In this document: positions 1 to 64,000 of the stretch, one piece after another
How the letters are laid out: each line of letters opens with the position of its first letter
How positions within the stretch are numbered: position 1 is the first letter of the stretch
Assembly: GCA_030068145.1 (NCBI GenBank)
Contig: JAPJBO010000078.1
Span: 124,001-188,000, forward strand
Length of the DNA: 64,000 bases
Origin: Diplonema papillatum
Lineage: Eukaryota > Euglenozoa > Diplonemea > Diplonemida > Diplonemidae
Reading direction: 5' to 3'
The notes under the pieces: generated by a model
What the model was told of the DNA's origin: nothing
Databases searched by the model: none
The model's input: the letters and a program-made list of their open reading frames with translations, nothing else
Program-made: the position numbers and the translations under genes

Positions 1-1141
1 GCCCGCATGACTTTGCTCATGCTAGAACTTCTAGCCTAGAAATCCCAAGATACCCACACCCCGGTCAGTTAAGGGGAGAATCCAAATACGGTACCTGAAT
101 TCTTTCCGTGGTGATGAAGAGCTGTATGATAGCTGATCGGGTCGTAGGTTTGCCGCTTGTGCTGTCTGCAGAGAACGTTCGCACATGATGCGCAGGAAAG
201 AGGACGGGAAAAAAAAAAAAAAAAACAGAACTTTTGCACAAGGAATAGGTGAGTCCAGCGCTTGGTACTTCGTAGCTTCGCTTCTTCGCACCAGTTGGGG
301 TCAGTCGTTTATCGTTTAGCTGGTACTTTGATGTTTCTGCACAACCTGATATGGGGTTTCACATGCCCTCTTACTTGGAAAGACACAAAATGTGATCGCA
401 TGTGAATACAGTTGAAAAACATGCAAGCACACAGTGGTATTCCAAAACAAGCGGTTGCAGTGAAGAAATACCCGAGGGACTGCCTTGTGCTTCCTTCGAA
501 GGGGGCTAGAGGGGGAGAAACAACTACAAAAGTGAGTCATTTTGTTGAACGCTTACGCCTGCCACTGGTACCCAGATTCATCTGTGTTTCGTGTGGGCTA
601 CAGCACATTTACCTCCTTTGATCTTTGGCAGCCTCCTCAAGTATTTTCCCCCAAAGCAGGGTGTTTATACAAAAGATCTTAGTAGTTTCGTGTTCGGGCG
701 GGACTCCGCCCGGGAGGGTGGAACTGCCTGCAGAAACATTCGCTCCAGAAAACACTGCTGCCTGACTTCGAGGGTGCTTGGTGTCCTACTTTTTCTCCTC
801 CGCCCCGGATAGAAACACCGGAGATGCAGCGCCCTTCGCATCAGTATATCTGCGCGAATGTGCCTTGCCGTCGAAAGCTGCACGTTCATCGCGTTGTAGG
901 GTGTCCCGTGAATTTGCATATGGAAAAAGACCAGATTTCGTTCCGCTAACCGCAAACTGGTCTCCTAGGCGAAAGCGCCAAAAACTCGCGTTCTGGCAAC
1001 AAGGCGTTTGCGTCCGGCGAAAAGGAAGGCGAAAATCGTGCCTCGCTAGACGACAAGCTGGCTGGCGTGAGAGAGTTGCTCACCTGCGCTTTGGGACGGC
1101 GCGCGAGGCTTTGTTCCGACTACTAGACGGGGGAGCCACGC
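1..1141. other. Non-coding flank with one dispersed repeat
   Basis: No convincing gene. It holds a short A-tract (about 210-225) and a roughly 200-bp dispersed repeat at 473-680. The open frames in this stretch are short, low in composition bias and interrupted, so they are not called. Confidence 0.6.
473..680 (+). repeat. Dispersed repeat, partner at 28976-29180
   Basis: Starts at GAGGGACTGCCTTGTGCT and runs through GTTGAACGC, CTGTGTTTCGTGTGGGCTA and ACATTTACCTCCTTTGAT. The same string of blocks recurs in the same order at 28976-29180, inside intron 4 of the coiled-coil gene, with scattered substitutions and small indels. A short related piece with GTTGAACGATTACGCCTG is at about 14500. No coding capacity; nature of the element unknown. 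Confidence 0.7.
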
Positions 1142-2752
1142 CTAGCAGATGCAGAATCCTTGAACCACGCTCTTGCCCTTGCCCTCCGCCAGCTCGTCTT
1201 GGATCTCCTCCAGGCTCTTTCCGCAGGTCTCCGGGACCTTCATGAAGAACGGGATGGACACCAAGCTGATTCCCGCGAAGATCATGAAGTACACAAAGTA
1301 GCCCGTGGCTTCTGAAAAGCTGAGGGCTGTGAGCGACACAGCCCCGCTGACGCCGCGGTTGATGAACGTGTTGATGCTCATGCCCTTGGCACGGTAGCGC
1401 AAGGGCAGGATCTCGCTGGCGACCACGAACGGGAAGGGACCCGCCCCGACGGAGAACGACGCCATGAAGCAGCAGAGGAAGACGACGACTGTCCACGAAG
1501 GGAGGTCCAGTCCGAACGACAGCCCCAAGCAACTCAGCGCGACGGTCATCAGTATGGCGCTGAGCACCATGTGGTTTTTCCTGCCGAATCGGTCTACCGT
1601 CAGCATGACGCAGAACTCCGGCAGAAGCTTTGCAGCGCCGACCAGCATGTTGCCCAGGAGTTTTAAATTGTCGCTTTTCAGCCCGGCGTTGTCCAAGAAC
1701 TTGCCGCTGTAGTAGAGCACCGCTTCGGAGCCGGTGATCTGCTGCCAGAACCCAACCCCGTACGCGATGCCGACGATGTGCTTCATGTGGGGGTCCTTCG
1801 GGTTCAGGACTTCCAGCCACGTGGCGCCGTGCGCTTCGTCGAAGTTGCTGCGCTCGATTTGCTCGATTGACTCCCCGACAACTTCGTCAGCGTCGGTGCC
1901 CAAGACCTTCGTGAGCACCACTTCTGCCTCTTCGACTCTTCCTTTCATGACGAGCCATCTCGGTGACTCAGGTAACCTAAGCAGCATCACAGACACGACG
2001 AGAGGAGTGATGGCGCCGACGCCAAGCATCAACCTCCATCTCAAAGAGGAGGGATGGTCTGGCACCGTGTTCTGGATGATGTAACTGACCACGTACCCCA
2101 TCATGATGCCGGCGTTGATCGAGACATCGAACACCGTGGCCAGCTTCCCCCTAACGTCCGGCGGCGTGATCTCGGAGATGTATGTGGGGCCGATGACGAA
2201 GGCGAGTCCGACGCCGACGCCGACGGTGATCCTCCCGGCGAGCAGCACCTCGAAAATAGGGGCCAGCGCCATGGCAGCCGTGCCGACTGCGTACAGCGCG
2301 CAGCAGATGCCGAGGGCCCATTTCCGGCCCAGCGTGTCGGCGATGTATCCGGCCGACAACGCGCCAAACGCGGCGACGACGTTGAGCGAGCCGACCACGA
2401 TCTCGACCGCGAAGTTCGACAGGTTGAAGCTGTCCTGCATCCCGTCCATGGCCCCCGCAATGACGCCCACGTCGTATCCGAGCGTGCTGGCTGTCATCGC
2501 CGCGGTCAGAACGACGACGATGATGTACAGCTGCTCCTTCTTCGTGCGCCCGTCGAGCAGGCGCGACCCTTCGCTCTGGATGTTGCTCCTTTCCGACTGG
2601 CCATGCGTGCTGTTGGTGCGGCAGTGGGCGTACGGCGGAACAGCATCGAAGTAGCTGCCGCGGGTGCTGCTCCGTCGGTTTGGGGGCGGCGAACAAGTGC
2701 TCCCTCGGTTGCTCTCGTAGAGGCTCCCCCGCGTGCTCCCTTCACGGCTCAT
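1142..2752 (-). CDS. MFS sugar transporter (sugar porter family), 536 aa
   Basis: Membrane transporter of the major facilitator superfamily, sugar porter type, expected to move a hexose or polyol across the plasma or an organelle membrane. A polar N-terminal tail (residues 1-72, Ser/Arg-rich) precedes twelve predicted membrane segments. Diagnostic motifs are visible: a GYDVGVIAGAM segment in TM1 (92-102), LGRKWALG after TM2 (141-148), PESPRWL (261-267), WQQITGSEAVLYYS (336-349), DRFGRKNH (387-394), SEILPLRYRAKG (446-457) and PETCGKS (507-513, family PETKG). Where most sugar porters have Asn after QQxxG, this protein and its neighbour at 7101-8588 have Glu, so the substrate may be unusual. Intronless. 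The start ATG follows GGTGAG directly, compatible with trans-splicing. Two broken copies of the 5' end lie upstream. Transporter call is firm; substrate unknown. Confidence 0.95.
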   Translation of the reverse strand: MSREGSTRGSLYESNRGSTCSPPPNRRSSTRGSYFDAVPPYAHCRTNSTHGQSERSNIQSEGSRLLDGRTKKEQLYIIVVVLTAAMTASTLGYDVGVIAGAMDGMQDSFNLSNFAVEIVVGSLNVVAAFGALSAGYIADTLGRKWALGICCALYAVGTAAMALAPIFEVLLAGRITVGVGVGLAFVIGPTYISEITPPDVRGKLATVFDVSINAGIMMGYVVSYIIQNTVPDHPSSLRWRLMLGVGAITPLVVSVMLLRLPESPRWLVMKGRVEEAEVVLTKVLGTDADEVVGESIEQIERSNFDEAHGATWLEVLNPKDPHMKHIVGIAYGVGFWQQITGSEAVLYYSGKFLDNAGLKSDNLKLLGNMLVGAAKLLPEFCVMLTVDRFGRKNHMVLSAILMTVALSCLGLSFGLDLPSWTVVVFLCCFMASFSVGAGPFPFVVASEILPLRYRAKGMSINTFINRGVSGAVSLTALSFSEATGYFVYFMIFAGISLVSIPFFMKVPETCGKSLEEIQDELAEGKGKSVVQGFCIC

Positions 2753-2861
2753 CTCACCGCTTGTTTATTATTTCTTTGGGGGGTTTTTTAGTTGTTGTTG
2801 GTTTTTCTTTGTCTGGAGGTTCGTGATTGCAATTTGTGAGGTTGTGGCACGTGGGTGGGGG

Positions 2862-3199
2862 GACACAGTCTGAGGACAAAGACCCTCGCCTTTTCACTCG
2901 AAGACGGGATGCTGTCCTGCATTCCGTCCACGTCCTTTCCGAGCATGCTGGCCGTCGACGATGATGATGTACAGCTGCTCCTCCTTCATATGCGCCCGTC
3001 CAGCCGGCGCGACCCTTCGCTCTGGATGTTGCTCCTTTCCGACTGGCCATGCGTGCTGTTGGTGCGGCAGTGGGCGTACGGCGGAACAGCGTCGAAGTAG
3101 CTGCCGCGGGAGCTGCTCCGTCGGTTTGGGGGCTGTGAACAAGTGCTCCCTCGGTTGCTCTCGTAGCGGCAACAAACGCGTGCTCCCTTCACGGCTCAT
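2862..3199 (-). pseudogene. Truncated copy (B) of the 5' end of the 1142-2752 transporter
   Basis: Starts with the same MSREGSTR N-terminus and follows the transporter tail, but a frameshift after about residue 8 moves the rest out of frame. The copy ends in the first membrane segment after an internal deletion that joins the GMQDS region to the region before TM1. The flanking non-coding sequence (TTATTATTTCTTTGGGG, then GTTCGTGATTG and GGCACGTGGGTGGGGG) is duplicated too, so the unit includes the 5' untranslated part. No functional product is expected. Confidence 0.85.
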
Positions 3200-3307
3200 C
3201 TCACCGCTTGTTTATTATTTCTTTGGGGTTTTTTTTAGTTGTTGCTGGTTTTTCTTTGTCTGGAGGTTCGTGATTGAGGTTGTGAGGTTGTGGCACGTGG
3301 GTGGGGG

Positions 3308-3850
3308 TCGTTGTATAATGGTCTAGCTTGAAGGGAATTGGAAAGGTTGAAAAAGGTTTTGGGGGTCACCGTCGATTTGTGTTTTTATTTATTTTTCTGA
3401 TTTTATTTTTTTGTGGGGGAATTATTTTTTTCGGGGTTCGCGTAACCCTTCTTTTCCGGAAGATAACGCTATCTTTTCTTTTCTCTCTGGCGCTCTTTTT
3501 CTCTCTATCTCTCTCTTTGGCTAGCAAAGCGACTATTGTGACCGACACCACGATCACACTCGTATTGAATGTGGCCAAGGGCTCCCCACGTTCTACATGT
3601 TGAGCAGGAGTTGCCATGTAGCCCGTACCGGTCTAAGCCTTCATTGTCACTTTCAGAAGTATCCCCGTTGGGACGGGTCTGACGGTCCGTTAGTCATCAG
3701 CGACATCGGGCGGGGAAAAAAAAAAAAAAAAAGGAATCAGAAGAAAGTGGAAAAAGTTGGGTGTGTGGGTGGATAAGCTCGTGGTAGGAAGAAATTGATC
3801 GGAAATAAGTACAAACTACGCTTAGCACAGGGCTAGGCGGGACGTGGCGG
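3308..3850. other. Insertion between transporter fragment copies
   Basis: About 540 bp unlike the flanking duplicated units: T-rich stretches, pyrimidine-rich CTCTCTATCTCTCTC near 3500 and an A-tract of about 16 at 3717-3732. It separates fragment copies B and C and may be an inserted element. No gene seen. Confidence 0.4.
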
Positions 3851-4181
3851 TAACCGCACAGTCTGAGGACAAAGACCCTCCCCTTTTCACTCGAAGACGC
3901 GTATGAAAGGGGATGCTGTCCTGCATTCCGTCCACGAGCATGCTGGCTGTCGACGACGATGATGTACAGCTGCCTCCTTCATATGCGCCCGTCCAGCCGG
4001 CGCGACCCTTCGCTCTGGATGTTGCTCCTTTCCGTCTGGTCATGCGTGCTGTTGGTGCGGCAATGGACGTGCGCGGGCACCCATCGAAGTAGCTGCCGCC
4101 GGTGCTGCTCCGTCGGTTTGGGGGCGGCGAACCTGGTTGCTCTCGTAGAGACTTCCCCGCGTGCTCCCTTCACGGCTCATC
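3851..4181 (-). pseudogene. Truncated copy (C) of the 5' end of the 1142-2752 transporter
   Basis: Second upstream copy of the transporter N-terminus, again with upstream flank (to about 4285). Frameshifts and small deletions break the reading frame after the Ser/Arg tail. It shares with copy B the same junction between the GMQDS part and the sequence before TM1, so B and C descend from one already deleted copy. A still shorter remnant of the unit boundary (TCTAAGGACGAAGACTCC) is at about 4297-4345. Confidence 0.85.
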
Positions 4182-4504
4182 TCGCCGCTTGTTTGTTATT
4201 TCGTTGGGGGGTTTTTAAGTTGTTGCTGGTTTTTCTTTGTCTGGAGGTTCGTGAATGCAGGTTGTGACCCGTGGGTGGGGGGGTGGTAACTACACCGCTG
4301 TCTAAGGACGAAGACTCCACCTTTTCGCTCAAAGACGCGTATGGAAGAGAATGGGCCGGTGAGATTCCTTCCTTCTGCCCCCCTGGGCAAACAGCAGTCG
4401 ACTGACAGCCGGGAGAAGAAGACTCACTGAAGTGGACCGCTCGGAGTGTTTCATGTCGATGCCGGAGAAGCCTTCCTGTGGCAAAAAGTTTCTCGGCTGC
4501 TCTC

Positions 4505-4850
4505 AGAAAGGTGACTCACAACTTCAGGCCCGTCCCTTCAGAAAGGTTGACTCACAGCAAAGCCTCTAAAGGCCAGTCCCTTCAGAAAGGTTGACTCACA
4601 GCAATGCCTCTAAAGGCCAGTCCCTTCAGAAAGGTTGACTCACAGCAAAGCCTCTAAAGGCCAGTCCCTTCAGAAAGGTTGACTCACAGCAAAGCCTCTA
4701 AAGGCCAGTCCCTTCAGAAAGGTTGACTCACAGCAAAGCCTCTAAAGGCCAGTCCCTTCAGAAAGGTTGACTCACAGCAAAGCCTCTAAAGGCCAGTCCC
4801 TTCAGATAAGTTGGTTCACGTCGAGGCCTTCAATGATCGTCTGACTCCTC
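4505..4850. repeat. 44-bp tandem repeat array
   Basis: Six near-identical 44-bp units begin at 4537, 4581, 4625, 4669, 4713 and 4757. Each opens TTCAGAAAGGTTGACTCACA and closes AAAGGCCAGTCCC. A degenerate unit flanks each side (about 4505 and 4801). Only one substitution was seen among the central units (GCAATGCC for GCAAAGCC), so the array is young or homogenised. No coding potential. Confidence 0.95.
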
Positions 4851-6654
4851 GTAAAGTAGCAGACCGTCTCTTGCCAGGCACGGTGGGCCCTACTCTGCAT
4901 ACATATTCTGTGCGCCCGATCACATGAATGCCAAGGGAAAAAAGGGGATGGGGAGAGAGAGAGAGAGTGTGTGTGTGTCAAACAGATGCTTCTAAGGAAC
5001 ATTGTCCGGCGCCCGATTTTGGTTCAGTGTGCACGATCCCCGCGCGATGGCACAGATAAAAACACACAGACACATCTAGGCTACCCCCGTGAGAGCGAGC
5101 GAGCCAATTCGCGCGCGTTGGTCCTGCTCTAATGAGAGAGTGCCAATTTTATCTGGATACCGGATACCTTTTGCCTGCCGCGTTTCCCGGTTGCATGTTT
5201 GTGGCTCGTATGAGCGCCCGGAAATACACTCTTGGGTTGCTTGTTGCGAAAGAATCAGAACAAGTGTATGTGTAGAGCACGGGAAGGAGTTGCTCGACGA
5301 GAAATTGCGGTCGTCTTGACCGATGTGTTCGGAATGCCTCGGGTTGCTCTGACGAGCAACGAAGCCATAGCGACTCTGTTAAGAACATTGCCCGCACCTT
5401 CTTGACTCTGGAAACAATGGAGATTGTCCCCAGGAACTCTGCATTCTAACTTCAAAACCTATTTCGGTGGAACACGTTGCACCAGTGAGGAGGTAGACGA
5501 AGTGTGGTGATGTCCTTCAGTCAAACGGGATGGGATGGACCGGTTTACAGATGGTCTGCGACAGTCTGATGGGCCTTCATCCGGAGAGGAAGACACTGGG
5601 CTTATACACACACTTGGAACACAAGCCCCTGGAAGAACGAGCTTCACAACTCGCAAGGGGAGGTGAAGCACATGTGTAACTTTTGCACAGCGTTTGCGAA
5701 AACGGTGCCACCAGGTCAGGCTAGTCTGGCACGTCCCGTCGGGAAAGAAACGCGTAGGTTTGTTGTGAAAAGAGGTGGGCAACAGTCCCCGGTTGGTCGC
5801 GGTGTGAAACAAAAAAAGAAGTGCGCGTACAGGTTCAACCGGCGCCGCCGCTACTTTTTTTAGCTGCAACAGGCAATGCCCTAAGCAGTTCTCAATTGTC
5901 GCCCAGGTTAACGAAGAACGAAGATACCGTAAGCGCGCTGTCGCAGAAGTAGCCAAAGTTGCCAATGCGATCTTCCGGCAGGTGCAACCTACCGTCGATC
6001 TCGCTTTTCCACTGCTGCTCAGGAGAGAGGGGTACAGAGCAGCAATGGGTACGAGTGTTGCGGTTTGCACAGGTTGAGGATATGATACACGCTGTCAACT
6101 GCGCTGTTTTTGCGCACGAAAGATGCGAGGGAGCGAAGCATGTTCGCGGAAGCTTTTGTTTTGGGGCTCCTTGTTGAAGCAGGTTCTTTTGTGGAGGGGG
6201 CGCTTCGGCGCAGAAGAAGAGGCAGTGGGTGCACGAAGAAGAGGCAGTAGGTGCGCGCGGTGCGAGCAAATCCGCAACGTTGAGCACGCAAATTGTGCGT
6301 CAAGCGGAGAAGAACCCTCTCTCGGTTGTGACGCTTCCGTAAGAAGCGGGCGCATGAAAGGATACCCTGATCGTGATGATCTGATATAGCTGCCGCCCGG
6401 GTGGTGTCGACAGAACCGTCGAACAGGTCCCTTGGCTGGCATAAAACTTGCACGGCGCCAGGACACAGGAAGCCGTGTTGCAATACATGGGAGGCGATGA
6501 GTTCGAGGCCGCTGCGGGATGTGAGGTGGGGGATTAATTCTGTGCCACCGTCGCTCCGACAAACGCTCGCGAAGCAAACCAATGGCTCTGGACGTTTGGC
6601 GGCCAGGCAGGTCCGGATCAGAGGCTCAAAACGCATCGCGGAATGCGGGACGAT
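4851..6654. other. Non-coding interval
   Basis: Holds a GA/GT microsatellite near 4955-4978 and mixed-composition sequence. Several minus-strand frames up to about 280 residues stay open here, but none shows a recognisable domain or transporter-like composition, and they overlap one another. No gene is supported. Confidence 0.5.
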
Positions 6655-7062
6655 GGGCGTATTCATGCCCGGTACCGAGAGAGCAACGCGATGGCAAAGA
6701 CGAACGGCCCTGCTTCGAGTTCGCGAAGGGAGAACGAGGCCATGAAGCATCAGAGGAACAGGATCACCGTCCACGAGGGCAGCCCGAGGCCAAAGGCGGC
6801 GCCCAGCAGCGCGAGGGACACCGTCATCGAGCCCGCGCTGAGGATCATGTGCCACCGCCGGCCCCTCGAATGTATGGAAGACATCACCCAGAACTCGGGA
6901 AGAACCTTCGACAACCCGACCACAGCCTCAGGCTGGTGCTCTTGAGACCCCGCCTCTTCGAGGAAGTTCGTGCGGTAGTAGAGCACCGCTCGGTCCCGGT
7001 GATCTGCTGCCAGAAGCCGATGCCGAAAGCGACTTAAAGACACACGCCGACCGCATGCACAC
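6655..7062 (-). pseudogene. Truncated internal copy of the 7101-8588 transporter
   Basis: Corresponds to the part of the neighbouring transporter from the WQQIT segment through TM10 (parent about 7335-7755). The reading frame still shows EAGS, LSKVLPEFWVMSSI and SRGRRWHMILSAGSM blocks. Small deletions around the Thr-Glu-Ala-Val-Leu-Tyr-Tyr site, the loss of a segment after LLGNM and both missing ends make it non-functional. Similarity to the parent is very high in the middle, so the copy is recent. It lies immediately downstream of the parent gene on the same strand. Confidence 0.9.
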
Positions 7063-7100
7063 CACTCACGACGGTTCAAAAACGCGCGGTGAAAGTGTCT

Positions 7101-8588
7101 TCACAGGAAGCAGAACCCCCGCACCACCGACGACCGGCCGTCGTGCTTCAGCTCCGTTTGGATGCCTTCCAGCGACTTCCCGCAGGTTTCCGGCACCTGG
7201 CGCAGGTAGAACCCGATGGACACGAAGCTGATCGCAGCAAAGCCGAAGAAGTACGCCGCCTCGCCGACTGCCCTCGTGATGGACAGCGCTGTCAGCGCAA
7301 CTGCCCCGCTGACGCCGCGGTTGATGCACGTGTTGATGCTCATCCCCTTCGCTCGGTAGTGCAGGGGCAGGATCTCGCTGGCGATGACGAAGGCGAACGG
7401 GCCGGCGCCGAGGGAGAACGAGGCCATGAAGCAGCAGAGGAACAGGATCACCGTCCACGAGGGCAGCCCGAGGCCGAAGGCGGCGCCCAGCAGCGCGAGG
7501 GACACCGTCATCGAGCCCGCGCTGAGGATCATGTGCCACCGCCGGCCCCTCGAATTGATGGAAGACATCACCCAGAACTCGGGAAGCAGCTTCGACAACC
7601 CGACCAACATGTTCCCCAGGAGCCTCAGGTTGGTGCTCGTGAGACCCGCCTCCTCCAGGAAGTTCGCGCTGTAGTAGAGCACCGCTTCTGTCCCGGTGAT
7701 CTGCTGCCAGAAGCCGATGCCAAACGCGACGCCGACCGCGTGCCGGACGTGCGGCTCCGGCGGGCTGATGACTTCGAGCCACGACGCCGATTCGGCGTCT
7801 ATCTTGTTCTCTTCTTCGATGGCAGCCAGGGACAGCGCGATGGCTTGCTGGTTGCCCTCGTCGATTCCGAGGATCGACGACAGCACTTTTTCGGCGTCAC
7901 GGCGGCGGCCCTTCATGGTCAGCCACCGAGGCGACTCCGGCAGCCGGATCAGCAAGAAAGAAACGACCAACGGGAACACGTTGCCAAACCCGATCATCGC
8001 CCGCCACTTCAACGACTGCGGCGCGTCCGGCAGCGTGTTCTCGAGGACGAAGCTCGCAACGTACCCGGAGAGGATGCCCAGGTTGATGGAGACGTCGAAG
8101 ACAGTGGCGAGCACCCCGCGGAGCTCAGGGGGCGTGATTTCGGAGATGTAGACGGGGCCGATGACAAAGGCGAGGCCGACGCCGACGCCTGTGATGATGC
8201 GGCCTGCGAGGAGGGAAGCGTAATTGGGGGCGCCGGTCATGAGCCCGCCGCCGACGAGGTACAGGAAGCAGCAAATGCCGAGGGACGCTTTGCGGCCGAA
8301 GCGGTCGGCGGTGTTCCCCGCGAACAGGGCGCCGATCGCGGCGACGAAGTTCATGGCCCCGATCACGACTTCGATCTCGAAGTCGGACAGGGCGAAGGTC
8401 TCCTCGAGCCCGTCCATCGCGCCCGCCATCACCCCGACGTCGTACCCGAGCGACGACGCCGTCAGCGCCGCGGTGATGACCACGAACGCGACGTACCGCT
8501 TCCGTTCGGGGGACAGCTCCTCTCCGCCAGCCTCGCCGGAGTACTTTTTCAGCGGCTTCACGGGCTGGAGCGGGTTCAGCTCGTCCAT
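7101..8588 (-). CDS. MFS sugar transporter (sugar porter family), 495 aa
   Basis: Second sugar-porter type MFS transporter, paralogous to 1142-2752. A short polar N-terminus (1-29) is followed by twelve predicted membrane segments. Visible motifs: GYDVGVMAGAM (48-58), RFGRKASLG (96-104), PESPRWL (218-224), WQQITGTEAVLYYS (294-307), SRGRRWH (346-352), SEILPLHYRAKG (404-415) and PETCGKS (466-472). As in its paralogue, Glu replaces the usual Asn after QQxxG, and the C-terminus ends in a Cys-containing GFCFL (paralogue GFCIC), a shared tail that might be lipid-modified. Intronless. The ATG follows GCGAACC. A partial copy lies directly downstream. Family firm, substrate unknown. Confidence 0.95.
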   Translation of the reverse strand: MDELNPLQPVKPLKKYSGEAGGEELSPERKRYVAFVVITAALTASSLGYDVGVMAGAMDGLEETFALSDFEIEVVIGAMNFVAAIGALFAGNTADRFGRKASLGICCFLYLVGGGLMTGAPNYASLLAGRIITGVGVGLAFVIGPVYISEITPPELRGVLATVFDVSINLGILSGYVASFVLENTLPDAPQSLKWRAMIGFGNVFPLVVSFLLIRLPESPRWLTMKGRRRDAEKVLSSILGIDEGNQQAIALSLAAIEEENKIDAESASWLEVISPPEPHVRHAVGVAFGIGFWQQITGTEAVLYYSANFLEEAGLTSTNLRLLGNMLVGLSKLLPEFWVMSSINSRGRRWHMILSAGSMTVSLALLGAAFGLGLPSWTVILFLCCFMASFSLGAGPFAFVIASEILPLHYRAKGMSINTCINRGVSGAVALTALSITRAVGEAAYFFGFAAISFVSIGFYLRQVPETCGKSLEGIQTELKHDGRSSVVRGFCFL

Positions 8589-10329
8589 GGTTCGCTTCCT
8601 TTTTGTGTTTTGTGTTGTGTCTTTCCGACGATCCCGTATGGGCGTGCAGATTGGTGTGTCTTTCGACCTTTGGTTTGGTGAAATTCAGCTTTGTGCGTGC
8701 TTGTGGTGACCAGTGGGGTTCCCAAAAGATGCTAGACTGCTTCTTGTAGTAAGCGGTCGGTTTTTTGAAGTCTCCGTTTGACTTGTGAGGCGGGGGATTC
8801 TTGATACCTGGCCGGCAGGGACATTTCCAGGGGTCCGGCAGGACCTGTCCCAGAATCACGAGGCCAAGGGTTGTGCACTTTTTCCCCGTTCGAGTTTTTT
8901 GCCGGATTGGACCTCCGGGACTGGACCCCTGGAGTCCAATCCCGGAGTTTCACGCTTTAAGTATCCCATGCCCTCCAGGTAAGGGCCTGCTGTACCGTAG
9001 GGAATTAGGAACCAATAGGCATCTCGCGTGGTGACAAGCGCAACGATGACTCCGCTTAGGTCTCGATGGCGTGTGAGCCAGTCGTTGTTGACGGTCGCGT
9101 GCGTGGTGGTGATAGATTGCGCATAGATGTCGGAGAAAGGAGAAAAAAGAAGAGAAAAGAGAGAGAGCGCGACTCCTGACAAACGGATGGAGCGAGACTG
9201 AGAAGATGTGCCCGTATCGAGAGTGGGACAATAAGAAGATGGAGAAGGATGGAAACGCCGTTTCGACACACATAATTATCTTCACCGCACAACTCACTTC
9301 CCCTTCGTTCACTCGCTAAGGAGGGTTGCCGTAAAAGAGAGGGGAGGACTTGCGCTCGTGGGTCGGAGATGATTCCCCTCTCATCATTCCTTTGCTTCGT
9401 GGTACCCGTACGAGGTGTCCTCACCCTCCGCATGATGTGGAAACCCTACGAATAAAGTTCATGGTGCTCATTCCATTTGCAGCGAACTCGCGCCTGATTT
9501 TAGACGAGGGAAGTTTTCCGTCATTCGCTTTTACCCTGATAGCGTCGGTTTTGTCAAGGAGAACTAGCGTGCATTCAAGCTCTCGGGCTACGACGCTCTT
9601 GAGCTTGCCGGCGCCAGTAACACAAGGTGGATACTACCAGCTGGTGTTAAGTGGAATATGTCTGCCGTCATTTGCCCTTTCGAGGAGTTTGCACAGCAAG
9701 CAGGGGGGGCAGCCTTTAGCTGGGCACGACAAGCTCAACTTTCTGGTTTATCAACGTCGTCGTGAACTTGACGAGCAACGGCGTAGTCAGCGACATGTGC
9801 GATCTTTGCCTGCTTGGCACCTGCATCGTCGAACTCGCACGTGTCCCGGCATACGCAGGGTGCGGGATTTTCTCTTCCGGGTCAACAGACCCTCTGTTTC
9901 CAACGGCGAAGAAAACGCCTCGCGTGGGTACTGCAGCCGCGGGGCCCCGGCAGCAGCATATGGGACGATGCCAAAAAGGGGGAGAAGGGGGCGGATTTGA
10001 GCAGAAGCTTCTGGCAAAGTGCGGCCTGAGTAGCCTACAGGGACCTCTCAACCAGAGAAACGGGGTTCTATGCTCAGAAGAAGGCTTGCCGGGTGGCTTG
10101 TGTCACACCCGCTTATCGGGTGTGTATATACACGCGGATTTGGTTGTAGCACACCCACTTTAACCCAGGCTGGACCTCGCCGTGCACTTTGCCAGAGCTC
10201 TGCCCAAACGCCTCCCTCCGCCCATTTTGGCATCCTACCTCCCTACCACATTTTGCGGGGTTTCTGCGCATGATCCTGCCGGCATGGCGCCTGCGCCTGG
10301 CGACTTCAACGCCGCCGGCCGACGCCGGC
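8589..10329. other. Non-coding interval with dispersed repeats
   Basis: Apart from the composite dispersed element at 8618-8795, nothing with coding character. The open frames between 9056 and 10051 overlap on both strands and show no domain. A pyrimidine/purine-biased stretch lies near 9140-9180. Confidence 0.5.
8618..8795 (+). repeat. Composite dispersed element (TTTCCGACGATCCCG unit plus GTCTCCG unit)
   Basis: Begins TTTCCGACGATCCCGTATGG, passes AGATTGGTG, TTTCGACC, GTGCTTGTGGTGA and GGGGTTCCCAAAAG, then ends in a copy of the strand-biased element (AGTAAGCGGTCGG ... GAAGTCTCCGTTTGAC). The first half recurs at 51985-52080, 56636-56822, 60176-60310 and 61378-61430, all on the plus strand. 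At 51985-52145 it is again followed by the GTCTCCG half, which suggests the two halves are parts of one longer element. Confidence 0.75.
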
Positions 10330-11922
10330 CTACGAAGTGGGCGCGATCTGTTCCGGGTCCGGATCAGGTAGGTCGATGGACGCGGAGATGCTCGAGACGT
10401 CGGATTCAGCATCTTCTTCGTCGCCGCTGCCGAGGTCGTCGGGGATCATGGTCGCGAATTCCTTGGCATCCGGCGTTTCGACGGGGTGGGCCGGCGGCGC
10501 CGGGCCTTCGGACAGCGGCGGCGGGAGGAACGGAGTCGCGGCGCCGGGGAAGGCGAGCGCCGGCTGCGCGGTGGGCGTGTGGAAGATCGACGGCAGCGGC
10601 GCGTCTCCGCTGAGCTTCTGCCGCTTCGCCGGGTGCTGCTGCTGCTGCAGCGCCTCCGCGTCGAACGACGAAGCCGGCGAGATGGCAGACGCGAATGACG
10701 ACGACGCGTCGGACGCGGTCTCCAGGGGCGACGAAAACACCTCGCGTGGCTCCAGCAGGGTGGGCGTCGACGGCGGCGGCGGCATCGCCTCGTCTTCCAA
10801 CTCCTGCGGCGGCGGCTGCAGCTGCTGCACCTGCGGGCGGGGGTGGGAGAAAAACGACGCCCCGCCGCCCGCCGCTTGCCCGTCCAACGGCGAGCTGAGG
10901 TCCGAGAGCATGAACGGGTTGTCGTCGCCCTTCTCGCCTCCGTCTCCCCCCGCTTCCCCTTCCCCGCCGACCGCAACCGCCGGCTCCGCCGCGGCGACGG
11001 TCCCGACCGTGAACGGCACCCGCGGCACCGCCGGCAGCGGCGGGGGGGGCGCCGCTGCGGAGCCGTCGGCGTCGGAGGTGAGGGCGACGCTGTTGAGCGT
11101 CAGCTCGCGGGGCTGGTCGCCGCCGGTGGTCGCCATTTCGCCGAGTCGCTTCCCGCTGAGGCTCGCCAGGTGCCGCTCGATGTCTTCGAGAGTCGGCGTC
11201 GCCAGCGGCGCCGCTTTTGCGTGCAGAACTCCGTCCAGACCACTCAGCGTCGACAACGCGGCGGCCCGCGTGCTGTTGGAAAGGTACGACGCGTGAGAAA
11301 CCGCGGTGAGGACGGTGATCGCGTGTGCCGTGACGCACGGTGTGCTGAGGGTGGACGGAGTAAGGAGCGACGTAGAGAGCAGCGCAACGTGGGGCCCCAC
11401 AAGGTGCAGGGGGACGGCTGCGTGGTCCGCCCGCGGGTTCTGCCGGGATTGGGGCGGAGGCGGCTTCTGGAAGATGACGACGTGGTACAGAAACTGGACG
11501 CAGAAGTAGTCGACCGCGCTGCGCAGCGGCGAAGGCAGCAGCCGGCCGGCAACCGCGACGAAGCATCGCGCCGCGGACAGAGACGCCACCGTGCGCATGG
11601 ATTCGTCCGACACCAGGATGTCGAGCATGGGCTCGCACAGCGGCCGCGCCGTCGCTTTCCCCGCGGAGAGGCTGACCGCGGCGGTGGCGCACCACAGCTC
11701 TTCGGGGGTTTTCGCGCCCAGCTTCTTGCAGCACGCGACAAGCTCCCCGGCGACCCTGCCCACAAACGGGATCAGTGCGCCGCCGACGGTCCGCGCGAGG
11801 CCAACTTCCAGCTGCTGGCAGCCGGCGGCGACGCTCGCTGCGGTCCCGGCAAGCGCTTGGACGCAGACTTCTACCTCGTCCTTCACGTTAACGCGCGTCA
11901 GGCCTTTCACTCCCTTCGACAT
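10330..11922 (-). CDS. Hypothetical protein, 530 aa, helical N-terminus and disordered acidic C-terminus
   Basis: I do not recognise this protein. The first 280 residues or so are Ala/Val/Leu-rich with alternating hydrophobic helices, suggesting a helical-repeat fold. No signal peptide is obvious. From about residue 290 the chain is low-complexity: Pro, Ala, Gly, Ser, and Glu/Asp runs with several poly-Pro and poly-Gln stretches, ending in an acidic Ser-rich patch (GSGDEEDAESD) before the stop. I chose the ATG at 11922 (MSKGVKG) because composition turns coding-like there and an AG lies a few bases upstream (ATACAG, then CAATC). The frame stays open upstream to 12126 but reads like non-coding DNA. 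Single exon. Confidence 0.8.
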   Translation of the reverse strand: MSKGVKGLTRVNVKDEVEVCVQALAGTAASVAAGCQQLEVGLARTVGGALIPFVGRVAGELVACCKKLGAKTPEELWCATAAVSLSAGKATARPLCEPMLDILVSDESMRTVASLSAARCFVAVAGRLLPSPLRSAVDYFCVQFLYHVVIFQKPPPPQSRQNPRADHAAVPLHLVGPHVALLSTSLLTPSTLSTPCVTAHAITVLTAVSHASYLSNSTRAAALSTLSGLDGVLHAKAAPLATPTLEDIERHLASLSGKRLGEMATTGGDQPRELTLNSVALTSDADGSAAAPPPPLPAVPRVPFTVGTVAAAEPAVAVGGEGEAGGDGGEKGDDNPFMLSDLSSPLDGQAAGGGASFFSHPRPQVQQLQPPPQELEDEAMPPPPSTPTLLEPREVFSSPLETASDASSSFASAISPASSFDAEALQQQQHPAKRQKLSGDAPLPSIFHTPTAQPALAFPGAATPFLPPPLSEGPAPPAHPVETPDAKEFATMIPDDLGSGDEEDAESDVSSISASIDLPDPDPEQIAPTS

Positions 11923-12207
11923 GATTGCTGTATCTTTTCTTCCCGCCACCCCCTCAGGGTTTCCGCGCTCACGGAGATTTTTGAATCCCCCTCCTGTAAA
12001 AAGCAGATTTGCACTCCAAAACCTTCTACGTGGGGCTTGTTTTTTGTGGAGCTTCACGGTTTTCTTACACCCCAGCCCGCCGTCAAAAGTTCTAGAGCTC
12101 TGTGTGGACTGTGTCCCACCCGGCAAGCCCTGCGCCCCTCCTCCCCCCAGTCCCCCCTACCGCCGCACCTGTCGTCAACTCCTCTCCGATGCTGTCCCTT
12201 TTTTCGA

Positions 12208-12262
12208 GCGTTTATTGCGGTTTAGAGGTCCGGTGTTTTGGGGTCTCCGATTGACCATTGAG
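12208..12262 (+). repeat. Strand-biased GTCTCCG element, form A
   Basis: Reads GCGTTTATTGCGGTTTAGAGG, then GTCCGGTGTTTTGGGGTCTCC, then GATTGACCATTGAGGC. Best matched by the copies at 13343-13400, 30130-30185 and 52083-52145. All are on the plus strand. Confidence 0.75.
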
Positions 12263-13342
12263 GCTGTGCGGGCGGGTAGTATGAGGGCTGTAGGTATGAT
12301 TATACACTTTAACTACGGCTAGCCAAGTTAGTGAACATAGGCAGGGAGGGGGGATGGCTCAACTCGGTATCCGAGACTCGGCTGACAATATGTGAATGCG
12401 TAGATCCCTGTCGAATGTCGGCATGCAAAGCAGTCTTCAACGCAGGCGTGGTAATCCCAAGGTGCTTGGAGTCATACAGTTAGGTACCGCCGAAGACGTG
12501 AACTTTTTGATGCCCAGAGAGAGCTGTCTCCGGCCTGCTGACGTCACAAACCAGGTTCTTTTGTCGAACTCGCGCCCGCAAAGGTTGAAGTACAAGACGT
12601 CGGAAGCGCGAAACGGCTAAAACGGCAACAGAGAGAAGGCGCTTACCTTGCGGGGAACACGTCCGCCGTGTTGTCAAGAGGGCACCGATGAGAGCGAGAA
12701 CAGAATTCGATGGATATATATATATTTTTCCCCCGGGTTTATTTCGTGTTACCAGGGCTTTCTTGACCTAGACCCCGGAGCGGAAAACTGGTTGTCTGGT
12801 TCAGTATCTGGTTGGTGGAGACACTGCATTGCAATGTACTGTCAATGACGGATATTTTCCCGGCTGCGCAGTGTTTTTACACACACCCAGTGCTCACTGC
12901 TGGGAGCCGGTCCGCTGCAGAAAACTCATTATGAAAAAAGGGGGGAGAGAACAGTTATTTGACACGCGCCTGGGTGTCAACTTTTCCAGGGGTTCTTTGT
13001 GGTTTGAAGGTTCGGTGTTTTAGGGTCTCCGGTTGATCAATGAACGGGGTTCGCTGGCGGAGACCGTGGGTTTTGAACCAGAAAACACTCCCCCTACGAC
13101 CCCGAGCACTGTTTCGGTGTATCAAGTGTTGGAGGAGTTGGGAGCTTACCGCCAGCGGTCCTGCGTCTTCAAGCTAACTGAACGTAAACAGCATCGCTGG
13201 TTCACGGAGAGCAAATCTTCATCATCAGGTTCGCTTCGTCGCGGTGGGGATCGGCGAAGTTCGTGTTAATAATTCAGACAAAAGGTACGCGTCTCGCCTC
13301 ACAGAGACTGCGAGACTCTTTGGAGGAAAGGGCTTCTTTCTT

Positions 13343-13400
13343 AGCGTTTATTGTGGTTCAGGGGTTCAATGTTTTAGGGTCTCCGGTTGATCGTTGAGGC
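13343..13400 (+). repeat. Strand-biased GTCTCCG element, form A
   Basis: Reads GCGTTTATTGTGGTTCAGG, then TTCAATGTTTTAGGGTCTCC, then GGTTGATCGTTGAGGCGGGG. A third close copy lies at 12990-13045 in the same orientation. Confidence 0.75.
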
Positions 13401-13849
13401 GGGGCGGGGGGTTTGCTGGCAAACTATGGCTTTCGAACCAGAAGGCTCGTGCTTTAAACGGTACGCGTCTCGCCTCACAGAGAAAATGCCGTGAGAAGTT
13501 CAGCTGCGGCACCCTTTGAAGGAAAAGGCGTTTGCTGATGTGCCATCTTCTTCAGAACTGTTGACATACGACAAGTGTTTCGAAGGCACAGAAAATCGGG
13601 CAATCCGGCTCACCTTTCGAAGACGTAGGTGGACGACGGCCGGAAAGCACAAAAAAACTTTGACTCTAAAAAAAAGGACTCCGCGACACCGCGCTCGTGG
13701 AACAATCACCCGTGTCGTACACGCGTGAAATACGCGATCGCCCGCTCTTCCGTTTGAGAGTCTCCTTGCAGTTTGCGTGCGGGTTTACGAGGCGAAATTG
13801 GGGAAGGTTTTTATCAGGAACCCTCACCTTCCTCTCATGAAGAGGGCGC

Positions 13850-14275
13850 GTTCAGAAATCAGCGGATAGGTAGGATATGTAGGTTAGCAGGCCATCGGCA
13901 GGCCCTGCAATTCAAATCTGCCAACCCCCCCCACAGGCATGTGGCACCCGTGATAGCTGCGCGTCGTTTGCAAGATCTGACGTGACGAGCGATCACTAAT
14001 TCAGTCACCCGCGCGACTCTGGACCGACTGGAAGACCGTCACTAGGGTCCAGCAACGACGAGTAACTGACGCGAAGGACTCAAAAATCGTAGGCCAAATC
14101 CATAGGTGGCTGCGCATTGGTATCGCAAAGCGAGGGCGTGCATATCAATGGAAGTGGTACGCCCTTGCTCACGGAAACGATGCGCATCCAGAAACCAAAC
14201 CAGCGGATAGGTAAGATACGTAGGTTTGCAGGCCATCGGCAGGTCCATCGGCAGGTCCTGCAATTCAGATCTTCA
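13850..14275. repeat. Direct repeat pair (about 75-88 bp)
   Basis: Copies at 13850-13925 and 14188-14275 share CCAGAAAYCA, GCGGATAGGTA, RTACGTAGGTT-like and AGGCCATCGGCAGG blocks and end in CCTGCAATTCARATCT. The second copy carries a 12-bp internal duplication (CATCGGCAGGTC). Confidence 0.7.
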
Positions 14276-14972
14276 GAGCCTGTGATGCGAAGTAGGTTGA
14301 AGTATGGTGAGCTAGTGGCGTCGTCTTTGACGATGAAGCATCCGGTTTCAGGACCGTCGCACTCAGCTCGACAGGTGATTGGTCCACACTCATCGGTCAC
14401 GGCTCAAGAGTGACAAGAGTCAAGACCCTTCAGGAATACTCGAGGGGTCGACCGGTAGCGTGTTTATGATACATTGTAACACTTCCCAATATGTCCTTTC
14501 CTGTTGAACGATTACGCCTGGGTTTTTCGAGTCGGAACTGGCGGTATCCTCGAGTACTACCTACGAAGCAGGTGGATTTGAATAAAGAAAATGAAAACGC
14601 AAAAGGCTCGAGTGGTGGTTATGCTCAGTCTGCCTGCCGCCATTTCCACGTTTTTTTGTTTTCGTGGAGGAGGGGAATCGTGGGGGAAGCGCGGCCGCTC
14701 GCATGGAACCCTCAAGCATGTTCTGAAAAAGATGTCCGCTTGTGCAAGAAATGCCAGGGGAACACACAAGGAAACTGGTGCGTCGAGGCGTTTTGAAGGC
14801 AGGTGGTGGACGAAAGAAGGGAGGGAATGCGCCTTCTGCGAGGATAGGTCGGGTTTGCGGGTTTACAGATAGTCAAGGCGAAGCGTTCCCTGGGAGAAGG
14901 GTCGTCAAAACTGGTAGGCCAGAAGTGCAAAAGACACGGTCGAAGTCGTGGCAGCTGGGATTCTGATTCTCT

Positions 14973-15145
14973 GGAGTTAAAGTTCGCTTGATATTCCGGG
15001 ATTTGGGGGTCTCCGGGTGACCATTGTTAGATGGGTTCTCTTAGTGCAAGTAAGGGCTACGTGGGTGCTGCTTCTTTCGTGACTTCCATTAGGAGAAATG
15101 GCTGGCCATGGCCGGGACTGTTTGTGACCGACATGTACATGCCTT
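14973..15145 (+). repeat. Strand-biased GTCTCCG element, form B, long version
   Basis: GAGTTAAAGTTCGCTTGATA, TTCCGGGATTTGGGGGTCTCC and GGGTGACCATTG, followed by a tail with GGGTTCTCTTAGTGCAAG, GGGCTACGTGG, TGGCTGGCCATG and GGGACTGTTTGTGACCGACA. The whole 170-bp order recurs at 24240-24400 and 53742-53925, so form B has a long version. Confidence 0.75.
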
Positions 15146-16329
15146 AGAGGGATGTAGTCTTGGGCTCCGCGCTTCGATGTTGAGCATTGAGTGATGTAAA
15201 GTGCAAGTGCCATGCAGGCACTCGAGGCACCCGTTGTCTGTATTTTCTGGGGGCTGGTTTGATGCTGATCCAATCCGGCACGCTGGCATGGCACCACCTC
15301 TCGAAGGGTGCGGAGCAGCGTCTTCAAGAGATGACGCTTGAGCATTTTAGTATCGAGCATCACGTAACACTTTCGCCATTTTTTTTTTAGTATTTGGTCT
15401 GAGTTTAGACTGTTCTTTTACTCTCAAGAGGGGGTGTGACCCAAGAAAAAGAAAGAAGCGAGTTCGTCCGGCCAAACGTAGCTTCTTCGAGGATTGCTGT
15501 GCCGCACCTCCGTCCGCTCTTCCCTGTCGACGGGCTCGAGTTCAGCTCATAACCACCGAACATGTGAAGCTTGACTCCCATGCGGTGCATGCGTGCTAAC
15601 GAAAAGGGGAGGTACCGCCAGATCCGCCCCGGCCGAGTCCAGCTGGCATGACCCCAAAAATAAGTACGTGGGTTTGTTTCGTTTCTTTATCTGCTTGCTG
15701 TGTACACCGATGTAGACAGCCGGACGGAGGACCCACCCAGGCGGGATACGACATCAATTGAAAAAATGACGCCGTTCACTTTTAGACCGTTCCTTGTTTG
15801 GTTGGTATCGAATTCGAGCCGAATCAACCCAGAGGGGAGGCAGGGGGGCTATTAGTACAACAAAACGGCAGGAGTAGTCATCGTGTCTTACCTACGCACG
15901 CAAACACCTTTCATACACAAGTCAAGTGAGCAGAAGGGAGCGGCATATGAAAGTAGGTCGCAGACGAACACACACACACACACACATATATACACACGCG
16001 CTTTTCTACACAGGCAGCAGTCCAGCAGTGCACTTCGCTAGACGACAGGTGATCCACGTGCCAGAGGCAGTGGCTCTGCCGTACGGTACGTCAGATATGG
16101 AGGCAACATGATAACTGAACAACTTCGCAGCAGAGTACGATGAAATGGGACAAGTGGGGGGAACTTCGCGATCAGACGCTGCCGGGGCCGTCTTCTCGGC
16201 GCTGTTTGTCGTGCGCAACTTCCGTCGCTGCGAGGTGTTTCGACCATGAATGATCGACCCCTCGTTGTCTGGCCCCGACGATAACCTTCAGCTCACCTCA
16301 CGCGTACACAAGGTAACGATGCTGCACCT

Positions 16330-16945
16330 AGCTGACGGACGACAGCTGGTCGGAGAACAGGACCCAAAGCCGTGATCCAGATGCAAAGTGCAGGACGCGG
16401 ACTAGCGTTCGCCTCGGCACGCGCCGAGCGCCGAGGCGTCGAAGCGCCAGGCGACCCAGGGGACGAAGTCTCAGGAGCAACTGTTTCGGGAGCGAGCGCT
16501 CGGCTGCACCTAGCTGGGCGACAACTGGTCGTAGGACAGGACCCAAAGCCGTGATCCAGATGCAAAGTGCAGGACGCGGACTAGCGTTCGCCTCGGCACG
16601 CGCCGAGCGCCGAGGCGTCGAAGCGCCAGGCGACCCAGGAGACGAAGTCCCAGGAGCAACTGTTTCGGGAGCGAGCGTCGGCTGCACCTAGCTGGGCGAC
16701 AACTGGTCGTAGAACAGGACCCAAAGCCGTGATCCAGATGCAAAGTGCAGGACGCGGTCGAGCGTTCGCCTCGGCACGCGCCGAGCGTCGAGGCGTCGAA
16801 AGCGCCAGGCGACCCAGGGGACGAAGTCTCAGGAGCAACTGTTTCGGGAGCGAGCGCTCGGCTGCACCTAGCTGGGCGACAACTGGTCGTAGACAGGACC
16901 CAAAGCCGCGATCCAGATGCAAAGTGCAGGGCTCGGTCTAGAACA
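16330..16945 (-). repeat. Tandem array derived from the stalk region of the 16974-18221 gene
   Basis: Three units of about 180 bp plus a partial fourth. Each carries GACAGGACCCAAAGCCGTGA, then GTTCGCCTCGGCACGCGCC and CCAGGCGACCCAGGGGACGA. The second half of the unit matches the stalk-encoding part of the neighbouring gene (about 17325-17420: same Ser-Pro-Gly-Ser-Pro-Gly / Ala-Arg-Ala-Glu-Ala-Asn coding). The first half has no match in the gene. Frames vary between units, so this is an amplified gene fragment, not an exon array. Confidence 0.85.
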
Positions 16946-16973
16946 GTCTGTGTGAGCGTCTTGTGCACCCCGC

Positions 16974-18221
16974 CTAGCCGTACAGGCACTTCTTCTTGAT
17001 CAGCGGCGCGGAGCAGATGACGAAGGCGACGCCGTAGATGACGTAGTAAAAGACCAGGATATAGCGCATGTGGTCGTGCAGGGGGCCGCACGTGTCGATG
17101 GGCTCCCCGACGGCGGTGACGACGAGGCGGAACGTCCCTCCCCCGGCGCCGCCGCAGGGGAGGCCGGGCGCCGAGGGACACGCCACGGTGATCCAGAACG
17201 TCGTGCCGTTTTCGACCGGCAGCCCCGCCTTGGCGGAGCTGTCCACCGCCACCCAAAGGGTCCCGTCGGGCGCCGGCGTGGCTGGCGCAGGCGTCGTCCC
17301 CGGGGGGGACGGCGAGGTTGCCGTGTCGTTCGCCTCGGCACGCGCCAGGCGCCGAGGCGCCAAAAGCGGGATGCCAGGCGACCCAGGGGACGAAGTCTCA
17401 GGAGCCGCTGTTTCGGGAGCCCCCGTTTCAGGAGCAGTTGTTTCGGGGGCCCCCGTTTCAGGAGCAATTGTTTCGGGGGCAATTGTGTCGGGAGCGGACG
17501 TGGGCGGGATCGTGGGGGGCGCGGCCGTCTGCGGGGCGTCGGTCGGCGGCGCCTGCGTGTGCGGCACCGCGTACTCGAGCGTCCACGAAGTCGGGAAAAA
17601 CGTCGGCGCCAGGGGCGGGAGCGTGTAGAACACCAGCCTGTACCGTGCGACCGGCTTCTGCGTCGAAAACGTGACGTTCACCGTGGATCCTTCGCCCGAA
17701 AAAGGAGCAGACCAGGCGGTCTGCGCGTTCCCGTCGAAAAGGGTCGTGTACTCGGATGTGTACAAAATCGGGTCGCCGGCGGTTGCGTTATTCGAGTAGT
17801 CGTCTGTGACCTCGATTTCCGCCAACATCACCTCTTCCGGATCGTACGTGTCGGAATGCTCTCCGTACGCCACTTTCATCGCCCATATCGGCATCGCAAC
17901 GAGTTGGATGAGCACGGCTATGATGAACACGCAGATGACGACCAAAACGCGCTTCGGCATCGTATTGCGGACGTCGTTCACCCGGCGGATGACTACGAAG
18001 GCGACCACCGCCACGACGCTGAACAGGTACGCGAAAACGACGTTGCAGCTCCACCAGGAGCGCAGGCCGTCCCGAACGTTGCACCGCCCGTACTTTTCGC
18101 CGTCGCCGTAGTCGCCGTAGTAGCGCGCGAGGACAGCCGACGACCATATCGCCGCCGTCAGGAACACCGGCACGGCGAACCCGGCGATGTCCACCGACTT
18201 CCGAGGATCCGCGGGTGACAT
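16974..18221 (-). CDS. Four-TM protein with a discoidin-like domain and a Thr/Pro/Ala stalk, 415 aa
   Basis: Predicted membrane protein. Hydrophobic segments at residues 11-32, 60-80 and 91-114 are followed by a long polar region (115-385) and a fourth segment at 386-407 with a short Lys-rich tail. In the polar region, residues about 155-218 (LFDGNAQTAWSAPF, then VARYRLVFYT and SWTLEYA) resemble a galactose-binding/F5-8 type C fold, though they are too divergent for a firm call. Residues 222-280 are APET/APPT repeats typical of O-glycosylated stalks. Three NxT/S sites are visible. A ligand-binding cell-surface role is inferred. The ATG follows CTCAGAA, a possible trans-splice site. A satellite array sits directly upstream and an array of its own fragments directly downstream. 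Confidence 0.85.
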   Translation of the reverse strand: MSPADPRKSVDIAGFAVPVFLTAAIWSSAVLARYYGDYGDGEKYGRCNVRDGLRSWWSCNVVFAYLFSVVAVVAFVVIRRVNDVRNTMPKRVLVVICVFIIAVLIQLVAMPIWAMKVAYGEHSDTYDPEEVMLAEIEVTDDYSNNATAGDPILYTSEYTTLFDGNAQTAWSAPFSGEGSTVNVTFSTQKPVARYRLVFYTLPPLAPTFFPTSWTLEYAVPHTQAPPTDAPQTAAPPTIPPTSAPDTIAPETIAPETGAPETTAPETGAPETAAPETSSPGSPGIPLLAPRRLARAEANDTATSPSPPGTTPAPATPAPDGTLWVAVDSSAKAGLPVENGTTFWITVACPSAPGLPCGGAGGGTFRLVVTAVGEPIDTCGPLHDHMRYILVFYYVIYGVAFVICSAPLIKKKCLYG

Positions 18222-18242
18222 TTCTGAGCCGGTCCACCCCCT

Positions 18243-18990
18243 GCTGTGGTAGACTGCGTAGACTGCTGGTAGACTGCTGGTAGACTGCTGGTAGACTGCT
18301 GGTAGACTGCTGGTAGACTGCTGGTAGACTGCGTAGACTGCTGGTAGACTGCGTAGACTGCTGGTAGACTGCGTAGACTGCTGGTAGACTGCGTAGACTG
18401 CTGGTAGACTGCGTAGACTGCTGGTAGACTGCGTAGACTGCTGGTAGACTGCTGGTAGACTGCGTAGACTGCTGGTAGACTGCGTAGACTGCTGGTAGAC
18501 TGCGTAGACTGCTGGTAGACTGCGTAGACTGCTGGTAGACTGCGTAGACTGCTGGTAGACTGCGTAGACTGCTGGTAGACTGCGTAGACTGCTGGTAGAC
18601 TGCTAGACTGCGTAGACTGCTGGTAGACTGCGTAGACTGCTGGTAGACTGCGTAGACTGCTGGTAGACTGCGTAGACTGCTGGTAGACTGCGTAGACTGC
18701 TGGTAGACTGCGTAGACTGCTGGTAGACTGCTGGTAGACTGCGTAGACTGCTGGTAGACTGCTGGTAGACTGATAAACTGCTGATAGCTGACTATGTCAG
18801 CCTGTGGCAGACTGCTGGTAGACTGCTGATAGCTGACTATGTCAGCGTGTGGTAGACTGCCGGTAGGCTGCTGGTAGACTGCTGATAGACGATAGCTGAC
18901 TATGTCAGCCGGTGGTAACTGCTGGTAGACTGCTGATAGACTGCTGATAGACTGCTGATAGACTGCTGATAGCTGACTACGTTAGTGGTA
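18243..18990. repeat. TAGACTGC satellite array
   Basis: About 750 bp built from two alternating submonomers, TAGACTGCG (9) and TAGACTGCTGG (11), giving a 20-bp higher-order period over most of 18310-18760. Beyond 18770 it decays into variants with GATAGCTGACTATGTCAGC. The array starts only about 22 bp from the ATG of the 16974-18221 gene, so it occupies that gene's promoter or trans-splicing region. On the minus strand each unit offers a CAG. Confidence 0.95.
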
Positions 18991-21092
18991 GACTGCTGAT
19001 AGATTGTGATAGCCAGCGGGCAGCAGGCAATTCAATGCTCCAGGAGATATAGGGGTGGGCCGGCTCAGTTTGGCCGCTCTGCCGCTGAACGACGGCGACG
19101 CGCCTGAGGTGGTTGACCACCCTGCAAGCAGTCTTTTGTGCGGTCGACGATATACGTCGTTCTGATGTTGCTGTTTTTTTTTTTTTTTTTTGGACTGCTT
19201 CCCCTGTCAAGCGGCCGGTATCTTGACGCCTCCCGCGTGACTTGTGAGTTTTGTTGTTGTTTTTGACCGGCGTCGGGATCGCGCGGGCGGTCCTTTCTTT
19301 TGCCCCCCGTTGGATCCGTATTTATTTCTCCTGTGAGTGCAGCTGAGTTCGGTGAGAAGTGCCCGCCCCGTAATCCCCGTTGTATGTGTGCACCACCACA
19401 CAGCAGCAGAAGCAGCAGCAGTGCATCAGCAGCAGCGTAGCATGCAGCGTAGCATCACACGTAGCAGTAGGAGTACTGTATCCTCTACATGCAGTGGTGT
19501 ACGTAGGTACCCGGGTGAGTTCCGCTCGTGCGCACAAACAAAGGAAAGCGCGATACTAATTTTTTCGTTGCCAGTTGCGTCGGGGTTCGGCTTGTTGCAA
19601 CCTCTACGTCCGAGACGGTCCGTCCCCTGATAGGCCGTGGGTGTACCATGGTAGACAGCTTCAAGCAAGTACATGAAGCTCCAGGGGAAAGGGATGGACC
19701 TGATAGACTACGACAACCGAGGCACACCGATAGACAGCGGCTGGCAATTCTTTGCATTCTGATCCAGAAAGCCGCTATACGCGATCACTGCTAATCTGGA
19801 CACGCGCGCATGAGTCAAAGGAAGAAACGGACCTGTGGCTTGAACAACAAGAACGCAAATTCTAAAGAGAGAGAATACGAACGGATACAGGTTAACAACG
19901 AGTTTGAGCACATGGGGAGGTTGGGAGGCGACTGAAATGACAGTTCGTGTGAACCTCCTTCCACTAGCTAGGGAACCGGAGCCGGCGCCGTCGAAAGGCG
20001 TGTGAAAGCAGGAAGAAAAATGGAACATCCATTCCTCCGAGCCAACTTATTGACTGCGACCTCCTAACGCCGGGTCTTCCTTTTCAGCGGCACGTGCGCG
20101 GTGCCATTGGTTGAAGTGTCAAAGGGCCATCATGAAAGGGTGGAGGAGAGAAGTTGTATTTTGAGATCTAGGAGGTGGTGAGGTAAAGCTTTCGTTTGGC
20201 GATTTAAGGCAGGACAGCAGCCTTCATGCAGGTTTAATGGCATCATGTCTTTCTTCGAAGAAGAAGGAGAGAGTACAAGACTCGGCAAAAAGTAAGGATC
20301 CATGAGAGACTGGGGCACCTCGTTCTCTGTCTGTCGGGCTTCGCTCATGATCGGCAACTACCACCACTCAAAGCTGGCGTTCATCAGTGGGTCCTTGGGA
20401 AAGGGAGACAGACAGAGAGGGATGGCTGTAAGGTGGTACACGCGGTTTCTATTTCTACCTTCTCTAGAAAACAAGGGGGGACGGGGAGGGACAGAAAGGC
20501 TGGTGGGTGCGTTCGCACTGTTAAGAACAGAAGAGAAGCACAAACAAGCTAAAGCGGACAAACAGAGTCTTAGCATTCGAAAGGCGGCTGCATCACTGTC
20601 GCTAGAGGGAGGAAGAGCTGAGTACAGACATCGCGAGCATGTGCTCAAGAACAAGAACTTCGAGCACGCGGCACTGACCGGGAAATCGCCCGCGAGTTGC
20701 CTCAACTCTCAAAGACTACCCCAGAAGGACAAGCCCTTCCGCTTCGTCTGCGGAGGGCTGTACCTTTCTCTACGGGGGGAGGGGATGGGGTGAGGACAGA
20801 GGATGTGCAGGGAGTATGTCACTTTGTGTACATGCAGAAGAGATCTCTATCGACAACTGAAAACACGGGGAAAGGGGGGAGGAGAAAGGTTCCACTCGAC
20901 TACACTATTGCATAACATGTGACACAACATGCGAAAAAACGTGATCACATGGTTGATGTTCCAAAGCGCAAATACAGGACTTATTGGGGTCATACCAAAC
21001 GGGTCGCAAAAAGGTTGCAAAAGCATGCCACCCGCCGCCGGCGCCCGTGTCGGGTCTTTCTTGGCCTCCAGAGGGTCGTTCTCGTGGACCGG
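18991..21092. other. Non-coding interval
   Basis: Contains a dispersed repeat at 19005-19080 (GTGATAGCCAGC, GCAGGCAATTCAATGC, partner at 62320-62395), a T-tract near 19170-19190, a CAG-rich stretch at 19396-19450, and a short repeat around 19675 (GAAGCTCCAGGGGAAAGGGA, partner near 50820). No gene seen; open frames on both strands are short and without domains. Confidence 0.5.
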
Positions 21093-24000
21093 TCACTCGA
21101 GCAAGCTCTCTGTGACGTCGTCCATGCCGTAGTGTCTGCGCAAGGGCGACGTCTGGCGGCCGGGGAGCGCCGCCGACACGAAGAGCGGCGTGTGCGGGCG
21201 CAGCGCCGCGGTGATGCTGCTGCCCTTGAGGTTCGCGTACCGCCGGGCGTGCGGGGAAAGGGCCGCGACGCCTCCCCGCGCCGCCGCGGGCCCCGGCCGC
21301 GGCTTCGGCGGCGACATCTGCCCGCCACGCCGCACCGGCGACCCCGGAACCGACAGCCTCACCTTCGGCGGCGACAGCTGCTGCCCGAAACCGCGGTGCG
21401 CCGCCGATGCGGGCAGCATGCCGCCCGCCGCCGGCGCCCGTGTCGGGCTCACGCTCCGGTTCGTCCCGCCGCCGGCGCCCAGTCGCGTCGCGGTGGAGGC
21501 GCTGCGGAGGGATTCCGCGGGGGGTCGCAGCCTGTTCAACGAGTCGGCAGCAGAGTAGCGCAGCGACGACGGAGTGTACCGCTCGGCAGGGCGCAGGGGG
21601 CCTGAAAACCCGACGTCCTCGGACCCCAGCAGGCTCGGCTCGACGCCCCCGCCCGGGTTCCTCTTGACCACAAACGGCGACTCCTTGTTCCGCGGCGGGC
21701 TCCGGCTGCGGAACGGCTCGGGCGGCTGGCTCGACGACACCAGCACGCCGCTGTCGGCGGCGCTGCTCCCCGCCAGCGACCGCTCGCGCGACCGACTGCG
21801 CCGCGCCGTCAGCCGCGTTGGGTTCAGGTCGATCCTGTGGGGGGTGAATGAGGTGCTTGCGATCCGTCGTGGGAATTCCTACCCGGCCAACCGATACATT
21901 CCTGGAGAGCGTTCGTTTGCCTTTGTGGAATTCCTTTTCCCTCCCTCCCACCCCTTTGCACATCTTGCCGTGCGGCATTCGTCCCCCTCGTGCGAGGGAG
22001 CATCATTGAGTTCGTGTCCGCTGCATTAGTGGCGAGATCCGGGTGCGCTGGGTTCCCACCCTCCGTCCCCCGTGACCTCCTGGGCTAGCCTGTTCTCTCA
22101 TCAATCGTGGCTATCTCAGGGGTTACCCCAACGGAAGTGATTTCTCCCCTTTACCCTTTTCTCCTGAGCTGGAAAGACAGAAGCATGTGCCCATGCCTGA
22201 GTGAGTAGCCGGCGGAGAATTCTTCGCCCAAACCAACGCGCAGAAGAAGTTTGGACCTTAGATCCGAAGCTTGGACTCCAAAGTTTGAGCGTATTTTCTG
22301 TTGAACTAAGCCGGTTCATCCCTATCTCCTGGAACTGCATCGAAAGCTGGCGCTTGTGTGTGTTTTGTTTGTGCGTGCCGGTTGATCGTTTTCCCACTTG
22401 TATTTACCCTGTGTGTGTATTCAGGTAAGGAATTCTGATCAACCACCAAAACACGCTGCCGACGTCTTTTTAGCCTGCACAATACATTGAAGGGCAACCC
22501 ACAAGATTGTTAGTACTAAAAAAGAGGGAGAAATGGCGTACCTGCCAAGCCCCAGGTCACTGCGCATGAGGTGGAACGACGTCTCGAGCGCGTCTACTCT
22601 CTTGAACAGCTGCGCCGCGCGCGGCGTGGTCCTGGGGTCGAGGTCCACGTTGTAGTGCTTGAGCTCGTTGACCTCGTCCTGGAGCTCGAAGATCTTCGAT
22701 TTTACCGCGTCCAGCTGCGGCGAGCCCAGCGCCCCGGCGCCCGGCTGCGCGCCCGTCGTCGCCAGCTGCTCGCCGACGAGCCGCACGACTTCTTCGACCT
22801 GCGCGAGCGAGTTTTGGACGGTGACGTCGGTGCGCTGCCGCTCGAGCTCCATTTCGCGTAGCTCGGCCGTCTCCTGCTTGAGAGACTGCAGCTGGAGGTC
22901 GAACGACCGCTGGATCTGCTGGAGAGTCGACGACACGAGTGGATCGTCGCCGCGGACCAGCGGCTTGAACGAACTGGGTGACAAAGGCGACGTCCCAGCC
23001 GACCGTCTGCCCTGGGCCGCCGCGATCCGAGCCGACAACGGGGAGCCAGAGGGTGTCCTCCTGGGGGGCGTCGCGTGCCGGTTCAGTGCCGCGTCAATCG
23101 CCGCGCGCAGCGGGGACGACCGCCCCCGGCTGCCGCCGGCCCTGCTCGGCGACACGTCGGCCAGCCTCTCCGCGAGCGAGCGCCGCCCGCCGCTGTGGTT
23201 CGGCGACGACGGCGCCGAGAACGACCCCTTGCTCGGTGACCCACGCGGGGTCCTGAACCCAGGAGACCCGCCCCCCGCCCCGAAGGCGGACCGGTGCCTG
23301 CCGGGGCTTCCGGGCGGGGAGAGCGAGACTTCTCGCAGGCGCTCCCCGAGGCTCTTCCGGGGAGATCCGGTGCTGCCGCCTGCTTGCGCCGTGGGGCTCA
23401 GCGGGCCGGCCGCGTATCCTGAGAGTGAAGCCTCGGCAAGCCGCAGGGCGAGTGGCTTTCTGGCGGAGTGCGTGCCGGCTTGTCCGCCGCTGAATGCGGT
23501 GGGCGAGGCGCCGAAGGTCACGCGCTGCATCGAAAACGTCGGCGACACGCGCCCGAAGCGCCCGTCGGGGAACAGCGGCGACGCGGGCGGCGACGCGAGC
23601 CCGCGCTTCTCCGGGGACGACGTGTACACTTCGTGGATGCGGTCCTTCAGCGACCGCTTCCCGTCGAAGCCGGGGCTGCTCGGCAGGGGGATGGTGTACG
23701 GGGCACGGAGGACGGCCGGCGGGCTGGAGGGCCGCGGGGGGCGGTGGAGGGATCCCTCGTTGCTCTTCCGTTCGAGGTCGCGCTGGGCGCGGACGAGGGT
23801 CTGCAGCTTCTCCTGCAGCGCCGCCTGCCGCCGGCTCTCGTCGCCGCCGGCGGTGACCATCTGGAGCTGGACACGCTTCGCCTGCGCGGCGGCGGTCGCC
23901 TCCTTCGACTTGCTCTCGCGCTGGGCAGCGAGCACAGTGTCCAGCTTCGCTTCCAGGTCCTCCAACCGCTTCGTGCGCTCGGTCGCGTCGATGATGCCCG

Positions 24001-27000
24001 TCGGCTTCGCCGCCTTCAGCTGCCGCAGTTCCCGCTCAAGCTCCGTGGCTTTGCTCCTGTGAGCCTCCCGCTCCTGACGGCTCTGCTGCTGCAGCGTGGT
24101 GAGATCTGTCGGGGGGGGCGGACGTTGCGCTTGGTGCTGGTTTTGAGGGAAAAGGAAGAGATGTGAAAACGGAGACAATAAATTTTGCGGTGGCTGCCTC
24201 CTCCGTTCTTTTACACTCGTTCTTTACTCTACTCACACAGTTAAACTTCGCTTGAAATTACGGGGGGTTCGGGTCTCCGTGTGACCGCTGTTAAATGGGT
24301 TCTCTCAGAGCAAGTCAGGGCTATGTGGTTGTATATTTGGTGGACACTTTCGTTCTGGGTTATGGCTAGCCATGTCCGGTACTGTTTTGTGACCGACGCC
24401 AAGTACGTTCCTTCGAGGAGGCTTGAGGGATAAGTGCAGCTCCTGCAGAGCCGCCTGCCGCCGGCTCTCGTCGCCGCCGGCGGTGACTATCTGCAGCGAC
24501 CCGCTTGCGCCTGCGCGGCGGCGGTCGCCTCCTTCGACTTGTTCTCCCGCTGTGCGGCGAGCAGTGTCCAGCTTCGCTTCCAGGTCCTCCAACCGCTTCG
24601 TGCGCTCGGTCGCTCCTGCCGGCTCTGCTGCTGCAGCGCGGTGAGATCTGTCGTGGGGGGGGAAATGCAAGAACGTGCTTCCGAATGGGTATGTGCTCAA
24701 CACCGCACGGGTCCCGTCTGCGCCGTGTTTCGGTCCTTTAAGCCACGGACACATAAGGCGGACCATCATCAGCGCGGAACCTGAGTGTCTGCAGACAGGA
24801 CTGCGGTGCAGGCGGCTGTTCGTAGCTCGTCACAGCCAGGACCACCCGTGCTACTAGAGCACAGGCGAATCCGTCACGGGGGGAGAAAGGCTTTTTGGAG
24901 TCGGAAAAGGGGGTTCGTTTCTCGGTCTTCGTCTCAGGTTTCGCTCTTGAACGCAGACCAAATCAAAAGCCAGAGCTCATCAGTGAGTCCTTTGGATTTG
25001 GGGGGGGAAATCTTAGTTTCGTGTTCAGGCGCTACTTGCCTCTCATGTGTTTGGTGCTAGCATCGTTGTTTCTTTGGGGGGGGGGGGGGGGGGGGGGGGG
25101 GGGTGAATCGAAAGAATCGATACCGGCGAACTTTGCGTTGAGCGCCTGCTTCTCGTCGCTGACGCCCTCGTCCATCTCCTTGCGGAGGTCCTCGATCTGC
25201 TGCTCGAGGAGCCGCTGGCGGAGGGTCTGCGCGTCGCGCTGCTGCTGGGCGGCTTCCTGCGACGCGGTCAGGGCGCTCAGCTGCCTCTGCCACGCAGCGA
25301 GCTGCTTTTCGGCGGCGGCGGACGGCGCGGGGTCCGCCTTTGCGGCGTCGATCGACTTCTGCAGCACGGCCACCCGCGCCTCGATGTCCCTGCGTTGCGC
25401 CGAGTTCTGCTCGCGGTCCCGGACGGACGCGGACTGCAGCGACGAGAGCGCTTGCGCCCTCTGCTCCTGCGCGAACAGATCCGAGTCCCCGCCTTTGTCG
25501 CCGGTGACGAGCGCCCGCAGGAGGGCTATCTGGTGCATGACGGCCCTGTTTTGGTCGACGACGGCCGTTTCCGTCGCCTCCAGCGACCCTTCCAAGTGCT
25601 GGAGCCGCGCCCGCTGGTGGGCCATCACTCCATAGAGCTCGGACGTCGCGGCGTTCAGCTCCTCATGCGTGAGCCGAACTCCAGTGGACGACAACTTGTG
25701 CATGGGGCTCGTCGGAGGCGGCGGCAGGGTTGAAAGTCTTGCCTCCAAGCTCGCGAACTGGCTGCGGAGGTTCGTGACGTCGGTTGCCTCGCGTTCGCGG
25801 TAAAGCGACCGTTTGACCGTGTCGCGGTCCCAGTCCATGAACAGCGTTTCGAGTTGGTCGAGACGGGCCTTGAGGTTGCCCTGTTCCTTCAGCTGCGCGC
25901 TGCCCAGCACGCTGGACCCGGACTGCACCTTCAGCAGCTGGTTGATGACCTCCGTTTCGAGCTCGGACGAGCGGAGCGCAGCGTCCCGCTCGGTCGCGAC
26001 GAGTCGCTCTTCGAGTTCGGTGACGGACGAGGCCAGGAGCTGGCCGTGGCGGAGGGAGGTCTGTTCGAGGTCTTCCAGGGCCTGCACGATGATGGCCTGC
26101 TTCTCCTCCGCCTTCCTCGACTGGTCGACGACAACCTCCGTCGCCTCGGTCAGGCGAGCTTCGAGAGCGGCCACCCGAGGCTCGTTGTTCACAAGGATGT
26201 TCTCCACCTCGTCTATTCGGCCGCCGATGTCTTGCGTGGCGCCTTCTCCCGTCATCGCGACTTGTTCCAGGTCCGTGATACGGTTCTCACACTGCGAGTT
26301 TTTTTTAGTGTTTTCCGGCGAAATACCTTGTGATGAACGAATTGCCGATATATCGTACTACACATCCTTCGTCCGCCGCTTGATGCAAAAGTCGAAGGTG
26401 GAACGACCAAGCAGGGATGCTGGTGGGTCTGTCACTACGGTCGACAGGTGCGGAATATTGGACAGACTCTCTGCTTTCTACCCCGAAACCAGCCCAACTA
26501 ACACGGACACGGTGCGTCGTGCTGCACCACGGCCTGCAGCATACAGTTGTCTTGGGCTGTTCTTTCACGGTCTGTCCGGAGGGGATGGGCCGGCTGACGC
26601 TCACGAGAAAATAAACGTTGTGGAGTATGCACACCTCTTTGACGGAAGCAGCTTGCTCCAAAGCGACGTTTTCGAGGTCCGCCACCTTTTCGGTTACCTG
26701 ACGGGAGTGTGGTTTTCGAGTTTTTTAGGGATTTCGAAGGACTGGTGGCAAGAGGCCCAAAGCGCATGCTCCTTCCGATTGTACGTCAGGGGGGAGGGCT
26801 GCAATCACATCGCGGTTTGGGCGCGGTCTGTCGAGCTGGCTTCAGTGTTTTCGAGTGTGACCGGCATACCGATTGCAGATTACCGACGTGTTCAACGACA
26901 GCAGTGTTGAGCTCTTCAATGCGGTCGTTGATCTGTGCGCGTTTTGGAGCATTGGTGGATGCCCTTCTGAATTCACCCCCGTGAACACATAATCGTTCAT

Positions 27001-30000
27001 GTCTGTGGTAGGATCACCACAGAAGATCGTTTCAAAGTCTTCGTGCGTTGGGAACAGAAGATTGAACATGGCCGTGTTGTACCGCATCAAGCTGCCCGAA
27101 GCGCTGTTCCTAGACTGGTTGTTTTCTTTCAACTCTCACAAGGGACTCGCGGCCAGTTAATTAACTGTCCAACATCAGTCGCAGAAGGTTCGTCGCATGT
27201 CCCGTGAGGAGTTTGACCAGGTCCCGAAGCTGCCTTCAGCACAACGCGCCTAACACAAGAATGCAGCCCTAAATTGGTGTGCGTGCAGTCATCCACCACA
27301 TGCCCTATATTTGCCGCGTAGCACGGTCAGGCGGGAATTGAAAAGGGCAAAACAACTGCGTCCCTGTTACCCGATTCAACTGCGGTTGAGGATGGTGACG
27401 CCAATTTCATCGACGGGCTTATCGGCTCCCGGAACGATGAGCCAGCGCGCGGTGGTCATTTAGAACTGCAGAAGAGCATACGTCATCTGGGTGCAGCGCT
27501 GCGGCCTGTTCGACCATGGCATTCTCGAGGTCTGCGATCTTTGTCCCGAGCTGTGGTGTAATGTTGGCGGTAATTTAGAGCGAAAGTTCGCTTGAGGATC
27601 CGTTCCAAAGTCTCACCTGACCATCGTTGAAAGGGTTCCTCATGGTCTATCTTTATTGTTGGTAGCAGCAGTGCATGTACGCGTGGTTGCGTCTTTGTTG
27701 CCTGTCGCCGATGTATGTAGAGCGCGCCCTCATCTCCTGTTGACTAGTCACATTCGGGTGCTTGCGACAACCGACATTTTGTCGGAAAGTTGTTCTTCTT
27801 GAATAGTGGAGAGACTGACGAAACTCGGTTGCTTCGCACAAAGCCCTGGCCACACGTTTTGACCACCGGAAACAACGGAGGGGATGAGAGAAAGAAGTGC
27901 GTTGTTTTGTTTGAGGAGATGCGACAACGGAGGTTTGCCCGGAGGCTTTTCGTGTTCGTGTAATTCGACAGATGCTTTTGAGCGATATTTGTGTCTAGGT
28001 TTTCGTTCGTCTTCTTGCAGTGCTAGCTTGTGGGTTTTCACTCCGGTGAGATTATAGCGGCGGAATTGTGGCGCTATGCGAATCCCGAATCGAGCATTGC
28101 ATGCTGCGCGCCCTACCGTGGAGCGAACTTGTATCTCTCGAAGCTTCACCAGCTTCGGCTGACACCATTTGCGCACTTAGCCGTGGTTGAGGAAGAACTC
28201 GGTTGAAGTTCAGGCAGAACGTTAAGTAGGCAAGAAGAAATGTGAAAAGGGAGAGGGAGGAATGCCGGTACGAAAGCATGTGCACACCGTTTGCGTCGTG
28301 ACCGAGCCATCGATGAGCTCTTTCTCGACGTCTTCGATTTTTTCATCAATCTGTGGGGTTGGGTAGGGTGGGATCCTTTGGGCAGCTTGCATTGGGACTG
28401 AGAGCTGAATCTCTTTGCACGGGCAGCGCATCCGCGCCGTGAGCTTGCTTACTTTAAAACGAAAGAGTGTGTGCACTCCGTCCGTAGGGTCCATTCCACT
28501 AGTTCAAGAAGGCGGAGGCTTTGGTCTGGATATCAATTCTGCAGGGTGAAAGATTGTTCATGGGATACCTGTTGGATGCTCTCTACAGTCTGCCTGAGTG
28601 AGTCTTGCAGAGACGTCCTCGTGGCCATATAGTCGTGCTCCAGCCCGTCGAATCGAGAAATGGTCTGTGTGCAGGTTGCGATTGAGGTCTGGTGCAAAGC
28701 CCCGTCCATCTGGTGCCCTGGCGGCATCTGGAGAATGCCTGCAAAATCGGGGGGTCAAGCTTGGGCCAAGCTTTGTGCGAGCTGGCGCGAGCTGGCAGGT
28801 CTGCGGGCCAAGGCCACCGATTTCCCACTAAATGCATCACGCCGGTGGCGTACTGCTGGGCAACCAAACCGCCCATTTGAACATACCTGCTCCACAACGC
28901 TTTCGACAGCATCGAGTCGCGACTTCGAAGCTATTCCATCCTCGAGCTGCGTGGGTTTGTGCGGTGGAAAATTCTCGAGGGACTGCCTTGTGCTCATTTC
29001 GAAGGAGGAGAAAACAATACAACTACAAAGTGGGTCTTTTTTTGTTGAACGCGTACGCCCGCCACTAAACCCAGATTCACCTGTGTTTCGTGTGGGCTAT
29101 AGCACATTTACCTCCTTTGATCTATCGCAACTGGCTGTCTCCTCAAGGACTTCCTACAAAGCGGGTGCTTATACAACAATAGAAAACGAACCAACTGTTA
29201 ATGATCTTTGTGTGTTTGCCACATTGTTTGTTTGTGCGTATGTGCTATCACCTGTATGGTAATTTCCACAGTACGCTGCCAACCGTCACTTTTTGATAAT
29301 GACAACCGCGGTTGTTTGTTTGTGCGGCCAGCAAGGGGGAAGGTGGGAGGACGCGCACCTTTTTCCGCAGCTCCGCTGAGAGGTCGGCGTCCAAGCCGGC
29401 GAGCCCGGCGGAGCCCTTGGAGAAGTGCAGCTCCTGCAGCTGCTCCATGGTGTGCTTCCGTAGCTGCGAGTGCGACGTACTTAGGTCCTCGAGCTGCGAT
29501 CGGGCGTCGGCCCAGTGCCGCTTCGCGGCTTCTTCGATCTCGCTGCAGCGTGTGTCGATGTACCGGCGGCTGCCGTCCTCGACGTCCTGCACCCGCGTGT
29601 TGGTCTCGGACAGCCTCCTGTCGACGTACCGACGGATGCCCACCTCCTCCAAGCCGCCGCCCGGGTGAATGCTCATCGGCGAGCCGGTTCGCTCCGCCGA
29701 CGACGCGCGCGACTGCCGCATGAACCCGGACTGCTTCGCGGCCGCGGGGTGCGCGGGGTGCAGCTTGCTTTGCTGCTCGACCGTGTGCTCCACCTGCCGG
29801 AGGCCGTCGTCCAGCTGCGCCATGAACTCGTCCACCTTCCGGTAGTTCTCGGCGAAGCGCCTGCGCGTTGGGGGTTTCCGGCGTTTTTCGAGGGTTTCTT
29901 TTGTGTTTTCGACGATCCGTTTGGGTAGAGATTGGTATCTTTTTTCAGGCTTTTTAGTACTAACAATCTTGTGGATTGCCCTTCAATGTATTGTGCAGGC

Positions 30001-32836
30001 TAAAAAGACGTAGGCAGCGTGTTTTCGTGGTTGATCAGAATTCCTTACCTGAATACACACAGGGTAAATACAAGTGGGAAAACGATCAACCGGCACGCAC
30101 GAACAAAACGAAGCGCCTGTCTTTTTTGGCGTTTATTGTGGTTTAGAGGTTCGGTGGTTTAGGGTCTCCGGTTGACCATTGAGGCTGGGAGGCGGGTAGT
30201 ATGGGGGGGTTTTCTAAGTACACCCTCGAGCGTGTAGATTGGGCAAGAACGAGCGGGAAGAGAATAGGCTCAGTGATTGTTTGTGGGTGGCGGGGGGGGA
30301 CTGGGGCTTGCTGGTGACTGAGCAAGATCGTTCGGTTAATCGCCTCCCGGACGTTCTTTTTCGAGCGTCACAGGTGCACAGTATCACTGCAGTGTCGTCG
30401 CGACGTCACTGCAGTGTGACCATACACACTGGAAGGGCATACTTTTCTAAGTCGCCCATGGTCGAGTGGGACGAGCCTATCTTTGCCGAAACTTCAGTGA
30501 GCTCTCGCTCCAGCTTCGCGTCGACGGCGTCGAGGCGGCTGTCGGTTTCTTCGCGCATTTCGAGCTCGGCTTGCTTCACTTGACGAGCGACCAATTCGAC
30601 TTCCTGCGCCATCTTCTTCTCAAGCGTCGGCATTGCCTGCACGAGGGAGGTGCGGTTTTGGTGAATGTTGAGGTGGCAACTTTTGAGAAGGCCTTTTTGG
30701 ACCGGCTTCTTTGTTCCCGCGGGTTCAGCCTCCAGCTCCAAGTTGGCAGGCGTTTGAAATAAGCAGATGCTGTACAGTGTTCTGACCACTACTGTGCTGG
30801 GTCTCGTGTTACTGGCTCCCTGCTGCAGAGAAAACAATCCTGGACGTAACTGAAAGGAGATCGTATATCTCGTCATGATTGCCAAACAAGAAAGTGAGAG
30901 TCTCCTGAGCTGTAAGGGGACAGCAAGAGCGCGCGGCGGGACAAACCTGTTCGAATGCAGTAAGCTTGGCGACAATGTCGTCTGTGACGCTCTGCTCTGT
31001 ATTGATCGCGTTCGTGATGTCTGTGACGGAGCTATGGGCGCGGTGCAGGGCCGTCTCCATTTCATCTACCTTCGCTTCAAGCTCTTGCACCCTGCCTCCC
31101 ATGGCCTCTTCGCCATGCTTGAAACGGTTCGAAAGCCCGTTCAGGCTCGTCTCGGCCGTGCCTTCGACCGACAGGATCTTGTTGGTCATCGAGGCCACGT
31201 CCGCTTTCACGGAGTGGACGAGCTCCTGGTTCGCGGCGTAGATGTTGTTGTCGATTTCTTCCTTGAGCATGTCGAGGGCTTGTTCGAGCTGGCCGGTGAC
31301 GGCGGTGCCGATGGCGGCGCACACGTCGCGTGCCCTGCCGCTGGTGTTCGAGGGCCCGTGGAGGAACGCCTTGCGGAGGTCGTCGAGGGTCGAGTCCTGC
31401 GCGATCTGCGCGGTGCTGTTGACCAGGTTCTCGGTCTCGATGCGCATCGACTCCAACGCCTGCTCGAGCTGGCCGGTGACGGCGCTTCCGATGGCCCCGC
31501 ATACGTCGCGGGCCACCATTGACGCGGTCGACGCCGCGTGCGGCGAGAAAGCCCGACGCAAATCGTCGAGCGCCGCCTCGTTGCACTGCTGCACGGCTTG
31601 CTCGATCTGCCCCGAGAGGCTGAACCCTGCGTGTTTGTATTGTGTCTAACAAATGCAAATTGTCAAGAACAAACCCCGATCGATGGCAGCCATACCAATC
31701 CTCACTCCCGTTAGATGAAAACAAAACAGGTTTGAAGGAAGTGCGCGCACAAACATACTAACTGGTGTGTTCGAAACGTTGGTGTTTCAAAGCTCCTTTA
31801 AATGATATGTGCCGGTTAGGTCGTTCGTGCTTTTACGTTGTTCACTTTTATCACTTTTCGATGCACATGCGTGTAGGACAAAGCGAATCCCTTCGCGTTT
31901 GAGTATCTCCGCTTGAAGCGACACTGTAAGCGGACATCTGCGAGAGAACTTGCATTGGGATGGGTGGGCTACAAAGAACGGCGAAGTGGTGAGACAAGTT
32001 TCAGTTGTAAAAAAGAGAGGGGTTGGACGAGCTAGAGTGCAGAGGCCATCTCTCCGGGGAGTTTCCGGTCTCTTCGTGTCGCTTTCACAAAGAAAATGCA
32101 CACCGATGGCTGCGCAGACGTCTCGGGCTTTCGACGTTGGCGGGTTCGATGGGTGGGGCGCCAACGCCTTCTTCAGCTCTTCGAGCGTGTTCTCGACCGT
32201 CTCCGCCATGCCCCGCTCGATCGCCTCCGACAGGGCGATGATCTGCTGCTCGGACCGGCTGCGGTCGTTGCGCGCTGTTTCCTTCACGTGCTTGATCTGC
32301 GCCTCGACGCCGTCCATGAACTCTTTCGACTGCTCGAAGAACAGGTCCAGATTCGCCTGTGCCGTCGCTAGTGAGCCCGGCTGTCCGGCGAACCCAGCAG
32401 GCGACTGTCTGGCGGGGCTGGTCAATCGGTCGTGGTGTTGGGCCATGCGAGACGTGATGCCGCTCGCTTCTAGGTCTGCGAGCCGTTGCGATAGATTCGA
32501 GACTTCCCGGCGGAGGGTGATGACTTCGGAGTCGGATGCGGAGCCGTCGTGGAGGGGCGCCAAGGCGCCGGGGGGGATCTGGCCTTGGACCTGCGCTTGG
32601 AGCCTGCCGAGCACGAGTTCGCAGCTGTCGACCTTCGTGATGAGCTGCGCGATCTGCGACGCCGCCGCCTTCTGCCGCTGCTGCGACGCGGACTCCACGG
32701 CGGAGAGGCCGCTGATGCGGTCCTTCCGCTCCTGCGTGATCGACACGCGCACGTCCGCCAGAGACTCGGTCAGCTGCTGCAGAAGCCCGTCGGCGAGGAT
32801 CGGCTTCATGCGCTGCTGCTGGGGCGACATCGGCAT
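21093..32836 (-). CDS. Large coiled-coil protein, 13 exons, about 2019 aa
   Basis: Reconstructed from GT-AG sites with phase kept at all twelve junctions. Exons in transcript order: 32836-32104, 31626-30947, 30636-30443, 29860-29359, 28946-28887, 28727-28569 (start could be 28709), 28350-28288, 27550-27482, 26932-26870, 26697-26635, 26291-25124, 24105-22542, 21834-21093. The sum is 6060 nt. Residues 1-250 are Gln/Glu/Arg-rich coiled coil. About 225-345 holds three ARDVCxAIG repeats. Roughly 700-930 are 21-residue heptad modules. About 930-1340 is further coiled coil. The C-terminal 650 residues are Ser/Pro/Arg-rich with many SP sites and four [KR][KR]xLxxR[LI]xE motifs, ending with the stop after VTESLLE. 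Likely a cytoskeletal or scaffold protein; no named family recognised. A further 5' exon or a trans-splice site is possible (CTCAAG precedes the ATG). Confidence 0.85.
22068..22165 (+). repeat. Dispersed repeat, partner at 50876-50975
   Basis: TGACCTCCTGGGCTAGCCT, TTCTCTCA, GGCTATCTCAGGGG and TTACCCC recur in order at 50876-50975 with substitutions. Lies in intron 12 of the coiled-coil gene. Confidence 0.65.
22350..22523 (+). repeat. Inverted-repeat arm in intron 12 of the coiled-coil gene
   Basis: About 165 bp nearly identical (five or so differences) to the reverse complement of 29951-30116. Contains GTGCCGGTTGATCGTTTTCC, ACTTGTATTTACCC, TTCAGGTAAGGAATTCTGAT and ACAAGATTGTTAGTACTAAA. The partner arm sits in intron 3 of the same gene. 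Confidence 0.9.
24240..24400 (+). repeat. Strand-biased GTCTCCG element, form B, in intron 11
   Basis: GTTAAACTTCGCTTGAAATT, GGGTTCGGGTCTCCGTGTGACC and TTAAATGGGTTCTCTCAGAG, followed by the tail TTATGGCTAGCCATGTCC, TACTGTTTTGTGACCGACGCC. Same long version as at 14973 and 53742; antisense to the host gene. Confidence 0.8.
24437..24655 (-). pseudogene. Pseudo-exon: decayed copy of the start of exon 12 within intron 11
   Basis: Matches exon 12 from its 5' splice junction (CCCCCACGACAG before ATCTCACC) through the LEDLEAKLDT region. It lacks the ATELERELRQLKAAK-coding part and carries small deletions that shift the frame. The duplicated acceptor with its C-rich tract is kept, so it could compete with the true acceptor at 24106. 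Orientation is the same as the parent exon, and it lies about 330 bp upstream of it in the transcript. Confidence 0.9.
24664..24800 (+). repeat. Dispersed GCAAGAACGTGCTT repeat
   Basis: GCAAGAACGTGCTT, TATGTGCTCAACACCGC, GGTCCCGTCTG, GCCGTGTTTCGGTCCTTTAA and GCGGACCATCATCAGCGCGG. Closest partner at 53232-53365, more distant ones at 49151-49290 and 61790-61930, all plus strand. Falls in intron 11. Confidence 0.75.
25076..25103 (+). repeat. G28 homopolymer in intron 11
   Basis: About 28 uninterrupted G on the plus strand. In the transcript it is a C-tract starting about 20 nt after the 5' splice site of intron 11 (exon end 25124). Preceded by a dispersed repeat piece at 25003-25048 (CTTAGTTTCGTGTTCAGGCG) shared with 46738-46785 and 61678-61730. 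Confidence 0.9.
26635..28946 (-). other. Cluster of 60-69 nt phase-0 exons coding heptad modules
   Basis: Exons 5 and 7-10 of the coiled-coil gene: 28946-28887 (60 nt), 28350-28288 (63), 27550-27482 (69), 26932-26870 (63), 26697-26635 (63). All start and end at codon boundaries. The products follow one pattern, hydrophobic-xx-K/R-I/V-x-D/E-L/V-E: IDEKIEDVEK, LGTKIADLEN, INDRIEELNT, VTEKVADLEN, and the start of exon 11, CENRITDLEQ. Exon 6 (159 nt) is also symmetrical. Confidence 0.85.
27573..27630 (+). repeat. Strand-biased GTCTCCG element, form B, in intron 7
   Basis: TTTAGAGCGAAAGTTCGCTT, GAGGATCCG, AAAGTCTCACCTGACCATCG. Contains the perfect inverted repeat AGCGAA-AG-TTCGCT. Confidence 0.75.
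28976..29180 (+). repeat. Dispersed repeat, partner at 473-680
   Basis: Second copy of the element described at 473-680; lies in intron 4 of the coiled-coil gene, antisense to it. Confidence 0.7.
29951..30116 (-). repeat. Inverted-repeat arm in intron 3 of the coiled-coil gene
   Basis: Reverse-complement partner of 22350-22523, starting TTTTTAGTACTAACAATCTT and ending GAACAAAACGAAGCGC. Directly followed by a form A strand-biased element at 30130-30185. Confidence 0.9.
30130..30185 (+). repeat. Strand-biased GTCTCCG element, form A, in intron 3
   Basis: GCGTTTATTGTGGTTTAGAG, GTTCGGTGGTTTAGGGTCTCC and GGTTGACCATTGAGGC. Near-identical to 12208-12262. Confidence 0.8.
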
Positions 32837-33959
32837 CTTGAGACGACGGGAAGGAGAGGGTGAAAAGTCCCCAGCACACCTTCCCCGCTCCCCAGGATCG
32901 ACCCAGGGTCCTGACGGTATTTTATTTTATTTCTCCTTACCCAAGGGACCAAAGGTCAAGGCGTGGCGCACCTTGGGCTTGCGCTGAGAGTGCTGCCTTC
33001 GACTCAAGCTGTGGTTGACCGTCACGTTTCTGGACCCGGTGCAGCTTTTTCCTTTCTTGTCTTTTCTGCATCAAAAGAGCACCTTTCCCACCTAGCCCGA
33101 GACGGTATTTATCGGATCGTCGCATTTGCACACAGCTCTCCTCTCGCACTGCACACAAGCCGCCGGCTGCGAGCGCAAAGGACGAGTGCGTGGCCAGGCT
33201 GGTGATGCAGCTCCACGCCCGGCGCTCTCCGCCATTCCTCAGAGGGTTTAAACGAGGGAACCAAGATGCCCATCTTCCGGGGAAACTCCTTCATGCGCCC
33301 CTTGGCTTTGCCGACGCAGCTAGTATGTCGGCACACAATCTATTACGTGGAGCAAGGTGTGTAATCATGGGGAGGTCCGATGTGCCCTTCACTGACGACT
33401 GTTCGTTTCGGTGAACAGTTCGGAGGCATCGGACACATCGGACTGGCCGCGAGTCTGTCGAAATTGGCAGGCGGATCATGCAGGCTCGAGGGCTGAGGTT
33501 TTCTGAGGACCCTCCTGTTATAACGCAATGGGGGTGAGAGCCTCTGGGCGACAGAACAATGTAGGTAAGGGAAGTCGGCAAACTGGATCCGTAACTTCGG
33601 GAAAAGGATTGGCTCTGAGGACGCATGCGGGATCGTCAGTGCGGGTTTAGGTCCTGCCAGACAAGACCCGGTGACTAACCGAACACGTATCGAACGGACG
33701 GATGCGAGCAATGCATACTTCAGAACATGCCCTTCGCGCTCTTCGACAACCAAGGGTGGGTGTGGAGAGGCCCTGGGACTTGGAGGCCAAGGCGTGACTA
33801 TTTCCACACTCCTTGACGTATTTTGATGTGTTCTGGGCTCAGATTGAAGATGCTGTGAGTGGCTACCCGCGGCTCCTGATTTCTTCCAGGCCTTCTTGCA
33901 TGTTGTGCCCGCATGTTCGTTGCAAAGCGCGTAGCGAAAACTCTGAAAGATGCAGGTCA
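32837..33959. other. Non-coding interval
   Basis: Upstream of the coiled-coil gene. Holds a dispersed repeat at 32958-33075 (AAGGCGTGGCGCACCTTG, GACTCAAGCTGTGGTTGACC, TCACGTTTCTGGACC) that recurs in longer form at 55535-55705. The minus-strand frame over 33343-34107 is open but reads through repeat and duplicated sequence and is not called. Confidence 0.5.
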
Positions 33960-34247
33960 GCAGCCAGGTTTGCTTACGCACACAGAGCACAGGACAGCGC
34001 CCAGCAGGTTTACAGAGGCTACGCGAGCAGTCGTACTCGGCAACGGAGTGGCCGGCGTGAATGTCAGGATCTCCATCAGCTCGCCGCAGAGCGGCACTCG
34101 GGCCCAATCACGATGACCAGCGGTGCGGCGGAATCCGGCCCGCCGGCGGCGCGGAGGTCGCGGACAAAGGCCAGCACGTCGCGGTAGACGAGGTCGGCAC
34201 TCCTGCGGACAATCGGGTTCGTCGCTTTCGAGTCAGCAACCAGGTTT
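33960..34247 (-). pseudogene. Glutaredoxin-like exon copy E (most decayed)
   Basis: Matches the 3' exon part of the HAD-glutaredoxin gene with its C-terminal coding half deleted: after CTACGCG the sequence jumps to the AEYDCS-coding block (GAGCAGTCGTACTCGGC). The CxxC-coding segment is damaged. The upstream junction with the acceptor-like CCTGCGGACAATCGGGTTCG is recognisable. Confidence 0.8.
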
Positions 34248-34680
34248 GCTGATGCACACGACGAGCGCTGAAGAGGCTACGCGTTCGCCAACACCGCTGC
34301 AGCTGAGATTCTCCCGTGGCGATCTCCTTGTAAGGCCCGTCCTTCTGCTGGCAGTACAGCAACGGCACCCGGTTTCGATCAGCCTCCTTGAACGGCAACG
34401 CGGAAGGAACGTCCGCTTGTGAGCAGTCGTACTCAGCGACGGGGTGCCCGGCGTGGTTGTCAGCGATCAGCTCGTCGCAAAGCGGGCACTCGACCCGGTC
34501 ACAACGGCGCGGCGGCGGCCGCCGCGGAATCCGGCCCACCGGCGGTGAGGAGATCGCGGACGAAGGCCAGCACGTCGGGGTAGACGAGGTCGGGAAGGCA
34601 CTCCTGCGGAATCAGGTTCGTCGGTTTGAAGCTGCATGCCGTTAGCAGCCAGGTTTAAACAACGAGCTCAGACAGCGCCC
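34248..34680 (-). pseudogene. Glutaredoxin-like exon copy D
   Basis: Keeps ECPLCDEL and the PLLYCQQKDG region, but the segment coding MEI before LADNHAGHP is lost and the C-terminal HGRITAAAVK part is frameshifted. Upstream of the domain the block coding ECLPDLVYPDVLAFVRDLL is present with its CCGCAG acceptor-like start. Confidence 0.85.
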
Positions 34681-35092
34681 AGCAGGTTTGAAGAGAGAGA
34701 CTACGCGTACTTCGCCACTTTCCATTACACCGCCGCTGCGGTGATTCTCCCGTGGGCGATCTCCTTGTAAGACCCGTCCTTCTGATGGCAGTACAGCAAC
34801 GGCACCCGGTTTCGATCAGCCTCCGTGAACGGCAGAGCGGAAGGAACGGCCGCCTGCGAGCTGTCGTACTCGGAGACGGGGTGTCCGGCGTGGTTGTCAG
34901 CGAGGATCTCCATCAGCTCGTCGCAGAGTGACTCGGACCCGGTCACAACGGCCAGCGGAGCGGCGGAATCCGGGCCGCCGGCAAGGAGGTCGCCGACAAA
35001 GGCCAGGACGTCGGGGTTGACAAGGTCGGGAAGGCACTCCTGCGGAATCGGGTTCGTCGGTTGCAAGATGCATGCAGTCAGCAGCCAGGTTT
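34681..35092 (-). pseudogene. Glutaredoxin-like exon copy C
   Basis: Open from the acceptor-like CCGCAG through HGRITAAAV, where a stop replaces the Lys codon. A 3-nt loss turns the redox site ECPLC into ESLC, removing the first Cys. The rest is over 90 percent like the parent by eye. If spliced it would give a redox-dead version of the domain. Confidence 0.85.
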
Positions 35093-35505
35093 GCTGAGTG
35101 CACACAACGAGCGTGAAGAGGCTACGCGTACTTCGCCAATTTCCATTTCACCGCCGCTGCGGTGATTCTCCCGTGGGCAATCTCCTTGTAAGACCCGTCC
35201 TTCTGCTGGCAGTACAGCAACGGCACCCGGTTTCGATCAGCCTCCGTGAACGGCAAAGCGGAAGGAACGGCCGCCTGCGAGCAGTCGTACTCGGAGACGG
35301 GGTGTCCGGCGTGGTTGTCAGCGAGGATCTCCATCAGCTCGTCGCAGAGTGGGCACTCGGACCCGGTCACGACGCGGCGGAATCCGGGCCGCCGGCAAGG
35401 AGGTCGCGGACAAAGGCCAGGACGTCGGGTTGACAAGGTCGGGAAGGCACTCCTGCGGAATCGGGTTCGTCGGTTTCAAGATGCATGCAGTCAGCAGCCA
35501 GGTTT
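35093..35505 (-). pseudogene. Glutaredoxin-like exon copy B
   Basis: Nearest copy to the parent exon. CPLC motif and the whole domain to the KYA stop are intact, but a 1-nt deletion in the linker (GGGTTGAC for GGGGTAGAC) puts the ECLPDLV part and the domain in different frames. The unit also repeats the flank TTTGCTGAGTGCACACAACGA. Unit spacing from the parent is 412 bp. Confidence 0.85.
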
Positions 35506-35534
35506 GCTGAGTGCACACAACGAGCGTGAAGAGG

Positions 35535-36821
35535 CTACGCGTACTTCGCCAATTTCCATTTTACCGCCGCTGCGGTGATTCTCCCGTGGGCGATCTCCTT
35601 GTAAGACCCGTCCTTCTGCTGGCAGTACAGCAACGGCACCCGGTTTCGATCAGCCTCCGTGAACGGCAAAGCGGAAGGAACGGCCGCCTGCGAGCAATCG
35701 TACTCGGCGACGGGGTGCCCGGCGTGGTTGTCAGCGAGGATCTCCATCAGCTCGTCGCAGAGCGGGCACTCGGACCCGGTCACGACGGCCAACTGAGCGG
35801 CGGCGGCCGCCGCGGAATCCGGCCCACCGGCGGCGAGAAGGTCACGGACAAAGGCCAGCACGTCGGGGTAGACAAGGTCGGGAAGGCACTCCTGCGGGGC
35901 GCGGCCCGGGACAGGCTCCTCGGCCGCGATGCCGGAGAGGACGAGCACGGACGCGAACGGGGGCCCCGCCCTGTTCGCGCCGGCCACATCGGACCAAATG
36001 TTGTCCCCGACGCAGTACACCTCGGTCAGCTCTCGCGCGGCGCACCGGGCGAGCCGCGCGAGTTTTTCGATGAGGTACGCGTACTGGCCTTGGTGGGGCT
36101 TCCCGTAGTGGACCACGTCCAGCTTTTTCGCCGGCGACTCGCTGAACAGCGCCTGGTGGACGCCCTGCAAAGCGGCGAGCAGCGAGCCCCCCGCGAGGCG
36201 GGGGTGGTGGTACTGGCCGGAGTACGTGACGTCCGAGTTGAACCAGTACAGCGGGATCTGCTGGGCGGGCTGGTTCGACGCGTTCGTGCCCGGGTGCGTG
36301 TGGAGGGCGTCTAAAATGATCTGGATCTCGCTGTACCAGTCGTCCGGCTCCCCGAAGACCGCTACCGCTTTGTAGGGCACATCCGGGTCCGGGTCCGCGA
36401 TCGCGCTGGGCCGCGGCGGCCGGTTCGTTTTCGAACGGAGGGGCACTTGCGTGGGGTTATGGGCGATGTGGTCTTCCGACCAGACGGCATCCGTGAAGCC
36501 GTAAGCCTTCAACGCGTCTACCCCGCTTTGGCGGGCGGAGAGGAGGATGCGCTCGTGTTTCAAGTGGTCGAATTCGCGCATCGGCGTGTGCGAGACGACC
36601 ACGCGTGCCGGGTCTATCTCGAAGCCCACGATGCCCGAAACAGTCGCGGCCTTGCGCTCCTCGGGCCCGCTGCCGTTGGTCAGCAGCATCCAAGGCACTC
36701 CGGCCAAGTCCAGCTGCTGCAGCGCCGCCTTCGCGCCGGCGATCGCCTTCGGGCCCCGGATGATGACCCCGTCGATGTCCAGCACCACGGCTCTCCGCAG
36801 CAGCGCGGGACACCGCCGCAT
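35535..36821 (-). CDS. CECR5-like HAD phosphatase fused to a glutaredoxin-like domain, 428 aa
   Basis: HAD superfamily class IIA hydrolase, closest to the CECR5/HDHD5 (yeast YKR070W) group, which is often mitochondrial. Motif I is LDIDGV (14-19, Asp15 and Asp17), motif II LLTNGSG (46-52), the Lys motif HYGKPHQG (238-245) and motif IV VGDNIWSDVAGANRAG (271-286). The HAD part ends near 335. After an Ala-rich linker a thioredoxin-fold, glutaredoxin/DUF836-like segment follows: VVTGSECPLCDEL (346-358, Cys352 and Cys355), AEYDCS and RVPLLYC (394-400, cis-Pro type VP). The start at 36821 (MRRCPALL) follows CACCAGA; an upstream in-frame ATG at 36896 lies in a tandem duplication and reads as non-coding. 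Single exon as drawn. Four decayed copies of its 3' part follow. Redox control of the phosphatase is inference. Confidence 0.88.
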   Translation of the reverse strand: MRRCPALLRRAVVLDIDGVIIRGPKAIAGAKAALQQLDLAGVPWMLLTNGSGPEERKAATVSGIVGFEIDPARVVVSHTPMREFDHLKHERILLSARQSGVDALKAYGFTDAVWSEDHIAHNPTQVPLRSKTNRPPRPSAIADPDPDVPYKAVAVFGEPDDWYSEIQIILDALHTHPGTNASNQPAQQIPLYWFNSDVTYSGQYHHPRLAGGSLLAALQGVHQALFSESPAKKLDVVHYGKPHQGQYAYLIEKLARLARCAARELTEVYCVGDNIWSDVAGANRAGPPFASVLVLSGIAAEEPVPGRAPQECLPDLVYPDVLAFVRDLLAAGGPDSAAAAAAQLAVVTGSECPLCDELMEILADNHAGHPVAEYDCSQAAVPSALPFTEADRNRVPLLYCQQKDGSYKEIAHGRITAAAVKWKLAKYA

Positions 36822-36848
36822 TCTGGTGACGCCTCCGCCCCCTCCTTG

Positions 36849-37031
36849 CCGATTACACCCCACCCGGTTCACCCTTTTCACGAACGGCCTTTTCACGAAA
36901 GGTACTCAATGATGGATGAAGGATGCCCAAAGCTCCCTTGCCGAATACACCCCACCCGGATCACCCTTTCACGAACGGCCTTTTCACGAACAGGACTCAA
37001 TGATGGATGAAGGATGCCCAAAGCTCCCTTG
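36849..37031. repeat. Tandem duplication of about 92 bp upstream of the HAD gene
   Basis: Two units (36849-36940 and 36941-37031), each with ACACCCCACCCGG, CACGAACGGCCTTTTCACGA and CTCAATGATGGATGAAGGAT. It lies just upstream of the HAD-glutaredoxin start, so it falls in the presumed 5' region. Confidence 0.9.
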
Positions 37032-39226
37032 CCCCGGACTCTCCCTCTCCCACAAAAGAAAAAGCACCCCCCGCCCTCTGACTGAGGACAGGTGTCGTCA
37101 GCGAGCGTCGCGGAGGAGGCCGAAGTTGGGGGTTGTCCATTTCGACATCAGGCACTCACGGAAACCTTAAGGATGTCCAAACCACCCCCTTAATATATGT
37201 CGCCCGGCCGTAAAGGGTTAAGAGTGATAGTTTGAACAGCCGCTCTAAGTCGCTCCGGACTTTTAAGGTCTTCCGTGTGACGTTCGTTCACTTCTTGCGT
37301 GTTCCAGTTGTCTTTCTTCAGCGTTTCCAACGGCGGATGCGCTCATCAGAAGACCGCATGATCCTCGAACCGAATACGAAGCTCTCATACAGAAGAGATG
37401 AACTTGTGCCCCAGGACCCCGCGTCGAGTGTGCGCAATACCACTTCATGTGTCGTTCGTTCGTAAGAGAGGGGAGGAAAAACAACTACCCTCCGCGGAAA
37501 GCCGCCAGTGGGCCGTCTGATCTGCTGGGCAAGTGAAAGGGGAGCGTTTCTATTTGGGCGAGGTGATGGGTGGAGACTCAGGATAGGCACCGAAGCCTCG
37601 CAGCGAGCAGCACGTGCAAGAAAGATGCCACTCCGCTTTTCCTAACGGCCGCATTCCAGAGGAGCGTTTTTCTGGAAGGCTGTTGCAACGTATGCACAAA
37701 TTTCACAACGTGTACCGGTGGGGAGAGTGATCGGCCATCCCAGCTTGACTGTTCCATCTGGAGGAATCAAGTGTGTGGGTGTGCACGTGTAGGTGTATGT
37801 AGTCCATGGCTTCGAGTGGACAACGTCTGAAGCGAAGGAAAGTCCTCTTGCCGTTTTCAGCCGGCGGGATCCTTCAGGTGACTGATAAAAGCGTGTTCCG
37901 GCTACCTGCTTCCGGGATTCGGCTCACGAGTTTCGTTTTCATCTTGCGGCGCTAGCTGCACTGGGGGGGTTTCGGCCCCGTCGCAACAGCGGATTGCCTT
38001 CGCACAGGCGGCAACAAAGAAATACCACGACTCGTGTTCATCTCACCCGTGGAGCATTGGCGGACTGGAAGCGGGGTACTCTGTCCGATTGGAAGCCTTT
38101 ATACTTCGATGGCCATGCCAGCCTATCCGGCAGCTGCACCATTCTCGCAAGTGTGATGGGCCTTTCTCCGGAGGGGCTCATGCACTTCAAATTCGACTTC
38201 TATGCACCACTCTCGCAATCGAGTACGTAGTGCCAGCGGGGCACGGTGACGTGACTGGCAGCAACACGTTGCGTTTAACGCTGTAACTAAGTTGCGTGTC
38301 TCACGTTACCGGCGTCGCGCCTTCTTTTGGGGGTTCGGCGGAACTGTCGGAGGACATGGACTGTCGGTCACTCAACGGCACCTTCTGTTCAGAGCTGGAT
38401 CCCAAGCTGGTACAGCTGCGATCACGTCGTCGCACCTTCTTGCTTCGGATCCGGAGGAGTCAGGTCTGAGGGCAGCTGCACTGTCGGCTGGGTGTACTCG
38501 AAAAAGTAGTTGTCGAAGCTGACACCTGCCAACGCTTTTGGTCGGGCTGCGTACAGTTGCGCTCGCGTTGGAAGGAACAGATTCGATGCGTTGGATAGAG
38601 GGTTCGGGGCGTCCTGTGAGAGATATGGGGTTGGTTGGCACACCGCAACACTGGTCGGTCTGTCCCGCATCCAGATCGTAGGAATTGTAAATTGGGAAGT
38701 GTTCAGAATGAGTGCTGCGACACCGTGTCGTTCTTTTGTACACACTACGGGCAGTGTGCGCGCGATCCGCCGGCTTGTCGGCTGATTAAACTTCGAGCCC
38801 TTTTTAACCGGCAGACTCGCACAAAATCAGCCGATTTGCAACAGAGTGCTTTGCCCACGGAGCGGAATCAGCTTGACGCACCGGCAAGATGTTGTCGTAA
38901 ACCCCTTCTGATCGGCGGACCTTCCAAAAATCAGCCGGCTGATTATCAGTCGGAAGATTTTTTTTCCGGCTGAAATCAGCCGCTTTTTTCCTTAGCGCGA
39001 AAACTGACTACGGGTCCTTCTGAACCATCGCGCAGCGAGCATGGCTGGAAAAAAATCATGCTTTGCAGGAATTACAGCCGACGCTGAAGCAACCTCCAAG
39101 TCTTCGATCGGACGAACACGATGGGCGGACTGTGGTGCTGAACATCCTGAGGTTGAACGTCGGAGTCGCTTAAATGAGGTTCGCATATTCCCTCACCGCG
39201 CCAGTGCCGGCATCAGTGTGACACAC
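37032..39226. other. Non-coding or unresolved interval
   Basis: No gene firmly supported. A weak copy of the strand-biased element is at about 37228-37282. On the minus strand two overlapping frames (38372-38743 and 38422-38745) are unusually open and could hold a further exon of the MYND gene, but no clear acceptor is seen. Short CAGCCG/CGGCTGA-type motifs cluster at 38770-38990. Confidence 0.4.
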
Positions 39227-39837
39227 AGCAATCATCCAGCTCCATATGCCGGAGCGGGTCCGTATCCATGAACAGCGGGAGGTCCTTCGGCACGTTGACG
39301 TAGATGACCTCCTAAACGGGTTTACTACTGAACTAGCGTAACGCAATACGAACGAGTACATTACGGAACGTGTAGATTACTGAACCCTGACCTCTCAAGC
39401 ATAAACACGTTCAGGAACAGAACTGTTCGGTAGTAGAGCTGTGGTGACGTTATTCACTCCAGGTCAGATCGCAACCACTTCTATCGTGACTGATCCTTCC
39501 GGGAGGTCCTGACCGTGTTTGAGCAAGCAGTTGACAAGGAAAGGCGTAGGTGTTGGTAGGTGGGAGAACGGTTGCATACCTCTTGGACGTAAAGCTTGCA
39601 CCGCGCCTTGTGCCCTGCTTTCCAGTGTTGTTTGTGGCAGTCGGACCCGCAGTAGTACGAGCTTAGACAACCGGCGCACTTCATCATACTGTCGCCAGTC
39701 ACGCCGCACTGCATGCAGACCTTTCGCGCTGATCGTGTGACTCTAGGCCTGTCAGATTTGTATGAGCGATTTACTGCGGGAATGCACGGACCGGGGGGTG
39801 GGCAAGGGGTGCGATTTCCACTCGGACTCCTGTCCAT
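39227..39837 (-). CDS. MYND zinc-finger protein, first two exons
   Basis: Exon 1 39837-39580 (86 codons) and exon 2 39311-39227 (about 85 nt) join in phase 0 through GAG/GTATGC and TTTAG/GAG. Exon 1 holds a complete MYND finger at residues 41-80: Cys41, Cys44, Cys54, Cys57, Cys63, Cys67, His76, Cys80, with the YYC and W72 hallmarks. Such fingers mediate protein-protein contacts, often in chromatin or ciliary proteins. Exon 2 reads EVIYVNVPKDLPLFMDTDP, a coding-like segment of unknown family. Its donor (GCT/GTGTGT) and all later exons are uncertain. Start chosen at the first Met (MDRSPSG), a few bases after GAGAGCAG. It could instead be the 3' part of the gene starting at 41060. Confidence 0.65.
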
Positions 39838-40497
39838 TGTAAATATTTCCACTGCTCTCTTACTTCTTAAGGTATGCCCTTGGGTCGTATCCGCACCAGA
39901 AGAAAGTTTTTGGGCACCGGATCTCCAAGTCCGATGAGGGGGACCGAGCAGGGCACTTTGGCCTGCCTGGACGAGATATTTTCCAACCTCTTTGAAGTGT
40001 GATAACCCTATAAGTGACAGTTCTCGTCGGAGTAGTATTAACCACTTACGGACGGAGGGGGAGGAGGGTTGTTTGGGAAAAGGGGGGGCTTCACGGCAAA
40101 CCTCAGGTGTCCGTTGAGAGCTCGGAGCAGGACTTTTGCCCGATGAAGGACGCATTTCAAAGACTTGTGTCAGATATTCCCAATAAAGCAAACGGCGACC
40201 ACTTTCGACCATTCTTTGGCCTCTCACCCACGAACTTGACACCCGCGAACTTTCTTGATTTGACTACCAATACAGTGGTAGTTCGTCCGGAAGTGGTTAA
40301 TCGTATTCATCATTCTTCGATCTTATACAGCAAATAAGATCGTCCCCGCCCGACTCGCTAGAACGGGCGTGTTTTCTTTTTGCGGCAATCCGCGAAGTAA
40401 AAGCAACAGAGCACAGTGGACAACGGGGAAGGCGGGGTTTCAGCCGCTTCTTCATTGGTGGATTCCGGACTGACTACAGACACACGATGACTCATAC
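39838..40497. other. Interval between MYND exon and the 40498-41060 exon
   Basis: The minus frame is open to 40242, and a pyrimidine-rich tract (CCTCCTCCCCCTCCGTCCG) around 40055 could serve a splice or trans-splice site. No exon with matching phase between the two genes could be fixed. Confidence 0.35.
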
Positions 40498-41060
40498 CAT
40501 GGCTTGTTCAGTCGTGGATCGAGGTAGAGGAGGTCTTTTGCTTTGGTTTTCCAACCGGTGACGTCTGGGAAAGGCAGCGCGCTGAGGAGATCGGACGCAA
40601 TCTGGCCGACAGGCGTGTTGCCTTGCGAAGCGAAAGCTTTGAGGGAAGGTTCGAGGGACGCGGAGGCGGCGAACGAGGCTGCGAGCTGCTCTGCTTTTTG
40701 GTTCTGCAAGGCGCTGGCGGAGAGGGGGACGGCCGGCAGCCCCGGCTGCTGCTGGTGCTCCCGGCGGCAGAGCTCGCCGATGATGGCGAGGGTTTCCCAG
40801 CGGACGGTGTCGGCCGCGCGGGCGATGTCGCTCGCGTGGTTCGTCAGCGCGCCGACGGCGGCTTCCCGCGCGCAGAACGCGTCTCGGACCTCTTTGCAGT
40901 GCGCCACGCCGAACAGCGCCACGACCGCCCTCGCCCGCCGGTCCCCTTTGTCGTCGCTGCCGCCGTTCACGAGGTCGTCCAGCAGATCGTCGACAGACAC
41001 TGGTGCCGCGTCCGACGGCGGTTCTGCCGCTGGTTTCGCCTTCCCATTTTTCTTCGACAT
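40498..41060 (-). CDS. Helical protein, first exon (about 188 aa), unknown function
   Basis: I do not recognise the family. After a Lys/Ala/Pro-rich start (MSKKNGKAK) the chain is almost entirely amphipathic helix with Ala, Leu and charged residues (DDLLDDLV, VRWETLAIIGELCRRE, AEQLAASFAASASLE), reminiscent of an armadillo/HEAT-like or four-helix fold. No membrane segment or signal peptide. The exon probably ends at CCATG/GTATGAGT, a strong donor in phase 2; the frame otherwise stays open to 40452. The downstream exon was not found. Placement directly upstream of the MYND exon on the same strand allows one ARM-MYND gene, but the phases I tested did not fit well. Confidence 0.65.
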
Positions 41061-41388
41061 ATTTACTTTTCTCTTCTGATGCGCTTTATCATGCAGGGTC
41101 AAAACCTGGTGTCTTTTTTAAACGCTGCCGCGGGGCCGATGGCCCCCAAAAAAACCGTACACCGCGAGAGTAGGAGAAAGTAGAAAGGGAAACTAGAGCC
41201 CCTGAGCCCAAATCCTGGCGTGGTTTCGGTTTCAGGTGGCAAATTGGCAAATGATCATGATCAGAAGGTCCTACTTGGGCGGTTCAGTTTCCTCACACGT
41301 ATTATTTGGTGGTGATTTCGGGGGTCAAAACTTCACAAAAATCACAAAAATCAACAAGAAATCACAAAAATGCACAAGATTTCAGCAC

Positions 41389-41758
41389 GTATGGCCTGCG
41401 TAGACCTTGCCAGGACGTCGGGTTGGCGGCGCAGCAGCTCTTCTTCGGTGATCTCGGGTTCACCTGGCGGGCCAGGCGAGTAAATCTCCTCGTACCCCAC
41501 TACCCCCGACATCGGGCATCCCGTCCTGAGGTGGTGCAGCAGAGCGTCGGCGCCCCGGATACCCAGATCCCGAAGCCTCTCGTCCAGGAGGTCCACGTGG
41601 CACGGACCAGCCCCACGCGGCGAAAGTTGTGAGGACCTCTTTCTCCAGCGGGTCAAGAATTCCCCGCGCATGCGCTGGGCTTCCCGAACCGGTGTCGTTG
41701 CGCTGTATTCTATCGCCGCGGTCATTTCGTCGTCGATCTGGGTCATACCCTTCGCCAC
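41389..41758 (-). pseudogene. Retroelement remnant: region upstream of a reverse transcriptase domain
   Basis: The segment with HVDLLDERLRDLGIRGADAL, LRTGCPMSGVVGYEEI and SPGPPGEPEITEEELL has the layout of the stretch that precedes the polymerase domain in a retroelement family common in protist and algal genomes (a short helical block, a G-P-V-type turn, a Pro-rich loop, then a helix). The polymerase domain itself is absent because similarity ends at about 41390. Family is from memory of this layout, not from a search. Confidence 0.45.
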
Positions 41759-42006
41759 CCATCGAAAGCGCGCTCGGCGAAGTCATACCTTCTCAGCACG
41801 TCCTGGAGCTGGAGCCCGTCCCCGGGCCGGCCCGGAGCCGAAGAAATTGACGCTGCAGCAACGCAGCGTCCGGACAGTTGAGAGGGAGAGTGAGTGACAA
41901 GTTGGAGAGGGCGCTGATGCGCGGATGAGGTCGAGCCCCTCCCGCGTTGCTGGTGTGATGAACTCAAAAATGATAAACATGGGGGGGGCAGAGCACGGTC
42001 GGCGAG

Positions 42007-42495
42007 TCAGCCGTTGGGCTTGCTCCTCTTTGCGTGCCCTTCGTCCTCATGCTGACGCGTGCGGCCCCCGGCCCGCCGGGGCCTTTGCTGAGCTTGAGTC
42101 AGCTGATGATTTCCGGGGGGCCGTGGAGGGGGGGCGGCCCGGGCGGAGACCTCCCCGCGCTCCTTCTGGGTCGGCTCCCTGTGGTGCGCGACCCCAGTAG
42201 TCCTGGCCTCGCTGATACCCTTCCAGTATAGCTCGTTCAGGACCCCGGGGTAGACGTCCAACATCTTCGCCTTGGCTGTCTCGAGAAACACAGTATCTTC
42301 CGCGGCCTTCGGCTCCTCGGCGATCAGCATGCGGAGCTTGTCGTCGTACTCGGCCGCCATCTCATCGCCCAGCTTAGCCGCTATACCTGCTACCACGACG
42401 TAAGCGACGACGTAACGCTGCGTATGCGACACTCTCCTTTGGAGACAAAGGCCTCTATCCCCGACGCAGCAACCAGAACACGAAGGATGTAGCAT
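42007..42495 (-). pseudogene. Possible Gag-like remnant upstream of the 41389-41758 fragment
   Basis: Open frame with an acidic helical part (AAKLGDEMAAEYDDKLRMLI), then a basic Pro/Arg/Gln tail ending KRSKPNG and a stop. Order and strand match a Gag-like ORF ahead of a polymerase ORF in the remnant at 41389-41758. Start uncertain; could also be an unrelated short gene. Confidence 0.35.
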
Positions 42496-43370
42496 GGAAC
42501 CCTGTTGTCAGGACTGAGGGCCGTGACAGATTCGGGAGCCCTCGAAGAGGCGCGGCGCTCCGTTGCGGCGGCCTCTCCCCTCCCTCTATGTCATGTGGGA
42601 AAGCCAGGAAAAAAAGCACAAAACGGGTAGTACGAGAAGAATGTGTTGGGAAACCAACCACGATCGCAGGGACGGGGAACGGTTAAGAAAAAGAAGTGCG
42701 TAGTTTTGTTGAAGGCAAGAAAAAAAAAGAAAGAAGGAATCCCGGGGGGGGAGAAAGGCGGGAGAGCGGGGATGAAGAAATGCGTAGTTTTTCGTTGAGA
42801 AAAAAAAAACGGAAGGGAACCCATTGGGGGTGGCATTCCGACTCGTTGGAACAACCCGCTCCAGTGAACCAAGAAAAAAACTCTAAAAAATGCTTTCTTT
42901 TAGAGTGGGAGTTCGCTTGGCACTCGGGAAGGGGTGTGGGGGGTTGGTCTCTCCGGGTCGACTTCGGCGATTGATCTAATTCTTAGCGAACGCTGACACC
43001 CGCACAAGCCCAGGTTTTCCACTTGTGTGTTCTCAGATTACATCGGGATTGAGAAGACGGGTATTGCAGAGACTCTGCCTGTTTGTAGGTGCGCCCTGGC
43101 GGAAATCACTAAGTTTCATGTGTAGTACGGTGACTACTATTTTTTTTAGTCCCGCCAAGCATTGGTAACACAGTAGTGAATTGTTAAAAATCTCCGCGTT
43201 CGGCGTTCGTCAAAAAATTTGACTGCTTCTCGCTCGCGTCGCTTGTTTTAGAGTGCAAGTTCGTGAACCTCAGAGTGATACAGTCCCCCGGTGTGACTCT
43301 CTCGATAAAAGATTTTCTTTTACTCTCTTCCGACGATGAACGCCGGCCGTTGTCTTTCGACCTTTTGGGG
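42496..43370. other. Non-coding interval
   Basis: Two related stretches at about 42690-42750 and 42775-42830 share AAGTGCGTAGTTTT / AAATGCGTAGTTTTT followed by A-rich then GGAAYCC sequence, a local duplication. Strand-biased elements, form B, at 42899-42962 and 43249-43305. No gene seen. Confidence 0.5.
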
Positions 43371-43372
43371 GT

Positions 43373-43425
43373 GATAGTTCGCTTGAGGATCCGGAATTCT
43401 TGAAAGTCGCCGGGTCGAAAGGTGT
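43373..43425 (+). repeat. Strand-biased GTCTCCG element, form B, diverged
   Basis: GTGATAGTTCGCTTGAGGAT, CCGGAATTCTTGAAAGTCGC, CGGGTCGAAAGG. Sits about 25 bp before the candidate plus-strand exon, on the same strand. Confidence 0.6.
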
Positions 43426-43450
43426 TCCTTTATGAATATTGGATGACGAT

Positions 43451-43680
43451 ATGCGTGCCACATCTGTGGTAGCAGCGGTGTCCGCGGTTTCCGCGGCGGT
43501 GGAAAACCGCGCCAGGATGCCCTCGGACATTACAGTCGAACAGTGGCAGCAGTACCACCCGGCCCAGTACGGGTCACGCGTGGGAGTTCAAGGGTGGCTT
43601 GACGCGGCTGGCAACTACGAGATCGACAAGAACGGGGTCACGCTGCATTTGAACTGTACCTTGTGTCGCCTGTCCCAGGT
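43451..43680 (+). CDS. Candidate first exon of a plus-strand gene
   Basis: GC-rich, coding-like frame from ATG at 43451 (MRATSVVAAV) through ITVEQWQQYHPAQYGSRVGV and a CTLC motif to LSQ, where CCCAG/GTCCGG can serve as a donor. Composition differs sharply from the surrounding non-coding DNA and matches the genes on the other strand. No matching second exon was found before the rRNA fragment, so it may be a gene fragment rather than a live gene. Family not recognised. It is the only plausible plus-strand coding segment in the window. Confidence 0.4.
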
Positions 43681-43984
43681 CCGGGAAGGGGGGGAAGGCA
43701 GTCCTTCTGAAGTATTTTTTGGCCAGTTCTTTTAGCGTTTTTTTCTCTTTTTGAAAAGAGACGAAAGGGGCACCCAAGGTGCTCGCCGACGCACTCTCGC
43801 GGTGGTCATTGTTTGTTGTTGCAAAAGACAAGAGAAAACTGGAAAAGGAATGCTCAAAAGAAGGAAAAAGTGAAGAGCGTGCGGGATTCGGGTTAGGCGA
43901 GCGTTGTTGAGATGGGCGTGCGGGAGGTCAATATGCTGACTTTGTGATAGCACACGACTTCAAGTCGGTGCAAGCCCGCAAGAG

Positions 43985-44240
43985 CTTCTGCCCTATCAGC
44001 TTTTGACGGTAGTGTAGTGGACTACCGTGGCTGTAACGGGTAACGGGGAATTAGGGTTCGATTCCGGAGAGGGAGCCTGAGAAACGGCTACCACATCTAA
44101 GGATGGCAGCAGGTACGCAAATTGCCCAATAGCAACACTGCTGAGGCAGCGAAGAGAAATAGCCTCGACACGTATTTAGTACGTTAGAAGCAATGGATGA
44201 TATCTAAACCTGTCAATGAACACAATTGGTGGACAAGTCT
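43985..44240 (+). rRNA. Partial small-subunit rRNA, dispersed fragment
   Basis: Carries the SSU core: CTTCTGCCCTATCAG, GTAACGGGGAATTAGGGTTC, GATTCCGGAGAGGGAGCCTG, AGAAACGGCTACCAC, GGCAGCAGG, GCAAATTGCCCAAT and TTGGTGGACAAGTCTG. GAGGCAGCGAAGAGAAATAG, CAAATTGCCCAAT and GTGTAGTGGACTACCGTGG are the forms seen in Euglenozoa. It covers roughly the region from the start of the universal GAGGGAGCCTGA block to just before the 530 loop; the 530 loop (GTGCCAGCAGCCGCGG) does not follow. Upstream to about 43925 may still be SSU. GGTACGCAAATT differs from the usual GGCGCGCAAATT, so it is probably a pseudogene copy. No other rRNA is present. Confidence 0.85.
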
Positions 44241-46177
44241 GTAAGCAGTGGCGAGACGCATTGGAGGGAGGGGTGCAACCATGTCCGTGTCGTACGGGTG
44301 ACAAGTACAAGGTACGCCGAAGTAATTGTAGTTGTAGTCCCGGTAGACTGAAGGTGGGGTGGATGACGATTAGTACGAGTGCATTGGACCTTCAGCGACC
44401 GTTGTTCCGTACCAAATGTTTTTGGTACCACCCTAGCTGGCCAGGGGGTTTCGCTGGCTCTGCACTAGCTTGTCTTTGTAGCACCTGCATTGCAAGCTTC
44501 CAAAGTTGAGCAAAGACCGATGTAAATCGGTCTTTGTGGCCTTTAAACCCCCGGACCAGCCGCAACGTCTTTACACCACACAATACTATATAACAAGTGG
44601 TACAGTACTAATCCAGATGCGGTAATCATGACGAGTCTATGTACTTGTCACACGTGAAACATGTGTCTGATGCCGGGGGGTGGGAAAGTGGCGCGCCTGG
44701 GTGAGTGGGGATGAATGTTGTCTCTTGCGGAATCGTGCTCCCGGCGAGTCGACAAGAAAAAAAAAAAAAAACGTTTCTTCTTTGGCGTGCATCTTCGTGC
44801 TGGCGCTCTTCAAAAGCAAGCGGCTTCGTTTCGTTGTATTTGGCCGTCTTCGTCGTTTTCGACCGGGCAGTGCAGCTGGTACCCTGCATGTATCTACATG
44901 GGGCAGCAGGGTTGTTACCAGCTACTGCCGCACTCTCTGCTGGTTTGCGGTTGGCGTTCGTTGTTCTACGCGGCTTTCAAACGGACTGAAAGCGCTGTCT
45001 CTGTTCATTCTGCGCAGGGGGGGGGCACGTGATGGGGAACTGCGGCCTTGTGAAGAAATAAGCCCGGTATTCGACCCACTTCGCCGAGGAGCTGCGAGCC
45101 TTCTTTCCAACCGACAGCAAAATGTCAGACGAGCCGGTTGATGCAGGGGTTCACTTTCTTCGTCGTTTTCAGGCGAGGTATCTCGAAAACAGGTTCTGGA
45201 ACCTTGGACTCGGCTCTAATAACAAATGCTTCTACGCACGCTGTGTGTTCCGTTCTCCCGTTGACGGTGGAGTGGCCTCGACTAAAACGCGACCAGTTCT
45301 GGCCTGGCGACCTAAACTCCTAAATCTAGTATCGTGGTCTCGCGTTTGGGACCCAAGTTTGGGACTTTGTCGACGATGTTGTGTTGCGGGCGCACAGAGG
45401 GTACTGGTGTCTCTAATGATCGATTCCCCCCCTCCCTTCTCTTCTCCCTGTCAGCCGCAATTTCAAGGCGGGTACTGAGCCTTGACACATTTGACAAGCG
45501 ACTGCGATGTTCGGGAGTTTTTGAAGGTTGTTTGTGGAGGGTCTGCTGGCTGGTTGGTGTTGTTGGTTCAGACTTTGCGTTGGAAAAGGGATACCTTATA
45601 GTATGATGAGTAAGTAAAGACGAGTGCGGAGAGAAGCTGCCTGCCAGGTTCGGCGAACAAAATCGTGTTTATGTGCCGATACGCTCTCCGTGCATCGCCA
45701 ATTGTACAGTTGAGTTGTTCCGTTCAACACCGAGGGGGAACAAAAAGTGCGGTCACTTAGACGGCTTCTTTTGCTCCTTTCAAAAAGAATTGTTGTCGGT
45801 GAGTGGCCGGTGACATTGTTTTCCTCCGGAATCATCTTCCGGTGTTGGGGGTTTCGTTCTCAATCGTGGTACTTCTGGACTGTGTGGTGCCAGAAAGTAG
45901 TCCTAGCTCGCTGAAGATGAAGGAATCACACCTTCAGGTGCTTGTGCTTTAACGTGATGATGATGCGAGGTTCAAGAACTAGGCCAGGAATACGAAATGG
46001 GCAACGTGCTTGCATAGCACCCGACTGTGGGTCCAGGCGGTGCTCAACGCTTCTGGAACGCGGGCGTGCACTGATAGATGAAGCAACGAACGAAGAACAT
46101 CGAGCGATTTGCTCAGAGCGTTACGTCTTTAAATTGTTTCTTCATTTTCCATGAAACCTCCGTTGCGAATCCGTTTC

Positions 46178-46253
46178 GTACTCCAAGCCATCTACAGTAC
46201 TCCAAGCCATCTACAGTACTTCAAGCCATCTACAGTACTCCAAGCATCTACAG
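46178..46253. repeat. 19-bp tandem repeat, four units
   Basis: Four units of AGTACTCCAAGCCATCTAC, the third with TT for TC and the last missing a C. Confidence 0.9.
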
Positions 46254-46737
46254 GTAGGTTTACTTTCAATTCCAAGATATATTTTTTGCGGTGGCCTCCT
46301 GAACGGAATCGAACAGTTTTGTCAAGGCGTGATTGGTTTTGGGGGGGTTTGCCCTCATTTTGCGGGTGTTTGTGTTTCGGGGGGGTGCTTTTTCTGTTTT
46401 GCCCCCCCCCCCGCTGTTCGTGTCTCGGGTTTCGGGTCGGCCCTTCGTGAGAAAAAGAAGTGCGGCCACGACAACCGCACCCAACCCACTTGCTACGGGG
46501 TTTCCCATGGCATCTGACATATGAAAAGACGCAACCTGTGATCGCATGGTATGTCTCATCTGTTTGTACGCACTTCCTTCAAACCTGTTGTGTTCATCTA
46601 ACGGGAGTGAGGATAGTACGCTGCCATCGATCTGTTTTTGTTCTTGACAAATTGCATTTGATAGACAACAACACATGCGACATCACTGTATTTCCGTATC
46701 AAGTGGATCGTGCTGCAAGATCGCACCTCTCCTTATG

Positions 46738-46850
46738 GGGGGGGAAAATCTTAGTTTCGTGTTCAGGCGCTACTTGCCTCTCATCATCAGGGCGGGGGGG
46801 GGGATGTTTCATGGGTTTGAAGAGCGCGTGGTGCTTGCACCACTGAGGGG
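46738..46850 (+). repeat. Two adjacent dispersed repeat pieces
   Basis: 46738-46785 (ATCTTAGTTTCGTGTTCAGG, then CGCTACTTGCCTCTCAT) repeats at 25003-25048 and 61678-61730. 46805-46850 (GTTTCATGGGTTTGAAGAGC, then GTGGTGCTTGCACCACTGAG) repeats at 63840-63885; its GTGGTGC-TT-GCACCAC is a perfect inverted repeat. Confidence 0.75.
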
Positions 46851-48393
46851 GGGGAGACGGCGGGAGGGCATGGAAACCTGAACATGGGATCGGTTCTTTG
46901 GGTGTCGTTCCTTTCTCTTTAATTGTCTATTTGTGCTTCGTGTTTGCGCACGTGTGTTCATCCACTTTTTCACGTCTTACACGGTGGAGTCCAGCCTCAG
47001 AAGCTGGAGTTAACGCTGACGTTAAAAAAGCGGGTGTCAAGCTACTAAATGGTTCGGTGGGTCTTTCGCCCCTGTACCCAGTTTTGACGAGCGATTTGCA
47101 TGTCAACACCGCAACGGACCTTCACCAGGGTTTCCCCCGGCTTCGTCCTATCCAGGCATAGTTCACCATCTTTCGGGTCCCAACAAGTGTACTTAACCTC
47201 AAATCCCTTTCCAGTAAATCAGGATCGGGCTGTGCTGCGTCCTCAAGGATTGGCGCATCTCCCTTTCAGTGCGGCTTGTGGGTTTGACACTCTAAGCCTC
47301 GCACACGTGTTTGACTCCTTGGTCCGTGTTTCAAGACGGGTAGTAGAAGATCGCTGTGTCTGACATGAGCCTGCGAGCGTTTAACCACGTCAGGCCAGCG
47401 GAAGCAAGGACGTTGTCCGAAGACGTCGACACTTACCCTTCGCTGACGATGCCGCAGGTCACCTCCTCAACTCTTTCCTATCCTGGTCGATCCGAGCAGA
47501 ACTGAGGCAGCCGGCAAGCCGTCTCGCACCAGAAGCTTGGACGATCCGAATAGGTCCAGGCGTCTCAACCATAAACCCCACTGAAGGAGCAATGACTAAG
47601 ATTTGAACGCATCGGGCTGTGCTGCGTCCTCACCCCCGCGTTTCGGGTGTGGATTTGCAGGCGGTTTGGTTGGAGCACACCGGCTTTGTGGGTGGGACTC
47701 GGGCACCCTCTTTAACTCCGGCTTCTGAGGCTGGACCTCACCGTGTAGTTTTCTGCTGTTTTCTGCAGTTTTCTGCTACTGCGTCCTTTTCGACCCCCCC
47801 ACCGGGTGGGCGTGCATTGGGGGGGTGCAAGCGCCAAGAAGGCAAGCGAGCACTAAGGCTGGGGGGGCCATTTTCGCCTTTGCGACGGTAGATATCTCGA
47901 GGAGCACTGCTTGCTGAAGACGACTTGTTTTACAGTGTACACTTAGAACAATAGAGAAGTCCTGTCTTTTTGCCCGTTCCTGGACCCATTCATTCTCATG
48001 AGAAACTTCGCAACGTCTCGTGCCTATCGACGCCGAGGCATATTGAAGAGCGTGGTCTCTGCACCCACGGGGAGAGCACGACTTAGCAATCGTGACTTGC
48101 CGGCAGTGACCTCTCGACAATCGCAAACCGTAATCGAACTTGGAATTGCACTCTCATCATAGAGTGCAAGCAAACCACTCGGCTGCTTGCGCAGTGGTAT
48201 CAGAGGTTCGCCTTTCGTTTGAAATTCCGCATGGGGTTTTTTTATTTATTTTGCAAAGCAAACACCCAAGGCAACCGCAATGCGGAAAGGCAAGCGGTTG
48301 TGCGAATTGTTTTCTGGCTGGTTTCGGGATGGGGCGAACATCGACGGTACTGGCATTGCTTGCATTCTATGACACTGAAACGGACCAGGACTT

Positions 48394-48418
48394 GGGGGGG
48401 GGGGGGGGGGGGGGGGGG
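48394..48418 (+). repeat. G25 homopolymer
   Basis: Uninterrupted run of 25 G between GGACCAGGACTT and CTACTGCTAC. Confidence 0.9.
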
Positions 48419-49120
48419 CTACTGCTACGAGCGGGTTGGCTGCATTGTAGTCAACTGAGCACGAGAGAGCGAAGTGGGTCCGGAAGTTTTGACACACTCG
48501 GGTCGATCCTATAATAGAGCACGGTGTCATTTAGACTTAGTTTTCTAAACGGATTTTCGTGTTGCAAGGGCCGACGTCGGGGTTGGGTCGACCTTGTATG
48601 GCGGAAGGGAAGGATCGATTGTGCTTGCAGGCTTCGGGGCGGCGTTGCCTCCATTCTCGATTCGGGAAATACTCTTATTTTTCTTCTCCTTATTTTCCTC
48701 TTTTTTTTTCCCCCTGTCGACATTTGCTGCCGTTCGACCGCCCGACGGGGGCGTGAACAGTTAGCTCTGCTTGCAGCTCGCTCTGGTGGTGGTGGTGGTG
48801 GTGGTGGTTACTGTTTGAAGCAGCTGCCAAATTCCCGCAGCACGAGGCTACTCGACTCTTTCTAATAATGGCAAGCACGCTCGTTGCACAACGGAGAGAA
48901 AAGACTTTCGTCACGCAGGGGGAAAAGGAGTGCCCTTTTTTGACTGGTGGTGTGGTCCTTTGACAGAGTGAGCCGATGCCTCTCATCTCACCTTTAATAC
49001 ACGGCTGAGTCACGCATGTTCTTGACAGACGCTAGCGTCCGACGTTTCGCACGCGCGTCGCAGTCGTTGGGTGGTATTGACAAGGGGTTTCATCGGACAC
49101 TCGGATGAGCTTGCCCTTTT

Positions 49121-51434
49121 TTGACTGGTCGCGCTGAGTGGAGGGGAGAGCGGGGATTGCAAGAACGTGCTTGGAAGAGTGGCGTGCTAACTGCGCCCTA
49201 TTTCGGTCTTCAAGCCACGGACATTCGTACGCGGGCCAGCATCAGCCCGGAGCCTGAGTGTCTGCGGATCAAACAGCGGTGCGTGTGTCTAACACCACCC
49301 ATGCTACGAGAGCATGAGCAAATAGGTTTCGGAGAGAATGCCCTGACATCAGCGTCTGAGCAATCAGTGGCGCTGAGTGGTAGGAGTGCGTTCTCAGGGC
49401 GGGAGGGACTTGAACTACTAGCTCAATGTCTAGGCAGAAACACTGCCCGGTGGGTATACGGGGTTGGGGTTGTAAGAAAGGTAAGAAAAGGCTCAGTGGG
49501 GATCTAACCTGCCGGGGGGTGGGAAGGGGCGCTTAAGGGGAATTAACCACTTCGAAGGCGGCCGAGCGTACTTTTTTGTTGGACAGGCTTTTGGTTCATG
49601 TGGTTTGAGAAGTCCGTTCTTTTAGCGTTGTGTTTTTAGGTTCGCTTCCGACTGGAAATTCTTTGTTTGAGCACGCTGGGAGGTAGGTGTCTCCAGGTGA
49701 CGTTCAGTGGCTACGTGCTTCTGGCTATTTTCGTAGCGTGGGTTCGGTTAGGGGGAGGTTTGTCTATTTCGAGGGCGTGATGCTTGCACAACTGTTCGAG
49801 ATTGCAAGCAGGTGTGCTGCAGGGGCTCCACGTCACGCACTCGTGTGCATCCGGACTTCGTGGCTGCTATGCCGCGAGCTACGAAATCGTCCATAATAAA
49901 ATTGTGTACAAGCTGTACCGCTTTGGACAGGAGACGCGATGCACTTCGACGGGCGCTTCGGTTTATACTGTTTGTGCGTGCCAGATCGGCCTTCTTCTGG
50001 TCTACCCTTGTTCGTCGTTCGGGTTATATGTAGGGATATCTGAACGACCACGAGGGCACGCTTGCCTACGTCGTTTCAGCTTCGGGTTATATGTAGGGAT
50101 ATCTGAACGACCACGAGGGCACGCTTGCCTACGTCGTTTCAGCTTTCATAGTGCACTGTAGGGCAACTCTGCAATACGATGCAAGCAAATTTCTGAGGGG
50201 GTGACGTCCTGTGCTGCAGTCATGTCAGTAAGATTCGGTTATTTCGCATCTTTTCGGAGACTAATTCTTCGACGAATTTATGGGAGAAACGCGTAGATAC
50301 CCCCCGAAAAGCGGGTGTCGCATGCGTTTCCCGAGCGTGCCGGGCGTGTGCAACAGAGACGTGCCGCCAATCTCGTCTGACAGGTGTCTCTGAACGAGGA
50401 TTCGCGAGCCGAAGACCCGGCTGTCGCTGGGTAACAGAACAGCTGCGAGGAGCAGCTGCCGTCTTCCCAGCATTCGAACGAGCACGGCGACTACGCTGCT
50501 CGTCTTCGCTTTTTTGTTCAGCGGGGGTATGTTTCCTTCTCAGTTCTTTCTTCGCCCCTCCCTAACGGCAGCGAGGGTGTCAGACCAGCCCGTTCGGGCT
50601 TTGAAGCGCGGAGTTGAGGCCTCCTTTATAGCGTTTTTTTTTTTTGTATGGCGAATCTGGTTCAGGAACGCCACGTACGGGGTCGCCGTCGATGGAGATG
50701 ACGGCTGCGCTTGGTCGGTGGCCAGGCGTAGATCGGGCCCACTATATTTGGGTTCAGTAACTACTCCTCTGTACTGTGATAAACAGCTCCAAGCCATTCT
50801 ATGAAGCTCCAAGCAATTCTGCGAAGCCCCAGGGGATAGGGTTGGACCTGATGGACCGTGGTGTGCTGGTCTGGTGGAGTGACCTCCTGGGATAGCCTAT
50901 TCTCTCACACAGGGTCGCTATCTCGGGGGGCTACCCCGTCGTACGTTGGACCTTGTTTTCCCCCTTTTCTAGACTGTTTCTGTCTGTTTTCTGTATTCCA
51001 GTGAAACTTGCCGTAGCAGCATCCTCCTAATGCAGGAGTGCGTGGCCGACGGAGGATTCCCGTGGCGCACCGTGGTGGACAGCAATTCGATGCGATAGGA
51101 ATGGACCGGCTTGCGCATGGCCACGAGGCCGGAGCCTGTGCGCATTTCGCTTTTGCAGCTGCACGGTCCCTGGTTCGGGACCCGCAACCCTCGAACCGCG
51201 GCACGCTTTGGCTGACAACCGAACTCAGTTATTTGCGAGCGTCGCCGGATGCCTGGATGCGCTCTAAAAGTGTTCTGGAAGCGTTCTAACCGCACAAGAT
51301 GTGTATGTACGATCTTTTTTTTTTTTTTTTTTTTTTTTTTTTCCCGACGACAACTCGTGTCAGACTAGCCTACCCGAAGGCAGTTGATTTCTTTAGGCAA
51401 GGTTTCTCTGCCGGCGGAAGTTGTTTGGGTTAGC

Positions 51435-51473
<39 letters not shown>

Positions 51474-51641
51474 AAACTCCCGTGTCTGAAAGAAAAGGCA
51501 GACCTTCCTGCTGTTTTATTTTTTGTGAATTCGGTTCTTTACCGGAATGTAGTTGGTTGGTTTCTGGTCTCGTAGAGTGAGGTTTCCCTTCACGATACGG
51601 GGTTTGAAAGTGTTTACGGAGTTTTCTGTGTTTCCGACGTC
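49121..51641. other. Gene-poor interval with repeats and homopolymers
   Basis: Dispersed repeat copies at 49151-49290 and 50876-50975, a strand-biased element at about 49634-49705, a 63-bp tandem duplication at 50021-50146, and T-tracts of 28 (51315-51342) and 36 (51436-51471). No gene supported. Confidence 0.5.
50021..50146. repeat. 63-bp perfect tandem duplication
   Basis: Two units opening GGGTTATATGTAGGGATATC and passing GAACGACCACGAGGGCACGC, TTGCCTACGTCGTTTCAGC. They look identical, so the duplication is recent. Because 63 is a multiple of three, the plus frame stays open across both. Confidence 0.9.
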
Positions 51642-51960
51642 CCCAGGGCTTACGCTCCACGTCTGGAACGTGTGGATTTCCACACGTTAATTCTTTTTGG
51701 ATTTTGTTCCCCCACGTGTGGATCCACAGGTACCACATGTGGATTTTGATTTATTGGTCCACATGCAGGGGAGTCTAGGCCCACTAGTGGTCAAGGCCGC
51801 ACAGCCAGGTGTCGCCAAGTCCAGTAGCTACCTAGCGACGCTATCTTTTTTTTTTTGCCGTCGCACATAAGGGGAAAGTGTTTTTCCCCTCGAACCTTAA
51901 GCGCCCACATGTGGACCACACGTATTTTCTCTGAGACCGAAAACGGAGCGTAAGCCCTGG
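51642..51960. mobile_element. MITE-like element with 16-bp terminal inverted repeats
   Basis: Ends CCAGGGCTTACGCTCC (51643-51658) and its exact reverse complement (51945-51960), with ACGTC outside each end (51637-51641 and 51961-51965), a likely 5-bp target duplication with one extra C on the left. The interior carries a perfect 10-bp palindrome AACGTGTGGA-TT-TCCACACGTT at 51667-51688 and several CCACRTGTGG palindromes. No coding capacity. A lone end (CCAGGGCTTACGC) recurs at about 60034. Confidence 0.75.
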
Positions 51961-51984
51961 ACGTCGCGGTATGGGCGGAATTTG

Positions 51985-52145
51985 TGGGCAGATTTATGTT
52001 TTTTTGGCATCGTTCGATCTTTGTTTGCGATGTTCAGCCTAGTGCATGCTTGCGGTGATCTATGGGGGGGGGGGACCCCCCGTTAGTAAGCGTTATTTGT
52101 GGATTAGAAGGTCGGTATTTTAAAGTCTCCGGTTGACCGTAGAGG
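51985..52145 (+). repeat. Composite dispersed element, second copy
   Basis: Diverged copy of the 8618-8795 composite: GTTCGATCTTTG, TTCAGCCTAGTGCATGCTTG, CGGTGATCTATGGGG, then AGTAAGCGTTATTTGTGG, TCGGTATTTTAAAGTCTCC and GGTTGACCGTAGAGGC. The same two halves in the same order as at 8618. Confidence 0.65.
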
Positions 52146-53231
52146 CTTGGGTATGGCGGGGGGTTGAGAAAAGTAAAAGAGTGCGACTCGTTTCGGGTGT
52201 TGTGTCACTCCGTTGTGAAACCTTGTAGAGGGTGCTTGGGTTTGGGTAGGGTGTGGTCGTTCTGCTGCGGCGTGAAAAGCCAGGAAGTTTTTTCTCGGAC
52301 ATTGAACTCCAGCAGCTGAGGCTGGACTCCGCCTCCGCCATGAGGAGAGATGACACGTATTGTACGCATCCACAGGGTACACAGGGTACTCTGCAGGTAG
52401 TACGTAGTTACGTACAAACCACCACGTAGATACATAGATACCAACATCCAGGACGACCTTGGGGTGGATATTCGCCTGCGAGTAGGTACTCAACACACTC
52501 ACCTCCTGGAGCACCTGTATGTGAGGATGGCATACACCCGTAGAACACCCACCCACCTACCATAGCAACCTCCAGGGCTATAGGGGATAATACGGGTGGA
52601 TATACGTGCGGAGGTTCGTTCATTGAGTTCTTGTGGCAACGATTCGGAGTCACACTTCAAGCAGAAGGGACATAAAGCGCGTTTCTTGGTGGCAGTGGTT
52701 GGCGCTGAAGGCGGAGAAGGAAAAGGCGGGGGAGCTGGGGAACTTAGGGAGGCGAGAAAGATGGCAGTTCACCCCGTACAGCAAAGTGCAGTGCATGCTT
52801 GACTTTCTGACAAATACTTCGGGAATATCGGGCACTCGAACAGTACCTGCTATAAAAGCACATTGTAGTCACGAGAAGAGTACCTGGCATCGTCATCGTG
52901 CGCTACACTTTGTCTTCTGCGTGACCAGTACGTGGTGTAGATAGGTTTGTTTGTGCGATTTGACCTGTACGCGTTCAGGTTAAACCGCTGCCAACGTTCC
53001 TTTTTAGCTGTAAGTGTGCTCACTAAGGAGGTGGTTACTGGTTATCGCAAAAAAAGTGCGGCATGGAGCTTTCAGCGTGCAGGGCTCAGTACAACTGTTC
53101 TGTGCAATGCACCTGGGCACCCCCATCACAAGAAAAAACACTCAAAGAAACTAAAAGTGGGCCGTCTGGTCTGCTGCCCGATGGATGCCTCGGGCAACAC
53201 TCACCGGGAAACGGGGGAAGTTCGGGAGGGG

Positions 53232-53365
53232 AGAGAATGGGGGATTGCAAGAACGTGCTTGGAATGGTATGTGCTCAACACCGCGCTGGTCCCGTCTGTG
53301 CCGTGTTTCTGTCCTTTAAGTCACAGACACGTAAGGCGGACCATCATCAACGCGGAACCTGAGGG
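53232..53365 (+). repeat. Dispersed GCAAGAACGTGCTT repeat
   Basis: GATTGCAAGAACGTGCTTGG, TATGTGCTCAACACCGC, TCCTTTAAGTCACAGACACG and GCGGACCATCATCAACGCGG. Closest to 24664-24800. Confidence 0.75.
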
Positions 53366-53741
53366 GGGGGGGGTGTTTAGAGGAGTGCGTTCGATTCCTT
53401 CTTGAGTGTACCACCGGGGAATGTGCTTGCGAAATTTGAGGGAGAGGAGGGACGGGGGGTGGGTGGTGGGACAGACAAAGTTGGGCTGTATCGGTGGATA
53501 TGGATGTGCCGCCCATAAGAGTCTGCGTAGGACCGGTGTCTTTCCCGCAGGCGCTGCAATGCGGCAGTGAAGAGTGCATGGCCAAAAGGGGTCGTCGTTG
53601 ATAGTACCTGGCTTGTCTGAGCTCGAGAGCCCCGCGGAAATGAACGCATTCTCAAGCGGCGAAACGCCGGGCTTAATGCATTTTATAAACTCGGATGTTG
53701 GAGGCCCTGCTCTTTGGTGTGGTTGGGCGTTTTTCCCTGTT

Positions 53742-53925
53742 TTTAGAGTTAAAGTTCGCTTGAAATTCCGGGGGTCTAGGGTCTCCGTGTGACCGTTCAT
53801 GAATGGGTTCTCTTAGAGCAAGAAAGGGCTATGTGGTTACGGGTTGTATATTTAGTGCACGCTTTCGATATGGGTTATGGCTAGCCATGTCTGGGACTGT
53901 TTGTGACCGACACCAAGTTTTTGTG
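53742..53925 (+). repeat. Strand-biased GTCTCCG element, form B, long version
   Basis: TTTAGAGTTAAAGTTCGCTT, GAAATTCCGGGGGTCTAGGG, TCTCCGTGTGACCGTTCATG, then GGGTTCTCTTAGAGCAAG, GGGCTATGTGG, TATGGCTAGCCATGTC and GGGACTGTTTGTGACCGACA. The cleanest long copy. Confidence 0.8.
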
Positions 53926-54480
53926 AGGTCTGGGGGGGCGGATGACTGTTGTCACGAACCCGGATCCACGACGCCGTGTGCCTGCACAGTCATTATTGCC
54001 AGCCAGAGGCTTTTTAGCCGAGGGGGACCTATAGCGGTTCATAACCCGATGCGACGACAACGAGATTTCCCCCATGTTTCTTTGAGCGGTCGGCAATTCA
54101 CGTCGCTTCTGATGCCTGGCGACGTTTGCTTGTTTACTTGCGTTGCCGACGATCAACCGGGGTTGATGGACAGTCTGGTACTATTTTTTTCCTTCACTTT
54201 TGCGGAGACTTTGTTTTCCTAAAACGAAGCACTGCTATTATTGTTGTTTTTTCTTTTTTTTTTTCTTTTTTTTCATGCGCACTTCGCCAAGCATCATACT
54301 GCACGCCGAAATGTTAAGCGGTTGAAAAAATGCAGCGTCCCAGAACAGGGAGTGCTTCTTCGAGGGTCAACCCTTTCTTCTTGAGGAAGGCGACCGTTAT
54401 CTCCCATATGGGGGGATCTCGCGTCTCTGCGAGATATTGAAGCTGAAGGAAGCCTGAACTCTGAGAGCAGAGAGGGCCCC

Positions 54481-54652
54481 TAGTGGTCAAATGATTCGCA
54501 TTCTCGCGTTTGGGATTTTGGCGCCAATTGTCGCATTTTTTCATTCGCATTATCGCACGGCTAAACCCTGGGCAAATACAGTACATCGGGACTATCGCAC
54601 AATATTTTTTAGGCGCACGCCGATGATGCGCATGCGAATCGTTTGACCACTA
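54481..54652. mobile_element. MITE with 19-bp terminal inverted repeats and TA flanks
   Basis: Ends TAGTGGTCAAATGATTCGCAT and ATGCGAATCGTTTGACCACTA (written in two-strand sense these pair with one mismatch), 172 bp apart. The outer TA on both sides fits a TA target duplication, as in Tc1/mariner-related MITEs. Interior AT-rich with GCGAT/ATCGC motifs, no coding capacity. Confidence 0.8.
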
Positions 54653-57600
54653 TGCCTAAAGGCGACGAACGGCAAACAAGCGAGGCTCCGCGGATCTCCC
54701 CTGATAAAAGACTAAAAATTAGTGTGGCGCTTTCTTTTGTTTGTGCGCACTAGCGGAACTCACCTGCTTTTGGTAAGTTTCATGTAGTACGCTGCCAACT
54801 ACTAATTTTTAGTACCAACAATGCATTGTTAACACAAAAAAGGAGGTGACGGATTTAATGTCAGATTCCCGAAAATAAACCAAACCCACGCAAGGCACGC
54901 ACGATGCTGCCCGTTATCTTGCCAAGGGACGAGGGCTACCAATGGCGAGATCGGAGAAGGGGGCGGGCGGCGCAGAACACTTTATTTTCACATGACAGAG
55001 TGAAGGCGGCCAAAGGTACTGAGCCTCTGGGCCGTTCTGTCTTCTTGAGACTGATCTTGTTTTCCAGTTTTGTTTTCCCCCTGTATTTAACGAGTAACAC
55101 CTGGCTTTCGGCGTTGTGTTTGCGTAGTGTGTGTGCTTTAGTTTGCCTTTCTTGCCATCACGCGGCACCAGCGGACTTGCTGAACCTGGGATTTCCTGAG
55201 AAACGCATCCCTGCAGCCGGCTTCTTGGTATGTTTTCTGCTTGAAAAGATCCAGCTCAGACATAATGAATTGTCCTTTTTTTGTTTTGTCTAGTTTCTGG
55301 ATTTCAATTTTTCGTGACTACGCAAACACGCCCGTGTGCCTTTTACCCCTGGTAACAAAACTCTTCGATTCGTTCGGAGTGTCAAAGATTCCTGCTCCTG
55401 GAGTTTTTTTTTTTTTTTTCTGCGGACGGGTACCAGGGAAAGCCTGCTACACGGGAGCCAAGCTTCACGTGTTCGGCGGTACTGCAGAGCCACGGGCCTA
55501 CGGGTCAAGTGGCTACCGATTTCCCAGACTAAAGCATCAAGGCTTGGCGCACCTCTTGGCGCTCGCGCTGAACGCAACCTCGTCGAGACGGTCAGCCGCA
55601 GGGCAGAGCGGACGGGGTTGTGGCACTGTGCTGCCTCCGACTCAAGCTTTGCAAGCTGTGGTTGACCGTCACGTTCCTGGACCAGGAGCGGCCTTTTTCT
55701 TTCTTCTTCTTCTGCGGACCAGCCATGATCCGACCCTCGCAAAAGAACATTGGGGTCGGCACGACTGGGAACAGCTGACGCGTGCCGGGCATAACACAGA
55801 CGCAAGACTTTGCATGCTGCTTGCTTGCCCAGGAGTGAACTGTCGAAAAGAATGCATAGTGTTGGTTTATTAGAGGGAACGCTCGCTTGAAACTCCGGGG
55901 TTTTAAAGTCTCCGGGTGACCTTCGTCGTTATGGGAAGATATCCTTTGTGCTCTGAGTGTCGTGAGAGTGGTGGTTACACGAGGTAAGAGGATCGGTGGG
56001 TACCTTAGTTGTTGGTCATTGGTGGTTTCGGCCGTTGTCCACATACCTTACCTACGGTAGGCCCTCCGATTATTATTTCGCTTTCTGTCGACAGCAATAT
56101 TTACTTTCATTCGCGACGATATTGTTGGGTATTCTTTCTTTACCATGAATTAGAATGATTCGCCAGTGTGTACTACCTGGTAACGATAGCCAATCTATTT
56201 GTTTTCCTCCATCTTTTTGGCGGAGGGCGTCAGCTCTTCTGGCCTCGATTCTGGAGCAGAAAACTGGGTTTCTGGTTGGGCATCGGGTTGGACGGAGCAC
56301 TGCTTTCCTCTGCTGCACTACGGAGCCAATGATACAATTGTACATCCAGCTTTTTTTTATTTTCCCTTTCCCCCAAGCGGCAGCAAATGGCACTAGCCCA
56401 CCCGGCGGTGGTTGATTCCTTAGGTCGGGGGTTTTTCCTGAGTTGTTTGAAATGGCTCTTTTTCGTTGTTGTGATGCTTTTTTACCCGACGACAGCTGGT
56501 GTCAGACAAGCCCCCACCCGGCGGTTCAGTTCCTCCCGGCAAGGATATCTGCCGTTCGGGACTTGCATGGGTCTGGAAGATGCTAGGCTTCGTCGGAATA
56601 GTCGCCCGACTATTCCCTTCTTTTTGCGGGTACTTTTTTGTGCTTTCCGACGATCCCGTATGGACGTACAGATTGGTGTCTTTCGACCTCTTTTTGTGTT
56701 TCCGACGATCCCGAATGGACGTACAGATTGGTGTCTTTTAACTTTTGTGTGCTTGTGAAGTTCAGCTTAGCGCGTGCTTGTGGTGATCGGTGGGGTTCCC
56801 AAAAGAAATGTTTTGTTGTATCGTATCTTCGAGCTAGACTTGATCTCGTGCATTAGCCTAGTGGCCCATTCTGTTGCTTTCCCGCTGGGCTCCTAATAGC
56901 GGACTCGCACGCAAACGGACAGTATGACTGCTGTGTTGGTGTTGCGAGCTGCAAATTCATCCAATATTTTTTTCAACTGTTTTATACTTCTCTGATCGGC
57001 CCGTTTCTGTATATTTTTCTTGCATTGGGATTTGAGACTACGGCTATCTGTTTAAATGCCGCGGGAGCAATGAGTGAAATACACAGTGCGACGCCGGAAG
57101 TGTTGCGAATGCCCGGGGTGGGAAAGCCTGTGGGAGATGGAGTCCCCACTGTTGGAGGCGGGTTTCACGGTCGCACACAAAAGGGCGGATTTCTCCACTG
57201 GCGGAGAAAGTCGCGTTCCGTGTTTAGAAAGTCGCGTTCCGTGTTTCCGGCAAGCACACATTTATTATTATTTCTTTCCTCTTCTTCTCACTTGGGTTTA
57301 CTTAAGGAGTTAACTGAGAGGTGATGACAGAGGTGGTGTTTCTTCCTTTTCCGAAGAACACGCAGAATGGCCGGCCCAGACCGGCGAGTTTGAGACAAGG
57401 CGATTCGCACGCCACTGCGATTGGCAGATTCATTAAAAATTGGACGGTTTACTATCTAGAGTTCCCGTCCGCTTGAGAGTCCGGGATTCTGAAGACCTTC
57501 GGGTGATCCCCAACAATGTATTCTTCCTTCGACGACCTGCGTAAGGGCGGGTAGGCCCTGGCGCCTTTCGTAAGATGGGCACCTGGTACGCTCTGAAACG

Positions 57601-58365
57601 AGAAATCCGCACAGCCGACAGAGATGTTTTACGTTCCCAACGCTTATCTCTGTCACTGGTTCCCATAAGCAGAGATGCATCGCAGGTTGCTCCTCAAGAG
57701 GGCAACTTGTTGGTGCAAGGGAAAGGGGAAACCTTTTCTGAGGGCGAGATTCCGCAACTACTTCACGTCGGGTGCAGAGGTTTGGGGCTCCCCTTGGCCA
57801 GGCCTCCGATTCTTGAAAACATAACAAACCCCCACGTGGGACACGTACCAAATCTCTGCTTGCGGCTTTTGCAGAATCCCGAACTGGCTCATTCGGCTTA
57901 GCGTGGTAACATCGATATAGAAATCTTGCTGTGAAGCACGGACGCATGGTGTTCCGGAGAATTTCAAAGTGCTGCGCACCTGTGCAGGGGTTTTTCTCTG
58001 TAGTGAAAAAATATTTTTTCACCAACAAAAAAAAAAGAGGGGGAAATCTGAAAACGGGCCTGGTGAAAAAGTTTGGGATTTTGTGGGAGAGCTGTGGCAG
58101 CGACTTGTGGAGCTGTGGCAGCGGTGGGTTGTGGGTACTGTGAATGCTGTAGGTTCGGGGTTTTCAGACAGGCACAAGCATGATCTGAATGGCCCACACC
58201 ACAAGCAAGTGACATGTGCAGTCGAAATCGAAAGTGTCGCTGACCGCAGAAGGACCTCCTGTGTCCTGGTTGGTGCCGTCCGGCGAACAGCAGGCGGACC
58301 CGTACACGCGGGGTGCTTCGTTGCCTCGGTTCCCGGCGCCGCTTTCCGCTTCGCGGTGACGTGCC
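54653..58365. other. Gene-poor interval with repeats
   Basis: Repeat copies at 55535-55705 (partner 32958-33075), 55869-55925 and 57456-57512 (strand-biased elements), 56636-56822 (double CGACGATCCCG unit), an 18-bp tandem pair at about 57209-57247 (GTCGCGTTCCGTGTTT). No supported gene. Confidence 0.5.
56636..56822 (+). repeat. CGACGATCCCG dispersed element with internal duplication
   Basis: Two tandem starts (TTTCCGACGATCCCGTATGG and TTTCCGACGATCCCGAATGG), each followed by ACGTACAGATTGGTGTCTTT, then GAAGTTCAGCTTAGCGCGTG and GGTTCCCAAAAGAAATG. Full copy again at 60176-60310, half at 61378-61430. Confidence 0.8.
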
Positions 58366-59498
58366 ACCCTTTGACTTGTTTTATGTGTTCTCGGAATTGT
58401 CAGCGCGGTAGCGATGACAGCGAGAACACATATAGGTGGGAGGGGAGAGGCCCTCCCAGGGAGCCACCCCGAAACTAGCCTGCCCACCTGACGGTGGAGG
58501 CCCACACCCTTTGACTTGTTTTATGTGTTCTCGGAATTGTCAGCGCGGTAGCGATGACAGCGAGAACACATATAGGTGGGAGGGGAGAGGCCCTCCCAGG
58601 GAGCCACCCCGAAACTAGCCTGCCCACCTGACGGTGGAGGCCCACACCCTTTGACTTGTTTTATGTGTTCTCGGAATTGTCAGCGCGGTAGCGATGACAG
58701 CGAGAACACATATAGGTGGGAGGGGAGAGGCCCTCCCAGGGAGCCACCCCGAAACTAGCCTGCCCACCTGACGGTGGAGGCCCACACCCTTTGACTTGTT
58801 TTATGTGTTCTCGGAATTGTCAGCGCGGTAGCGATGACAGCGAGAACACATATAGGTGGGAGGGGAGAGGCCCTCCCAGGGAGCCACCCCGAAACTAGCC
58901 TGCCCACCTGACGGTGGAGGCCCACACCCTTTGACTTGTTTTATGTGTTCTCGGAATTGTCAGCGCGGTAGCGATGACAGCGAGAACACATATAGGTGGG
59001 AGGGGAGAGGCCCTCCCAGGGAGCCACCCCGAAACTAGCCTGCCCACCTGACGGTGGAGGCCCACACCCTTTGACTTGTTTTATGTGTTCTCGGAATTGT
59101 CAGCGCGGTAGCGATGACAGCGAGAACACATATAGGTGGGAGGGGAGAGGCCCTCCCAGGGAGCCACCCCGAAACTAGCCTGCCCACCTGACGGTGGAGG
59201 CCCACACCCTTTGACTTGTTTTATGTGTTCTCGGAATTGTCAGCGCGGTAGCGATGACAGCGAGAACACATATAGGTGGGAGGGGAGAGGCCCTCCCAGG
59301 GAGCCACCCCGAAACTAGCCTGCCCACCTGACGATGGAGGCCCACACCCTTTGACTTGTTTTATGTGTTCTCGGAATTGTCAGCGCGGTAGCGATGACAG
59401 CGAGAACACATATAGGTGGGAGGGGAGAGGCCCTCCCAGGGAGCCACCCCGAAACTAGCCTGCCCACCTGACGGTGGAGGCCCACACCCTTTGACTTG
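58366..59498. repeat. 140-bp satellite, eight units, three predicted hairpins each
   Basis: Eight units of exactly 140 bp start at 58366 and every 140 bp after; 13 bp of a ninth follow. The only difference seen is G to A at 59333. Each unit has TATGTGTTCTCG/CGAGAACACATA (12 bp, loop 27 nt with TGTCA/TGACA inside), GGGAGGG/CCCTCCC (7 bp) and CCACC/GGTGG (5 bp). AGGTGGG and CCCACCT can also pair around the second hairpin. An identical 60-codon frame recurs in each unit and spills into the next; it is judged incidental. Confidence 0.97.
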
Positions 59499-61800
59499 CC
59501 CAAATCAATTTTTTTCACCACGGGTTTGACCCTCAACTGGTGTTTGGAAAATACCCTGCACGTGTGCGCAAAAAAAAAAAAAAGGTGACGGCCAGTTGAA
59601 ACGAGCAGGAAGGCAAAAAAAAAAGGGGGGGGGGGGGGGGGGGCAAATTGTTTACGGTCGGATTTAATCAGAAACGAAACGACGCATGGGACTCGGGGAA
59701 GAAACAAAAGCGAAGGCTGTGGGCGGTTATCCTTCACGGAGCATAGTTAGTAATGACAGGGGAGGCTAGATGCGCAAGAACCGGAGCAAGAGTCGGCAGA
59801 CCTGTCTAGAGTAAAGGCTCGATAATTATATTTTGCCGGTCATGTCCCGTGTTCGTGCCAAGACTGCCAAGACTGCCAAGACCAACAGGGCGACGATTGT
59901 ATAAGCCTACGAGCCGGCCACACAAGATCGGAACCTTTTTCGAAGGCCAAACACGTTTTTTTTCGGTTCTGCTGGCTCTGTTTGTTCTATTCATTCGCAA
60001 TACCCGGCCCGTAGGATCAATAGTCGGATGACCCCAGGGCTTACGCAGCTCTTTTGTCTTGGAGCTAAAAGACCTACTGAAAATCAGTACGTAGGGTCAG
60101 ACAAAAAAGAAATAGAGCATAGGGGGCTCACCTGCCAGTGTGCATGCCTTTGCCTCTGCCTCCTCTCCGGCCTCAACCCGACGATCCCGAATGGGCGTAC
60201 AGATTGGTGTCTTTCGACCGTTTGTATGTTTGTGAAGTTCAGCTCAGTGTGTGCTTGTGGTGATCGGCGGGGTTCCCAAAAGAAATGTTTTGTTGTATTG
60301 CATCTTCGAGCTAGACTTACTCCTTTTTTGTGATTTGATGATCCAGGGCATTAGCTTGGTTTCCGGCACATTTTCCAAATTTGGACAGCTAACGGCCTTT
60401 TGCGTCCTCACTCAGGAATGGGCTCAACACAGCGCGACGCGACGTATCTTCACGACAATGCTGGGCCCTGAGCGCCTCGGATTGCACGTTGGCCACCTCT
60501 GCCGGGGGCCGGGGTGATGGTGTAGTGACATTTTCTTTCTTTTTTTCCCCGCCGGCTGTTTCAACATTTGGACCGACAGTCCAAATGTGGATATAGAAGC
60601 TAATCCCCTGATCTGATGTCGTTGCAAAAAGCGACGATCTGGGCTCCTCTTTTTTGTGCTACCGTCGAATCCAACGAGGCGGCTTGAGACCTTTGCTTGC
60701 ATGCTGACACGCGTCGGTTCTAGAAGAAAATGCTCCGGAGAGTACCCACTCTCTCTTCACTGGGTGATCAATTCACTGAACTCGATTTTTCTCTATTCCT
60801 ATTATAGTAACGGTCGATGATTTACGTCATTCTTGCTTTGAGAGGGGGACAAGGAATCACTGAATGGATTTCTTAATAGTACAGTTGTACCGAAGAACTA
60901 TCCTTCCGAGCAGCGGTTGTACATTAAAAGTTAAACGGCGCCAACAAAAAAAAGGGTGGAAAACCACTCCTGGCGAGAGGTGAAAACCCCTATCGTACAC
61001 GAGAGCATGTTGCCTTATCATTTCCATCGTCGATAATCAGAGATGCTCTGATCGTCTGATTTTTTTTGTGTTACCGTCGATCCCGATTTTTCCCTTTTTT
61101 TTCGTTTCTCGATGCGAAGCCCCAAAGTCCGAAAAGGTTCTTTTTCAATTCAAAAAGGAAACTTTCATCGCCATTGGACAGTTGCTGCTGGTCGGCTTCT
61201 GCTTCGTTTGTCACGGTCCAAGCCCCAACTCCGGAGGCAATACTTTTCTTTTTGAGATTGCAAGAAGTATACTTTCTGGCGGACGGAGGTATAACTAACG
61301 TTTGTGCAAGAGTGTTTGCCGACCGTTAACCCATCGCGTGTCCGGTGCGGGCGCTTTTTTCAGCGTCTTGTCTTTGTGTTTTCCGACGATCCCGCATGGG
61401 CGCAGGTTGGTGTCTTTCGACCTTCTTTTTTGGGGGGTCGTTGTTATTGGTGCTGGTTTTAGAGTGAAAGTTCGCTTGGGAACACTTCATTTTGAGGGAT
61501 AAGGAAACATTAGAAATCTCTTTGCGTTGGTCTCCGCTGGCCCGGTAGTTCGTGCTACCGCCAACTTCTTTTACACTCGTTCTCTTCTCTACTCACTACT
61601 GTTCGTACTCTTTCACTCTTTTTCTCACTTTGGCTAGCCAAAAAAAGAAACGCCTGCGACCGACACTTCTTTTTTGGGGGGGGAAATCTTAGTTTAATGT
61701 TTAGGCAGAGCACTGCCTCTCATGCATGGTTGATGCTAGCATCAAGTCTTCTTCGAGGAAGATGTCGTCTAGGAAAGGGATGGGGGGGGGTTGCAAGAAC
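59499..61800. other. Gene-poor interval
   Basis: A-tract and G-tract near 59570-59645, CGACGATCCCG element at 60176-60310 and a partial one at 61378-61430, strand-biased half-element at 61457-61480, and short TGTTACCGTCGATCCC motifs at 61070 and 63983. No gene seen. Confidence 0.5.
60176..60310 (+). repeat. CGACGATCCCG dispersed element
   Basis: CCGACGATCCCGAATGGGCG, TACAGATTGGTGTCTTTCGA, GAAGTTCAGCTCAGTGTGTG, TGGTGATCGGCGGGGTTCCC and AAAAGAAATGTTTTGTTGTA, in the same order as 56636-56822. Confidence 0.8.
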
Positions 61801-64000
61801 GTGCTTGAAATGGATATGTGCATTGTCTTCAATATACTATCGGGGTTGGAGAATTCTCTGTGGTTGGGTCACGGCTGCCGTTCAGCTCACGGACACGGCG
61901 GGGGGCATCATTATCATGATGTATTTTTGGGGTCTCCGTGAGGCGGGCGTTCGCTTTGGAAACGCGTTCACTTATTTATGTTGGGTTGTCTTGTATTGTC
62001 TTATTTTGGGGTGGAATGAGGATCGGCGTTGCTTGCTGGAAAGGCCGTCCGTTCCGACGTAGGGTGCCTGCACGACTCCGCTCCGGCAGTCCCTATTCGC
62101 CCGCGCAAGCGAGACCTTGCAGAAGAGTGCCGCTAAGAACTTCCTTCTCGGCTCGGCGGATACTATTTTTATACTTACCTACCCCCCTGTGCATAAGATG
62201 GATAGCCAAACCCCCTTGATTAAGATGGATTACGGGCGAGGATGCCAATCCATCTTAATCAAGGGGGTATCTTTTGTAGCGATGGCCTGCATTGGCCTCT
62301 GGATATGACTGCTGGTGTGATTGTGATAGCCAGCAGCAGGCAATCCAATGCAGTTGCAGGGGGGATAGGGGCGAACCGGCTCTGAATCTGCCAGGCGGGG
62401 TTCCCGTTTAGAGCGAGAGTTCGCTTGAGAATCCGGGGGTTTGAAGCCTCGATTCAGAAGTCGAGCGCACTAAGGAAAGCCTGCCGGCACCCCATCTTCA
62501 CAGGTTCGGCAGCACTGCGCATCCCCAGGTCACTGTTTCGAGTATTTTCGAGTCTCCGCGGTTGACCGTTGAGGCACGGAGAAGGTGGAGGGGGTATTGC
62601 AGGGCGAGTAAACGCGGTCACAGCAATTTTTCGAAGCATCGTGGCTTGCCCTCGCTCCACGCTTCCATCGTTTCACAGAGGGAACGTTCGCTTTTTTTTG
62701 AGAGTAAAATTGTTTATTTAGATGTTGGATGGCTGGCGGGGGTTTTAGCATGAGAGTGTTTCATAGTACTAGACTTTGTGGCGAGAAGGACTTGTGTGTG
62801 CGGCCGTACCGCAGGCCGCCGGCATAAGCACAACATGATACCTGCGGGTGCAGGTGACATGTGCATGCAGCACCTGAGAGCGTGTTTACAGCAGGTTTAC
62901 CGCAAGGGGTTTACTGCTCGAGCGTATGGCAGCAACCGTCTCGATTAAAACCTTTCTTGTTCACGCACGCACTCACCAGAGCTTCCTCCTTGTCTTTGCT
63001 TCCGACGGTCGCGATGGGGTAAGTCTTGCTTCAGGGTGAAACTTCGCTAAGGAAGAACGTTTTAACCCAAATTTTGAATGGAAGATTATCTTGAGATTCG
63101 GTCGGGAGGGTGTGTCCGATGCCGCGGGTGCTCGTTGGCATGCCAATGACGGGCAGCAAGAGCTGAGTGTCCTTCGGTGCCCCTCGCAACACCAACCATT
63201 TTTCCGGCAAATTTCCCAAGCCCAAACGGCATCCGACCACGGTTTTCGGGGGTTCCGGGGCATTTTTTGGAGGCGCCTAAACAGTCGGTTTTCCGGTTTC
63301 GAATTTCTGCTGACTCCACCCCCCCTTTTTCAGGCGATTTGGAGTCCAGCTGGGGTCATTCTGGCACGCGTTGTGCATTGCAGGAGCGCCTGACAAGAGC
63401 GAGCATGACGCCAATCGCAACGTATGAGCAGATTCGCCCCCGTGCCCGATCGAACGCTATCGAACCTGTAGAACATAACTGAAATTGGGTAGTTTGGGTT
63501 AGGATGCAAATAACCTGCATCAGTGTAGCGTATTCGCCGCGTGATCGAGCTCAAGTCGGGGTAGGTGCATTGGCTCCGTACTTAAATGGTTAGGCGAGAG
63601 ATACCAGTTCGCTCTGTCAAAAAGGAAGCACTTACTAACGGACGAGAGCCCAACTATTTCATCAACCCCGCGCAACGTTGCCCCGGGCACATAGTCGAAC
63701 ACGTCCCAGACGCACGTAACTTAGCTTGCAAAAAGCAATGTGACAAAAATGGCAACAACCCCTAAAGATCTTGCTGGACGCGCCGGGCTTTTTTTGAGCT
63801 GCAAAATAGGCGAGGGACGGATTGGCAGAGGGGAGGGAAAATGTTTCATGGATTTGAAGAGCGCGTGGTGCTTGCACCACTGAGGCCAGGTTATTTAACC
63901 GCGGAGGGGGGCGGGGTTAGCGTCAGCCGGTAGTGTCGGTTTTTGTGTGTGTGTGTGGGTGTGTGTGTGTTTTTCTTTTTTTTGTGTTACCGTCGATCCC
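61801..64000. other. Gene-poor interval to the window end
   Basis: Contains the 62210-62268 hairpin, repeats at 62320-62395 and 63840-63885, strand-biased elements at 62407-62452 and 62538-62576, and a GT microsatellite at about 63938-63970. One possible minus-strand exon at 63719-63636 is listed as a finding. The last bases TGTTACCGTCGATCCC match 61070. Confidence 0.5.
62210..62268. repeat. Perfect 22-bp inverted repeat with 15-nt loop
   Basis: Arms 62210-62231 and 62247-62268 are exact reverse complements (ACCCCCTTGATTAAGATGG and on), loop ACGGGCGAGGATGCC. A third, imperfect arm-like copy (ACCCCCCTGTGCATAAGATG) lies just upstream at 62181. No coding context. Confidence 0.95.

Follow-up and report, generated by a model that had tools for sequence, protein, structure and literature searches.

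Probable tandem duplication of a symmetrical 63-nt exon in a coiled-coil gene of Diplonema papillatum

Introduction

Arrays of small exons with lengths in multiples of a structural repeat are familiar from the collagens, where the COL-domain exons of the fibrillar forms measure 54 and 45 bp and exons of 63 bp occur in some non-fibrillar forms (PMC4450265). According to the same account, collagen genes grew by the addition of exons, some of which were later fused, and in both respects they resemble the array of small exons that we describe here in the diplonemid Diplonema papillatum. The differences are that collagen is an animal Gly-X-Y triple helix with a 57-exon ancestral domain, whereas the present array encodes a heptad coil in which four modules are split. 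A second parallel comes from another protist, Tetrahymena, in which leucine-rich repeat (LRR) genes contain arrays of 90-bp exons (PMC6564038). There, too, exons that follow one another with the same length and the same phase are explained by duplication, but they encode leucine-rich repeats, lie in phase 2, number more than 45,000 and include recent expansions (PMC6564038), whereas the array described here is in phase 0, belongs to one gene, and is old. The collagen and Tetrahymena arrays represent an event of the same kind. Tropomyosin (PF00261) is a heptad coil like the rod encoded by this gene, but its match to the long coiled-coil exon is weak (17.3 bits, below the cut-off of 38.6).

The array is a new example of a known growth route of repetitive proteins, and it is a modest but clear instance, beyond animals and ciliates, of agreement between the length of exons, the reading frame, and the periodicity of the protein. 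This case was not found in open-access literature listings on coiled-coil or diplonemid exon duplication, which leaves its absence from print unproven. Kinetoplastids, the sister lineage of diplonemids, are reported to be extremely intron-poor, and draft genomes of six diplonemids exist (PMC12621601); a record of which module exons occur in each of these six genomes could place the events in time and distinguish exon duplication from intron gain at a later stage. For D. papillatum, a genome of 280 Mb with one-way gene clusters and about 3600 scattered 28S pieces has been described, with a mean of 1.6 introns per gene and 20 as the most confirmed by experts (PMC10161547). Given these figures, a gene that, like the present one, is modeled with at least ten introns would be unusual in this organism.

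Results and discussion

Organization of the gene

The gene occupies part of the minus strand of the window, that is, the entire stretch of 64,000 nt that was analyzed, and all features listed below lie on that strand. Exon 1 (32104..32836) is an open frame with its start codon at 32836 and ends in phase 1; exon 2 (30947..31626) carries two further copies of a repeat of about 60 aa; exon 3 (30443..30636) ends in phase 2, and exon 4 (29359..29860) precedes the small exons. The first of these is a 60-nt exon (28887..28946; LEDGIASKSRLDAVESVVEQ), coil-like and not a 21-residue module in the same frame, followed by a doubtful 96-nt exon (28569..28664; TISRFDGLEH...), the acceptor of which was picked among several. 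Then come the four split modules: a first 63-nt exon (28288..28350; IDEKIEDVEKELIDGSVTTQT), a 69-nt exon (27482..27550; LGTKIADLENAMVEQAAALHP, then DD), a second 63-nt exon (26870..26932; INDRIEELNTAVVEHVGNLQS), and a third (26635..26697; VTEKVADLENVALEQAASVKE). The long coiled-coil exon that follows (25124..26291) opens with three unsplit 21-residue modules (26103..26291), as the initial annotation had noted for the start of exon 11.

Joined to 25035, the proposed 11 exons encode 1260 aa with no stop. If the possible donor after 25124 (CCG^GTATCG) is not used, the long exon stays open until a stop just below 25035; if it is used, joining 25124 to 24105 in phase 1 extends the frame through a possible last exon (22439..24105), which encodes coil and then a Ser/Pro-rich tail, to a stop at 22439, and the protein may therefore be longer than 1260 aa. 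The intron phases of the proposed model are 1, 0, and 2, and then 0 seven times, so that introns 4–10 share the single phase expected of an array of symmetrical exons. Accordingly, the claim of codon-complete introns stands for the array, including the surroundings of the five blocks for which it had been made, and does not extend to introns 1 and 3, with phases 1 and 2.

Those five blocks, three of 63 nt, one of 69 nt, and one of 60 nt, are all open, flanked by AG and GT, and located on the minus strand. In the seven introns that separate exon 4 from the long exon, the donors read GTGCGC, GTATGT, GTATCC, GTGTGC, GTATGC, GTATGC, and GTGTGC, and the seven acceptors all end in CAG. For other Diplonemidae, the signals are given as (G)/GTATG for three species and as CAG for four, among six species that do not include D. 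papillatum (PMC12621601), and the signals of this gene closely resemble them. The small exons are presumably spliced as modeled.

Taken as a whole, the gene is best explained as that of a euglenozoan flagellate for what is probably a long scaffold protein of the coiled-coil type, which may have a cytoskeletal function.

Coding potential of the small exons

Codon scores were trained on exons 1, 2, and 4 together with two neighbouring open reading frames (ORFs), both of which contain codons preceding the first ATG, and were compared with those of 75 pseudo-exons, namely, open AG..GT blocks of 54–99 nt from introns of this gene. The 60-nt, first 63-nt, 69-nt, and third 63-nt exons each scored above all 75, and the score of the second 63-nt exon was reached by two of them. 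The 96-nt exon, with four of 75 pseudo-exons reaching its score, is hardly better than a known repeat block of 42 nt, for which the count is five of 75. In absolute terms, the scores are 0.3 for the 60-nt exon, −2.3 for the second 63-nt exon, and −3.0 for the 96-nt exon. The acceptor chosen for the 96-nt exon, CACAG, also sets an R-F-x-x-L-E motif at the module position, and 96 nt correspond to 32 residues, or 21 + 11; this exon nonetheless fits the module badly, with a profile score of −7.5 and pair scores of −8 to 16.

The 42-nt block (29153-29112) had been considered as exon 5 and was rejected: all 29 of the other copies that were retrieved of a dispersed repeat of about 220 bp align over it, these being the best-scoring among 40 scored of 1172 candidates, with two pairs that look identical. 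The repeat lies at about 28960..29187 on the minus strand, inside intron 4 (29358-28947). An introner-like nature of intron 4, suggested when the query began at the GT, was likewise rejected; with flanks included, the repeat ends inside the intron, so that in this intron, the only one examined in this respect, element ends and intron ends do not coincide.

The fate of the 42-nt block, which combined good signals with an open frame, lends some weight to the idea that certain small blocks are unused as exons, or are optional cassettes only, as do the negative codon scores of the 96-nt and second 63-nt exons. Against it, four of the six small exons outscore every pseudo-exon, and a repeat search of 28946-26635 (40 scored of 1266 candidates) gave repeats within intron 7 only (pieces at 27890..28196, minus strand). 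We consider such non-use highly improbable.

Heptad register and module boundaries

The five consecutive acceptors at 28350, 27550, 26932, 26697, and 26291 all stand directly before module residue 1, which occupies heptad position d, and the module donors follow residue 21 in three of four cases and residue 23 in the fourth. Given the alignment, the chance that one codon position out of 21 would recur four times may be put, roughly, at 1 in 200,000. The hydrophobic periodicity is that of a heptad coiled coil, close to 3.5: over all 201 residues scored, the best period is 3.46, which was reached by 10 of 2000 shuffles, with little power at exactly 3.50, and in the 105 residues from 26932 to 26103, for which no shuffle control was run, it is 3.50. 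The four 63/69-nt exons, like the initial 63 residues of the long exon, also fit best when started at position d, and other registers are favoured by the 60- and 96-nt exons.

The initial proposal that exon length preserves both frame and register is borne out by the three 63-nt exons, whereas the 60-nt exon (20 residues) and the 69-nt exon (23 residues, ending HPDD) break the register. The shared pattern stands in one frame in the 63-, 69-, 63-, and 63-nt exons and not in the 60-nt exon, in which the arginine of the motif stands at residue 10 instead of 4: here, R-L-D-A-V-E begins six residues late, and, by eye, one residue fewer follows the motif.

Similarity of the modules

The seven 21-residue modules, from the 63-, 69-, 63-, and 63-nt exons and the start of the long exon, align from residue 1 without gaps, whereas their introns show no significant similarity. 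As the main null, we drew 10,000 sets of non-overlapping windows, matched in heptad register, from elsewhere in this protein. The totals for five and seven modules (262 and 464) were reached in none of these draws, the null maxima being 166 and 145; the modules are more alike than coil matched to them in register. For the four split modules alone, the total was reached in 1 of 10,000 draws, and the totals of two smaller subsets were matched by 1 and by 4 of 10,000, respectively. This null is strict because it includes the true repeats of exons 1 and 2. Within-module shuffles, with core and flank residues permuted separately, fell short of the observed totals every time (three sets, 0 of 20,000 each), and the likeness extends beyond the hydrophobic core. 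All 21 module pairs have p<0.03. Identities are low, apart from 10 of 21 residues between the 69-nt and third 63-nt exons.

Five modules, each scored against the profile of the other four, gave 10.2, 19.3, 8.6, 17.0, and 12.2; the gene model used for the profiles still included the rejected 42-nt block, which leaves the frame unaffected. A six-frame scan of the window, which would miss weaker modules, gave seven matches above 9 bits, of which five are the training modules and two are stretches within the long exon. Homologous modules are recognizable, then, in the 63-, 69-, 63-, and 63-nt exons and at the start of the long exon, poorly in the 96-nt exon, and not in the 60-nt exon.

Could three-heptad coils with an Ile/Leu core and charged flanks have converged on this pattern, the small phase-0 exons being coincidental? 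Such convergence would accord with the score of 13.1 that a non-module, unsplit coil stretch of the long exon obtains on the full profile, above three of the five modules, and with the p values of single pairs, which reach only 0.001–0.03. It would not account for five- and seven-module totals above all 10,000 register-matched draws and all 20,000 core/flank-preserving shuffles, nor for the one module position common to five acceptors. Convergence strikes us as distinctly unlikely.

Age and origin of the array

Among the five modules that directly follow an acceptor, identity at codon positions 1, 2, and 3 is 0.50, 0.59, and 0.30, respectively, and the base make-up alone predicts 0.287 for the third. 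With third-position identity at chance, synonymous sites have reached saturation, yet the pattern of the protein has been retained. Comparison of introns with introns yielded short matches only, none of them significant (best E between different introns, about 0.1). Because third positions are at chance and the introns are unrelated, any duplication must be old; the residual DNA or intron similarity that would mark a recent origin is missing, which concerns the age of the event rather than its kind.

The small exons are probably old copies of one another, and the best reading, which we hold to be likely, is tandem duplication of a symmetrical exon followed by divergence. Duplication of an exon with its flanks is favoured over separate insertions because five acceptors share one module position. 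This is the explanation that the initial annotation had offered; the shared acceptor position, the donors, and the likeness beyond the core speak for it, with the qualifications that only four of the five blocks it listed are members of the family, that the event would be old, and that only three exons keep the register exactly. As we infer it, duplication is the source of the module likeness, and the part of the rod encoded in small phase-0 exons would descend from one 63-nt exon encoding three heptads with a K/R-I-x-D/E-L-E signature. Since 63 can be divided by 3 and also by 21, an added copy would spare the reading frame as well as the hydrophobic stripe. The copies would then have diverged to synonymous saturation, the end of one would have moved 6 nt later, presumably by a donor shift, to give 69 nt, and the modules that open the long exon would have lost their introns or never had any.

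The unsplit modules at 26291-26103 can also be read in the opposite direction, with 21-residue repeats arising first in a single exon and introns inserted later at module boundaries. The repeat of about 60 aa points the same way: it is present in three copies in exons 1 and 2, with 86% identity over 57 nt, and an intron interrupts just one of them, at the join AAIG^F, across which the repeat continues, so that introns have not always travelled with repeats in this gene. Later insertion would, however, require five events at one module position; no common motif is apparent by eye in the junction sequences, the introns are mutually unrelated, and the dispersed repeat of intron 4 stops short of the intron ends. 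We regard this history as unlikely, though not negligible, next to tandem duplication of the exon.

Three heptads span approximately 3 nm of rod, given the rise per residue. As the small exons are all frame-neutral and three of them keep the register, adjustment of rod length by splicing could work. It is very unlikely, if conceivable, that the array consists of optional cassettes through which splicing lengthens or shortens the rod by about 3 nm at a time, as an adjustable flagellar or cytoskeletal ruler.

Relatives and genomic context

In the 271-Mb genome (2910 contigs), no paralogue of the rod (528 aa) was found, the best non-self match having an E of 0.34, and exon 2 matched nothing besides its own sequence and the copy of its repeat with which exon 1 ends. 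The Protein Data Bank gave no match better than E 0.049. In a Pfam scan that covered four pieces of the gene, namely, exons 1 and 2, the long exon, and the possible last exon, no family exceeded its cut-off, the nearest being WD40_alt with 23.7 bits against 25. Fragments of SSU and LSU rRNA are present in the genome, as are at least 30 matches to the paraflagellar rod family, which had matches in 0 of 14 control genomes. Five other ORFs that were inspected are on the minus strand, the strand on which they had been selected.

Duplication is seen elsewhere in the same gene as well, in the repeat of about 60 aa and at the possible last exon. Just upstream of the latter, on the minus strand, 24440..24647 is a partial tandem copy of its start, with pieces of 93% (178 nt) and 94% (50 nt) identity; the copy has kept the acceptor, carries a deletion, a shifted frame, and a stop, and is dead.

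Repeats within the rod gene and its introns

A dispersed repeat of about 220 bp lies at 29187-28960 (minus strand), within intron 4 of the coiled-coil rod gene, and was searched for genome-wide, with 1172 first-look candidates, 40 of which were scored. This repeat carries an exon mimic, an open AG..GT block that we judged not to be an exon, and is a trap for gene prediction. Intron 7 contains further repeat pieces (28196-27890, minus) that elsewhere adjoin each other, in opposite orientation, among the matches listed, which number at least 65 with the window itself excluded. A 161-nt repeat is present in two copies with 96% identity, inverted relative to each other, one inside intron 3 (30109-29951) and the other at the possible end of the gene (22362-22522).

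Duplication has also affected the gene itself. A repeat of about 60 amino acids (ARDVCAAIG..GQLEQAL) occurs in three copies at 32218-31210 (minus), only the first of which is interrupted by an intron, in phase 1. The beginning of the possible last exon also exists as a partial tandem duplicate at 24647-24440 (minus), a dead copy that retains the exon's acceptor. Within a Ser/Pro-rich tail, four spaced motifs, such as KRSLKDRIHEV and RRSLAERLADV (23659-23153, minus), are possibly short binding motifs.

Other genes in the window

A HAD-type hydrolase gene is located at 36905-35535 (minus; Pfam PF13344, 65.6 bits), and fragments of the SSU and LSU rRNA genes at 43795-44157 (plus) and 47038-47313 (minus). 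Two mutually related minus-strand ORFs (8684-7101 and 2764-1142) are, judging by their sequence, putative MFS sugar transporters.
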